A stretch of DNA of 50,257 nt from Solobacterium sp. (GTDB taxonomy: Bacteria > Bacillota_I > Bacilli_A > Erysipelotrichales > Erysipelotrichaceae), in contig JAFUGM010000066.1 of the NCBI GenBank assembly GCA_017469355.1, positions 1 to 50,257 of the forward strand, in the 5' to 3' direction. A model generated the notes under the pieces. It had not been told where the DNA came from, did not search any database, and worked only from the letters and a program-made list of their open reading frames with translations. Positions within the stretch are counted from its first letter, which is position 1; each line of letters opens with the position of its first letter. The translations under genes and the position numbers were made by a program. Shown here in pieces: positions 1 through 50,257 of the stretch.

Positions 1-1
1 C

Positions 2-322
2 AGGATCCAGCGATTAGGAAGTGTCGTCACGAATAACGGATATTCAGACTGGGCATCTACAGATGTTGATGCGTCCATAAAGTCTGTGTGGTTCCGGCTG
101 AGCCGCAGGGAAGATGATTTTTGTGTAGAAAACTCCTTTGATGGAACAGATTTCAAGCAGATGAGAATATGCCATATGTTCAATGCGCCAGAGGAGATCA
201 GCTTCGGTATATATGCCTGCAGCCCAGAGGAGTCGTCTTTCCTGGCAACCTTTACAGATATGGAGATGACTGATTGCGCATGGAAGGCACATGATGGCCA
301 GAAACCGGATGAAACCTGGTGA
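2..322 (+). CDS. DUF1349 family protein, C-terminal part
   Basis: The reading frame is open from base 2, so the N-terminus lies outside the window; 106 residues remain. The visible part carries the hallmarks of DUF1349 (yeast regulation-of-enolase-1-like beta-sandwich proteins): a VWFRLSRREDDF segment, an FKQMRICH segment, FGIYACSP, and a closing block ending in WKAHDGQ. This family adopts a concanavalin/laminin-G-like fold and has no established enzymatic reaction. No signal peptide can be judged because the start is missing. An ATG at 86 exists but lies inside the conserved domain and is not the start. A membrane-protein gene follows 113 bases downstream. Confidence 0.8.
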   Translation, partial: RIQRLGSVVTNNGYSDWASTDVDASIKSVWFRLSRREDDFCVENSFDGTDFKQMRICHMFNAPEEISFGIYACSPEESSFLATFTDMEMTDCAWKAHDGQKPDETW

Positions 323-435
323 TGCATTGAACTCTGGATTTGTGAGGGAGAAGTGAAGAAAAACTGATATATTCTTCTTACAGTTAAATCGAACTTGCTT
401 TTTAGCAGTATAGATCACACCTACGGAGGAATAAA

Positions 436-1173
436 ATGACAACAAATGCGGGATTTAACACCATTGGTATCGATGGAAATCTTGACTGGAAACGAATTCG
501 CAAATTATTCGTTATCGGGCTAATTGCGAGTGTTATGGTTTTTATCGGTGACTGGCTTCTTGGATATGGCGTCGCCGATGAAACACTGACTGGAAACGAG
601 AGAATTCTCTCGGCCTATCTTGGCCTTTCTGATACCAGGATCTTCTGGTCTGCGTTTCTGGGCTTAATCGGAATCCCCTTGGAAGGGCTGTGTTATTTTG
701 GCATCTACCGTCTTATCGCAGATCGCTCTCCAGAACTTGCGCATTCCTTTCGAAGCGGTATTTTTGGATATTTGATGTTTGGCGCATGTGGTGTTCATGT
801 ACCGTGTCTTGCGGCTGTATATGTATACAAACATCTGATGGAAGTGAGTCCGGAAACAGCGTTAGCGCTGTCAATACGGTTTGGGGAATACTTCCTTCTT
901 CCAGCGATGCTGTTGTTTGTGATTTTTTCCATCGTCATGTGGGCTGCTCAGGTTAAGGCGTTTGCGAAGGGACTGACCCCTTATCCAAAATGGTGCTGGG
1001 TGTTCTCGGTTCCGGTTGGAATGGCTGCAGCAGCAATTTTGAATATCTTTGGAAATCATGCGGTGATCAACGCCCTTACGGCAGCCTGGATCAGCATAGG
1101 CAACATATGGCAGTTTGCCGGATTACTGCTGCTTGTGAAACGAGCACAGTCAGGTGAGCCTGAAGCTGTTTGA
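436..1173 (+). CDS. Multi-pass membrane protein of unknown function
   Basis: A 245-residue protein with about six hydrophobic segments (roughly residues 24-45, 70-92, 105-130, 150-172, 185-205 and 215-237) and short charged loops. The start at 436 is supported by GGAGG about six bases upstream. I do not recognise a catalytic motif. The general look resembles uncharacterised Bacillota membrane proteins of the DUF6796 type, but that is a guess. The next gene, an ATC-hydrolase-family protein, begins 40 bases later on the same strand, so the two may be cotranscribed. A role in transport or signalling cannot be told from the sequence. Confidence 0.7.
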   Translation: MTTNAGFNTIGIDGNLDWKRIRKLFVIGLIASVMVFIGDWLLGYGVADETLTGNERILSAYLGLSDTRIFWSAFLGLIGIPLEGLCYFGIYRLIADRSPELAHSFRSGIFGYLMFGACGVHVPCLAAVYVYKHLMEVSPETALALSIRFGEYFLLPAMLLFVIFSIVMWAAQVKAFAKGLTPYPKWCWVFSVPVGMAAAAILNIFGNHAVINALTAAWISIGNIWQFAGLLLLVKRAQSGEPEAV

Positions 1174-1213
1174 AATCGAATTTTTTACGTTGGAAAGGCA
1201 GAAGGTGAACTAA

Positions 1214-1861
1214 ATGGATATCTCAAAGCTATTTGGTGGGAATCGAAATGCGAATCATCCAATATCATCCAATCATCATAAAAAGATCCGTTACATCCAC
1301 CAGGATCTGGAACTGCGTCTTGGGAAAGATAAAGCAGATCAAATCTTAAACGATTCTGATGTGAAGTATCTCGATCTTCAGAAACAGCACATCGATCTTC
1401 CTCCTGCAGTAAAACAACATACAGATCTGATCTTTATGAATGCGGCAATGTATCTGTGTATCTGTGATCACCTGCCAAAAGAAGCTGCCTATCAGATTAT
1501 GGAGGATGCCACAGTTAAGTATGCCAAGCCGATTGGTCATCTTCTTGATAACGTCACAAGGCTTCCTGGAATGCCAAGACTGTTTATGAAGGTGTTTCGG
1601 AAGATGCTGAAAACTTCCTTCAACGACGATGCGGGCTTTGTCTCGAGATATTATGAAACGACAGATAAGGCAATCAGTGTCGATATCATGGCCTGCCCAT
1701 ATCATAAATACTTCACAGAAGCGGGCTGCCCAGAGCTCTGTAAAGTTTCCTGTGAATCAGATGATGTTTGTTATGGAAACATGAAACATGTTGAATTCCA
1801 GCGATCTCAGACCATAGGCAGAGGCGGTGAATGCTGCGATTTCCGCCTACGGGTGAAATGA
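1214..1861 (+). CDS. L-2-amino-thiazoline-4-carboxylic acid hydrolase family protein
   Basis: A soluble 215-residue protein. The C-terminal third matches the ATC hydrolase family (PF14196): a Cys-rich CPYHKYFTEAGCPELCKVSC segment around residues 160-180, then a D-x-x-Y stretch, and a final GGECCDFRL motif. The founding enzymes hydrolyse L-2-amino-delta2-thiazoline-4-carboxylate to S- or N-carbamoylcysteine in L-cysteine production. Most genomic members, including this one, have no tested substrate. The ribosome binding site is a modest AAGGTG. It sits between a membrane protein and an XRE regulator, an arrangement that does not by itself point to cysteine metabolism. The family call is good; the specific reaction is unproven. 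Confidence 0.75.
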   Translation: MDISKLFGGNRNANHPISSNHHKKIRYIHQDLELRLGKDKADQILNDSDVKYLDLQKQHIDLPPAVKQHTDLIFMNAAMYLCICDHLPKEAAYQIMEDATVKYAKPIGHLLDNVTRLPGMPRLFMKVFRKMLKTSFNDDAGFVSRYYETTDKAISVDIMACPYHKYFTEAGCPELCKVSCESDDVCYGNMKHVEFQRSQTIGRGGECCDFRLRVK

Positions 1862-1995
1862 CGATATATGTAAATTCATGTTCATCGTGCTGGTTCAGCC
1901 ATGTAATGTCATGTTGCGGAAATGTAAAGCTGAGTTGGTAGAGCAGAAAACGCTGTTTGAGTATGATCTGGTCATAACATAAACGGAGGTGCAGT

Positions 1996-2625
1996 ATGAA
2001 CGTGTCAGAAAAGCTCGTGCAGCTGCGGAAATCAACAGGCATGTCTCAGGAAGAACTGGCAGAGAAACTTGAAGTTTCACGTCAGGCTGTATCGCGTTGG
2101 GAGAGAGGAACAGCGCTTCCCGACGCGGCCCATATTCTTGCGTTAAGCAGGTTATACAGTGTCACAACAGATTATCTTTTAAATGATGATGGTGTCAGGG
2201 ATGAAGATTTGCCGAAAGTAAAGACAGATAAAACAATTCTTCATAAGAATCTTACGCTTCTCGCAATTATAGTGCAGGCATCGTTTCTGAACGCTGCAGC
2301 GCAGCCATGGGTTGGCGGAGATATAAACATCTCGATTGTTATGGCTCTTAAGCTGATGCCACTTCTTCTGGCTTCGATTTGGATGGCAAGCAATCATCGA
2401 TATGAAATTGATCAAGCGAAGCGAAGTAAGAACACGAAAATTGAAATGTGTTATTGCATGTGTCAGGCAGGTATTGCGGTTACAGGATATACAAATCACT
2501 GGACATGGATAACAGCATTTCTACTTCTGACCGTGGCGTTATGCTACATTTTTGTTGTGAATCCAAACTATATGGATCGTGTATTAGTACAAAGGAAGAG
2601 ATTTGTTAAGATTCAGCAGCCATAA
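1996..2625 (+). CDS. XRE-family regulator with C-terminal membrane segments
   Basis: A 209-residue protein. Residues about 5-60 form a classic Cro/CI-type helix-turn-helix (MSQEELAEKLEVSRQAVSRW), followed by a charged linker. After residue 90 there are hydrophobic stretches near 88-100, 105-125, 150-165 and 170-185, suggesting that the regulator is tethered to the membrane. Such HTH-plus-transmembrane proteins are common in Bacillota and usually control a neighbouring membrane or export gene. GGAGG lies seven bases before the ATG. A short inverted repeat (TATGA-N5-TCATA, about 1961-1975) lies just upstream and could be an autoregulatory site. The signal sensed is unknown. Confidence 0.85.
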   Translation: MNVSEKLVQLRKSTGMSQEELAEKLEVSRQAVSRWERGTALPDAAHILALSRLYSVTTDYLLNDDGVRDEDLPKVKTDKTILHKNLTLLAIIVQASFLNAAAQPWVGGDINISIVMALKLMPLLLASIWMASNHRYEIDQAKRSKNTKIEMCYCMCQAGIAVTGYTNHWTWITAFLLLTVALCYIFVVNPNYMDRVLVQRKRFVKIQQP

Positions 2626-2689
2626 TACTGTCTGAAATAGATAGACTGTCCTGGTGTGAAATACAACGTAATAAGAAAGGATCTGAATT

Positions 2690-3400
2690 ATGAAACAGGA
2701 AAAGATCGGTGTGATCGGTGCGATGGCACCGGAAGTGGAACTTCTTCATAACCACATGCATGTGGAGAAGGAGACGGTGATCTCTGGAATGACCTTCTGG
2801 GAAGGAGATCTTGAGGGAACACCACTCGTATTGGTGCAGAGTGGAATCGGAAAAGTGAATGCGGCGATATGTGCAGAAATACTGATTCTGGAGTTTGGTA
2901 TTACTCATTTGTTGAATACGGGTATTGCCGGATCACTCGATGATGATATTCATATTGGCGATATTGTGATTTCTACCGATGCCCTCCAACATGATATGAA
3001 TGTTACTGCACTAGGATATGAACCTGGAGAGATTCCCCTGATAGGGACGCTTGCGTTTCCTTCCGATGAATCCTTCCGTAAGCGCACGGTGGATGCGGCG
3101 AAGCTTGCGGTAAGCGATGTTCAGATCTTTGAAGGAAGAGTGGTCAGTGGAGATCAGTTCATCAGTGATCAGACAACCAAGGATCGACTTCGTGAACAGT
3201 TTGGTGGCCGCTGTGCCGAGATGGAAGGTGCTGCGATCGCGCAGGCAGCGTATATCAACCATATACCGTTTGTGATCGTACGCAGTATTTCCGATAATGC
3301 GAATGATGAAACCGGAAAAGAATATGAAGAGATCGAACTGGAAGCTTCTGCCCGCAGTTCAAGACTGACGGCAGAAATTCTGAAATCGTTCGCAGAGTAA
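2690..3400 (+). CDS. mtnN: 5'-methylthioadenosine/S-adenosylhomocysteine nucleosidase
   Basis: A 236-residue MTAN of typical length. It cleaves the N-glycosidic bond of 5'-methylthioadenosine and S-adenosylhomocysteine, releasing adenine; this recycles SAM by-products and, via S-ribosylhomocysteine, can feed AI-2 production. Visible active-site residues match the E. coli enzyme: Glu15 in the N-terminal GAMAPEVELL segment, Glu179 in the AEMEGAA motif, and Asp202 in RSISDNAN. The phosphorylase/nucleosidase core glycine pattern (NTGIAGSLD) is intact. AAAGGA precedes the start. A strong intrinsic terminator directly follows, so the transcript ends here. Function is well supported. Confidence 0.96.
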   Translation: MKQEKIGVIGAMAPEVELLHNHMHVEKETVISGMTFWEGDLEGTPLVLVQSGIGKVNAAICAEILILEFGITHLLNTGIAGSLDDDIHIGDIVISTDALQHDMNVTALGYEPGEIPLIGTLAFPSDESFRKRTVDAAKLAVSDVQIFEGRVVSGDQFISDQTTKDRLREQFGGRCAEMEGAAIAQAAYINHIPFVIVRSISDNANDETGKEYEEIELEASARSSRLTAEILKSFAE

Positions 3401-3406
3401 TCAGAC

Positions 3407-3433
3407 ACACATCCTGTTGCGGGATGTGTTTTT
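3407..3433 (+). terminator. Intrinsic terminator after mtnN
   Basis: Eight-base-pair stem ACACATCC / GGATGTGT (3407-3414 with 3422-3429) followed by a run of T at 3429-3433. It separates mtnN from the queT transcription unit. Confidence 0.88.
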
Positions 3434-3458
3434 GGACCCCTGAGGCAGATTCCAAGCC

Positions 3459-3487
3459 TTCCTTCTTCCTGTGTTTCTGCCTATAAT
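3459..3487 (+). promoter_or_regulatory. Candidate promoter of queT
   Basis: A perfect TATAAT -10 box lies at 3482-3487. A weak TTCCTT can be placed as the -35 element 17 bases upstream. The predicted start of transcription, about 3494, coincides with the first base of a GCGGT/ACCGC hairpin and lies just ahead of the preQ1-like aptamer. Confidence 0.6.
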
Positions 3488-3507
3488 GGGAATGCGGTTT
3501 TCACCGC

Positions 3508-3547
3508 CGTCGGTAGCGGCTACCCGACGTATACCTAAAATAAGGAG
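3508..3547 (+). promoter_or_regulatory. preQ1-I-like riboswitch controlling queT
   Basis: A compact H-type pseudoknot can be drawn. P1 is CGTCGG/CCGACG (3508-3513 with 3524-3529), enclosing a nine-base loop plus the C at 3523, which corresponds to the preQ1-pairing C of the Thermoanaerobacter aptamer. The A-rich tail TAAAATAAGG (3536-3545) can pair with loop bases 3517-3519 and ends inside the AAGGAG ribosome binding site (3542-3547). Loop length and tail match the known tte aptamer almost position for position, with a G-U wobble instead of G-C in P2. Ligand binding would hide the ribosome binding site of queT. The downstream gene, a queuosine-precursor transporter, supports the call. Confidence 0.75.
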
Positions 3548-3554
3548 ATATTAC

Positions 3555-4058
3555 ATGACAACGAAACGCTTTACCCGCATTGCGATGACTGCGGCGATTT
3601 ACACAGCAGTCTCGCTTGCACTGGCACCGCTTTCCTATGGACCGGTACAGGTCCGGATCGCGGAGGCACTGACGATGCTGCCACTGATCTGGCAGCCCGC
3701 AATTCCCGCACTTACCATCGGCTGTCTTCTCACAAACGTGATCGGAACAGCTACGGGTGTCACCGGACCGATTGATATTGTTGTAGGAACCTTGGCGACA
3801 TTCCTTGCGGCGGTATGCACCTATCGTCTGAAAGACCGGACGGTTGCGGGGATTCCACTGCTGTCCATTCTGATGCCGGTACTCTTTAACGGAGTATTTG
3901 TTGGAACAGAACTGGCATGGATGCTGAATCCTGGACATATGATGGAAACCATATGGATTTACGGACTGGAAGTTGCGGCTGGAGAACTCATCTCAGTGAT
4001 TGTTGGATATATTCTGGTTCGCCAGCTTAAAGCGAAAGAACTGTTTGAGGAGAAATAG
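3555..4058 (+). CDS. queT: QueT-family queuosine precursor transporter
   Basis: A 167-residue integral membrane protein of the QueT family (PF06177), the S-component-like substrate-binding subunit proposed to import preQ0/preQ1 for queuosine tRNA modification through an ECF-type energising module. Five to six hydrophobic segments are seen, with the conserved N-terminal LSYGPVQVRIAEALTMLP block and NVIGTATG. The ATG at 3555 is chosen over an upstream in-frame ATG at 3471 because AAGGAG precedes it by seven bases and the earlier start would run through the promoter and riboswitch. No ECF ATPase genes are present here. Regulation is probably translational by preQ1. Confidence 0.92.
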   Translation: MTTKRFTRIAMTAAIYTAVSLALAPLSYGPVQVRIAEALTMLPLIWQPAIPALTIGCLLTNVIGTATGVTGPIDIVVGTLATFLAAVCTYRLKDRTVAGIPLLSILMPVLFNGVFVGTELAWMLNPGHMMETIWIYGLEVAAGELISVIVGYILVRQLKAKELFEEK

Positions 4059-4064
4059 AAAGAT

Positions 4065-4877
4065 ATGGTAAGGAAACTGTTAGTTGGAATACTGGTTGTG
4101 CTTCTGGTGCTGCTGGGAATCAGCCTGTTCGGTTTCCTGAGCCATAAACCGGAAGAAGAAGTAAACGAGCCGGAACTCACGGAGGTGGAACCGGAAGTGG
4201 AGATTGTGGAGCCGACAGAATCTCCTGAAGTGATTGAAGAAATCCCGGAACCGGAGCCTGAACCAACGATCGATCCTTCGGTATTCACAGATACAGACAG
4301 TCTTCTGGTTGTCGCAAATAAAAAACATAAACTCCCGGATGGATATGTACCGGCAGATCTTGTGCAACCTGATATCGCTGCTACAGCGTACTGCACGATG
4401 CGGGAACCTGCTGCTGTGGCAATCGCAGAGATGGCTTCTGCAGCAGCGGAAGAGGGTGTATATCTCAAGATTTCAAGCGCCTATCGGGGAGAAGATTATC
4501 AGCGTTCACTGTATAACGGTTACAGCGCCAGCTATGGATCCGAGACAGCGGACACGATCAGTTCCCGACCAGGTTATTCCGATCATCAGACCGGTCTTGC
4601 GGCAGATTTTGTGGAGGGAGACGGTTCTCTCAACGGAATCAACTTCAATCAGTCCTTTGAAGATACCGCCAGTGGAAACTGGCTTCGTGAACATGCGCAT
4701 GAATATGGATTCATCATGCGTTATCCCAAAGGAAAACAGGATATTACCGGTTATGCCTATGAGCCATGGCATTTCCGGTATGTGGGTGTAGATTACGCCA
4801 CCGCAATTTATGAAGAAGACGTCTTCATGACCTTTGAGGAATATTTCGGGGTGGAAGGCGGCGACTACGCAGAATAA
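4065..4877 (+). CDS. Membrane-anchored D-alanyl-D-alanine carboxypeptidase, VanY type (M15B)
   Basis: 270 residues: an N-terminal transmembrane anchor (about 5-24), a Glu/Pro-rich extracellular stalk (about 28-75), and an M15B peptidase domain (about 85-265). The zinc and catalytic signature is complete: SSAYRGEDYQRSLY, the DHQTGLAADF block (His and Asp zinc ligands), and YEPWHFRYVG with catalytic Glu233 and the last zinc His. Such enzymes trim the terminal D-Ala from peptidoglycan stem peptides outside the membrane. The start lies six bases after queT, with only a distant GAGGAG, so it is probably translated from the queT transcript. A paralogue lacking the catalytic Glu lies at 35570-36358. 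Confidence 0.92.
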   Translation: MVRKLLVGILVVLLVLLGISLFGFLSHKPEEEVNEPELTEVEPEVEIVEPTESPEVIEEIPEPEPEPTIDPSVFTDTDSLLVVANKKHKLPDGYVPADLVQPDIAATAYCTMREPAAVAIAEMASAAAEEGVYLKISSAYRGEDYQRSLYNGYSASYGSETADTISSRPGYSDHQTGLAADFVEGDGSLNGINFNQSFEDTASGNWLREHAHEYGFIMRYPKGKQDITGYAYEPWHFRYVGVDYATAIYEEDVFMTFEEYFGVEGGDYAE

Positions 4878-4916
4878 GTAGAGTTATTCGGCGAATGATA
4901 AAATAACACCAGTATT

Positions 4917-5609
4917 ATGAATAACGATCAGTATAAGGAACGGCCGATTGTGGCCGCATTATCAAGGCTGTTTGATCTGTTGGTGCTTAATGCGCTGTGT
5001 TTTATCTGTTGCCTGCCAATATTGACAATTGGCGCCTCCATTTCTTCGATGAACTATGTGATGTTGAAGATCGTACGGGAAACGGATGACGGGATTGTAA
5101 AACCGTTTTTCCGTTTTTTCTTTCAGAATTTACTTAAGAGTCTTCCCTATACACTGATTGCGGTTGTGTTAGCGGTGTTACTGTTAAGCAACCTGATGGT
5201 GATGGGAGAAGGAAACGTATTTACTGCAGTATTTTATGGTTTATCCATTACCGGAATCGCATTGTTTATTATCATCTTCAGCTGGGTGTTTCTGCTGTTT
5301 GCGCAGTTTGACAATACCGTTGGAGGAACCTTTGTGAATGCGGTGAAACTTGCGGTGGCACATCCGAATGCGAGTTTCCTGTTTCTTCTTTATAACGGAA
5401 TCATGATTCTGATTTATCTGATCAGCCCGGAGATTTTCTCTTATCTGTTCTATCTCTGGGTGTTCTTCGGTATCGCCGCATCTGGATATCTGTCTGCCCG
5501 TCAGGCCGTACCGGTATTCAATGAACTGGCACCGGAACTTGAACCAGTTCCTGATCCTGATCTGGATCGGGAAGATGAGGAGGAAGAAGATGAACTCCCG
5601 GGCATTTGA
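4917..5609 (+). CDS. YesL-like DUF624 membrane protein
   Basis: A 230-residue protein with four to five transmembrane segments. It begins with the DUF624/YesL hallmark: a short amphipathic N-terminus, then LFDLLVLNALCFICCLPILT and GASISSMNYV. YesL-like proteins often accompany carbohydrate uptake or hydrolysis genes, but their molecular role is unknown. The C-terminal tail is very acidic (Asp/Glu-rich from residue 205). No Shine-Dalgarno sequence is visible; a TAAAAT hexamer at 4899-4904 would place the transcript start only about six bases before the ATG, so translation may use a very short leader. The 3' end overlaps the phosphoglucomutase gene by 20 bases. Confidence 0.85.
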   Translation: MNNDQYKERPIVAALSRLFDLLVLNALCFICCLPILTIGASISSMNYVMLKIVRETDDGIVKPFFRFFFQNLLKSLPYTLIAVVLAVLLLSNLMVMGEGNVFTAVFYGLSITGIALFIIIFSWVFLLFAQFDNTVGGTFVNAVKLAVAHPNASFLFLLYNGIMILIYLISPEIFSYLFYLWVFFGIAASGYLSARQAVPVFNELAPELEPVPDPDLDREDEEEEDELPGI

Positions 5610-7317
5610 ACAATATCAGGAATGGCTGACATCTTCTTACTTTGATGATGTGACACATCAGGAATTAAGGGATCTGGAAGGAAACGATGCGGAAATCGAA
5701 GATCGGTTTTATAAAGATCTGGAATTTGGGACTGGTGGGATGCGCGGGCTCCTGGGAGCTGGAACCAATCGCATTAACCGCTATACCGTACGCAGAGCGA
5801 CGCAGGGACTTGCGAATTATATTAAGGAATGCGGCGGACAGGAAAGCGGGGTTGTCATTGCTTATGACTCCCGTCACCAGTCCGAGCTTCTTTCAAAAGA
5901 AACTGCACTCTGCCTGAATGCCAATGGAATTAAGACCTATCGGTTTGACTCTCTTCGTCCTACGCCAGAGCTTTCCTTTGCGGTAAGAGAGCTTCACTGT
6001 ATTGCGGGAGTAGTGATTACTGCCAGCCATAATCCTCCGGAATATAACGGATATAAGGTGTACTGGGAAGATGGCGGACAGATTACCCCTCCCCATGATC
6101 GAAACATCATGAACCATGCGGGAATGGTTTCCTCCTTTGATGAGATTCCTGTGATGGAGGAAGCAGAAGCGCGAAGTGCCGGCTTATACAACGAACTTGG
6201 GAAGGAAATGGATGACGCATATATCAATGCGATTTGTTCCTTGTCGATTCATCCCGATCTTGTGAAGGAATATGCGCCTTCCATAAAGATTGTATATACG
6301 CCCCTTCATGGGGCAGGAAATCTGCCGGTTCGTCGGGTACTGGAAGAACTTGGGTTTACCCAGGTTTATGTCGTAAAAGAACAGGAACTTCCAGATGGGG
6401 AGTTTACTACTTGTGAAGTGCCAAACCCGGAAGCGGATGCCGCATGGGTCAAGGCGTTGGAATTGGCAGAGACGGTGGAAGCGGATCTTGTGATCGCAAC
6501 CGATCCGGATGCGGATCGAATTGGCCTGTATGCCCGCAGAGAGGATGGCAGCTACCAGCGCTTTACCGGTAATATGACGGGAACACTTCTTGCGGAATAT
6601 ATTCTGAAGGAACAGAAGAATGCCGAGGTTCTTCCTGACCATGGTGTTGTGATGAAAACCATCGTAACCGGAGATATGGTTCGTCCGATTGCGGAGGCGT
6701 ATGGATGTCGGGTAAAGGAAGTGTTGACCGGATTCAAATATATCGGAGAGAAGATCCGGGAGTTTGAAGACGGAACGGAAGACACCTATGTATTCGGGTT
6801 TGAGGAAAGCTTTGGATGTCTTATGGGAACCTATGCTCGAGATAAAGATGCGGTTTCAGCTGCGGCTTTGATCGCCGAGGTTGCGGCAGTTTCAAAAGCT
6901 GCAGGAATCACCATTGTTCAGCGATTCCAGGAACTGTATGAACGGTATGGATACTATATGGAAGGACAGTCTTCCATTACGTTAAAAGGAATTGCTGGGG
7001 TGGAACAGAGGAAGGAACTGATGGCTCGGCTTCGCAGGCAGCCGCTTTCTTCCATCGGTGGAAAACCCGTGATCGCATTGCGTGATTATGAAAGTGGTAT
7101 ACGAAAAGATGTACTTCATTCGAATTCACAGAAGTTAGATCTTCCGGAATCCAATGTGCTTTACTATGAACTGGAAAATGGTTGGTGCTGTGTGCGGCCA
7201 TCAGGAACAGAACCGAAAATCAAACTTTATTTCGGTGTTAAGGAAGAAACAGAATCAGATGCTGTTGCGGCATTGGAACAGCTGAAGGAAGACTTACTGC
7301 GGCAGATCGCAGAGTAA
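5590..7317 (+). CDS. pgcA: Alpha-phosphoglucomutase / phosphomannomutase
   Basis: 575 residues, the usual length for the Bacillus PgcA-type enzyme. It interconverts hexose 1- and 6-phosphates (glucose, possibly mannose), feeding UDP-glucose and cell-envelope sugar synthesis. Motifs: the phosphoserine loop VITASHNPPEYNGYK with Ser146, the metal-binding loop DPDADRIG at 305-312, the sugar-binding loop GFEESFG, and the phosphate-binding CVRPSGTEPKIKLY near the C-terminus. The start at 5590 is preferred over an in-frame ATG at 5521 because GGAGG lies just upstream and the family N-terminus begins here. It overlaps the YesL-like gene and precedes mannose-6-phosphate isomerase by ten bases, suggesting coupled expression. 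Confidence 0.95.
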   Translation: MNSRAFEQYQEWLTSSYFDDVTHQELRDLEGNDAEIEDRFYKDLEFGTGGMRGLLGAGTNRINRYTVRRATQGLANYIKECGGQESGVVIAYDSRHQSELLSKETALCLNANGIKTYRFDSLRPTPELSFAVRELHCIAGVVITASHNPPEYNGYKVYWEDGGQITPPHDRNIMNHAGMVSSFDEIPVMEEAEARSAGLYNELGKEMDDAYINAICSLSIHPDLVKEYAPSIKIVYTPLHGAGNLPVRRVLEELGFTQVYVVKEQELPDGEFTTCEVPNPEADAAWVKALELAETVEADLVIATDPDADRIGLYARREDGSYQRFTGNMTGTLLAEYILKEQKNAEVLPDHGVVMKTIVTGDMVRPIAEAYGCRVKEVLTGFKYIGEKIREFEDGTEDTYVFGFEESFGCLMGTYARDKDAVSAAALIAEVAAVSKAAGITIVQRFQELYERYGYYMEGQSSITLKGIAGVEQRKELMARLRRQPLSSIGGKPVIALRDYESGIRKDVLHSNSQKLDLPESNVLYYELENGWCCVRPSGTEPKIKLYFGVKEETESDAVAALEQLKEDLLRQIAE

Positions 7318-7327
7318 GGAGAAATGT

Positions 7328-8272
7328 ATGAAGAAGCTGAATCGTCTTACCCCCGCAATGAAAGATAATCTGTGGGGAGGAACACGCCTTAAAAGTGATT
7401 ATCACAAGGAAACAGATCTCGAGATTCTGGCGGAAAGCTGGGAACTGTCGACCCATCCCGATGGACAGAGTCTCATTGATGGAGTGCCGTTATTTGATCT
7501 GGTTCAACAGGAACCGGAGGTACTTGGGACGAAGTGCCCGGTAAAGGATATTCCATTACTGATTAAATTCATCGATGCGAAACAGGATCTATCCATTCAG
7601 GTTCATCCGGATGACGACTACGCAAGACGCGTCGAAGGAGATAACGGAAAAACCGAAATGTGGTACATCCTGGACGCGGAACCCAATGCGTTCATTTATC
7701 TTGGAGTAAAGGAAGAACTGTCCAAGGTTGCCTTCCAGACCAGCATTGAAGACCTCTCTGTTCTCGATAACCTGAACCTGGTTCCGGTAAAACGGGGTGA
7801 CATCTTTCTGGTGCGTTCCGGCACATTACATGCGATCGGGGCGGGATGTCTTCTGATTGAAATTCAGGAGCGTTCCAATGTCACCTATCGTGTATTCGAT
7901 TTCAACCGCAGAGACAAAAACGGAAAACTTCGTGATCTTCATATTGATAAGGCACTGGAAGTAACGAACCTTACGCCCTATGAATATAAGACACGGGAAG
8001 AAGCGATTCTTCATGATGATAAAAACGGGGCGGTGGAACTGCTGCGGGAAACTGAGTACTTCCATACCTATTCCTACCTGGTTCGTCACAGCCTTTCGTT
8101 CAATGTTGATGAAACGTCATTTGTGTCCTTAACCATGGTAGATGGGGAAGGTGCGGTATCCGCAGGAGAGGAGTTAGTATCTCTTGTAAAGGGAGATAGT
8201 ATTTTCATTCCTGCAGGCAGCGGAGAAGTAACCATCAGTGGTAACTGCGAAGCGGTTGTTGTAACACTGTAA
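7328..8272 (+). CDS. manA: Class I mannose-6-phosphate isomerase
   Basis: 314 residues, the short Bacillota form of type I phosphomannose isomerase, a zinc cupin that interconverts mannose 6-phosphate and fructose 6-phosphate. The zinc ligands are visible in IQVHPDD, in KTEMWYIL and in the GTLHAIGAG motif. The catalytic Arg-containing QERSNVTYRVFDF segment is also present. AAGGAG precedes the start, ten bases after the phosphoglucomutase stop codon. The two enzymes together link glucose and mannose phosphates to glycolysis. The family assignment is secure. Confidence 0.95.
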   Translation: MKKLNRLTPAMKDNLWGGTRLKSDYHKETDLEILAESWELSTHPDGQSLIDGVPLFDLVQQEPEVLGTKCPVKDIPLLIKFIDAKQDLSIQVHPDDDYARRVEGDNGKTEMWYILDAEPNAFIYLGVKEELSKVAFQTSIEDLSVLDNLNLVPVKRGDIFLVRSGTLHAIGAGCLLIEIQERSNVTYRVFDFNRRDKNGKLRDLHIDKALEVTNLTPYEYKTREEAILHDDKNGAVELLRETEYFHTYSYLVRHSLSFNVDETSFVSLTMVDGEGAVSAGEELVSLVKGDSIFIPAGSGEVTISGNCEAVVVTL

Positions 8273-8339
8273 TCCAATAACCATGCATACCTTAACCAAC
8301 ATGCTGGTAAAATGAAAGGTATAACGGAGGTGAATCATT

Positions 8340-9140
8340 ATGAACAACTTCATTGCAGAACTACAGGCTTTATGCGTAAACGCCGGCGGTAAGATCGTTC
8401 TTGCGATTCTTGCCTATCTAATCGGGAAAGTCATCATTGGAAAAATCGTTTCTCTTGTGGAGAATGTGAAGTCGGTGAAAACGCTTGATCCGACCGTTCA
8501 TTCCTTCCTGACCAGCTTCGTAAGAATTGGATTGTATATCATTCTTGTTATTTCCATCATTTCCATTCTTGGTGTTCCGATGTCCAGTGTCATTGCGGTG
8601 CTTGCGTCCGCTGGTGTCGCAGTAGGCTTAGCTCTGCAGGGAGCGCTGGGAAACCTGGCGGGTGGAATCATGTTGATGATCTTCCGTCCGTTCAATGTTG
8701 GTGACTTTGTGTCCGCGTCGGGTGCCCAGGGTGTTGTAAAGGAAATCACATTGTTCTATACCGTCTTAACTACACCGGATGAAAAAAGAGTAACCGTTCC
8801 TAATGGCGCTCTCATGAATGGAAACATTGAAAATTTCTCCAGTGAGCCAAACCGCAGAGTTGATCTCGTATTTACCTGTGACCGTGGAGAAGACTTCCAG
8901 AATGTGCAGAACATCATTCTTGATGTTCTGGAAAAGAATGAGAAAGTTCTCAAGGATCCCAAACCATTTGTTTCCCTTCAGGGTGCGACAAACGAAGCGC
9001 TCGAATTTGCGGTACGTCCGTATTGCGCAAGTGCAGACTACTGGGATGCTTATTTCTCAGTCATTCAGGACGTATCAGCAGCCCTTGGCGCAGCAGGGAT
9101 CAAATCCCCGAAGCTTCGCGTACTTCAGGAAACCAAATAG
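8340..9140 (+). CDS. mscS: MscS-family small-conductance mechanosensitive channel
   Basis: 266 residues. Three transmembrane helices (about 15-35, 58-80, 85-115). The third carries the Ala/Gly-rich pore pattern SAGVAVGLALQGALGNLAGG that lines the MscS gate, followed by RPFNVGDFV and the beta domain with VTVPNGALMNGNIENFS. The cytoplasmic C-terminal domain completes the vestibule. The channel opens under membrane tension and releases solutes during hypo-osmotic shock. AACGGAGGTGA is positioned well before the ATG. It is separated from manA by 67 bases and is followed by a terminator, so it may end the sugar-phosphate transcript or be independent. Confidence 0.95.
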   Translation: MNNFIAELQALCVNAGGKIVLAILAYLIGKVIIGKIVSLVENVKSVKTLDPTVHSFLTSFVRIGLYIILVISIISILGVPMSSVIAVLASAGVAVGLALQGALGNLAGGIMLMIFRPFNVGDFVSASGAQGVVKEITLFYTVLTTPDEKRVTVPNGALMNGNIENFSSEPNRRVDLVFTCDRGEDFQNVQNIILDVLEKNEKVLKDPKPFVSLQGATNEALEFAVRPYCASADYWDAYFSVIQDVSAALGAAGIKSPKLRVLQETK

Positions 9141-9146
9141 TCGCAC

Positions 9147-9162
9147 ACAGGAGTTCTCCTGT
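9147..9162. repeat. Short perfect inverted repeat after mscS
   Basis: ACAGGAG-TT-CTCCTGT, seven-base arms separated by two bases, six bases beyond the mscS stop codon. No T run follows, so it is not a terminator by itself; it may protect the 3' end or be a protein site. Confidence 0.5.
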
Positions 9163-9183
9163 ACCACGTTCAATCTTCAAACT

Positions 9184-9208
9184 TACCCAGAGGAATCTGG
9201 GTATTTTT
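9184..9208 (+). terminator. Intrinsic terminator after mscS
   Basis: Stem TACCCAGA / TCTGGGTA with a GGAA tetraloop, followed by TTTTT (9204-9208). A second outer pairing TCAAACT (9177-9183) / AGTTTGA (9211-9217) encloses it. It isolates the mscS unit from the tmk cluster. Confidence 0.88.
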
Positions 9209-9352
9209 AAAGTTTGAGAACCTGAAACAGAACCAGCGAAGAAAGACGGATATCGATCGTGTACCCGTTCTTTTCTGGAGATTGATATACAAGGCTCCTT
9301 CGTATGGCAGGCATGTCCGGGCTTGTAATCATGAGTTGGTGCTGGAGGCTCA

Positions 9353-9361
9353 TGGTATAAT
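9353..9361 (+). promoter_or_regulatory. Extended -10 promoter immediately before tmk
   Basis: TGGTATAAT, an extended -10 element (TGN plus a perfect TATAAT), with its last T six bases before the tmk ATG. Initiation at the usual distance would fall on the A of the start codon. There is no convincing -35 element, as expected for extended -10 promoters, and no ribosome binding site between it and the gene. Confidence 0.65.
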
Positions 9362-9367
9362 CGCGGT

Positions 9368-10000
9368 ATGACCAGAGGAAAATTCATTACATTTGAAGGG
9401 CCGGATGGAAGTGGTAAGACCACCGTTTCGAGCGCAGTCTGCGAAAGATTAACTGAACTGGGTTATTCCGTACGTTATAGCCGGGAACCTGGAGGATCGA
9501 ATATTGCGGAGCGCATCCGGGATATTATTCTTGACCCGGATCATACAGATATGGATCCACGGTGTGAGGCATTATTATATGCCGCAAGCCGCCGCCAACA
9601 TCTTACCGATATCATTCTCCCCAGCCTTGAACAGGGAACGCATGTGATCTGCGATCGATTCGTAGACAGTTCTGTTGCCTATCAGGGGTTTGGCCGTCAT
9701 ATCGGAGCGGAACCGATTCGTGAAATCAACGCATTTGCGACGGACGGAATTCTGCCGGATAAAACCATATTTCTTGATGTGCCGGCAGAGATTGGCTTAG
9801 AGCGGATTAATGCGGGCAGAAGAGAAAAAGATCGTCTTGATCAGGAAGGAATCGCATTCCATCAGGCGGTTTATGACGGATATCGTCATGTGGTGGAAAC
9901 TGGAGGAGATCGTATTGTAGTCATAGATGCGTCAAAGCCGGTAGACGAGGTCATTGAAAACGCGCTTTCCGCTGTACGGGAGATTCTGGATGGCGAGTAA
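9368..10000 (+). CDS. tmk: Thymidylate kinase
   Basis: 210 residues, normal length. It phosphorylates dTMP to dTDP with ATP. The P-loop GPDGSGKTT is at residues 11-19, the DRF motif follows ICDRFVDSS, and the lid region EKDRLDQEG is present. First gene of a compact cluster tmk-holB-ricT-rsmI found in many Bacillota. The start has no Shine-Dalgarno sequence at the right distance (a GGAGG lies about 20 bases upstream), while a perfect extended -10 box lies six bases upstream, so the message is probably leaderless. The 3' end overlaps holB by 11 bases. Confidence 0.96.
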   Translation: MTRGKFITFEGPDGSGKTTVSSAVCERLTELGYSVRYSREPGGSNIAERIRDIILDPDHTDMDPRCEALLYAASRRQHLTDIILPSLEQGTHVICDRFVDSSVAYQGFGRHIGAEPIREINAFATDGILPDKTIFLDVPAEIGLERINAGRREKDRLDQEGIAFHQAVYDGYRHVVETGGDRIVVIDASKPVDEVIENALSAVREILDGE

Positions 10001-11129
10001 GCAGAAACTCAGTGCGAAAGAAAAAGAAGCGCTGAAACAGGAACAGGAACGGATCGAATTTGAAGCAGAAGAATTGAAGAAACGGGAACGCTTACTGCAT
10101 CTGTTTGAAGATATTCCTGCCGCAGGAATGCTGGAGGAATCGCTCCGCTCTGGTAAACCGTTTCATGCGTACCTTTTATATGGGCCAGGCGACTCCCTGA
10201 AAGATGAGGCGGCCCTATTGTATGGGACAAGCCTGCTTGCGGGGTGTGATCATCTCAGCGCAGGAGAAGAATCGGACACCCTTGTTCATGAAACGATCGC
10301 CCAGGCATATGCGGGAGAACACAGTGATTTCATTCTTCTGAACGGAAACCGCAAGGAAGCGATCAAGAAGGATGAAGTGGATGATATCCAGCGACGGTTT
10401 TCCAGAACTGCATCTTCCATCACTGGAAGGAAGGTATATGTAATTCTTCATGCGGAGAATTCCAGTCTCAGCGCAATGAACAGTATGCTCAAATTTCTGG
10501 AGGAACCGGCAGAAGAGGTATATGCGATATTGACAGCAGATAACCTGGAACGGATTCTTCCAACGATTCGCTCCCGTTGTATTACCATTCCATTTCATTC
10601 CCTGAAGCGGGAAACCATTCGTTCCTTCTGTCGGGAAGAAGGGCTGGATGAAGAGGATGTATATCTGATCTCCTCTGCGTCCGTGAAACCGCAGGAAGTG
10701 GGGCGTGTGGCGGCTGGAAGAAGCTATCAGACTGCCCGACGCATGTTAAAACAGTATCTGAATGTCGATGAAAGAAGTGATCTTCTATTTGTCGATTATG
10801 AATATCGCTATCGTTCCAAAGCGGGGAATGATGAGGGAGAAGGGATTCGCTATAAAGACGCCAGAGATGAGAATCTGGATACGCTTTCCCTGTTTTTTAC
10901 CTTTCTTGTTCAGTATTATCACGATGTATTGAAAAATGACGGAGAAGGCCCGTCATGGTATCATGAAGCTGTCGTCGCGGAACGAAACCGGGATGATTTT
11001 GTGCGTACCTGCTCGCAGAGTATGAAGATTGCGGCAGAAGCGCGTGACCGTGTAAACAGAAACAATGATCTGAGTCTGCTTCTGGCTCAGACGATTGTTC
11101 AGCTGGAGGATATAAACAAATGCCTGTAG
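9990..11129 (+). CDS. holB: DNA polymerase III delta' subunit
   Basis: 379 residues. Delta' is a structural subunit of the clamp loader that places the beta sliding clamp on DNA. The conserved HAYLLYGP block, the sensor region around NSMLKFLEEPAEEVYAIL and TIRSRCITIPF identify it. The Walker A site is degenerate (GPGDSLKD), as in delta' generally. Two oddities: the first 45 residues are an extra highly charged, probably coiled-coil segment, and the four zinc-binding cysteines usual after the P-loop are missing (only one Cys, in LAGCDH). The start at 9990 is preferred to 9954 because it gives the short overlap with tmk and a plausible GGAG upstream. It overlaps ricT by ten bases. Confidence 0.9.
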   Translation: MASKQKLSAKEKEALKQEQERIEFEAEELKKRERLLHLFEDIPAAGMLEESLRSGKPFHAYLLYGPGDSLKDEAALLYGTSLLAGCDHLSAGEESDTLVHETIAQAYAGEHSDFILLNGNRKEAIKKDEVDDIQRRFSRTASSITGRKVYVILHAENSSLSAMNSMLKFLEEPAEEVYAILTADNLERILPTIRSRCITIPFHSLKRETIRSFCREEGLDEEDVYLISSASVKPQEVGRVAAGRSYQTARRMLKQYLNVDERSDLLFVDYEYRYRSKAGNDEGEGIRYKDARDENLDTLSLFFTFLVQYYHDVLKNDGEGPSWYHEAVVAERNRDDFVRTCSQSMKIAAEARDRVNRNNDLSLLLAQTIVQLEDINKCL

Positions 11130-12373
11130 AAAAAATGATGACCCGGACCATCGAGGCTCATTATGACTATGTTGTATCGATCCGCTTTCAGAACAGCGGT
11201 CGTTCCTATACGTTCGGAACGAGTCTTGCGAATCTGAAAACCGGAGACAAGGTAGTCGTCGAGACCAGTCAGGGAATTGAACTTGGAGTATGTCAGTCAG
11301 GAAGTACTCCCTCGGATATTTATCCGGTCCCAAAATCACCATTGATGCCGGTGTTGCGAAAAGCAGACCAGGAAGATCTTGCGGATTATGCGGAAAACCT
11401 TGAGTATGCTAAAGACGCCTTTGCGGTCTGTGAAGAGGAAATCCAGGCCCTTGGTCTTGGCATGCGGTTGTTATCCGCAGAATATATGCTGGATCGCTCC
11501 AAGATTCTCTTTGTTTATCAGGCAGATCAGCGGGTGGACTTCCGTGAGCTGCTGAAGATTCTTGGCTCCCGCCTCCATTGTCGGATTGAACTTCGTCAGA
11601 TTGGTGAACGTGATAAAGCAAAGATGGTCGGCGGAATCGGCCTTTGTGGTATGGAATGCTGTTGTGCCAGATTCAAGACCAGAATGGATGTCATTTCCAT
11701 TAATATGGCGAAGAACCAGCTGCTTGCGCTGAATACCGAAAAGCTTTCCGGTATGTGCGGAAAGTTGATGTGCTGTCTGAAGTATGAAGATGCCAATTAT
11801 AAGGAACTGACCGCAGGCCTGCCCAAGATGGGTGCACATGTGGAGTACGAAGGAACGATGTACCGGGTTACTTCCATGAATGTCATGACCAATGAAGCTC
11901 GTCTTGAAAACAGTGAAAGCTATGAGGTCATTTCCATTGATGATCTTCGGGAGAAGACGGTGGTCCGCAAGGGTGTTGCTGTTGGACGAAAGACGCCCCA
12001 GCGCGGCGCAAAGCAGACGCATATCGCGCCAGGAGTTCGCAATGTTCATGAGGAACGCGGTTCCTTCAGTGCCAGTGAAAGCGAAAAGAGCCGTGGGATT
12101 TCAGCGGAGTCCAAAGATACGTCCCATCAGAACAATGCGGATCTCAAGCTTCGCAACGAACATCGCTCCCGTCCAAACACGCAGAAGAAGGAAGCGCAGG
12201 CTCGTCCCAATAACCGTAAAGAGAACGGAAATCGCCGTTCTTCCAACAATAACAACAACCGTCGTCGTGAAACACCACGCCGTACTGCGGATACCAATAA
12301 TCCGAATGTGACGGTGCGTAGTTTCAAATCTTCCAAAACCAGAGCGGAAGAGGCAGCGAAGGGAGCACAGTAA
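11120..12373 (+). CDS. ricT: RicT/YaaT-type PSP1-domain protein with long basic tail
   Basis: 417 residues. Residues 1-270 form the PSP1 domain with the Cys-rich iron-sulfur-ligand region GGIGLCGMECCCARFK and KLSGMCGKLMCCLKYE. In Bacillus RicT works with RicA and RicF (the Y-complex), which promotes RNase Y-dependent mRNA maturation and affects sporulation and competence. The context tmk-holB-ricT is conserved. Unusual here: about 130 residues after position 285 form a low-complexity tail rich in Arg, Asn, Ser and Lys (with a NNNNNRRRE stretch), likely disordered and RNA-binding; Bacillus RicT is only about 275 residues. GGAGG precedes the start. It overlaps rsmI by one base (TAATG). Confidence 0.93.
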   Translation: MPVEKMMTRTIEAHYDYVVSIRFQNSGRSYTFGTSLANLKTGDKVVVETSQGIELGVCQSGSTPSDIYPVPKSPLMPVLRKADQEDLADYAENLEYAKDAFAVCEEEIQALGLGMRLLSAEYMLDRSKILFVYQADQRVDFRELLKILGSRLHCRIELRQIGERDKAKMVGGIGLCGMECCCARFKTRMDVISINMAKNQLLALNTEKLSGMCGKLMCCLKYEDANYKELTAGLPKMGAHVEYEGTMYRVTSMNVMTNEARLENSESYEVISIDDLREKTVVRKGVAVGRKTPQRGAKQTHIAPGVRNVHEERGSFSASESEKSRGISAESKDTSHQNNADLKLRNEHRSRPNTQKKEAQARPNNRKENGNRRSSNNNNNRRRETPRRTADTNNPNVTVRSFKSSKTRAEEAAKGAQ

Positions 12374-13227
12374 TGCTTCGGCAGAAAAGCTTTGAAAATG
12401 AGAAGCCGACGCTGTTTCTGGTTCCGACCCCGATCGGAAATCTTTCGGAAATGACACCCAGAGCCATTGAGGTTCTCAACAGTGTGGATGTTATCGCCTG
12501 TGAGGATACTCGTACCAGTGGTCAGCTTCTGAAACATTTTGATATTCATAAACGGCTGATTTCCTACCAGAACTTCAATGAAGAAAGCAGTACCAGAGGT
12601 ATTCTGAATCTGCTGGGGCAGGGACAGAATGTCGCTTTGATTTCGGACGCTGGATATCCCTTGATTAATGATCCGGGACAGAAAGTGGTAAGTGAGGCGG
12701 CGGCTCAGGGATTTAATGTCGTGCCGCTGTCTGGCAGCTCAGCGGTATTGAACGCATTAGTTGCCAGCGGGCTCATCGCTCAGCCATTCCTGTTTGTGGG
12801 ATTTCTTCCTTCCTCGGAAAATGAGCGAAACAAGAAACTCCGGGAATACCGCAGTTATCCAATGACGCTGATTTTCTATGAAGCACCTCACCGAATTCAG
12901 AAGTTCATGAATTCTGCGCTTGGAATTCTCGGCGACAGGCGTTGTGTCATCGCCCGGGAGCTGACCAAGATTCATGAAGAGTTCCTCCGGGGAACCGTGA
13001 AGGAGCTGGCGGAAAACTGTGAAGGGCTGAAGGGCGAAATGGTAATCCTCATTGAAGGGAATAAAGAAGACTTCCATAAGGATGTGGACTATGGCGTATT
13101 GATGACCATGGTGAATGAACAGGTGGCTCAGGGTCTTTCGAAATCCGAAGCGATACGGAAGGTGGCAGGCGAAACGGGAATTCCCCGCAACCGTCTCTAT
13201 GATCTTGTCCACAATAAAGAAAACTGA
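12373..13227 (+). CDS. rsmI: 16S rRNA (cytidine1402-2'-O)-methyltransferase
   Basis: 284 residues, standard length. A SAM-dependent tetrapyrrole-methylase-fold enzyme that methylates the ribose of C1402 in the decoding centre of 16S rRNA. Motifs: LVPTPIGNLSEMTPRA at the N-terminus, CEDTRTSGQLL, LISDAGYPLINDPG, the PLSGSSAVLNALVASGL segment and FYEAPHRI. Translation is coupled to ricT through the TAATG overlap. In many relatives yabA and a trmN6-like methyltransferase lie between ricT and rsmI; neither is present here. Followed after 18 bases by prsW. Confidence 0.95.
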   Translation: MLRQKSFENEKPTLFLVPTPIGNLSEMTPRAIEVLNSVDVIACEDTRTSGQLLKHFDIHKRLISYQNFNEESSTRGILNLLGQGQNVALISDAGYPLINDPGQKVVSEAAAQGFNVVPLSGSSAVLNALVASGLIAQPFLFVGFLPSSENERNKKLREYRSYPMTLIFYEAPHRIQKFMNSALGILGDRRCVIARELTKIHEEFLRGTVKELAENCEGLKGEMVILIEGNKEDFHKDVDYGVLMTMVNEQVAQGLSKSEAIRKVAGETGIPRNRLYDLVHNKEN

Positions 13228-13245
13228 TCCTGAAAGGAGAACGAT

Positions 13246-13938
13246 ATGATAACCGCAATCTATGTCGCCGCGGCGATCCTTCCAGCCATCTTTCTGATGT
13301 ATTACATCTATCAGAATGACACGATCGAAAAAGAACCGATGAGCCTTCTTCTGAGGCTGGTGTTGAGCGGCGTGTATGCCGCAGGATTAGCACTGGTGCT
13401 GGAACTGATTGGCGATCGTGTTCTTGGAAACATAAGTTTTGAAAGTGAGCTTCAGATTGCGGTGGCAGAAGCGATCATGATCGCCATTTCCGAAGAAGGC
13501 GCAAAACTGCTGTTTCTCTACCGCAGAACCTGGAAGAACCCGAATTTCAACTTCCGTTATGATGGAATTGTTTATGCGGTGTTCGTATCTCTGGGATTTG
13601 CGGCACTCGAAAACATTGAATATGTATTCCAGTTTGGATTATCCATCGCCGTCAGCCGTGCATTATTGGCAGTGCCGGCACATATGGCGTTTGGTGTATT
13701 TATGGGTGCTTATTACGGCCGCGCGAAAGTGTATGACGTGTATGGGAAAACCAGTGCCTCTACACTTAGCCTGATTCTGGGCTTTCTGGCCGCAGTCTTC
13801 CTGCATGCCTTCTACGATGCCTGCGCACTGCTCTCATCTGATCGGGCAATGCTGGTATTTATCGCCTTTGTTGTCGTGATGTATGTGGTGGTAATAAACA
13901 AAGTTCGAAGGGAGTCACAGACGGATCACGAGATCTGA
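13246..13938 (+). CDS. PrsW-family glutamic-type intramembrane protease
   Basis: 230 residues with about seven transmembrane segments. The three PrsW motifs are present: SEEGAK (Glu83, Glu84, Lys87), the GFAALENIEYV motif, and HAFYD near the C-terminus, preceded by PAHMAFGVFMGAYYG. PrsW in Bacillus performs site-1 cleavage of the anti-sigma factor RsiW; members in other bacteria have unknown substrates, and none is evident nearby. The N-terminal YYIYQNDTIEKEP element is also typical. AAAGGAG precedes the ATG. It is the last gene of the cluster; a new promoter for the leucine operon begins directly after it. Confidence 0.9.
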   Translation: MITAIYVAAAILPAIFLMYYIYQNDTIEKEPMSLLLRLVLSGVYAAGLALVLELIGDRVLGNISFESELQIAVAEAIMIAISEEGAKLLFLYRRTWKNPNFNFRYDGIVYAVFVSLGFAALENIEYVFQFGLSIAVSRALLAVPAHMAFGVFMGAYYGRAKVYDVYGKTSASTLSLILGFLAAVFLHAFYDACALLSSDRAMLVFIAFVVVMYVVVINKVRRESQTDHEI

Positions 13939-13947
13939 AAATGATTC

Positions 13948-13976
13948 TTGACGATCAGAGCAGTTCAAGGTAGGAT
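13948..13976 (+). promoter_or_regulatory. Promoter of the leuA T-box operon
   Basis: TTGACG (13948-13953), 17-base spacer, TAGGAT (13971-13976). Both boxes match five of six consensus bases. Predicted transcription start near 13983, directly before the T-box leader. Confidence 0.75.
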
Positions 13977-13982
13977 TTACAC

Positions 13983-14275
13983 AATAACAAATGCGTTGAC
14001 GGGGAAAAATACGACCGCAGGAGTTACAGAGAGCTGTCATTCGGTGTAAGACAGCACCTTGTGATCGGAATACCTGGCCCCCAAGCAGCGAAGCTGAACA
14101 GGAATTAGTAAGCTGAGCCGGATTGACCTACGTTAACAGGTACGCGATTCGCATTACGCTGATCGTCTGAGTGGCCTTAACAGGCAACGAGAGTGGTACC
14201 GCGGTACGCTGATGATTACACAGCTTCCGTCTCTCAGATTGATATCTCTGGGAGATGGAAGCTTTTGTTTTAATC
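13983..14275 (+). promoter_or_regulatory. T-box leader, probably tRNA-Leu specific, upstream of leuA
   Basis: A T-box riboswitch of about 290 nucleotides. The invariant T-box AGAGTGGTACCGCGG lies at 14190-14204. Stem I is recognisable from GGGG (14001-14004) pairing with CCCC near 14078-14082, and contains the AGAGAGCTGTC...GGTG...GACAG hairpin common to these leaders. The specifier region reads GGAATACCTGG; CTG (14074-14076), a Leu codon followed by a purine, is the likeliest specifier, in line with the downstream leucine genes, but the register is not certain. A terminator (14222-14275) follows; uncharged tRNA-Leu would stabilise the antiterminator and switch the operon on. This leader explains the gene-free stretch 13939-14307. 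Confidence 0.9.
14222..14275 (+). terminator. Regulated terminator of the leuA T-box
   Basis: Long hairpin whose outer stem is AGCTTCC / GGAAGCT, with a second helix of CTCTCAGA against TCTGGGAG, ending in TTTTGTTTT. It is the alternative to the T-box antiterminator. Confidence 0.85.
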
Positions 14276-14307
14276 CCAGAGGAGAAAGAAAAGGAGTATG
14301 TAGTAGT

Positions 14308-15984
14308 ATGATGGACGCTTCAAAGTATTCTCCGGGTTACTATCCCGCCCCCGCCGGTTATGACACATGGGTAAAGAAAGACCACATTGAAAAAGCACCC
14401 GCCTGGTGCAGTGTGGATCTTCGTGACGGAAACCAGGCATTGATCATTCCGATGAGTCTGGAAGAAAAACTGGAGTTCTATCAGATGCTTGTGGATATCG
14501 GATTCAAGGAAATCGAAGTCGGATTCCCTGCCGCAAGTGAAACGGAATATGAGTTTCTGCGTACATTGATCGACAAGAATATGATTCCCGAAGATGTGAC
14601 GGTACAGGTGCTCACCCAATGCCGCGACCACATCATCCGCAAGACCTTTGAAGCGGTAAAGGGTGCTCCTTCCGCTGTCATTCATTTCTATAATTCCACC
14701 AGTGTTGCGCAGCGTGAACAGGTGTTCAAAAAAAGCAAGGAAGAAATCAAGCAGATTGCGGTCGATGGCGCAAAGCTCGTCAAGCAGCTCTCCGAGGAAT
14801 ATGAAGGAAACTTCCGCTTTGAATACTCTCCGGAAAGCTTCACCGGTACAGAACCGGAATATGCTCTGGAAGTATGCAATGCTGTACTCGATATCATGAA
14901 GCCGACACCGGATAAGCCGATGATCATAAACATCCCTTCCACGGTTCAGATGTCCATGCCGCATGTATATGCGACACAGATTGAATATATGTCGAAGAAT
15001 CTGAAGTATCGTGATTCTGTTATTCTGTCCCTTCATCCGCACAACGACCGGGGAACCGGTGTCGCTGATGCGGAACTTGGCGTTCTGGCTGGCGCAGACC
15101 GGATTGAGTGCTGCTTATTTGGAAATGGCGAGCGGACCGGAAATGTGGACGCGGTAACCCTGGCGATGAATATGTACAGCCATGGGGTAGATCCTGGACT
15201 GGATTTCTCCGATATGCCTTCGATTGCGGAAGTATACGAGCGTGTTACACGCATGCAGGTATATCAGAGAAGCCCGTATGCAGGGGAACTGGTATTCGCT
15301 GCTTTCTCTGGAAGTCATCAGGATGCGATTGCCAAGGGTATGAATTACCGGGCAGACCGGAAAGAACACCGTTGGACTGTTCCGTATATTGTCATTGATC
15401 CGCATGATATCGGACGTACCTATGATGCGGATATCATCCGTATCAACTCCCAGAGCGGAAAGGGCGGAATCGGATTTATTCTCGAACAGAATTACGGTTA
15501 TGTATTACCGCCGAAGATGCGTGAAGAGCTTGGATATGCGGTAAAGGATGTATCGGATGAAGCACATAAAGAACTTAAACCGGATGAAGTATTCCGCGTA
15601 TTTGAAGAAAAGTATCTGAACATCACATCTCCTGCTAATCTTTCCAAAGCACACTTTGTCCAGGAAGAAAATGATCAGATCAGCGCATCCGTGAAGATTT
15701 CACTTCATGGTGAAGAACACCGTATGGTGTCGGAAGGAAACGGCCGTCTCGATGCGATTGCCAATACAATCCGTGACTTTACCGGTTCGCACTTCGTTCT
15801 GGAGACTTACAGCGAACATGCGCTTGACAGTGAGTCTTCCAGCCGTGCCGCATGTTATGTTGGCCTGCGGTGGAGTGATGGAAAGATCAGCTGGGGTGCC
15901 GGTACCGATACCGACATTATTCGAGCGGGCATTAAAGCAATTGTATCAGCGTTCAATAACGGATACGTTCAGGAGGGACATTAA
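14308..15984 (+). CDS. leuA: 2-Isopropylmalate synthase (LeuA type 2)
   Basis: 558 residues. It condenses acetyl-CoA and 2-ketoisovalerate, the committed step of leucine synthesis. The TIM barrel starts with [13 protein letters not shown], with metal-binding HPHNDRGTG and the [10 protein letters not shown] motif; residues after about 430 form the LeuA regulatory dimer domain responsible for leucine feedback. It belongs to the longer 550-residue class with the [15 protein letters not shown] start. AAGGAG (14291-14296) precedes two adjacent ATGs at 14308 and 14311; an earlier ATG at 14298 is out of frame and stops at once (ATG-TAG). Longer in-frame starts would run through the terminator hairpin and are rejected. 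First gene of leuACDB-ilvBN. Confidence 0.96.
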
Positions 15985-15989
15985 TTACC

Positions 15990-17261
15990 ATGGGAATGAC
16001 AATGACGCAGAAGATCCTCGCTGCTCATGCGGGACTTGAAGATGTGACAGCCGGACAATTGATTAACGCTAAACTGGATCTCGTTCATGGGAATGACATC
16101 ACTACACCAGTCGCCATCAATGAATTTGAGAAAGCCGGATTTACCGAAGTATTCGATAAAGATAAGGTTTCCATTGTTCTGGACCACTTCGTACCAAACA
16201 AGGACATCAAGAGTGCACAGCAGTCCAAACAGTGTCGTCTCTTTGCGGGGGCGCAGAACGTGACACATTTCTATGATGTCGGAACTATGGGAATTGAACA
16301 TGCATTACTGCCAGAACAGGGTGTTGTAGGCGCGGGAGACTGCGTTATCGGCGCAGACAGTCATACCTGTACCTATGGTGCACTCGGAGCGTTTTCTACC
16401 GGTGTTGGGTCCACCGATATGGCTGCTGGTATGGCAAGCGGATATGCCTGGTTTAAGGTTCCTTCCGCGATTCAGGTGGTGCTTACCGGAAGTCTTCCCG
16501 AACGGGTATCCGGAAAGGATGTCATCCTGCATCTGATTGGAATGATCGGTGTGGATGGTGCGTTATATAAGAGCCTGGAATTTACCGGAGAGGGAGCGCA
16601 TTCGCTTTCGATGGATGATCGCTTCTGTATCTGTAATATGGCAATCGAAGCCGGCGCAAAGAATGGAATCTTCCCGGTGGATGATAAAGCAATTGCCTAT
16701 ATGGAAGGCAGAACAGAGCGTCCGTATACGATTTATGAAGCAGATGAAGACGCGGTCTATGATCAGGTGATTGAAATCAATCTGAGTGAACTGGTTCCGA
16801 CCGTATCTTATCCGCATCTTCCGGAAAACACACATCCTGCCTCCGATGGATCAGAGATTAAAATTGACCAGATTGTGATTGGCAGCTGCACCAATGGACG
16901 CATGGAAGATATGGAAGCAGCGTATGAAATTCTCAATGGAAAGAAGATCGCTCCCTGGGTAAGAGGAATCATTATTCCGGCTACGATGGAAGTCTTCAAG
17001 GAATGTATTAAGAGAGGTTATGCGACTGCCTTCATCGACAGTGGCTGTATCATTTCCACGCCGACCTGCGGTCCGTGCCTTGGCGGATATATGGGAATTC
17101 TGGCAGAAGGGGAACGCTGTGTCTCTACGACAAACCGGAACTTCGTTGGACGTATGGGTCATGTGAAGAGTGAAGTATATCTCGCAAGTCCCGCCACTGC
17201 CGCCGCAAGCGCATTAACCGGATATATTACCGACCCACGCACGGTCAATAAGGAGAACTGA
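15990..17261 (+). CDS. leuC: 3-Isopropylmalate dehydratase large subunit
   Basis: 423 residues, the short homoaconitase-like type. With LeuD it isomerises 2-isopropylmalate to 3-isopropylmalate using a [4Fe-4S] cluster. Cluster and substrate motifs are intact: [18 protein letters not shown], and [23 protein letters not shown] lies 12 bases upstream of the first ATG (15990); a second ATG at 15996 is also possible. It follows leuA by five bases and precedes leuD by one, so the subunits are made together. Confidence 0.96.
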
Positions 17262-17262
17262 C

Positions 17263-17751
17263 ATGGAAGCACGAGGAACAGTATTCAAATACGGAGATAA
17301 CGTTGATACGGATGTTATTATTCCTGCCCGTTATCTGAACAGTCAGGACGCAAAGGAACTTGCGGCACATGCGATGGAGGATATCGACGCAGAGTATGTG
17401 AAGAAGGTTCAGCCGGGAGATATCATGGTTGCCGGATGGAACTTCGGCTGTGGTTCTTCCCGTGAACATGCGCCGTTAGTAATCAAGACAAGTGGAGCTT
17501 CGGTGGTCATTGCCAAGAGTTTTGCGCGTATCTTCTATCGTAATTCCATCAATATTGGACTTCCGATTATGGAGTGTGAGGAAGCCGCAGACGCAATCGC
17601 TTCGGGTGATGTGGTTTCGGTAAACTTTGACACCGGCACGATTGTCGATGAGACAACCGGGCAGACCTTCCAGGCGCAGCCATTCCCGGAGTTCATACAG
17701 AAGATGATCTCCGCGGGCGGACTCATGAATTCGATCAAGGAGAACAGATAA
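17263..17751 (+). CDS. leuD: 3-Isopropylmalate dehydratase small subunit
   Basis: 162 residues, matching the short LeuD that pairs with the 420-residue LeuC. The swivelling domain is recognised by [17 protein letters not shown] near the N-terminus and by [12 protein letters not shown], the substrate-selecting loop, followed by [22 protein letters not shown] precedes the ATG. Expressed with leuC from the T-box-controlled operon. Confidence 0.96.
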
Positions 17752-17753
17752 CC

Positions 17754-18824
17754 ATGGAAAAGAAAATTGCGGTAATTCGCGGAGACTGCTCTTCCCCTGA
17801 ATTTGTGAAGGAGACGATTCGCGTTCTTGATAAGATTGCGCAGAAACATGGACATACCTTTGTATATGAAGAAGTCGCGATGGGAGGAGATGCGATTGAC
17901 CGCTATGGTGATCCGCTTCCTGAAGCAGAACTGCAGAAATGTTTGAACAGCGATTCCGTATTACTGGGATCGGTAGGCGGTCCTAAATGGGATACCTTAC
18001 CAGGAGACAAGCGGCCGGAAAAGGGCCTGCTTCGCTTACGGGCAGGAATGGGGTTATACTCCAATGCCCGTCCCGCAAGAATATGGCCTCAGCTTGCGCC
18101 CGCAAGCCCGCTTCGCCCGGATATCGCAGCCAATGGAATTGATTTCATCATCATCCGTGAGCTGACCGGAGGAGTTTACTTCGGTGAACATTCCACCATC
18201 CATAACGGAACGGAAGAAGTTGCGACCGACATCATGGAATACAGTGTTCATGAAATTGAACGGATCGGACGCATCGGCTTTGAAACTGCACGCAAGCGCA
18301 GAAAGAAGCTGACCAGCGTTGATAAGGCAAATGTACTTGACACTTCAAGACTCTGGCGGAAAGTCATGCATGAGCTGGCTGAGGAGTATCCTGATGTGGA
18401 ATATGAAGATATGCTGGTGGATAACTGTGCGATGCAGATTGTAAAAAATCCCGCGCAGTTTGATGTCATCGTGACGGAAAATATGTTTGGAGATATTCTC
18501 TCCGATGAAGCAAGCATGATTACCGGATCCATCGGTATGATTCCTTCTTCTTCCCTTGGCGATACGACGGTTGGCGTATATGAGCCGATTCACGGAAGTG
18601 CGCCGGATATCGCCGGTCAGAATATTGTTAATCCCATGGCGTGTATTCTCAGCGCTGCCATGATGTTGAGATACAGTTTTGACATGAGCGAAGAAGCAGA
18701 TGAAATTGAACGCGCGGTAGGTGCGGTTCTTGATCAGGGATTCAGAACCGCTGATAACCAGAGTGAAGGATGTACTGTCCTTGGGACAAAGGAAATTACG
18801 GATCGAATTCTGGAAGAGATTTAA
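17754..18824 (+). CDS. leuB: 3-Isopropylmalate dehydrogenase
   Basis: 356 residues. It oxidises and decarboxylates 3-isopropylmalate to 2-ketoisocaproate with NAD+. The isocitrate/isopropylmalate dehydrogenase pattern is complete: [36 protein letters not shown], the metal-binding [17 protein letters not shown], and the NAD-binding [18 protein letters not shown]. It begins two bases after leuD and ends 14 bases before the acetolactate synthase gene, whose ribosome binding site overlaps its stop region. Confidence 0.96.
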
Positions 18825-18838
18825 CAGGAGGACAGCCA

Positions 18839-20473
18839 ATGAATGGTGCAGATGCAGTAGCGAAATGCCTGGAACTGCAGGGCGTTAAAACAGTATACGG
18901 ATATCCCGGTGTAGCGATCTGCCCGGTATATGACAGTATTCTGAAAACAGATATTCATACGGTACTGGTTCGCTCGGAAGCCAACGCTGCCCATGCGGCT
19001 TCCGGTATGGCACGCATTTCCGGGGAACCGGGGGTGTGTATCTGTACCAGCGGACCCGGCGCGACAAATCTGATTACGGGAATTGCGACTGCCTATGCGG
19101 ACAGTATTCCTCTGGTATGCATTACCGGACAGGTAAACAGTGATCTGATCGGCGGTGATGTATTCCAGGAGGCGGATATTACCGGTGCGGCGGAAAGCTT
19201 TGTGAAATACAGCTACCTGGTGCGGAAGGTATCCGATATTCCACGCATTTTCCGTGAGGCATTTCATATCGCTTCCACCGGACGCAGGGGCCCTGTACTG
19301 ATTGATATTCCGGCAGATATTCAGGCACAGGAAGTAAGAAAGTTTGTATGGCCGGAAGAAGTTGCGCTTCGTACCTACAAGCCAACATTCCGGGGAAATC
19401 CGATGCAGATAAGGAAAGTGGTGAAGGCACTGGAAGAATGCCATAAACCTATTCTTTATACCGGCGGTGGTGTTCATCTTTGCGGGGCGGCAGATCTTGT
19501 TCGTCAGTTCAGTGAGAAACATCAGATTCCCGTGGTATCCACAATGATGGGAATTGGTACGATGCCATCCCGTCATGAACTGTATATGGGTATGGCAGGA
19601 AATAACGGAAACCTCGCCGCAAACCTGGCGATCAAGGATGCGGACTTAGTCATCCTTGTTGGAGCGCGGCTTGCGGATCGGGCAGTCAACCAGCCCGAGA
19701 AGATGTTGGCAGGGAAGGTGCTGGTTCATATTGATGTGGATCCGGCGGAGATTGGAAAGAACGCAAAATGTGATCTTCCGATTGTCGGAGATGCCAAAGC
19801 GATATTTGAAGATCTGATTCTCGAAGAAATTCAAATGAATGATATGTCCGAGTGGACGGGCAGATTACGGGAAGTACGCCAGAAGAAGAGCCGCAGAGTG
19901 ACTCCGGAACAGTTTACGGATCCGGCGTACTTCGTGAATACACTTTCCACCGCGATGGATGAAAACTCAGTATATGTGGCGGATGTTGGCCAGAACCAGA
20001 TCTGGAGCTGTGCGAATGTGGTCATGCGGAGCGGACGCTTCCTGACCAGCGGCGGTATGGGAACCATGGGTTATGCACTTCCTGCGGCGATCGGTGCCAA
20101 GATGGCAGACCGTAATCGTCAGGTTGTCTCTGTCAGCGGGGATGGTGGATTCCAGATGGCGATGATGGAATTGGCAACCATGAACCAGGAGGGAGTGGAT
20201 CTTAAGATTGTAGTCTTGAATAACTCCGCTCTTGGAATGGTGCGTGAATATCAGCATTTTTCCTGTGAGAATCGGTTTACGATGGTGGATCTGCGTGGCG
20301 GCCCAGATTATGAACAGCTTGCCAAAGCTTATGGGATCGGCTATCTGAATATTTCCTCCAATGAGGAGGTAGAAGAGACGATCAAGACCTTCCTTTCTTC
20401 CAAGGGAAGTGTTCTGCTTGAGGTGATTGTCGATGAAGACGGTGTCGTTCGGAAGGCGGGTGGTCTGAAATGA
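18839..20473 (+). CDS. ilvB: Acetolactate synthase large subunit, leucine-operon copy
   Basis: 544 residues, a ThDP-dependent enzyme that joins two pyruvates into 2-acetolactate. Domains: N-terminal PYR domain with catalytic Glu47 (VRSEANAAHAASG), central FAD-binding domain, and C-terminal PP domain with the GDGGFQ...NNSALGMVRE thiamine-phosphate motif. At the position where acetohydroxyacid synthases normally carry the Trp that favours 2-ketobutyrate (VRQWQ), this copy has Tyr471 (VREYQ). It may therefore mainly make acetolactate for leucine and valine rather than isoleucine precursors, which fits its place behind leuACDB. AGGAGG (18827-18832) sets the start at 18839; the longer frame from 18770 overlaps leuB. 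It is coupled to its small subunit by an ATGA overlap. Confidence 0.93.
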   Translation: MNGADAVAKCLELQGVKTVYGYPGVAICPVYDSILKTDIHTVLVRSEANAAHAASGMARISGEPGVCICTSGPGATNLITGIATAYADSIPLVCITGQVNSDLIGGDVFQEADITGAAESFVKYSYLVRKVSDIPRIFREAFHIASTGRRGPVLIDIPADIQAQEVRKFVWPEEVALRTYKPTFRGNPMQIRKVVKALEECHKPILYTGGGVHLCGAADLVRQFSEKHQIPVVSTMMGIGTMPSRHELYMGMAGNNGNLAANLAIKDADLVILVGARLADRAVNQPEKMLAGKVLVHIDVDPAEIGKNAKCDLPIVGDAKAIFEDLILEEIQMNDMSEWTGRLREVRQKKSRRVTPEQFTDPAYFVNTLSTAMDENSVYVADVGQNQIWSCANVVMRSGRFLTSGGMGTMGYALPAAIGAKMADRNRQVVSVSGDGGFQMAMMELATMNQEGVDLKIVVLNNSALGMVREYQHFSCENRFTMVDLRGGPDYEQLAKAYGIGYLNISSNEEVEETIKTFLSSKGSVLLEVIVDEDGVVRKAGGLK

Positions 20474-20958
20474 AACGGATATTCTCAGTACTGGTAGAGA
20501 ACCGATCCGGTGTTCTCAGTAAGGTATCTGGCCTTTTTGCCCGGCGTTCCTTCAACATTGAATCCCTTGCGGTAGGAGAAACCAACGATCCAGAAGTTTC
20601 CTGTATGACGATTGTGTCGAGCGGAAGTGCGCAGACCATGGAACAGATCGAAAAGCAGCTCAATAAGAAACTCGATGTGATCAAAATCAAGAGTTTTGAA
20701 AACTGGCAGAGTGTGACACGTGAGTTGATTCTCATCAAGGTTCGATACAACAAATCCAATCGTGAGGAAATCCTCAGTATCTGTACACTGGCAGGAGCTC
20801 AGGTTGTGGATGCGGGAAAGCGTTCCATGATGATACAGCTCTGTGATACGCCAGAGAAGGTTCAGATGATGCTGGATCTGCTTGCGGGAATCAGTATCGT
20901 AGAGGTTGCCCGTACGGGCACGCTGGCACTGCAGCGGTGCGTGGATACCGAAAAATAG
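20470..20958 (+). CDS. ilvN: Acetolactate synthase regulatory small subunit, leucine-operon copy
   Basis: 162 residues. Starts with an ACT domain, FSVLVENRSGVLSKVSGLFARRSFNIESL, the valine-binding regulatory module, followed by the C-terminal ACT-like domain that activates the large subunit. Overlaps the ilvB stop codon (ATGA), consistent with equal expression. A strong terminator follows. A second IlvN of identical length but only moderate similarity lies at 28277-28765. Confidence 0.94.
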   Translation: MKRIFSVLVENRSGVLSKVSGLFARRSFNIESLAVGETNDPEVSCMTIVSSGSAQTMEQIEKQLNKKLDVIKIKSFENWQSVTRELILIKVRYNKSNREEILSICTLAGAQVVDAGKRSMMIQLCDTPEKVQMMLDLLAGISIVEVARTGTLALQRCVDTEK

Positions 20959-20964
20959 TCATGA

Positions 20965-20990
20965 ATGCGGCCGTTCCAGGCCGCATTTTC
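20965..20990 (+). terminator. Terminator of the leu operon
   Basis: Perfect eight-base stem ATGCGGCC / GGCCGCAT with a six-base loop, followed by TTTT. It closes leuACDB-ilvBN. Confidence 0.9.
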
Positions 20991-20995
20991 TATAG

Positions 20996-22490
<1,495 letters not shown>

Positions 22491-22505
22491 GTCGAATGCA
22501 AAATG

Positions 22506-22530
22506 AAAGAGAGGCAGACCGCCTCTCTTT
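22506..22530. terminator. Bidirectional terminator between the GH1 gene and gpmA
   Basis: Perfect ten-base stem AAAGAGAGGC / GCCTCTCTTT with a five-base loop, lying between two convergent genes; A/T runs on both sides allow it to act in both directions. Confidence 0.85.
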
Positions 22531-22550
22531 ACTTTGGGAAATAAGATGTA

Positions 22551-23300
22551 TTACTTCTGTGCAGAACCCTGCTTAGCAACAGCGTCCATCTTAGCCTTGA
22601 GCTCATCTTCGCTCATGCCGAGATAGTAGTGGTTCGTAACGTTGAAGTTCTCGTCAAATTCATATACCAGCGGGGAACCGGTAGGAATGTTTACACCGAT
22701 AATTTCTTCATCGGACAGGTTGTCAAAGTACTTCACAAGAGCTCTCAGAGAGTTGCCGTGAGCAGCGATCAGTACACGCTTGCCATCCTGCATATCCTTC
22801 TTGATGACATTTTCGAAGTACGGAACAACACGCTCGATGGTAGTCTCAAGAGACTCATTCAGCGGCAGTTCATCCTTCGGTACTTCACGGAACATTGCCT
22901 GATTCTGCGGCGCTCTTTCATCTGTCGGCTCCAGTGCGGGCGGCTTGACATCAAAGGAACGTCTCCAGATCTTAACCTGTTCTTCACCATACTTTTCAGC
23001 AGTCTCTGCCTTGTTCAGTCCCTGCAGAGCGCCATAATGACGTTCATTGAGCTTGTAGGACTTTACAACCGGCAGCCAGTTGCGATCCATTTCATCCAGA
23101 ACATGGTTCAAGGTGTGGATGGCACGCTTGAGAAGAGAGGTGTAGCAGACATCGAAGTCATAGCCTTCTGCCTTGAGAAGCTTACCAGCGTTCTTCGCTT
23201 CTTCATGACCCTTTTCGCTGAGGTCAACATCGGTCCAGCCAGTAAACAGATTCAGCTTGTTCCATTCGCTTTCCCCGTGGCGAATTAATACGAGTTTCAT
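22551..23300 (-). CDS. gpmA: 2,3-Bisphosphoglycerate-dependent phosphoglycerate mutase
   Basis: 249 residues, standard dPGM length. It interconverts 3- and 2-phosphoglycerate in glycolysis through a phosphohistidine. The RHGESEWN motif contains catalytic His8; [14 protein letters not shown], the [11 protein letters not shown] block and the second His in [10 protein letters not shown] are intact. AGGAGG precedes the ATG. A monocistronic gene on the minus strand between the GH1 gene and the ilvA T-box region. Confidence 0.97.
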
Positions 23301-23330
23301 AATTAGATTTCCTCCTGTTTTCTTGAATTA

Positions 23331-23339
23331 ATGATAGCA
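23331..23339 (-). promoter_or_regulatory. Candidate extended -10 element of gpmA
   Basis: On the minus strand TGCTATCAT (extended -10 with TATCAT) lies about 30 bases before the gpmA start, leaving room for the AGGAGG site. No -35 box stands out. Confidence 0.45.
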
Positions 23340-23424
23340 TCATTCCCACTGTTTTTTGTTGGAACATTGTTGTGAAAGAAAAGAAATGAAGGCTGAAATA
23401 TTTTCAGAAAGACAAAATCCTTTC

Positions 23425-23453
23425 TTTACAAAATGGCGGGTGTCAGGTAAGAT
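23425..23453 (+). promoter_or_regulatory. Promoter of the ilvA T-box operon
   Basis: TTTACA (23425-23430), 17-base spacer, TAAGAT (23448-23453). Predicted start near 23460, at the beginning of the T-box leader. Confidence 0.78.
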
Positions 23454-23459
23454 TTTATT

Positions 23460-23730
23460 TACCCAGATAAATGCGCTCAACGGGGAGTGGCGATGATGGG
23501 TCCGGATCAGAGAGCTGTCGGCAGGTGAAAGACAGTTTCGGATATCAGAGCAGATCACCCCGCAGTAGATTCGCCGAACAGTTGAAGTAAGCGGATACGG
23601 CAGGCACCGTTATCAGAGCCGGCGGGTTGATGGACCTGCGTGAGTGGTCGATGTATTCGACAAGAAGAGTGGTACCGCGGAAGCAATCTCAGGCTTTCGT
23701 CTCTTACAGAAAGAGGCGGAAGCCTTTATT
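23460..23730 (+). promoter_or_regulatory. T-box leader, tRNA-Ile specific, upstream of ilvA
   Basis: T-box motif AGAGTGGTACCGCGG at 23666-23680. Stem I runs from GGGG (about 23482) to CACCCC (about 23556-23561) and includes AGAGAGCTGTC...GGTG...GACAG. The specifier loop reads CGGATATCAGAG, with ATC (23544-23546), an isoleucine codon followed by A. This matches the downstream gene for threonine deaminase, the first step of isoleucine synthesis. Uncharged tRNA-Ile should prevent the terminator at 23691-23730. The opening of this leader (AAATGCGCTCAACGGGG) is nearly the same as in the leuA T-box (AAATGCGTTGACGGGG). It accounts for the gene-free stretch 23340-23747. Confidence 0.93.
23691..23730 (+). 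terminator. Regulated terminator of the ilvA T-box
   Basis: Fifteen-base stem AGGCTTTCGTCTCTT / AAGAGGCGGAAGCCT with one G-T pair and one mismatch, then TTTATT. The alternative fold to the T-box antiterminator. Confidence 0.88.
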
Positions 23731-23747
23731 GATATATGGAGACAACT

Positions 23748-24953
23748 ATGATTACGCTGGATCGAATTTATCAGGCAGCCTATGTGCTGAAAGACGTCGC
23801 AAGAAAGACAGATCTGATTGCGGCACCGAGGTTATCGGAGGATGGGAATCTGTTTCTGAAGACAGAGAACCTTCAGGTAACCGGAAGTTTCAAGCTACGT
23901 GGGGCATATTACAAGATCAGTCAGTTGAGCGAGGAAGAAAAGTCGAAAGGCATCGTGGCCTGCTCTGCGGGAAACCACGCGCAGGGTGTGGCGCTCGCCG
24001 CAAACCGGATGGGCATTAAGGCAGTAATCTGTATGCCGGACAGTGCGCCGATCATGAAAGTGGAAAGCACGAAGGCACTTGGGGCAGAGGTATGCCTGGT
24101 CAAAGGCACCTATGATGATGCCCACGATAAAGCAGTGGAAATTCAGAAGGAGACAGGGATGACTTTCATTCATCCCTATGATGATCCGGATGTCATTGCG
24201 GGTCAGGGAACAATCGGCCTGGAAATCCTGGATCAGTTAAAGGATGTCGAAGCAGTCATTGTCCCGGTTGGGGGAGGCGGACTCGTCAGCGGCGTCGCCT
24301 ATGCGGTGAAGAGCCTGAATCCGGAATGTAAGGTATATGGTGTACAGTCTGCTGGTGCGGCGTCGATGGTCAATGCTTATCATAAACATCATTGGGAGGC
24401 ACTGGATCATGTGTCGACGTTTGCGGATGGTATCGCAGTAAAGAACCCAGGTGAGCTCACCTTTGAGCTCTGTGAGAAGTATGTCGATGATATCGTGACT
24501 GTAAGTGAAGATGAGACGGCGGCCGCAATTCTGGCACTGATTGAAAAGCAGAAACTGATTGCGGAAGGGGCTGGCGCCGTGGCGGTTGCGGCGGCACTGT
24601 TCAATAAACTTCCGATTCAGGGAAAGAAGACGGTATGCCTGGTGTCGGGAGGAAACATTGATGTAAATATTCTCTCCCGTGTCATCACAAGAGGTCTTGT
24701 GATGAGTGGCCGTAATACAACGTTAATGATTGCGTTAACAGATAAACCGGGGCAGCTTCAGATTGTCAGTGAAATCGTAGCTTCCTGTGGTGCGAACGTT
24801 GTCTCGGTAGACTATGACCACAGTGATACCAATATGGCAATTAACGACTGTTACCTGCGAATCGGTCTTGAGACAAGAGATCATTCCCAGATTGAAGAGA
24901 TTAAACAGAAACTGTCAGAAGCCGGGTTTACCCTGGTGAAGGAAAGAGCATAG
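23748..24953 (+). CDS. ilvA: Threonine ammonia-lyase with one ACT domain
   Basis: 401 residues. A PLP enzyme that deaminates threonine to 2-ketobutyrate (via 2-iminobutyrate), the entry to isoleucine synthesis. PLP-binding Lys49 sits in GSFKLRGAYYK; the glycine loop is VPVGGGGLVSGVA. The last 75 residues form a single ACT domain (IALTDKPGQLQIVSEIVASCGANVVSVDYDH), the probable allosteric site. GGAG at 23738-23741 favours the ATG at 23748 over 23736, which has no ribosome site. Controlled by the tRNA-Ile T-box and followed nine bases later by ridA, whose product removes its reactive imine product. Confidence 0.95.
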   Translation: MITLDRIYQAAYVLKDVARKTDLIAAPRLSEDGNLFLKTENLQVTGSFKLRGAYYKISQLSEEEKSKGIVACSAGNHAQGVALAANRMGIKAVICMPDSAPIMKVESTKALGAEVCLVKGTYDDAHDKAVEIQKETGMTFIHPYDDPDVIAGQGTIGLEILDQLKDVEAVIVPVGGGGLVSGVAYAVKSLNPECKVYGVQSAGAASMVNAYHKHHWEALDHVSTFADGIAVKNPGELTFELCEKYVDDIVTVSEDETAAAILALIEKQKLIAEGAGAVAVAAALFNKLPIQGKKTVCLVSGGNIDVNILSRVITRGLVMSGRNTTLMIALTDKPGQLQIVSEIVASCGANVVSVDYDHSDTNMAINDCYLRIGLETRDHSQIEEIKQKLSEAGFTLVKERA

Positions 24954-24962
24954 GAGAACATT

Positions 24963-25343
24963 ATGGCTAAGGAAATTTCCACAACAAACGCTCCGGCAGC
25001 AGTCGGACCCTACTCACAGGCACTTGAAGTCGGCAACTTCGTGTTCGCAAGCGGCCAGATTCCTCTGAATCCAGCGACAAACACCATTGAAGCTGTCACG
25101 GCACAGGAACAGGCAGAACAGGTATTTACAAATATCGAAGCTGTCTTAGCAGAGGCGGGGCTGAGTCTCAAGGATGTCGTCAAGACCACCGTCTTCTTAA
25201 CAGATCTCAATGATTTCGGGACGGTAAATGAAGTTTATGCCAAGCACTTTGAAACACCATATCCGGCACGGTCCTGTGTCGAAGTCAGTGCACTTCCTAA
25301 AGGTGCTAAAGTCGAGTGCGAAGTCATCGCTGTAAAAGGATAA
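24963..25343 (+). CDS. ridA: RidA family 2-iminobutanoate/2-iminopropanoate deaminase
   Basis: 126 residues, full-length RidA/YjgF/UK114. It hydrolyses the enamine/imine intermediates released by PLP dehydratases such as IlvA, preventing damage to PLP enzymes. Conserved elements: APAAVGPYSQALEVGNFVFASGQIPL, FLTDLNDFGTVNEVY and PARSCVEVSALPKGAKVECEVIAV, with the imine-binding Arg in ARSCVEV. AGGAG precedes the start, and the gene is in the T-box ilvA transcript, so the protective enzyme is co-induced with its source reaction. Confidence 0.96.
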   Translation: MAKEISTTNAPAAVGPYSQALEVGNFVFASGQIPLNPATNTIEAVTAQEQAEQVFTNIEAVLAEAGLSLKDVVKTTVFLTDLNDFGTVNEVYAKHFETPYPARSCVEVSALPKGAKVECEVIAVKG

Positions 25344-25374
25344 AAAAGCCCGGGTCCTACAGGACACCGGACTT
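25342..25374 (-). terminator. Terminator of the DUF815 ATPase gene
   Basis: Hairpin with interrupted stem (AAG-CCGG-GTCC against GGAC-CCGG-CTT). On the minus strand it ends in six T. It contains the stop codon of the minus-strand ATPase gene and abuts the ridA stop codon, so it may also slow plus-strand transcription. Confidence 0.75.
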
Positions 25375-26532
25375 GAGTTGTTCAACAAACTGACGGGCTA
25401 CCCGTGGAGAGCGGCCACCGGCACGGATCGCATAGGTTTCCGCTTTGGAGGTTAATTCTTCCTCCTCGATCTCTACCCCGTATTCCTTCACCAGTTCCTG
25501 AACGATATACAGATATCGGTTGCGGTCTGGTTTCTGGAAGGTCACAATGAGACCGAAGCGTGCAGAGAGGGAGAGAAGTTCCTGACGGGTATCATTCTCA
25601 TGAAGGTCATCAAGGAATCGGTCCGAAACGGATTCCTTGACCAGATGTCTTCGGTTGGAAGTAGCTGCGATGATGGTATTGCCCGCAGGGTGGCTGACAC
25701 TTCCTTCCAGAATTGCCTTAAGGGCTGCGAAGTTATCATCGTTGGAGGAGAAGCTCAGATCATCGATGAAGATCATGAACTTCAGCGGCATGGATGCCAG
25801 ATGTTCCAGAAGGGAAGGAATCTGATACAGCTGATTCTTCCGTACTTCCACAAGACGAAGTCCTCGATCGGCATATTCATTGGCCAGTGCCTTGATTGTA
25901 CTGGACTTCCCGGTACCGGCATCGCCATACAACAGCATATTCACTGCCGGCTTACCTTCTAACAGAGCCTGGACATTAGCGACGATCTTCTTACGCTCTG
26001 GTTCATAGCCTGGCAATTCACTCAGACGCTGCGGATCGGGGTAGGCAACTGGTTCCAGACCTGCCTGACTCAGGGTAAAGACATGGTAGTCCGCAAAGAT
26101 GCCATAACCCTTCTGCGCAACTTCGCCAAGACGGGCTTCATACACAGATTCCAGGTCACAGGGAGAGTTGTTCCATCCGGCAAATACTGCCGGGCTCAGT
26201 AACGAAAAGTCGGAAGGGGTCAGGGAAGCCGCCTGCCCGAGAACCTTCAGTTCCCGCCGCAGGGTTTCCTCAATCCGGTCGGAAGTTCTTCCTTCCGCCT
26301 TCATGCGTACCGCGACATTCTCGCTGTTCATCACCGCATGAAGCAGATAGTCACTCCAGTTATCTGTGACTTCATAGAGCCCCGCTTCAAAGTCAGCGCA
26401 CGTGGCGGTAAAGGAAACGGAATCCTCCGCTTCCAGCATGTTCATGAACCGCTGAATGACCGGATCACTAAGCAGGTCACGAAAGATGACCAGCGATCGC
26501 ATCTGCGCATATATTGCATTTAAATCACTCAT
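25357..26532 (-). CDS. DUF815 family AAA ATPase
   Basis: 391 residues. An N-terminal helical region of about 150 residues precedes a AAA core with Walker A GDAGTGKS (203-210), Walker B FMIFIDDL (252-259), a sensor-like ATSNRRHL, and the DUF815 ending FGLIVTFQKPDRNRYLYIV and GGRSPRVARQF. Proteins of this family are widespread but their client is unknown. It lies on the opposite strand between two isoleucine/valine operons and shares a 63-base divergent region with ilvB2; the neighbourhood does not imply a role in amino-acid synthesis. Confidence 0.9.
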   Translation of the reverse strand: MSDLNAIYAQMRSLVIFRDLLSDPVIQRFMNMLEAEDSVSFTATCADFEAGLYEVTDNWSDYLLHAVMNSENVAVRMKAEGRTSDRIEETLRRELKVLGQAASLTPSDFSLLSPAVFAGWNNSPCDLESVYEARLGEVAQKGYGIFADYHVFTLSQAGLEPVAYPDPQRLSELPGYEPERKKIVANVQALLEGKPAVNMLLYGDAGTGKSSTIKALANEYADRGLRLVEVRKNQLYQIPSLLEHLASMPLKFMIFIDDLSFSSNDDNFAALKAILEGSVSHPAGNTIIAATSNRRHLVKESVSDRFLDDLHENDTRQELLSLSARFGLIVTFQKPDRNRYLYIVQELVKEYGVEIEEEELTSKAETYAIRAGGRSPRVARQFVEQLKSGVL

Positions 26533-26595
26533 AACAACCTCGAATCTTCATTGATTCAGTATATTCCAAATTATCCGTGAAACAAAGGAGGACAC

Positions 26596-28275
26596 ATGAA
26601 ACTTACAGGGTCAGAGATCTTTGTGGAAGTGCTTGTGGAACAGGGTGTAGATACGTTGTTCGGCTATCCCGGCGGCGCCGTTTTGAATCTGTATGACGAG
26701 CTCTACCGCAATCAGGACCGCATTCACCACTATATGAGCGCTCATGAACAGGGTGCCAGTCATGCGGCAGACGGGTATGCCCGGGCAACCGGAAAGACCG
26801 GCGTCGTGCTTGCGACAAGCGGACCGGGTGCCACAAACCTGGTGACAGGAATCGCTACCGCCTATATGGACAGTGTGCCTATGGTGGCGTTTACCGGGAA
26901 TGTCGGTACTGGAGGCCTGGGAAAGGATTCCTTCCAGGAAGCGTATATCGAAGGCATTACCATGCCGATAACAAAACATAATTACACCGTGCGCCGGATT
27001 GAAGATCTGGCAGACACCATGCGGGAAGCCTTCCGTATTGCGCAGTCTGGCAGAAAAGGACCGGTGCTGGTAGATATCCCGAAAGATATCTCCGCTGCGG
27101 TAACCGAGTTTGAACCGAAGGAACCGGTTCGGCCGGAGGTTATTGATACCTATGACACAGAACAGCTGAAGAAAGCCGCTGAGCTGCTTGGCAGCGCAAA
27201 GCGGCCAGTGATCTACTTCGGTGGCGGAGTGATCTCCTCCGAAGCGGAAGAACCTTTGAAGGCAGTGATGGAAAAAGCGGATATTCCTGCCACATGGACC
27301 TTGATGGCTAAGGGCATCCTTGATGATGAAGATCCGCTGAACCTCGGCCTTATTGGCATGCATGGAAAGTTTGTTTCGAATAAGGCAATTGACAGTGCAG
27401 ATGTCATTCTGGCGGTAGGCACGCGATTCTCGGACCGTGTCGCATTAAACCCTGCCAAGTTCGCCCGCAGCGCAAAGATCATCCAGTTTGATATCGATGC
27501 CAGTGAAGTGGATAAGAATGTCGAAGTTGACTGCTCTGTTGTGGGAGATGCCAATGTCGTGCTTCGGGCATTCCTTGAACTGCTGCCGGAAGCAGACCAT
27601 ACAGAATGGCATAAGCAGATTACGGAATGGAAGGAAAAGGACTATCGGCCTTATGACAGTGAAACAGCTCTGAAGCCGCATCAGATTCTTCAGAAAGTAT
27701 GCGAGCTCTCTGGTGATGACAGTATCTATGTCACAGATGTTGGCCAGCATCAGATGTGGGCAGCGCAGTATCTGACGCATGTAAAGCCGCGTCATTTCCT
27801 GACAAGCGGAGGCTTGGGAACGATGGGCTATGGCTATGGGGCTGCCATTGGTGCTCAGATCGCCAAAGGGAAAGAACAACGTGTCATTCACCTGACAGGA
27901 GACGGAAGTTTCCATATGAATCTGAATGAAGGTGTTACCGCCGTCAGCTATGATCTTCCGGTCATTACCGTGATCTTCAATAACCAGGTTCTTGGCATGG
28001 TAAGACAATGGCAGACACTGTTATATGGAAAACGGTATTCCAGCACTGATCCGCATCGGAAGACCAATTATGTAAAGCTTGCGGAAGGCTTTGGGGCTAA
28101 GGGCTGGCATTGTGAGACCCTTCAGGAATTTGAAGAAGCGTTCAAAGAAGCTTTGAACAATCCTGGTCCTTCCTGGATTGAATGCGTCATTGATAAGGAT
28201 GAGAAAGTGCTTCCGATGATTCCGGCGGGCGCAACTATTGAGGATATCATCCTGGCGGATGGAAAGGAGGCCTGA
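26596..28275 (+). CDS. ilvB: Acetolactate synthase large subunit, isoleucine/valine-operon copy
   Basis: 559 residues. A canonical acetohydroxyacid synthase: catalytic Glu51 in SAHEQGASHAADGYARATG, the ThDP motif GDGSFHMNLNE...NNQVLGMVRQWQ, and Trp472 in VRQWQ, the residue tied to preference for 2-ketobutyrate. It should therefore serve both acetolactate (valine/leucine) and acetohydroxybutyrate (isoleucine) production. AAGGAGG precedes the ATG. No T-box is present in the 63 bases upstream, unlike ilvA and leuA. First gene of ilvBN-ilvC-ilvD-ilvE. Confidence 0.95.
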   Translation: MKLTGSEIFVEVLVEQGVDTLFGYPGGAVLNLYDELYRNQDRIHHYMSAHEQGASHAADGYARATGKTGVVLATSGPGATNLVTGIATAYMDSVPMVAFTGNVGTGGLGKDSFQEAYIEGITMPITKHNYTVRRIEDLADTMREAFRIAQSGRKGPVLVDIPKDISAAVTEFEPKEPVRPEVIDTYDTEQLKKAAELLGSAKRPVIYFGGGVISSEAEEPLKAVMEKADIPATWTLMAKGILDDEDPLNLGLIGMHGKFVSNKAIDSADVILAVGTRFSDRVALNPAKFARSAKIIQFDIDASEVDKNVEVDCSVVGDANVVLRAFLELLPEADHTEWHKQITEWKEKDYRPYDSETALKPHQILQKVCELSGDDSIYVTDVGQHQMWAAQYLTHVKPRHFLTSGGLGTMGYGYGAAIGAQIAKGKEQRVIHLTGDGSFHMNLNEGVTAVSYDLPVITVIFNNQVLGMVRQWQTLLYGKRYSSTDPHRKTNYVKLAEGFGAKGWHCETLQEFEEAFKEALNNPGPSWIECVIDKDEKVLPMIPAGATIEDIILADGKEA

Positions 28276-28276
28276 G

Positions 28277-28765
28277 ATGGCAGAGAAAACCTATCCCCGT
28301 TCGGTAATCAGTATTCTGGTAGAGAACCACTATGGTGTGCTGGCCCGGATTTCCAGCATGTTCAACCGCAGAAGCTTCAATATTGATGCGATTACCGCAA
28401 GTGAAACAATCGATCCGGGAATTACCCGGATTACCATCACCGTTCATTGTGATCAGAGCACTTTGAAACAGATGTTGTTACAGACGGAACGTCTGGAAGA
28501 AGTAAAGCAGGTCTTCCTGCTGGATAACAACAGCCTGCAGAGAGAGCTGTTACTGATCAAGGTGGAGAGCGATCCGGTGAAGCTTCCGGCTCTGCGAGAT
28601 ATCGCAGGTGTATATAACGCAAAGATCATCGATCTCTCCCCGGAGAGCCTGGTGATGGAGCTGACGGGCAAACCCGAGAAAATAGACGGTTTCCTGAAGA
28701 TGTTTGGCAACTATAATGTATTGGAGATGTGCCGCACAGGTATTACGGCATTGAATCGCGTATAA
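28277..28765 (+). CDS. ilvN: Acetolactate synthase regulatory small subunit, isoleucine/valine-operon copy
   Basis: 162 residues. ACT domain at the N-terminus ([29 protein letters not shown]) followed by the C-terminal activation domain. It starts one base after the ilvB stop; AAAGGAGG within the end of ilvB supports this ATG rather than the in-frame ATG at 28238. Expected to bind its large-subunit partner and give valine feedback inhibition. Cross-talk with the other ilvBN pair is possible. Confidence 0.94.
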
Positions 28766-28784
28766 GAAAGAAGGAGAAAAACTC

Positions 28785-29798
28785 ATGGCGATTAAAAAGT
28801 ATTATGATTCTGACTGCAACCTCGGCGTTCTTGATGGAAAGACAGTAGCTGTTATCGGCTTCGGTTCCCAGGGACATGCCCATTCCGAAAACCTGGCAGA
28901 AAGCGGCGTTAATGTCGTTGTTGGTCTGCGCGAAGGAAGCGCACATTGGGAAAAGGCTGCGAAATTCGCGGAAACACATGACAACTTCAAAGTAATGGAT
29001 ATCGAAAGCGCAGCGGAAGCTGGCGATGTCGTAATGATGCTGGTACCGGATGAGAAGGCTGCGGATACGTATAACAACCTGGTCGCTCCTCATATGAAGG
29101 AAGGCGATACGCTCGCATTCGCGCATGGTTTCAACATTCACTTCCAGTTTGTAAAACCGGCAAAGAACCTGAATGTCATCATGATCGCACCGAAGGGCCC
29201 GGGACATGTGGTTCGTTCCACTTATACCGAAGGCCAGGGCGTTCCGTCCCTGATTGCTGTAGAGCAGGATTTCACTGGCAATGCGAAGGAGATCGCATTA
29301 GCGTACGCTTCCGGCATTGGTGCTGGCCGTGCTGGTATTCTTGAGACCACATTCCGTGAAGAAACCGAAACAGATCTGTTTGGTGAACAGGCAGTTCTCT
29401 GCGGCGGTATCTGCGAATTGATTCATGCCGGGTTCGATACACTGGTTGAAGCAGGCTATGCGCCTGAAATGGCATACTTTGAGACCTGCCATGAGATGAA
29501 GCTCATCGTTGACCTCATCAATAAGGGCGGCTTTGGACTGATGCGTTATTCCATTTCCAATACCGCTGAATATGGTGATTACCGTACCGGAAAGCGTTTG
29601 ATTACAGAAGAAACCCGTAAGGAAATGAAAAAGGTTCTCTCCGAGATTCAGGATGGCTCCTTCGCAAGTGAATTCATGCAGGAAATGTCCAGCGGACGTC
29701 AGGCGAAGTTCCTGGCAATGCGTAAGAAGGAAGCGAATCATCCGATTGAGGAAGTCGGTGCGGAACTCCGCAGTATGATGAGCTGGCTCAAAAAGTAA
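28785..29798 (+). CDS. ilvC: Ketol-acid reductoisomerase, class I
   Basis: 337 residues, class I length. It converts acetolactate and acetohydroxybutyrate to the dihydroxy acids, using NAD(P)H and Mg2+. Rossmann motif GFGSQGHAH at 25-33; the metal-binding acidic residues are in [12 protein letters not shown] and [13 protein letters not shown]. The cofactor loop reads LREGSAHW (48-55), with His54 where many NADPH enzymes have Ser contacting the 2'-phosphate, so cofactor preference is uncertain. AAGGAG precedes the ATG. Shared by both acetolactate synthases. Confidence 0.96.
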
Positions 29799-29820
29799 TT
29801 TCTAAGAAGGAGAAAGAGAT

Positions 29821-31479
29821 ATGCGCAGTGACAATGTCACAAAGGGACCGGAACGTGCCCCGAACCGAAGTTTATTTTATGCGCTCGGTTATACGAAGGA
29901 AGACCTGGATAAACCTCTGATCGCAGTAGTTTCTGCCCACAGCGACATTGTCCCGGGTCATATGAATCTCGATAAGCTCACAGATGCGGTAAAGATGGGC
30001 ATCGAAGCAGCCGGAGGAACTCCATTTATGGTTCCGGCGATCGGTGTCTGCGATGGAATCGCAATGGGCCATATCGGAATGAAGTATTCTCTGGCAAGCC
30101 GCGAACTGATTGCGGACAGCACCGAAACCATGGTGATGGCGCATCAGTTTGATGGTGCAGTACTGATTCCCAACTGCGACAAGATTGTCCCGGGAATGGT
30201 AATGGCTGCGGTACGCATGGACATTCCAGCAGTGGTATGTTCTGGCGGGCCGATGTTGGCAGGACGCTATGATGGCCAGGAAGTCAGTCTGTCCAAGATG
30301 TTTGAGGCAGTCGGCGCTTATAAAGCTGGCATGATCAATGAAGAGAAGCTGGAAGAGTGCACACAGAACTGCTGTCCAAGCTGCGGTTCCTGCAGTGGTA
30401 TGTATACCGCAAACAGTATGAACTGCCTGTGTGAAGCAATTGGAATCGCTCTTCCCGGCAACGGAACCATTCCGGCTGTTTACGCTAAACGCCTGCAGCT
30501 GGGACGGGCATCCGGCGCGGCGATCATGGAGATGGTGAAGAAAGGCATTACTGCCCGGGATATCATCAATGAGCGCAGTGTCCGCAATGCGTTGACCTGT
30601 GATATGGCACTTGGATGCAGCACGAATACTGTGCTTCATCTGCTTGCGATTGCCAATGAGGCAGGGGTGGATCTTGATCTGAATCTCTTCAATGAGATCA
30701 GTGCCAAGACGCCAAACCTCTGTCATCTGGCTCCGGCGGGACCTACCCATATGCCGGACCTCTACGAGGCTGGTGGAATCGCGGCTGTTCAGGCAGAACT
30801 GGCGAAGAAGGATCTGCTTGATCTTGACTGTATTACCGTTACCGGTAAGACCGTCGGAGAAAACATCAAGGGTGCCTTCAACCGCAATAAGAACGCAATT
30901 CGCCCGATCGATGATCCGTACAGTGAAACTGGTGGACTCCAGATTCTCTTTGGAAACATCGCACCGGATGGCTGTGTTGTAAAACGCAGTGCGGTTGCGC
31001 CGGAAATGCTGACCCATACCGGACCGGCTCGTGTATTCAACAGTGAAGATGATGCGATCAAGGCAATCTATGAAGGTCAGATCGTACCGGGTGACGTTGT
31101 GGTCATCCGTTATGAAGGCCCTCAGGGAGGCCCTGGCATGCGTGAAATGTTGAATCCGACTTCTGCCCTTGCGGGTATGAAGCTGGATAAGACCGTTGCG
31201 TTAATTACCGATGGACGTTTCTCTGGCGCAAGCCGTGGAGCGGCGATTGGACATGTATGTCCTGAGGCGTTTGCCGGAGGTCCGATTGGACTGATTGAAG
31301 AGGGAGATCAGATTCAGATCGATATTCCTAACGCTTCAATCAATGTACTGGTATCAGAAGACGAACTGACAAAACGCAAGGCGACATATGTACGGCCGGA
31401 ACCGAACATCAAGAGCGGATGGCTGGCTCGGTATGCCCGTCTTGTGGATGGGGCGAATCACGGAGCCGTGATGAAGTAG
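29821..31479 (+). CDS. ilvD: Dihydroxy-acid dehydratase
   Basis: 552 residues, standard. An iron-sulfur enzyme that dehydrates 2,3-dihydroxy acids to 2-keto acids, the third common step for isoleucine and valine. Cluster cysteines are seen in [10 protein letters not shown] and in [19 protein letters not shown]; the family ends with [29 protein letters not shown] lies before the ATG. Translationally independent of ilvC (22 bases apart) but surely in the same transcript. Confidence 0.96.
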
Positions 31480-31495
31480 AAAAGAGGAGAGTGCT

Positions 31496-32572
31496 ATGCT
31501 GGATATCAAAATCACAAGAGCTGAAACACTGAAGGAAAAACCTGCGGATGAAACAAAGCTCGGCTTTGGCAAGATCTTTACGGATCATATGTTTCTGATG
31601 GACTATGATGCGGGAGTTGGATGGCATGATGCTCGAATTGAACCATATCATCCCTTCAGCATCGCTCCGGGATGTGTCATCCTGCACTATGCGCAGGAAG
31701 TATTCGAAGGACTGAAGGCGTATCGCACTGCGGATAATACAATTCAGCTGTTCCGTCCGGAATGTAATGCGAAGCGGTTCCAGGACAGCTGCGAGCGGTT
31801 ATGTATTCCTGCCTTCCCGGAAGATGACTTCGTAGAGTCAATCAAGGCACTTGTGGAAGTGGAAAAGGATTGGGTACCTCATACAGATGGTGCGTCTCTC
31901 TACATTCGTCCGTTCATCTTCGCAACGATGGAACAGCTGGGTGTTCATGCGAGCTCCAGTTATACCTACTGCGTAATTCTTTCGCCCTCTGGCGCATATT
32001 ACGCAACAGGTCTGGCACCGGTACGTATCTATGTTGAAGATGAATATATCCGGGCAGCGCCTGGTTTAACCGGCTTTGCGAAGTGCGGTGGAAACTATGC
32101 GGCTTCCATTAAGTCTGGAGAACTGGCCGAGGAGCTTGGCTTCTCTCAGGTCTTATGGCTTGATGGTGTAGAACACAAATATGTGGAAGAAGTCGGTTCG
32201 ATGAATATCTTCTTCAAGATTTCCGGAAAGATTTATACCGCTGCCTGTGTTGGAACGGTACTGCCGGGAGTCACACGACGCAGCATCATTGAGCTCTGCA
32301 AGGACTGGGGTTATGAAGTCATTGAAGGTAAACTGGCAATTGAAGATGTCATGAAGGCTGGACATGACGGTACGCTGGAAGAAATCTTCGGATCCGGTAC
32401 TGCGGCTGTTGTCACACCGGTCAAGGAACTGAAGTATGAGGATGATACCGTGACAATCGGAGACGGTTCAATCGGTGAACTCACACAGAAGCTCTACGAT
32501 ACAATGACTGGCATGCAGTGGGGAAAGATCGAAGACAATAAAGGCTGGATCACACCCGTCTGTAAAGGATAA
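31496..32572 (+). CDS. ilvE: Branched-chain amino acid aminotransferase
   Basis: 358 residues, class IV PLP aminotransferase of the longer BCAT type. It transfers the amino group from glutamate to the keto acids of isoleucine, valine and leucine. PLP Lys196 lies in GFAKCGGNYAAS; EVFEGLKAYR and RPFIFATMEQLGV are conserved substrate-binding blocks, and GSGTAAVVTPV closes the active site. AGAGGAG precedes the start. The last gene of the ilv operon; a terminator follows. Confidence 0.95.
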   Translation: MLDIKITRAETLKEKPADETKLGFGKIFTDHMFLMDYDAGVGWHDARIEPYHPFSIAPGCVILHYAQEVFEGLKAYRTADNTIQLFRPECNAKRFQDSCERLCIPAFPEDDFVESIKALVEVEKDWVPHTDGASLYIRPFIFATMEQLGVHASSSYTYCVILSPSGAYYATGLAPVRIYVEDEYIRAAPGLTGFAKCGGNYAASIKSGELAEELGFSQVLWLDGVEHKYVEEVGSMNIFFKISGKIYTAACVGTVLPGVTRRSIIELCKDWGYEVIEGKLAIEDVMKAGHDGTLEEIFGSGTAAVVTPVKELKYEDDTVTIGDGSIGELTQKLYDTMTGMQWGKIEDNKGWITPVCKG

Positions 32573-32582
32573 ACACGTAAGC

Positions 32583-32607
32583 AGGAAGCGCTCGAGCGCT
32601 TCCTTTA
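32583..32607 (+). terminator. Terminator of the ilv operon
   Basis: Perfect palindrome AGGAAGCGC-TCGA-GCGCTTCCT followed by a short T run. Confidence 0.87.
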
Positions 32608-32676
32608 AAAATATGCGGAATCAGAGTATTACACGTAAAGATGCTTCAAAATCAGCGGGGTCAGGCCGAAACGGTT

Positions 32677-33411
32677 TTATAAACATATCGTTTCATCAAG
32701 ATTGATGCTTGTCTGCTCATGAATAAAAGTCCGTATTTTTCCTTCAATTCCTCTTCGTCTTGCATAGCGGAACATTTTTGGCTGATTGATGTGATATCGC
32801 TTGAAAGAATCTTCATATATAGCTGGATATTCTGATTTCGATATGATTGATCCGGAAATGCCACGCGCAAATAAGTCCACAAGGATTTTTTCAAGGGTAG
32901 CCTGCTTCATCTCTCCATAAGAGGGAGGAGCTTCCGAAATGATTTTCTTTACGACAATGGTTTCCTTTCCGGAATACCTGTAGTATTCCTCTTTCGTTGG
33001 GTTGAGGAGTACATGAGGATAATTCTCAAAGAGAAGGTTGAAAACACTCTCATCATGCATAGTTTCAACCTCGACAAAGACAGTATTACGCGAGATCTGA
33101 TGGTTCACAAATTCATTCATCTGGTAAAGCTCCCATATCTGAAATGTGACAAGAGGATAGGACTTCGAGATGAATGAGGCGATTTCTTTACCGGTATTTG
33201 ATAAGGGATAACTGTAATCTTCAATTCGAGAAATGGAAAAATGTCCTCTGCTTGTACGCGTGATCTCACCCTCCTCACACAAATTGCGTAGGATCTGATA
33301 AATCGTTGATCTTGCCATCTGAGGTGATTGTTTATACAGCGCATCCGCAAATTCACTGGTTGTGAAGTCAGTGTGATCTCTTATAAATTCAATTGCGGCA
33401 GTGGACTTCAT
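32677..33411 (-). CDS. Winged-helix protein, AbiEi/DUF6577-like
   Basis: 244 residues. The first 75 form a winged-helix DNA-binding domain (TTSEFADALYK... STIYQILRNLCEEGEITRTSRGHF), like the N-terminal domains of AbiEi-type antitoxins. The rest (NTVFVEVETMHDESVFNLLFENYPHVLLNP in two parts, then a KETIVVKKII strand and LEKILVDLF) resembles the DUF6577/AbiEi C-terminal domain. AbiEi normally pairs with a nucleotidyltransferase toxin AbiEii; none is adjacent. Instead it is divergent from an M24-fold protein across a 365-base region with inverted repeats. A regulator role is inference. AGGAGG precedes the ATG. Confidence 0.65.
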   Translation of the reverse strand: MKSTAAIEFIRDHTDFTTSEFADALYKQSPQMARSTIYQILRNLCEEGEITRTSRGHFSISRIEDYSYPLSNTGKEIASFISKSYPLVTFQIWELYQMNEFVNHQISRNTVFVEVETMHDESVFNLLFENYPHVLLNPTKEEYYRYSGKETIVVKKIISEAPPSYGEMKQATLEKILVDLFARGISGSIISKSEYPAIYEDSFKRYHINQPKMFRYARRRGIEGKIRTFIHEQTSINLDETICL

Positions 33412-33776
33412 TATTACCTCCTTTAGACTTATGGCAATGAATTTAAAACTTGCCGAAAATCTATACTTAGTATGATACTCATCGATCGCTTTTGCAATAC
33501 GATATTCGGCAATAAATCAAAAACTTGCCGAAAGTCCAAGCTCACTAGAGGAGTTATTTCCGATCAGGTTTCTATTGCCGAAGTAAATTTGATCTGTAGT
33601 TTAGAAAGCATGGTGAAGACTTCAGAAAACCTTATATGATGAATCTTGAATCAATATATGTTATGCCTGGGCGAATAGTCGGCTGACGGTGTTCATATTG
33701 TGAACAACTGCCATAAGTGAAAACGGAAGTAAGGAATATGTCGGCATACGGCCCGAATCCTTAAGGAGAGAAAGAA
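33412..33776. promoter_or_regulatory. Divergent regulatory region with TTGCC inverted repeats
   Basis: An AT-rich 365-base region without genes. It holds a perfect inverted repeat TTCGGCAA-N12-TTGCCGAA (33505-33532), a weaker copy with the same spacing GGCAA-N12-TTGCCGAA (33433-33457), and one half-site TTGCCGAA (33575-33582). The weaker copy lies 20 bases before the winged-helix gene, where it could block its own promoter. AAGGAG for the M24 gene is at its right end. No clear -10/-35 pair can be assigned. Confidence 0.6.
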
Positions 33777-35165
33777 ATGAAACAATATAACGTTGAATAT
33801 GCGCAGGTAAAAGCTCCACTTACCGACTGCACAAGAATCCCGATCATTCTTAAGGATGAGACACTGGAAGAAAGAAAACAGAAGATTCTGAATCGAATGA
33901 AACAAGAAGGGTTTGATGTTCTTGCGATTTACAACGATGTAGAGCATAGCGGTAACTTTGAATATCTGACCGGATTATTCACACGCTTTGAGGAAGGTGT
34001 CCTTGTATTAAGAAGTAATGGTGAAGCAACGCTGTTACTTGGAAATGAGAACCTGAATAAAGCCACAAACTCGAGAATTCCTGCCAAGCCGATCCATGTG
34101 CCGTATTTTTCTTTGCCGAATCAGCCGATGGCGAATACTTCTTCTTTTATTGACACCATCAAGGACTGTGGCATCCGAGAAGGAGACCAACTTGGTGTTG
34201 TTGGATGGAAACATTTCACAAGCAGTTATGACGATAACAGTCAGTTGTTTGATATTCCGTATTTCTTACTTGACGCATTCAGGAAACTTGTTGGGCAAAG
34301 CGGCAGTATCAAAAACGCAACGTATCTGTTTATCGGTGAACATGGCGTAAGAGTGACGAATAACGCAGATGAGATTGCGCATTATGAATACGGTGCTTCT
34401 TTAGCATCCGATGCGGTTTTGAATGCGATGAACCGACTTGAGGTTGGAATTCGGGAAACGGAACTCGGCAATGAGCTGACCCTCGATGGCCAGCACAACA
34501 GCGTCGTCACAATCGCTTCCAGTGGTCCCAGATTTGTTAAGGCAAATATGTTTCCAACAGATAATACAGTCAGGGTCGGTGATCCGATCTCCTTGACTGT
34601 TGGTTATAAAGGAGGTTTGAGCAGTCGTGCTGGTTATGCGGTAGAAAATGAAACACAACTGCCTCCTGAATTGCAGGACTATATATCGAAAGTTGTAGTT
34701 CCTTATTATTCCGCTTACGTATGTTGGATGCAGGGAATACGCATTGGAACGAAAGGGGGAGAACTGTTTCAAAAGATTGAAGAGGTTCTTCCAAGATCCG
34801 AGTATCACTGGACACTTTGTCCAGGTCATCTGACAGCGGATGAAGAATGGTTAAGTTCCCCGATTTATGAAGGATCTACAGAAACGATTCAGAGCGGAAT
34901 GCTGTTTCAGATCGATATTCTGCCATCGGTAACTGGCTATGGCGGCACAAATGCGGAGAGCACAATCGCTTTGGCAGATGAAGCGCTGAGAAATGAGATT
35001 CAAAATCAGTATCCAGCATTATGGAGAAGGATTCAGGATCGAAGAAATTACATTATCAATGAATTACATATCAAAATTTCGGAAGAGATGTTGCCGCTAT
35101 GTTCAACGGTTGGATATTTAAGACCATTTCTGTTAAACAAGGAAGCCGCGATGAGATGTAAATAA
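33777..35165 (+). CDS. M24-family (creatinase/prolidase fold) protein with altered metal site
   Basis: 462 residues. Residues 25-170 are a creatinase N-terminal-like domain (RKQKILNRMKQEGFDVLAIY, FEYLTGLFTRFEEG) and 190-440 the pita-bread domain. The five metal ligands of M24 peptidases are poorly kept: the first Asp is Thr274 (SLTVGY), the second, expected 11 residues on, is missing, and the Glu of the usual TIEP is Asp (FQIDIL); the His in CPGHLTADEEW and the last Glu remain. Creatinase itself is a metal-free member, so a hydrolase of that kind or an inactive binder is possible. AAGGAG precedes the ATG. Probably controlled by the divergent winged-helix protein. Confidence 0.75.
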   Translation: MKQYNVEYAQVKAPLTDCTRIPIILKDETLEERKQKILNRMKQEGFDVLAIYNDVEHSGNFEYLTGLFTRFEEGVLVLRSNGEATLLLGNENLNKATNSRIPAKPIHVPYFSLPNQPMANTSSFIDTIKDCGIREGDQLGVVGWKHFTSSYDDNSQLFDIPYFLLDAFRKLVGQSGSIKNATYLFIGEHGVRVTNNADEIAHYEYGASLASDAVLNAMNRLEVGIRETELGNELTLDGQHNSVVTIASSGPRFVKANMFPTDNTVRVGDPISLTVGYKGGLSSRAGYAVENETQLPPELQDYISKVVVPYYSAYVCWMQGIRIGTKGGELFQKIEEVLPRSEYHWTLCPGHLTADEEWLSSPIYEGSTETIQSGMLFQIDILPSVTGYGGTNAESTIALADEALRNEIQNQYPALWRRIQDRRNYIINELHIKISEEMLPLCSTVGYLRPFLLNKEAAMRCK

Positions 35166-35569
35166 GCAGGGTGTTTTACCAGAAGGAGCATATCGTAGTT
35201 TGGGTGCTTCCTGTCTTATGACGTTTTTGAAACTATGCCATGTTGTGAGAGTTGGGATCAGGAAATAATGCTGGGAGTAGTTCAACCATACAAGCCAGAA
35301 TAAGTTCGGGAATGAGAAATCACTCTAACATTACAATTCCATAGATGGCCAAGAAATTCTCTTATGTGAATCGACTATTGATAACGCAGTAGTCATATTA
35401 AAAACGACAGTTGATATTGAAAAAGTCGGTTCAAATAAGACGGGATATGAACGTCAACAAGGCGCTGAACGATGGGATGATTCTGCTTCAGTTTGCCTTG
35501 AATTCGACTGCGTTCTACCTGCTGTGATGACTATCTTTTAAAGCTCGGGAAGAGTATGATAATAGAGCT
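35166..35569. other. 404-base gene-poor stretch
   Basis: No supported gene. An imperfect AGGAGCA...TGCTTCCT hairpin follows the M24 gene (about 35184-35213) and may terminate weakly. Frames are broken by stops; the best short ORF (35451-35531, 26 codons) has no ribosome site and no recognisable product. The right end carries TATGATAAT (35555-35563), a likely -10 region for the VanY paralogue. Confidence 0.5.
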
Positions 35570-36358
35570 ATGAATAACCTTGCACAGTTTAAAAGCAAAC
35601 TGATTACGATTGCACTTCTGGTTGTCGCAATTGCGATTGGTTTATTCATTCTTAACTTCAAAGGCTGTAATACCATTTCCCCAGAGCCGGCCCCAACACC
35701 GACTCCGGAAGTGACGCCAGAGCCTTCCTTTGAACCTGTCGAAGAGCCAGTTGTGGAAGAGCAGCCTGAGGTTGAACCAGAGCCTTCCGTAGATCTTGAA
35801 TCGGAAGATTCTCTGACGCGTTATGTGTCACAGACCCATCTGCTTTCGGAGAGCTATGTGCCAGCCGATCTCAGAAAAGTAAATGTACATACTGCTTCTG
35901 ATCAGCAGCTTCGGGAAGAAGCGGCCGTGAAGCTGGAAGAAATGTTCAAGGCAGCAATTGATGACAGAATTTATCTGAAGCTTGTCAGTGGATATCGTTC
36001 CTACCAGGAACAGGCAGATCTCTTCAGTTATTACACGCAGACAAGAGGTGCCTATTATGCGTCTGTAGTAGATGATCACCCTGGGGCCAGTGAACATCAG
36101 CTTGGCCTTGGGGCAGATATCGGATGCTGGAATGGAGCCTGTGAGCTCAGCTATTGTTTCACACAGTACGCGGACTATACCTGGCTTCAGGAGAACTCCT
36201 GGAAATACGGATGGATTGAACGCTATCCGGAAGGGAAACAGTCTGTTACTTCCATTGTTTACAGCCCCTGGCATTATCGTTATGTCGGCGTGGATGAAGC
36301 CGCAAAGATTTATGAAAGCGGCTTAACTATGGAAGAATATTACGGGATTACTGATTAG
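35570..36358 (+). CDS. VanY-type M15B carboxypeptidase paralogue lacking the catalytic Glu
   Basis: 262 residues: transmembrane anchor (about 10-28), Pro/Glu-rich stalk (about 35-80), and an M15B domain. It is a clear paralogue of the protein at 4065-4877. The SGYRSYQEQADLF block and the zinc His/Asp motif SEHQLGLGADIG are present, and the last zinc His is kept, but the motif that should read YEPWHYRYVG is YSPWHYRYVG: Ser232 replaces the general-base Glu. It may bind peptidoglycan without cutting it, or act very weakly. No Shine-Dalgarno sequence; TATGATAAT ends six bases before the ATG, suggesting a very short or absent leader. Confidence 0.85.
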   Translation: MNNLAQFKSKLITIALLVVAIAIGLFILNFKGCNTISPEPAPTPTPEVTPEPSFEPVEEPVVEEQPEVEPEPSVDLESEDSLTRYVSQTHLLSESYVPADLRKVNVHTASDQQLREEAAVKLEEMFKAAIDDRIYLKLVSGYRSYQEQADLFSYYTQTRGAYYASVVDDHPGASEHQLGLGADIGCWNGACELSYCFTQYADYTWLQENSWKYGWIERYPEGKQSVTSIVYSPWHYRYVGVDEAAKIYESGLTMEEYYGITD

Positions 36359-36367
36359 TACATCGAG

Positions 36368-36396
36368 GGGAAGCGGGCGTGCTTCCCTTTGTATTT
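36368..36396 (+). terminator. Terminator after the VanY paralogue
   Basis: Stem GGGAAGC / GCTTCCC followed by TTTGTATTT. Confidence 0.8.
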
Positions 36397-36425
36397 GAGA
36401 TGATGCTGTGAATCATTCCAAACGA

Positions 36426-36450
36426 AAACCGCGGAGGAGTTCCGCGGTTT
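36426..36450 (-). terminator. Terminator of the DUF4230 operon
   Basis: Nine-base stem AAACCGCGG / CCGCGGTTT with a seven-base loop. On the minus strand the stem ends in a T run; the symmetrical ends may let it act in both directions. Confidence 0.8.
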
Positions 36451-36452
36451 AG

Positions 36453-37151
36453 CTAATCGGTAAACATGATCGTAAAGTCCTTTGTGATATCGGCGGTATG
36501 CAGGAAGTTCTGCAGAACCAGTTCGGTATTATGACGGACTTCTTTCATGTAGTCGGAATTTGACAATACTTTCTGTTCGGTTTCCTTCTTGAATTCATCA
36601 ATCAGTGCTGCGTAATATTCCGCATCCAGATTATTGAAGATGGACTCCGAAGTATCTGAGCGGACGGACGAATCATCAATTTCATGGGCCAGGACATGAA
36701 TGGAAGGAAGGTGAATCGTGATGACTTCTCCTTCGTTATCCACATCAATCTTCACATCACTGAGATCAATTCCGGTACTGACCACTCCGTCATAGATGAT
36801 GTATCCCTTACTATGGGTGAATGGATTGGTAAGTTCACTGCCAAACCAGGTAAGAACGCTGTCAAAGTCTGCGGCGTTGGTGTAGTAATACCGTGAGGTA
36901 ATCAGATCCGATGCCGGTTCAAGTACTGCTTCAACTTCCTCTACCGTAACGGTCGTTGTCTCTGGGATAGAGGGCTCAATATGAAGTACCTCCGGCTCAG
37001 GTGTTACCGTGACCTCTGATTCTGGTTCTGGTTCACTTTCAGGGCGAGGCCATACATAGTAAACTAACGCGGTTACAGCTAATACAAGCACAAGGATCAG
37101 GAACGGAAGGGGATTGAGAGCCTTCTTTGTTTCATTCGAATTCATTGTCAT
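36453..37151 (-). CDS. DUF4230 family membrane-anchored protein
   Basis: 232 residues: N-terminal transmembrane helix (about 14-34), a Glu/Pro-rich linker (about 36-62), and an extracellular DUF4230 domain with SRYYYTNAADF, KGYIIYDGVVSTGIDLSDVK, and IHLPSIHVLAHEIDDSS. The family is widespread in Gram-positive bacteria and Bacteroidetes and has no known activity. GGAG lies eight bases upstream of the ATG. It follows a membrane protein of unknown function by four bases, so the two are probably one operon. The linker resembles those of the two VanY proteins in this window. Confidence 0.88.
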   Translation of the reverse strand: MTMNSNETKKALNPLPFLILVLVLAVTALVYYVWPRPESEPEPESEVTVTPEPEVLHIEPSIPETTTVTVEEVEAVLEPASDLITSRYYYTNAADFDSVLTWFGSELTNPFTHSKGYIIYDGVVSTGIDLSDVKIDVDNEGEVITIHLPSIHVLAHEIDDSSVRSDTSESIFNNLDAEYYAALIDEFKKETEQKVLSNSDYMKEVRHNTELVLQNFLHTADITKDFTIMFTD

Positions 37152-37155
37152 ACGC

Positions 37156-37983
37156 TTACTCCGAGAGTCGTTTCTGATCCATTCGGATCCGCTTCTTCAT
37201 CTCGGGCAGAGATGGAGTTTTTATATCGATCTGTAAGATTGATTTCACCAGCCAGATCAAAACCATAAAGGTGAGAATGGGAATCACGCATGCGGTAATT
37301 AACATGACAGAGATCGCTTCCACAAAGTTATTGAGGGATGTCTCGAATTTCTCCACCAATGTAACGGCGCCACCGCTTATCGTGTTGACGAACTTTTCCA
37401 ACAGGGTCTGATCAGTTCCTTCAATATTCTCCTTGATTTCTTCCGCATCCTTCTGAGTCTGTTCAATGCATAACTGAACATCTTCCTTATAGGTGGTTTC
37501 GACCAGTCTTGAAAGATAGACACTGGCTGGGATCACCAGAACCAGCGCAATAGAAAAGGCACAGACACGCTTGATCAGATGGTTTACCGTTTCATTGTTA
37601 AAAAAGCCGATGTTTATCGCTGCCCCAAGCAGAGACGCAGGAATTAGAAAACGGAATGCCGCAACCGCTGCGATGGTAATCAGGTATTTCTCGAGATGCA
37701 CTGCCGCAAGTACGATAATCGAATAACTGCTGATATTGGCAAGTTGATCTGCGATCGGAGTTCCGATATCGCCAGGAATCATCGTAATCGCGACAGAAGC
37801 GGAAGTAGAAGCTCCCGTAAGCGCAAGCACCGTATTTGCCTTAGTATCAAGATAAGTGATCGCAGTCTTTGTGAACTGGCCATTGATATAGATGTCATGA
37901 ATCAGAGTAAAACTCAGAACTGCCGCAATCAGAAATACGGCAATCCAGATCCATTTGTAGTGTTCTTCACGAATTTTGCCCAT
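37156..37983 (-). CDS. Multi-pass membrane protein with long periplasmic-side helical loop, unknown
   Basis: 275 residues. Hydrophobic segments near residues 10-30, 82-100, 103-130, 140-160 and 225-250. Between the last two lies a charged helical stretch of about 60 residues (KEDVQLCIEQTQKDAEEIKENI). I do not recognise the family. GGAGG six bases before the ATG at 37983 makes this start better than the in-frame ATG at 38010. Upstream partner of the DUF4230 gene, four bases apart, which suggests that the two products work together. Confidence 0.75.
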   Translation of the reverse strand: MGKIREEHYKWIWIAVFLIAAVLSFTLIHDIYINGQFTKTAITYLDTKANTVLALTGASTSASVAITMIPGDIGTPIADQLANISSYSIIVLAAVHLEKYLITIAAVAAFRFLIPASLLGAAINIGFFNNETVNHLIKRVCAFSIALVLVIPASVYLSRLVETTYKEDVQLCIEQTQKDAEEIKENIEGTDQTLLEKFVNTISGGAVTLVEKFETSLNNFVEAISVMLITACVIPILTFMVLIWLVKSILQIDIKTPSLPEMKKRIRMDQKRLSE

Positions 37984-38120
37984 AAAATACCTCCGAAGTT
38001 CCGATATCACATGAACAGTGTTTTTAATAAAATGACGATGTAAGAAGTAATTTCATTATGTTGGATAATGCGTGAAATCGCAAACGCATATGATCGAATC
38101 AGAAGCCTGATGAAAGCGAA

Positions 38121-38143
38121 AGAAAAAGGCTCGCATGAGCCTT
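38121..38143 (-). terminator. Terminator of asnA
   Basis: Stem AAGGCTC / GAGCCTT with a GCAT loop; on the minus strand it is followed by TTTTCTTTC. Confidence 0.8.
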
Positions 38144-38158
38144 CTGGATGATACGTAA

Positions 38159-39169
38159 TCAGAGCAGATGAATCTGATGTGCTTCGCAGGCACTTACCAT
38201 TTCCTCTGGCCAGATGCTTGCCTGAACTTCACCGACATGTGCTTTATTCAACAACAACATGCATAACCGGCTCTGCCCGATTCCACCACCGATGGTATAG
38301 GGCAGTTCCTGATTCAGAATCATCTGATGATAGGGAAGGGTCAGCCGTCCTTCACAATGACTTGCCTTACACTGTGTGCGGATCGAGTCTTCATCTACAC
38401 GGATTCCCATAGAAGAGATTTCCAGAGCGGTAGAAAGGCTTGGAAGCCAGAAGAACAGATCTCCATTCAGATTCCAGTCATCATAGTCCGGAGCACGCCC
38501 GTCATGAGGGTGTTCACTTCGCTTGAGCGGCCAGCCGATCTGCTTGATGAAGACACAGCCTTTTTCTCTTACAATGGCAGTTTCACGGTCTTTGACGGAA
38601 AGATCAGGATAGCGGTCTTCCAGTTCCTGGGAGGTGATGAAGAAGACATCATCTGCCAGATGGCAGACTGCTTCGGGATACTTGTACCAGACCTCATGTT
38701 CCATATGTTTGATGATCTTGAAGATTTCCCGTACGGTAGCTTCCAGTGTTTCATCTGTACGTTCCTGTTTTGTGATGACTTTTTCCCAGTCCCATTGATC
38801 GACATAGGCACTGTGCAGATTATCGAGAAGCTCATCCCGGCGGATGGCGTTCATATTGGTATAGAGCCCCTCATGAACCGCAAACCCGTATTTCTTTAAT
38901 GCATAGCGCTTCCACTTGGCCAGTGACTGTACTACTTCAATACGTTCTTCGCCAAGATCCTGCATTTCGAATGCGACCGGACGCTCAATTCCATTGAGGT
39001 TGTCGTTCAGGCCGCTTTTCTTCGTGACAAATAACGGTGCGCTGATACGAGAAAGATTCATTTCCTTTCCAAATTCCTTCTGGAAAGTATCACGAATGTA
39101 CTTAATGGCTTCCTGTGTCTCCCGTACGGATAATACGGGATCGTAATCCTTCGGTGTAATTACATTCAT
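38159..39169 (-). CDS. asnA: Aspartate-ammonia ligase
   Basis: 336 residues, standard AsnA length. It makes asparagine from aspartate and ammonia with ATP, and has a class II aminoacyl-tRNA-synthetase-like fold. Family blocks: [34 protein letters not shown] with [22 protein letters not shown], and [19 protein letters not shown]. The upstream ribosome site is weak (AGGGG). It forms a single-gene unit between the ABC exporter and the membrane-protein pair, with terminators on both sides. Confidence 0.97.
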
Positions 39170-39224
39170 AGTTTTCGTCCCCTATAACGCAATATTTTAT
39201 ATGAATTTCATGACTGGAGACCAT

Positions 39225-39257
39225 AAAAAATGCGATACCGGAAGATCGATATCGCAT
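39225..39257 (-). terminator. Terminator of the ABC exporter operon
   Basis: Stem ATGCGATA / TATCGCAT with a 12-base loop; six T follow on the minus strand. Confidence 0.82.
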
Positions 39258-39266
39258 TCATGGGGT

Positions 39267-41129
39267 TTACACTTCAGCGAACTGAGAATTATACAGTTTT
39301 GCGTAGAATCCGTTTTTCGCAAGGAGTTCTTCGTGATTTCCGACTTCGACAATGTCGCCATGATCCATACAGAGAATCATATCCGCATTGCGAATCGTGG
39401 AAAGACGATGGGCAATGACGAAACTGGTTCGTCCGCGCATCAGGTTCTCCATACCTTTCTGGATGAGAATTTCCGTACGTGTATCAACTGAGGAAGTAGC
39501 CTCATCAAGAATCAGGATCTTCGGATCGCTGAGGAATGCCCGCGCAATGGTGAGCAGCTGTTTCTGACCCTGTGAGATATTGGTGGATTCTTCATTGATG
39601 ACGGTCTGATATCCGTCTTCCAGCGTACGGATGAAGTGATCTACATACGCCGCATCCGCTGCCTGTATGACTTCTTCATCTGTCGCATCCATTCTTCCGT
39701 AACGGATGTTTTCCATGATTGTTCCAGAGGAGAGCCATGCGTCCTGAAGCACCATTCCGAAGGCATCACGCAGATCATTTCTGGTAAGTGATCTGGTATC
39801 AATGCCATCGACATAAATGGTTCCGCTGTTAAGATCATAGAAGCGCATCAGAAGTTTGACGATGGTTGTTTTGCCAGCGCCAGTTGGGCCGACGATCGCT
39901 ACCTGCTTTCCAGGGGCGATATAAGCACTGAAATCGTGGATGATGATCTTTTCTGGATCATAACCGAAGTTCACATTCTCGAAGGAGACGGCACCTTTTA
40001 CAGTCAGTTCGCCATGTTCATTGCGAATGGATACTGGATTGGAAGGCTCAGGAGTTTCCTCTGCTTCCTCCAGGAATTCGAATACCCGCTCTGCCGCAGC
40101 TGCAGTACTTTGAAGCACATTCATAATCTGAGCTGTTTGTGTGATCGGCTGATTGAAGGAGCGAACATACTGGATAAATGCCTGAATATCACCGATGGAT
40201 AGACCGTTATGAATGGAGAGGTATCCACCAAGCACACAACATCCGACATAACCGATATTTCCGATGAAGCTTGTGATTGGCTGCATCATACCGCTCATGA
40301 ACTGCGCTTTCCAACCGGCGTTATAGAGGTTCTCATTGAGTTCATTGAATTCTTCGATGGAACGTTCTTCGCCATTGAATGCCTTCATGACGATATGCCC
40401 GCCATACATTTCTTCAATGTGTCCGTTTACAGCACCGAGCGTTTTCTGTTGGGCTTTAAAGAACGGCTGGCTTTTTTTGACTACGATAGCGGCTGCGATT
40501 CCTGATAAGGGAACCACGATGAGCGCCATGAGTGTCAGCTGCCAGGAGATGCGGATCATCATGTAAAGTACACCGATGATCGTCACCAGGGAGGTGAAGA
40601 TCTGCTGGATGGACTGGTTTAATGACTGTGAGACAGTATCTACGTCATTGGTGATACGGGAGAGAACTTCACCATGGGTCTGGCGGTCAAAATAGTTCAG
40701 TGGAAGGTGATTGATCTTTTCGCTGATCTCTTTGCGGAGATTATAGGTGACTTTCTGGGTAACTCCAGCCATGAGCCATCCCTGAATGTAGGAGAACACC
40801 ATGGAAAGAATGTATATACTTCCCAGAGTTTTGAGAATGGAGAAGATTCCGTCGAAATCGATAGATCCGTTTCCGGTATACTTCGCCACAAGCCCCTCTG
40901 CCAGTGTAGTAGTCGCATTACCGAGTACTTTAGGGCCGATGATGGTAAAGACGGTAGAAGCGATGGCGAAGAGGATGATGATGGTAAGACGGATTTTGAA
41001 GGGCGCAAGATAACGGATCAGTTTGACAATACTTCCCTTGAAATCCTTTGCCTTATCACCTGCCATCATTCCGCGTCCGCGGGGACCTCCGCCCATTGGG
41101 CCGCGCGTTCTGTTTCTTGACTGGCTCAT
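39267..41129 (-). CDS. ABC exporter half-transporter, canonical ATPase-site subunit
   Basis: 620 residues. A Gly/Arg-rich N-terminus (RGPMGGGPRGRG), six transmembrane helices (about 45-330), and an ATP-binding domain with Walker A GPTGAGKT, signature NISQGQKQ, and ILILDEATSSVD with the catalytic Glu. It pairs with the 725-residue subunit encoded just upstream to form a heterodimeric exporter of the LmrCD/TM287-288 type, typically exporting drugs or lipophilic compounds; the substrate here is unknown. Start codon overlaps the partner gene's stop (ATGA) behind GAGGAGG. Confidence 0.93.
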   Translation of the reverse strand: MSQSRNRTRGPMGGGPRGRGMMAGDKAKDFKGSIVKLIRYLAPFKIRLTIIILFAIASTVFTIIGPKVLGNATTTLAEGLVAKYTGNGSIDFDGIFSILKTLGSIYILSMVFSYIQGWLMAGVTQKVTYNLRKEISEKINHLPLNYFDRQTHGEVLSRITNDVDTVSQSLNQSIQQIFTSLVTIIGVLYMMIRISWQLTLMALIVVPLSGIAAAIVVKKSQPFFKAQQKTLGAVNGHIEEMYGGHIVMKAFNGEERSIEEFNELNENLYNAGWKAQFMSGMMQPITSFIGNIGYVGCCVLGGYLSIHNGLSIGDIQAFIQYVRSFNQPITQTAQIMNVLQSTAAAAERVFEFLEEAEETPEPSNPVSIRNEHGELTVKGAVSFENVNFGYDPEKIIIHDFSAYIAPGKQVAIVGPTGAGKTTIVKLLMRFYDLNSGTIYVDGIDTRSLTRNDLRDAFGMVLQDAWLSSGTIMENIRYGRMDATDEEVIQAADAAYVDHFIRTLEDGYQTVINEESTNISQGQKQLLTIARAFLSDPKILILDEATSSVDTRTEILIQKGMENLMRGRTSFVIAHRLSTIRNADMILCMDHGDIVEVGNHEELLAKNGFYAKLYNSQFAEV

Positions 41130-43303
41130 GCGAGTTCCTCCTCACTCAGCTGGGAGTGTGCGATTTCCTGATAGACAAGACAGTTGTTCATGAGATCGTC
41201 ATGGGTTCCAATTCCGACAATCTGTCCTTTGTCGAGAACGATGATCTTATCCGCATGGCGGATACTGCTGATACGCTGGGCAACGATCAGTACGGTAGAA
41301 TGCGTGCGTTCAATCAATTTGCCAAGGGCTTCCCGAAGCTTCGCATCGGTTGCGTAGTCAAGGGCAGAGAAGGTGTCATCGAAGATATATACCGGGGCCT
41401 GTTTCGTTAGTGCCCGGGCAATGGACAGACGTTGTTTCTGACCTCCCGATACATTGGTTCCGCCCTGGGCGATCGGTTCATGTATTCCGTTTGGCATCGC
41501 ATGAACAAACTCTGCGGACTGGGATACTTCAAGCGCTTCTTCAAGCACTTCATCCGAGGCGGTTTCATCCGCATAGCGGAGGTTGGATTCTACGGTTCCC
41601 GCAAACAGAGTTCCTTTCTGCGGCACATAGCCGATGCGATCCCGCAGGTCTTTCTGTCTCAGCGATCGGATATCGGTGTCTCCGAAGGTGATGGAACCTT
41701 CAGAGACATCAAAGAAGCGGGGAATCAGGTTCACTAAGGTGCTCTTACCGGAACCGGTGGAACCAATGAAAGCTACGGTTTCACCTGGGTTTGCCTCAAA
41801 GCTGATATGCTTAAGCACATATTCTTCTGCTTTGGGATATTTGAAGAACACATCATGGAAGACGATCGGAAGGTTTTCTTCCGGCAGTGTAACTGGCGTC
41901 TTTGGATCGACAATGGCAGGTTCCGTTTCCAATACTTCAAAGATTCGTTTTGCGCTGACAGAAGAGCGGGGAATCATGATGAAGATCATTGCGATGATCA
42001 TAAAGGACATTAATACATGCATTGCATACTGCAGGAATGCCATCATGTCGCCAATCTGCATCGTACCAAGATCAATCTGCTTACTTCCAAACCAGATAAT
42101 CAGAATGGAAATGAAGCTCATCAGGAAGGTCATTGCCGGCATGATCGTAGCCATCGCCCGGTTAACGAAGATGTTGACCTTGGTAATATCGGTATTCACT
42201 TCATCAAACCGCTTCTCTTCATAACTCTGGTTATTGAAGGCACGGATGACCAGCATACCGGAGAGCTGTTCTCTTGTGACGAGGTTCAGCCGGTCGACCA
42301 GTTTCTGAATGATCTGGAATTTGGGTAGGGTTACCGTAAAGGTCACAATCAACAGGGCGATGATCACTAAGAGCACCCATCCAAGAATGGAGACCATGGA
42401 GCCATAACGGAATACCTTGAACAGTGATGTTAATCCCATAAATGGCGCAAACAGTACAATTCTTAACAACATTGTCAGAACGACTTGTACCTGTTGAATA
42501 TCATTGGTGGTTCGGGTAATAAGGGAAGCGGTAGAGAAACGGCTGAATTCTTCGTTGGAGAAGGATTCCACCCGTTTGAATACATCAGCACGCATGTTTC
42601 GACATGCGCCGGTTGCGGTTCTTGAGGCAAGATAGGAAGAACCGATGGCACATAGACTGCCTAACAGCGTGATCAATAACATCACCAGTCCTTCATGAAG
42701 GATATAGGAATTCTGAAGCTTCTCGGTATCCATCCCAAGCAATTCATATTCCTGCTTCAACATGAGGATCTCTGCGGCCTGAAGGTTATCGCTGGTATAA
42801 CCTGCAAGCTGTTCTTCTGCCTGCGCCTTGATTCCCTCAGCAACCATTGGGTTCTGTTCTGCCATCGCATAAAGTGTTTCGACAGAATCTAATCCCATCG
42901 TGGATAACAGTTCCGGATTTCCCAGCATCGAGACAATCAGAAACGGTTTTTCAATCGCGGTGCGAAGTTCTTCGGAAGAATTGTTTCCAACATAAATCGC
43001 TTCGCTTTGATTTAATGGATATTCTGTACTGAACGAAGCATCACCAGCTTCTACTCGGGTATAGCTGTTTCGAAATAACTCCTGTTCTTCTTCACTCATG
43101 AACAATGTCATATGTTCATAGGTGCTCTCGCTTAACGCGGATGGGATGGAATCGGTGATTCCTCCATACTGTATTCCGTAGGTCACAATATTCGACATGT
43201 AATCGGGCAGGGCCAGTTCAAACTGAACCTGCGCAAACACAAGACAGATTACAGCCACCACGGAGAGCCAGAATGGTTTCAGATAACGTATTGCTTTAAT
43301 CAT
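41126..43303 (-). CDS. ABC exporter half-transporter, degenerate-site subunit with extracellular insert
   Basis: 725 residues. An insert of about 170 residues (about 30-200) separates transmembrane helices 1 and 2 and should lie outside the cell. The ATPase domain has Walker A GSTGSGKS (514-521) and signature NVSGGQKQR, but the catalytic Glu after Walker B is Asp (IFDDTFSALD, residue 643), marking the degenerate ATP site of heterodimeric exporters. AGGAGG directly upstream favours the ATG at 43303 over 43321. Coupled to the second subunit by a four-base overlap. Family members often export drugs, but nothing here names the substrate. Confidence 0.93.
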   Translation of the reverse strand: MIKAIRYLKPFWLSVVAVICLVFAQVQFELALPDYMSNIVTYGIQYGGITDSIPSALSESTYEHMTLFMSEEEQELFRNSYTRVEAGDASFSTEYPLNQSEAIYVGNNSSEELRTAIEKPFLIVSMLGNPELLSTMGLDSVETLYAMAEQNPMVAEGIKAQAEEQLAGYTSDNLQAAEILMLKQEYELLGMDTEKLQNSYILHEGLVMLLITLLGSLCAIGSSYLASRTATGACRNMRADVFKRVESFSNEEFSRFSTASLITRTTNDIQQVQVVLTMLLRIVLFAPFMGLTSLFKVFRYGSMVSILGWVLLVIIALLIVTFTVTLPKFQIIQKLVDRLNLVTREQLSGMLVIRAFNNQSYEEKRFDEVNTDITKVNIFVNRAMATIMPAMTFLMSFISILIIWFGSKQIDLGTMQIGDMMAFLQYAMHVLMSFMIIAMIFIMIPRSSVSAKRIFEVLETEPAIVDPKTPVTLPEENLPIVFHDVFFKYPKAEEYVLKHISFEANPGETVAFIGSTGSGKSTLVNLIPRFFDVSEGSITFGDTDIRSLRQKDLRDRIGYVPQKGTLFAGTVESNLRYADETASDEVLEEALEVSQSAEFVHAMPNGIHEPIAQGGTNVSGGQKQRLSIARALTKQAPVYIFDDTFSALDYATDAKLREALGKLIERTHSTVLIVAQRISSIRHADKIIVLDKGQIVGIGTHDDLMNNCLVYQEIAHSQLSEEELA

Positions 43304-43474
43304 CTGGATGCCTCCTATCATTTATGTAAATGCACTTCGCTATCCTACCATGCCTGTATTGAAAAGGGCGTGGACAATAATGAAAAGTTGATGAGAATCC
43401 TGAGGCGTTTGGAGTATATTTCATCTACTTTTTTCAAACATGCGGTATGATTTCGCAGGAAGGAAGATTTAACG

Positions 43475-44524
43475 ATGAAAAAACTGTACTTTGGATCGGA
43501 CTATCAGGAAGGAATGCGGGAGGAGATTCTGGCACGCCTTCAGGAAACCAATCGTATCCCAGTCAGCGGATATGGAACGGATGATTTCTGCGCATCAGCC
43601 ATTGCAAAGATTAAGACTGCCTGTAAGGCAGAAGATGCGGAAGTGTATTTCCTCAGCGGAGGAACTCAGACCAACGAAACTGTTATCAGCTCTTTGTTAC
43701 ATGATTATGAAGGAGTAGTGGCGGCAGATACTGGACACGTCAGCCTGCATGAAGCAGGTGCGATTGAACATGGCGGACATAAGGTTCTCACAGTGAAGGG
43801 GATCGATGGGAAACTTCCGGCAGAGGGATTGCGGGAATACTTGGAACTGTTTTATGCGGACGCTAACCATGATCATATGGTACAGCCGGGAATGGTATAT
43901 ATTTCGCAGCCGACCGAATACGGCACGCTGTACTCCCTTGGGGAACTTCGAGCACTTCGTGAGGTATGTGATACGTATCATCTTCCCTTATATGTGGATG
44001 GCGCGCGTCTTGCGTATGCCTTGGCAAGTTCTGCCAATGATGTGACGCTTCCGTTATTAACAGAACTTGCGGATCTCTTCTATATCGGCGGCACGAAATG
44101 CGGTGCGATGATCGGCGAAGCACTTGTGATTCGTAATAAGACCCTGTTACCTCACTTCTTCACCTCCATTAAGCAGCATGGCGCATTACTCGCAAAGGGG
44201 AGACTGCTGGGGATTTCCTTTGTGACATTATTTACCGATGGCCTGTATGAGGCCTGTGGTGCCCATGCGTTACAGGAGGCAGAAAAGATTAAGAATGCGC
44301 TTAAGGAAAATGGGTGGAAGTTCTATCTTGAAACTCCGACCAACCAGATCTTTACGGTTGTGGAGAATGAAACACTGAAACAGCTGGAAGAACACGTTGT
44401 ATACAGCTTCTGGGAGCCATATGATGAGACCCATACGGTCATCCGCTTCGCCACTAGCTGGGCAACAGATCCAGAAGATACAGAACAGCTGATTCGCTTG
44501 ATTCAGGAATACCGCCCTGAATAA
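43475..44524 (+). CDS. ltaE: Low-specificity threonine aldolase
   Basis: 349 residues, fold-type I PLP enzyme of the beta-eliminating lyase/threonine aldolase family. It cleaves threonine or allo-threonine to glycine and acetaldehyde. PLP Lys208 lies in YIGGTKCGA, the PLP-ring Asp175 in YVDGARLAYA; SGGTQTNETVI and DTGHVSLHEAGAIEHGGHKV are family blocks. AGGAAGGA precedes the ATG. Its stop codon is directly adjacent to that of the convergent DeoR gene, with no spacer and no terminator. Confidence 0.93.
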   Translation: MKKLYFGSDYQEGMREEILARLQETNRIPVSGYGTDDFCASAIAKIKTACKAEDAEVYFLSGGTQTNETVISSLLHDYEGVVAADTGHVSLHEAGAIEHGGHKVLTVKGIDGKLPAEGLREYLELFYADANHDHMVQPGMVYISQPTEYGTLYSLGELRALREVCDTYHLPLYVDGARLAYALASSANDVTLPLLTELADLFYIGGTKCGAMIGEALVIRNKTLLPHFFTSIKQHGALLAKGRLLGISFVTLFTDGLYEACGAHALQEAEKIKNALKENGWKFYLETPTNQIFTVVENETLKQLEEHVVYSFWEPYDETHTVIRFATSWATDPEDTEQLIRLIQEYRPE

Positions 44525-45280
44525 CTAGCGAACGATGATCACGTCCCTTATCAGGGAAAGAAGGGGTTGTGCTTCTGTCGGCACTTCAGACGTGATACAT
44601 TGGTCAAACGCCTCGGGAGAAGCGAAACTGTAAGATCCGGTATGCGTGAATTTCGATCCATCGCATAACAGGATCTTTTTCTCTGCGTGGGTGATGATGA
44701 ACTGCTTGATTGCCATTTCTTCAAAGGAAAAGGTGGTGGGTTCACCATGCGAAGTAAACCCATCACAGCCAATGAAGGCGGTATCGATGCGGATGTGGGT
44801 GAGATTGTCCAGCGCAAATCCACCAGCCGTACATCCGCCCTTTTTCTGCATCCGTCCGCCGATCAGAATGATGTCATGGCGGGAGTTCTTCGCTGCCAGC
44901 GCAAAATCCAGATTATTTGTGATGATCGTAAGATCCTTGCGTAACGGCAGATAGCGCGCCATGGAAGTAAGTGTCGAACCTGGACCGATCCAGACTGTCG
45001 TTCCGTTTGTGATATGAGTGACCGCTTCCTTTGCGATCAGTGATTTCTCTTTTGCGTGCTCGGTCGCTTTGATATCGGTGCTGACCTGGGTATTGGAAAG
45101 TAAGGAAGCCCCGCCATGTGTTCTGGAACAGACGCCTAACGACTCCAGGCGGCTGAGATCCTGACGGATGGTTTCTTCACTTACCTCAAATGCTTTGGAA
45201 AGGGAAGCGACTTTGACTGTTCCTTCTTCGAATAACAGCCGGGTAATCGCTTCCTGGCGGGCAGCACTTCGTTTTGACAT
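44525..45280 (-). CDS. DeoR/GlpR-family transcriptional regulator
   Basis: 251 residues. N-terminal winged helix (ARQEAITRLLFEEGTVKVASLSK, then VSEETIRQDLSRLESLGV) and a C-terminal DeoR sensor domain with IGPGSTLTSMARYL, LIGGRMQKKGGCTAG and FIGCDGF. DeoR proteins usually respond to sugar phosphates and repress sugar-use genes. It is divergent from hxlA-hxlB, so control of that operon by a hexose/pentose phosphate is the obvious inference. Repeated CACAG half-sites lie between them. Confidence 0.92.
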   Translation of the reverse strand: MSKRSAARQEAITRLLFEEGTVKVASLSKAFEVSEETIRQDLSRLESLGVCSRTHGGASLLSNTQVSTDIKATEHAKEKSLIAKEAVTHITNGTTVWIGPGSTLTSMARYLPLRKDLTIITNNLDFALAAKNSRHDIILIGGRMQKKGGCTAGGFALDNLTHIRIDTAFIGCDGFTSHGEPTTFSFEEMAIKQFIITHAEKKILLCDGSKFTHTGSYSFASPEAFDQCITSEVPTEAQPLLSLIRDVIIVR

Positions 45281-45300
45281 AGCTGAATTCTAGCAGAAAT

Positions 45301-45370
45301 CTGTGAATCATGACCTGAAAAGCTTGAAACACAGAAAAAAATTCCTGTTATTTATAAATTCACAGAAAAA
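45301..45370. promoter_or_regulatory. Candidate DeoR-type operator sites between the regulator and hxlA
   Basis: ATTCACAG occurs at 45358-45365 and in inverse orientation (CTGTGAAT) at 45301-45308. CACAGAAAAA occurs twice in direct order at 45330-45339 and 45361-45370, 31 bases apart, close to three helical turns. A TTGAAA -35-like box (45324-45329) abuts the middle site. Confidence 0.5.
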
Positions 45371-45431
45371 TGATTGCGGAAGTATGGGGTGGTTTTGTAT
45401 CGTGAGTCTTGGGTAAAGGAGAAGAAACGTT

Positions 45432-46058
45432 ATGAAGTTACAGGCAGCACTGGATACCCTTTCGTTAGAAGATTGTGTCGCGTTACTTGAAGAGACGGGC
45501 GGATCTGTTGATATCGCCGAAGTTGGTACACCGTTTGTCATCGAGGAAGGGATGCGACCGGTAAAGGTATTTAAGGAAAAATTCCCGGACATTGAGGTTC
45601 TGGCCGATGTGAAGATCATGGATGCCGGGGAATATGAAGCGGATAAGTGCTTTGAGGCAGGTGCGGATATCTGCACGGTGCTTGGCGTATCGAACAATGC
45701 GACGATTGAAGGCGTAGTGCGCAGCGCAAAGCGCCATGGAAAGAAAGTTATGGTCGATATGATAGAAGTTCCCGATCTTGCGGGGCGGGCAGCGGAAATC
45801 GATGCGATGGGCGTGGATTATATCTGTGTTCATACCGCATTCGATGTACAGAAGACCGGAAAGGATCCGCTGGATGATCTGAAAGTCGTAAACAAGGTAC
45901 TCAAACATGCCAAATCCGCAGTCGCCGGAGGAGTCAAACTCAATACAATCGATGCGATTGTGGAAGAAGGTGCCGAAATCATCGTCGTTGGCGGTTATAT
46001 CTGTAACGCTGAAGATCGTGCAGCGACCGCAAAAGAACTGAAGGCTCATCTGAGGTAA
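45432..46058 (+). CDS. hxlA: 3-Hexulose-6-phosphate synthase
   Basis: 208 residues, orotidine-5'-phosphate-decarboxylase-fold barrel. It joins formaldehyde and ribulose 5-phosphate to hexulose 6-phosphate or, in reverse, makes ribulose 5-phosphate from hexoses. The active-site set is present: Asp8 in AALDTL, Asp59-Lys61-Asp64 in LADVKIMD, and AVAGGV...VVGGYI for phosphate binding. AAAGGAG is seen before the ATG. It is followed seven bases later by its partner hxlB. In a non-methylotroph the pair may detoxify formaldehyde or substitute for the oxidative pentose phosphate route. Confidence 0.94.
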   Translation: MKLQAALDTLSLEDCVALLEETGGSVDIAEVGTPFVIEEGMRPVKVFKEKFPDIEVLADVKIMDAGEYEADKCFEAGADICTVLGVSNNATIEGVVRSAKRHGKKVMVDMIEVPDLAGRAAEIDAMGVDYICVHTAFDVQKTGKDPLDDLKVVNKVLKHAKSAVAGGVKLNTIDAIVEEGAEIIVVGGYICNAEDRAATAKELKAHLR

Positions 46059-46064
46059 GAAGTT

Positions 46065-46625
46065 ATGAATAACAGAGAATATGGAGAAGTTGTCTGTAAG
46101 GAATTAAGTGCGACACTTGGGGCGATTGATATTGACGCAACCGAACGGTTTGCGCAGCTGTTACTGGACGCAGATGAAATCTTCTGCGCCGGGGCCGGGA
46201 GAAGCGGATTCCAGATCCGGGGATTTGCGATGCGGTTAATGCATATGGGACGCAAGTCCTATATGGTTGGCGAAACCTGCACCCCCAATATTACCGATCA
46301 GGGACTGTTAGTGATCTGCAGTGGAAGCGGCACGACCAAGTCTTTAGTCAACCATGCGATGAAAGCGAAGGAAGTCGGCGCTAAGATTGCGTTAATCACC
46401 ATCAATCCGGATTCCACGATCGCAAAGCTTGCGGACGTGGTCATTGAGATACCGGCGGTCAGCCCGAAGAGTGAGGTTCAGGGAGCGGTCAAATCCATCC
46501 AGCCCATGGGCTCGTTGTTTGAGCAGAGTGAAGGCATCTATATGGATATTGTCATCATGATTCTCATGGAAAAGCTGGGGCTTGACAGTGACACGATGTT
46601 TGGCCGTCATGCGAATATGGAGTGA
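46065..46625 (+). CDS. hxlB: 6-Phospho-3-hexuloisomerase
   Basis: 186 residues, SIS-domain protein. It interconverts hexulose 6-phosphate and fructose 6-phosphate. The SIS motif FCAGAGRSGFQIRGFAMRL, the VICSGSGTTKSLV phosphate loop, and the C-terminal MGSLFEQSEGIYMD are typical of HxlB. Follows hxlA closely with GAGG before the ATG. The cupin gene starts two bases after its stop. Confidence 0.94.
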   Translation: MNNREYGEVVCKELSATLGAIDIDATERFAQLLLDADEIFCAGAGRSGFQIRGFAMRLMHMGRKSYMVGETCTPNITDQGLLVICSGSGTTKSLVNHAMKAKEVGAKIALITINPDSTIAKLADVVIEIPAVSPKSEVQGAVKSIQPMGSLFEQSEGIYMDIVIMILMEKLGLDSDTMFGRHANME

Positions 46626-46627
46626 GT

Positions 46628-46981
46628 ATGAAGCAGGAACTTGTAAGATATGTGGAAAAGCCCTGGGGCTATGAAAAGTGGATTGCGGTAACGGACAGCT
46701 ATGCGATGAAGGAAATCTTTCTGAAGGAAGGCTGTCGGTGTTCACTGCAGTATCACAATGAAAAGGAAGAGCACAGTTATCTGTTAACTGGTCGGGTTCT
46801 GGTCGAAGAGGATAACGAACAGGGCGTGCTCGAATCGCATGAATACCAGCCAGGAGAGTGCTGGCACGAAAAACCGCTCGCAAAACATCGCGTCACGGCG
46901 ATCGAAGACGCGACATTCATTGAAGTCTCCACACCTCATCTTGATGATGTGGTGCGGGTACAGGATGACTTTGGACGATAA
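46628..46981 (+). CDS. Small cupin, phosphomannose-isomerase-type
   Basis: 117 residues, a single cupin domain similar to the C-terminal cupin of type II mannose-6-phosphate isomerases: RYVEKPWGYEKWIAV at the N-terminus, metal-type residues in LQYHNEKEEHSYLLTG, and CWHEKPLAKHRVTAIED. GGAG five bases upstream sets ATG 46628 rather than the GTG at 46622. Third gene of the hxlAB operon, suggesting a sugar-phosphate isomerase or epimerase role, but no substrate can be assigned. Confidence 0.78.
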   Translation: MKQELVRYVEKPWGYEKWIAVTDSYAMKEIFLKEGCRCSLQYHNEKEEHSYLLTGRVLVEEDNEQGVLESHEYQPGECWHEKPLAKHRVTAIEDATFIEVSTPHLDDVVRVQDDFGR

Positions 46982-47040
46982 TTATGAAGCAAGGCAGGGG
47001 AAACCATCCTGCCTTTTGAGATATGGGATCGGGAAAGGAG

Positions 47041-47049
47041 TGCTATAAT
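47041..47049 (+). promoter_or_regulatory. Extended -10 promoter immediately before the HAD gene
   Basis: TGCTATAAT (TGN plus perfect TATAAT) ends six bases before the HAD ATG, the same geometry as at tmk (9353-9361). Transcription would start on the start codon. Confidence 0.65.
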
Positions 47050-47055
47050 CACGCC

Positions 47056-47853
47056 ATGCGAATTCCTAAGGTAATAGCCGTTGATCTTGACGGCACGCTG
47101 CTTCAAAACGGCGCTATGACACTGAATGACAATACATGCGGTCTCATGCATGAACTACATGAGAAGTATGGAACGCTGTTTGTGCCGACAAGCGGTCGGC
47201 AGTACTCCAATCTTCAGATTCTGTTTGAACCGATCAAGGATGAGATCGCCTATATCTGTGAGAATGGCTGCCTTACCTTTGTGAATGGGAAACTGATTCA
47301 TCAGGAAGTCATGAAACGGGAAGATGGAGAGGAACTCATCCGGGCAATTCAGGAACGGGATGGATGTGATGTTCTGCTGTCCGGCATCCATACCAGTTAT
47401 CTTTGTACGGAGGATCAGGACTATATCGAACTCATGTCCGAAGGACTTCGTAATTCTCTGACACTGCTGGATGATATCTTTTCCACCACGGAGCCTTATT
47501 TCAAGATTGCGGTATATGAAAAAGCCGGGCTCAGCGATACGAATTATTGGAAGGAATGGTTTGGTTCCCGGTTCAATGTGGTCGCTTCCGGATTATGCTG
47601 GCTGGACTTCATGCCAAAACATGTGTCAAAGGAAAGCGGGCTTCGGGCACTATCGGAGTACCTGAAGATTGCGCCGGAAGATATGATGGCATTTGGTGAT
47701 CATGAAAATGATCGGGAGATGATGGATTTTGTTGGATGCCCGATCGCAGTGGACAATGCGATTGAGGAAATCAAGGCGAAATCGCTTTTTACCACCGACC
47801 TTGTGGAACACTCTTTGGAACGGATTCTTTCCAGGGAAGGTTATGATTGGTAA
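47056..47853 (+). CDS. Cof-type HAD-IIB sugar-phosphatase-like hydrolase
   Basis: 265 residues. HAD motif I VIAVDLDGTLL (Asp10 nucleophile, Asp12), motif II near FVPTSGRQ, motif III Lys in KESGL, and motif IV MAFGDHENDREMM. The cap region is the Cof/HAD-IIB type; such enzymes dephosphorylate sugar phosphates or flavin/PLP phosphates. The ATG at 47056 is chosen because an in-frame ATG at 47023 would make the conserved N-terminus too long. AAGGAG (47035-47040) is 15 bases away, and a perfect -10 box lies between, so the message is probably leaderless unless transcribed from hxlAB. Confidence 0.92.
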   Translation: MRIPKVIAVDLDGTLLQNGAMTLNDNTCGLMHELHEKYGTLFVPTSGRQYSNLQILFEPIKDEIAYICENGCLTFVNGKLIHQEVMKREDGEELIRAIQERDGCDVLLSGIHTSYLCTEDQDYIELMSEGLRNSLTLLDDIFSTTEPYFKIAVYEKAGLSDTNYWKEWFGSRFNVVASGLCWLDFMPKHVSKESGLRALSEYLKIAPEDMMAFGDHENDREMMDFVGCPIAVDNAIEEIKAKSLFTTDLVEHSLERILSREGYDW

Positions 47854-47905
47854 CCAAAGGGTCTGAAACAGCCCTGAAGTCGCGTCAAAATAACAAATTC
47901 GTTCC

Positions 47906-47934
47906 TTTACAAGACCTCTGAAATTCTGTACGAT
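47906..47934 (+). promoter_or_regulatory. Promoter of the purE leader
   Basis: TTTACA (47906-47911), 17-base spacer, TACGAT (47929-47934). Transcription should begin near 47941, giving a leader of about 190 bases before purE. Confidence 0.7.
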
Positions 47935-47941
47935 AACCGTG

Positions 47942-47979
47942 TTCCTTTAATAAGGATTGTCCCGTGAGACAGAAAGGAA
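47942..47979 (+). promoter_or_regulatory. PyrR-binding-site-like RNA hairpin in the purE leader
   Basis: TGT-CCCGTGAG-ACA (47958-47971) fits the PyrR anti-antiterminator core UCCNGNGAGRY, and the flanking pairs differ from the A-R-U / G-Y-U consensus by compensating changes (U-A, G-C, U-A). An outer helix TTCCTTT / AAAGGAA (47942-47948 with 47973-47979) closes it. PyrR sites normally precede pyrimidine genes, so the place before purE is unusual. Confidence 0.45.
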
Positions 47980-47986
47980 AGACGTT

Positions 47987-48079
47987 ATGCGTATGTACAA
48001 GGTTGATGGTTACGATTTCATGCGTGAAAAGGCCGGAAACCCTGATTCTGTTTCCGGGTGTTTTAATCAGAAACAATAG
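47987..48079 (+). CDS. Short leader ORF upstream of purE
   Basis: A 30-codon ORF (starts MRMYKVDGYDF, ends NQKQ) with AAAGGAAAG eight to ten bases before its ATG. That ribosome site is part of the 3' strand of the hairpin at 47942-47979, so its translation could be switched by that fold. Two hairpins follow or overlap it. No similarity recognised; translation is unproven. Confidence 0.4.
   Translation: MRMYKVDGYDFMREKAGNPDSVSGCFNQKQ
48033..48064 (+). terminator. Terminator-like hairpin inside the purE leader
   Basis: Perfect eight-base stem CCGGAAAC / GTTTCCGG, nine-base loop, then GTGTTTT. It lies within the short ORF, so a translating ribosome would unfold it. Confidence 0.5.
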
Positions 48080-48082
48080 CAG

Positions 48083-48114
48083 CCTGTGGATGGATTTCCG
48101 CAGGTTTTTCTTTT
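48083..48114 (+). terminator. Intrinsic terminator directly before purE
   Basis: Stem CCTGTGG / CCGCAGG (one G-T pair), eight-base loop, then TTTTTCTTTT. It lies between the purE promoter and the purE ribosome site, so it should act as a regulated attenuator of the pur operon. Confidence 0.8.
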
Positions 48115-48132
48115 AGCGGGAGGTGCAGCGAA

Positions 48133-48627
48133 ATGAAAAAAGTGGCGATTATTATGGGTTCTGACAGTGACTGGAGTGTTATGAAAAAAGCGGCCGTGGC
48201 CCTGAAGAAACTTGAGGTTCCGTTTGAGGTTCATGTGTATTCCGCCCATCGGACACCAGAAGAGGCCGGCAGTTTTGCGGCGAATGCGCGTGAAAACGGC
48301 TTTGGGGTGATCATTGCGGGCGCAGGAATGAGCGCAGCTCTGGCTGGTGCGCTTGCGGCGAAGACGACCATTCCGGTTGTCGGAGTTCCGCTGGACGCCG
48401 GGCTCATGGGTATGGACGCATTATTGAGTACAACGATGATGCCGCCGGGAATCCCGGTCGCTTCCGTTGGTGTCAATGGGGCGAAAAATGCGGCACTGCT
48501 TGCGGCGGAGATTCTTTCTCTTGAAGATGAGGTACTTGCGAAGAAGCTTGCGGATCAGAAAGTGGCCATGCATGATGCGGTGCTGGAAAAGGATGCACGG
48601 TTAAACGAAGAGGCAAAGAGCCTTTAA
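48133..48627 (+). CDS. purE: N5-carboxyaminoimidazole ribonucleotide mutase
   Basis: 164 residues, class I PurE. It moves the carboxylate of N5-CAIR to make CAIR in purine synthesis. The motif MGSDSDWSVMKKA, catalytic His in YSAHRTPEEA, and GMDALLSTTMMPPGIPVA are conserved. GGGAGG precedes the ATG. Class I enzymes need PurK, whose gene is not in the window. First gene of purE-purM-purN behind a leader with terminator. Confidence 0.96.
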   Translation: MKKVAIIMGSDSDWSVMKKAAVALKKLEVPFEVHVYSAHRTPEEAGSFAANARENGFGVIIAGAGMSAALAGALAAKTTIPVVGVPLDAGLMGMDALLSTTMMPPGIPVASVGVNGAKNAALLAAEILSLEDEVLAKKLADQKVAMHDAVLEKDARLNEEAKSL

Positions 48628-48650
48628 ACAATACATGGAAGGAGACGACT

Positions 48651-49700
48651 ATGAGTAAGAGCTTCAGTGACAGCTATAAGGCTGCAGGCGTGGATGTAAC
48701 TGCGGGATATGAATCCGTAGAACTCATGAAAGAACATGTCGCAAAAACAAAAATCCCCGGGGTTCTCGATACCATCGGCGGCTTTGGCGGATTGTTTGCG
48801 CCGGATGTCAAAGACATGAAGAATCCGGTTCTTGTTTCGGGAACGGATGGTGTTGGCACAAAGATTAAGCTGGCCTTCCTGCTCGATAAACATGACACGG
48901 TAGGAATTGACTGTGTGGCTATGTGCGTTAATGATGTCATCTGCGCTGGGGCGAGACCATTATTCTTCCTAGACTACATTGCCTGCGGGAAGAATGTGCC
49001 GGAAAAGATTGCGTCAATCGTAAAGGGTGTCAGTGAAGGCTGTGTGCAGGCAGGGTGTGCACTGATTGGTGGAGAAACTGCCGAGCACCCGGGCTTGATG
49101 AAAGAAGACGAATATGATCTTGCGGGCTTTACGGTAGGTCTTGCGGAGGCGGATGAAATTCCGGATAAGACACGGGTAAAGGAAGGGGATGTGATTATCG
49201 GTCTTCCTTCCAGTGGTGTTCACTCCAATGGATTCTCATTGATTCGAAAGGTATTCGATATTGGAAACTGTGATTTGAATGCCTATTCCGAAGAGCTTGG
49301 GGCGGGCTTAGGAGAAACGCTGCTTACACCAACGGTGATTTACGTAAAACCGGTATTGAATCTTCTGAAGCAGGTTAAGGTGAACAGCCTTGCTCATATT
49401 ACCGGAGGCGGCTTCTATGAAAACCTCCCAAGAGCTTATGGTGAAGGCGTGAATGCGGTTATTCGTAAGGGCAGCTGGTCGATTCCTCCGATTTTCCCTC
49501 TGATTCAGCAGAAGGGAAGCATCAGTGAACATGATATGTACAACACCTTCAATATGGGCATCGGTATGTGCGCCATTGTGGATCCGAAGGATGCGGACCA
49601 GGCGTGCGCTGTTCTTAAGGAAGGCGGAATTGACGCGGTGGTCATCGGTGAGATGCGCGCAGGGGATCACAGTGTGGTCTTTCAGGAGGCGGCCGAATGA
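48651..49700 (+). CDS. purM: Phosphoribosylformylglycinamidine cyclo-ligase
   Basis: 349 residues, standard PurM. It closes the imidazole ring to form AIR with ATP. Family features: YKAAGVDVTAGYE, DTIGGFGGLF, VSGTDGVGTKIKLAF, the GGETAEHPG loop, and HITGGGFYENLPR. AAGGAG lies before the ATG, 23 bases after purE. Its stop overlaps the purN start (ATGA). Confidence 0.97.
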   Translation: MSKSFSDSYKAAGVDVTAGYESVELMKEHVAKTKIPGVLDTIGGFGGLFAPDVKDMKNPVLVSGTDGVGTKIKLAFLLDKHDTVGIDCVAMCVNDVICAGARPLFFLDYIACGKNVPEKIASIVKGVSEGCVQAGCALIGGETAEHPGLMKEDEYDLAGFTVGLAEADEIPDKTRVKEGDVIIGLPSSGVHSNGFSLIRKVFDIGNCDLNAYSEELGAGLGETLLTPTVIYVKPVLNLLKQVKVNSLAHITGGGFYENLPRAYGEGVNAVIRKGSWSIPPIFPLIQQKGSISEHDMYNTFNMGIGMCAIVDPKDADQACAVLKEGGIDAVVIGEMRAGDHSVVFQEAAE

Positions 49701-50257
49701 TTCGGATTGCAGTACTGGTTTCCGGCGGTGGTACAAATCTGCAGGCATTGATTGATGCGCAGAAGAATGGGCAGTTTCCAAATGGAACGATTGCGCTTGT
49801 GCTTTCTTCTTCCAGTGAGGCCTACGCATTAAAGCGTGCGGAGGCTGCGGGGATTAAAACAGCTGTCATTTCCCGGAAGGACTATGAACGCGGAGTGGCG
49901 TTTGATGAAGCGATCATTTCATGCCTTAAGGCAGAAGAAATCGAGATGGTGGTGCTTGCGGGGTATCTCTCCATTCTTGGGGAACCCGTCATCCAGGCCT
50001 ACCCCGAACGCATTCTGAACATTCATCCATCCTTGATTCCCTCCTTCTGTGGGAAGGGGTTCTATGGCCTGAAGGTTCATGAGGCAGCCCTGGAACGAGG
50101 GGTGAAGGTGACGGGGGCTACCGTACACTTTGTTAATGAAATCCCGGATGGGGGCCGGATTCTGATTCAGAAACCGGTGATGGTAGAAGAAGGCGACACA
50201 CCGGAAGTGTTGCAGAAACGAGTAATGGAACAGGCAGAATGGAAGATTCTGCCTGAA
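49697..50257 (+). CDS. purN: Phosphoribosylglycinamide formyltransferase, 3' end outside the window
   Basis: 187 codons are visible; the frame is open to the end of the window. It transfers a formyl group from 10-formyl-THF to GAR. Visible: VLVSGGGTNLQALI at the N-terminus, catalytic Asn and His in ILNIHPSLIPSF, and TGATVHFVNEIPDGG with the catalytic Asp. AGGAGG within the end of purM and an ATGA overlap support the start. About ten residues are probably missing. Confidence 0.95.
   Translation, partial: MIRIAVLVSGGGTNLQALIDAQKNGQFPNGTIALVLSSSSEAYALKRAEAAGIKTAVISRKDYERGVAFDEAIISCLKAEEIEMVVLAGYLSILGEPVIQAYPERILNIHPSLIPSFCGKGFYGLKVHEAALERGVKVTGATVHFVNEIPDGGRILIQKPVMVEEGDTPEVLQKRVMEQAEWKILPE

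Follow-up and report, generated by a model that had tools for sequence, protein, structure and literature searches.

A PyrR-type RNA hairpin in the purE leader of a Solobacterium clade and its possible role in gating translation of a leader open reading frame

In a small group of Solobacterium-like gut bacteria, the purine operon purE-purM-purN is preceded by a hairpin with the signature of a PyrR-binding loop, a short leader open reading frame (ORF) and two terminator-like structures. On balance, we favor the view that PyrR has been recruited in this single clade as a sensor of UMP and PRPP for purine synthesis, acting by gating the translation of the leader ORF, and that the 5′ sensor of the leader is a swappable module. 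The analyzed stretch, hereafter the window, comprises 50,257 nucleotides of a Solobacterium sp. genome (assembly GCA_017469355.1, contig JAFUGM010000066.1; G000 in our sample). The purE leader and operon described below lie on the plus strand of the window.

Structure and signature of the hairpin

The hairpin occupies 47942–47979, exactly where the preliminary description had placed a hairpin with the PyrR core, and the sequence, the fold, the orthologous leaders and a pattern scan of GTDB genomes all agree with that placement. Its lower stem pairs UUCCUUU with AAAGGAA (47942–47948 and 47973–47979), and its upper stem pairs UUGUC with GACAG over 5 bp in the window (47957–47961 and 47968–47972). 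Between the two stems, the 5′ side carries the bulge AAUAAGGA (47949–47956). The terminal hexaloop CCGUGA (47962–47967) matches CNGNGA, and the window sequence UCCCGUGAGAC contains the PyrR core UCCNGNGAGRY, the upper stem being paired. The lower stem and bulge (UUCCUUU-AA...-AAAGGAA) likewise agree with the UCCUU/AAGGA stem and AA-containing 5′-side bulge of PyrR loops. When folded in isolation, segment 47942–47979 adopts the PyrR-type hairpin as its minimum free energy (MFE) structure, with an unremarkable folding energy (z −1.4).

The covariance search with the Rfam PyrR model (RF00515) that had been proposed for this site returned its best match in the genome at the hairpin, but under the gathering score of 54 bits. 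A local search matched 47940–48114 with 29.2 bits (E 0.053), and the purE-leader site was the top match of a whole-genome search with 26.7 bits. The RF00515 score alone is not decisive because it is below the gathering score; putative pyrP sites in the genus, which look genuine, are likewise under it (best, 43.6 bits). The compensating stem changes mentioned in the preliminary description do exist but are few, as a single pair varies among U-A, U-G and C-G across genomes. Covariation was dropped as proof, since only this pair changes on both sides and shuffled controls do equally well, the test being not significant. The evidence for the hairpin lies mainly in conserved sequence within a fixed structure.

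Occurrence of the motif beyond the genus

A DNA pattern derived from the purE hairpins was scanned over GTDB species genomes and gave at least 115 sites, whose downstream genes were assigned with a small reference set in tblastn and otherwise by reading. Among the matches listed, tblastn assigned 109 (pyrR 75, pyrF 16, pyrP 7, carA 6 and pyrB 5) and reading added one pyrC and one carB, so that pyrimidine genes follow 111 of the 114 assignable sites. The other three, all in Solobacterium records, precede purE, and one further match lies at a contig end. Because 111 of 114 matches listed precede pyrimidine genes, the motif is practically diagnostic for PyrR control.

RF00515 sites in 393 genomes of the phylum, all outside the genus, were followed by pyr genes, identified by tblastn, in 43 of the 50 places examined, and by a pur gene in none of these 50. 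The remaining seven were unassigned and comprised one site before an SDF transporter gene, one before a pyrD-like gene and stretches that were incomplete or misoriented as extracted. Within 395 genomes of the class, a covariance model trained on the purE hairpins (R1) found no further purE case. Its class matches were rejected as purine sites, L269 lying before pyrR and L270 before a pyrD-like gene; L271 looks like a chance match, and a weak match before a phosphatase-like gene (L104, in G053) was also judged to be chance.

Several unusual sites were observed in these searches. An RF00515 match over the cut-off (L283, 1501–1607; 57.1 bits) and a PyrR-type site on the minus strand (L007, 1501–1611; 39.3 bits) each lie 5′ of an SDF-family dicarboxylate symporter gene (PF00375); the encoded proteins are perhaps transporters of orotate or another pyrimidine precursor. 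In a Bacillota metagenome-assembled genome (L116), a tandem of PyrR-like sites is present, CCTTTAAATCTTGTCCCGTGAGGCAGGTAAGG being followed some 250 nt later by CCTTTAAGGTTATCCTGTGAGGTAGCCAAGG.

Distribution of the hairpin and PyrR in the genus

In our sample of 70 genus genomes, the purE-leader hairpin is present in eight, and the GTDB entries that share this leader are labeled Solobacterium. Besides G000, the orthologous hairpins are those of G001, G007, G010, G022, G044, G065 and G085, the last being picked up only by a covariance model from which it had been left out. Their hexaloops read CAGUGA, CCGUGA or CCGCGA, and the upper stem is reduced to about 3 bp in G007 and G065. In a PurE tree, all eight genomes fall within one clade of nine (support 100/99). 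The ninth member, G048, encodes PyrR, and the hairpin of its purE leader (L069) has diverged, possibly as a natural loss of control; all that is left is the lower stem UCUUU/AAGGA together with a GAGAGG remnant. The preliminary description had proposed a search of other pur leaders of the class, and there the hairpin turned out not to be spread: it is confined to one clade of one genus. Its orthologous position in seven other genomes and the gene context of the GTDB pattern place the hairpin beyond chance, and we predict with high confidence that 47942–47979 is a PyrR site.

Lack of pyrR in the genome, or of conservation of the hairpin, had been named as grounds for abandoning this reading, and neither is the case. 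PyrR is encoded at G000:C49:9083-9613 (239 bits against a cut-off of 138), and its sequence resembles those of solved PyrR structures such as 1a3c and 1non. Across the genus, PyrR occurs in 25 of 70 genomes. It is found in seven of the eight genomes with the hairpin, the exception being G065, which is 78% complete, compared with 18 of the 62 without it (Fisher P 0.0024, kinship ignored).

Moreover, PyrR is probably in use in these genomes, since a PyrR-type site precedes the uracil permease gene in most of those with the purE hairpin, G000 included. At the de novo pyrB cluster, no PyrR-type site was present within the flanks examined, the operon head lying outside them. The permease leaders with a PyrR-type site (L246, about 1331–1440, and L240–L245) have features of their own. 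Most show a pairing of the 3′ hairpin arm with the 5′ terminator arm, and several contain an open frame that crosses the terminator and extends towards the permease gene or enters it.

Other regulators of purine synthesis were also sought. None of the 70 genus genomes carried a Bacillus subtilis-type PurR over the cut-off. Weaker matches align only past the N-terminal ~65–80 positions of the model and would be ordinary phosphoribosyltransferases. Another PRPP-responsive control is therefore plausible in this genus. At 20 purE loci of the genus, no ZTP, purine or PRPP riboswitch or other known leader element reached the gathering threshold.

Architecture of the purE leader

The 3′ end of the window consists of the purine operon that had been claimed to lie behind the hairpin. 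It encodes PurE, 5-(carboxyamino)imidazole ribonucleotide mutase (48133–48627; TIGR01162, 188.6 bits, cut-off 149.6), PurM, phosphoribosylformylglycinamidine cyclo-ligase (48651–49700; TIGR00878, 439 bits, over the cut-off), and PurN, phosphoribosylglycinamide formyltransferase (TIGR00639, 193 bits, over the cut-off), whose gene begins at 49697 and runs to the contig end at 50257. A pattern scan predicts a sigma-70-type promoter at 47906–47934 (TTTACA-17 nt-TACGAT, 9/12 matches; one found compared with 0.4 expected). The predicted transcript start is at ~47941–47942, roughly where the hairpin begins, as had been stated, and the spacing between promoter and hairpin is the same in the orthologous leaders.

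Directly behind the hairpin follows a leader ORF of 30 codons, MRMYKVDGYDFMREKAGNPDSVSGCFNQKQ-stop (47987–48079), with its ATG at 47987 and its stop codon at 48077–48079. Its Shine–Dalgarno (SD) sequence, AAAGGA (47973–47978), is the 3′ arm of the lower stem and lies 8 nt before the ATG. The orthologous leaders are arranged alike, and in the PyrR clade the 3′ arm of the loop serves as the SD. Within the ORF lies T1, a terminator-like hairpin CCGGAAAC/GTTTCCGG followed by GTGTTTTAA (48033–48066, hairpin proper 48033–48057; fold z −2.4). The orthologous leaders have T1 as well, and its U-tract, weak in the window, is stronger in most of them. T2, AGCCTGTGGA/TTTCCGCAGGTT with TTTCTTTT (48081–48114; terminator scan, fold z −3.75), is the intrinsic terminator that the preliminary description had located downstream of the hairpin. 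Its hairpin (48081–48106) starts 1 nt past the leader stop codon and is followed by a T-run, and its position relative to the stop is conserved. The ORF at 47987–48079 overlaps the terminator region and ends next to a terminator, as in translation-coupled attenuators. Elsewhere in the window, a T-box leader (23467–23707; 95.9 bits, cut-off 93) lies just 5′ of a threonine dehydratase-like open frame.

The leader ORF is uninterrupted in every PyrR-type leader and, across the genus, in almost every purE leader. In a comparison of 37 genus purE leaders with a chosen start, all 37 had an ORF of 24–51 codons that is preceded by an SD and extends over the stretch ahead of T2; its stop codon mostly lies no more than about 15 nt from the 5′ arm of T2. 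Composition shuffles put the chance of 37 open leaders at ~1e-35, which exaggerates the case, given that the leaders share ancestry and their starts were selected. The start differs in G010 and G022, being CUG or a distant AUG.

Outside the clade, another conserved 5′ element, UUUGGUAAC...ACCCGGUCGGGU...GAAAGGAUGGAGCUAUGGCGUC...GUUAUGACUCUCC, precedes the purE leader ORF (loci L078, L081, L086–L090, L092, L220, L222 and L225). The genomes concerned mostly have no PyrR, with L078 (G074) being one that does, and the ORF behind the element is of the same kind (MASVVMTLQTK...). No Rfam family matched the members scanned. The element may be a novel purine-sensing RNA or leader peptide. Since relatives outside the clade combine this other element with the same kind of ORF and terminators, the 5′ sensor resembles a module that can be swapped. 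Collectively, the PyrR hairpin of the purE leader is specific to one clade, and the layout of ORF and terminators is genus-wide.

Alternative explanations

The leader of the window contains a 13-bp pairing between the hairpin loop and 3′ arm and the 3′ arm of T1 (CCCGUGAGACAGAA with UUCUGUUUCCGGG), which belongs to the MFE structure of the full leader and exceeds shuffled controls at P about 0.01. Such a pairing would suit classical PyrR attenuation, in which the hairpin is an anti-antiterminator, the loop and 3′ arm pair with T1 when PyrR is absent, and the ORF is incidental. Similarly, most pyrP leaders from the genomes with the purE hairpin share a pairing of GCAAGA in the hairpin with UCUUGC in the terminator. 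However, the pairing with the whole T1 is at chance level in the other seven purE leaders, and single-arm tests of these leaders gave a P of 0.03 in G001 only. In four of them, the hairpin pairs with T2, and this pairing is missing from the window. A conserved antiterminator pairing was not found in the eight purE leaders, and the ORF is kept across the genus. Thus, the pyrP leaders fit classical attenuation, whereas the purE leaders as a group do not, and we consider this explanation unlikely for purE. The switch between hairpin, antiterminator and terminator implied in the preliminary description is accordingly not the best fit, as no antiterminator is conserved and the hairpin arm is the leader SD.

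The hairpin could also be a fossil or look-alike of a PyrR site that no longer binds the protein, with the purE leader controlled only through translation of the ORF by peptide or tRNA effects. The rest of the genus has the ORF and terminators without the hairpin, and species lacking PyrR may work in this way; the divergence in G048, the weak upper stems of G007 and G065 and the RF00515 score under gathering would also be compatible with decay. Nevertheless, CNGNGA, the core and the lower stem are kept in eight divergent genomes, all with PyrR except the 78% complete one, and among the matches listed the motif occurs elsewhere almost exclusively at pyrimidine genes, which makes this explanation improbable. 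Finally, it is very improbable that PyrR controls leader translation and thereby purE by termination–reinitiation, with transcription termination being secondary: the G001 ORF does extend to the purE start, and leader-gated reinitiation is known from the B12 riboswitch before Mycobacterium tuberculosis ppe2 (PMC11260477), but purE has a strong SD of its own (AGCGGGAGGTG), the leader stop lies ~50–60 nt before purE in most species, and two terminators are conserved.

Discussion

Taking the leader as a whole, we think it likely that the PyrR loop puts purE-purM-purN under the control of PyrR through gated translation of the leader ORF. Computation establishes the hairpin with its PyrR-type signature and its conservation, shows that the genome encodes PyrR, and reveals both the overlap with the SD and the geometry of ORF and terminators. 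From these we infer that PyrR binds, that control runs in the direction given below and that leader translation prevents termination. When UMP is plentiful, PyrR-UMP would bind and stabilize the hairpin; the leader SD forms the 3′ arm of this hairpin. With PyrR bound, the leader would remain untranslated, T1 and T2 would form, and transcription would stop before purE. At low UMP or high PRPP, PyrR would be released and ribosomes would translate the leader, covering T1 and, at the stop codon, masking the 5′ arm of T2, which would allow read-through into purE. The roles of UMP as co-regulator of PyrR and of PRPP as its antagonist are established in other species, from which they are taken here (PMC6296669). 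The earlier proposal of a PyrR site before a purine operon, at which PyrR-UMP favors termination, is well backed in this respect by the orthologues, the PyrR of the genome itself and the pyrimidine context of the motif.

The leader shares several features with the pyr attenuators of RF00515 from B. subtilis and Streptococcus: the hexaloop, the core stem, the lower stem UCCUUU/AAAGG, the 5′ bulge, an intrinsic terminator after the loop and a cognate PyrR in the genome. It differs from them in its purine target, the lack of a conserved antiterminator pairing and a score under gathering. The whole leader is therefore not classed as RF00515, since the score stays under gathering and purE-purM-purN follows instead of a pyrimidine gene. 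Judging from its sequence, it probably carries a PyrR binding loop and works like one.

PyrR represses translation of actinobacterial pyr genes, as described for Mycobacterium smegmatis. There, the PyrR loop overlaps the SD, and the start codon lies 6–14 nt downstream. As in the purE leader, the 3′ arm of the loop is the SD of the next ORF; in contrast, that ORF is the pyr gene, whereas here it encodes a leader peptide and spans terminators before purE. In the pyrBI attenuator of Escherichia coli, a ribosome on the leader ORF prevents the terminator hairpin, and RNA polymerase pauses at low UTP. The mechanism proposed here would likewise have a translating leader ribosome block a terminator hairpin, but an RNA-binding protein would gate leader initiation, in place of pausing at low UTP. 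In B. subtilis, PurR is a DNA-binding repressor acting at PurBoxes, and PRPP is the signal that turns purine synthesis on. PRPP would be the on-signal in the present case too, although the B. subtilis system works through a DNA-binding repressor and PurBoxes and no PurR over the cut-off was found in the Solobacterium genus.

The nearest regulatory logic that we found is that of M. tuberculosis ppe2, where a B12 riboswitch governs translation of an upstream ORF and the downstream effect is mainly by reinitiation (PMC11260477). Both systems have a ligand-controlled 5′ element that governs an upstream ORF; the element is a riboswitch there and would be a protein-bound hairpin here, and reinitiation dominates at ppe2. 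The preliminary description knew of no standard example of PyrR control of purE, and our literature search, with most subscription papers outside its reach, likewise brought up no account of PyrR acting on purE or on a purine operon. As far as we found, the RNA module is known, and its purine target and a protein-gated leader ORF before terminators are undescribed.

If true, this would be the first case known to us in which PyrR controls purine genes, and it would constitute a direct regulatory link at the RNA level between the pyrimidine end product, the supply of PRPP and purine synthesis. By working via a leader peptide, PyrR would combine its two known modes, attenuation and SD occlusion, in a single device, and the leader would represent a chassis whose 5′ sensor has been exchanged between related species. 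Furthermore, if the model holds, purine synthesis would be tied to PRPP in a genus without a B. subtilis-type PurR over the cut-off.
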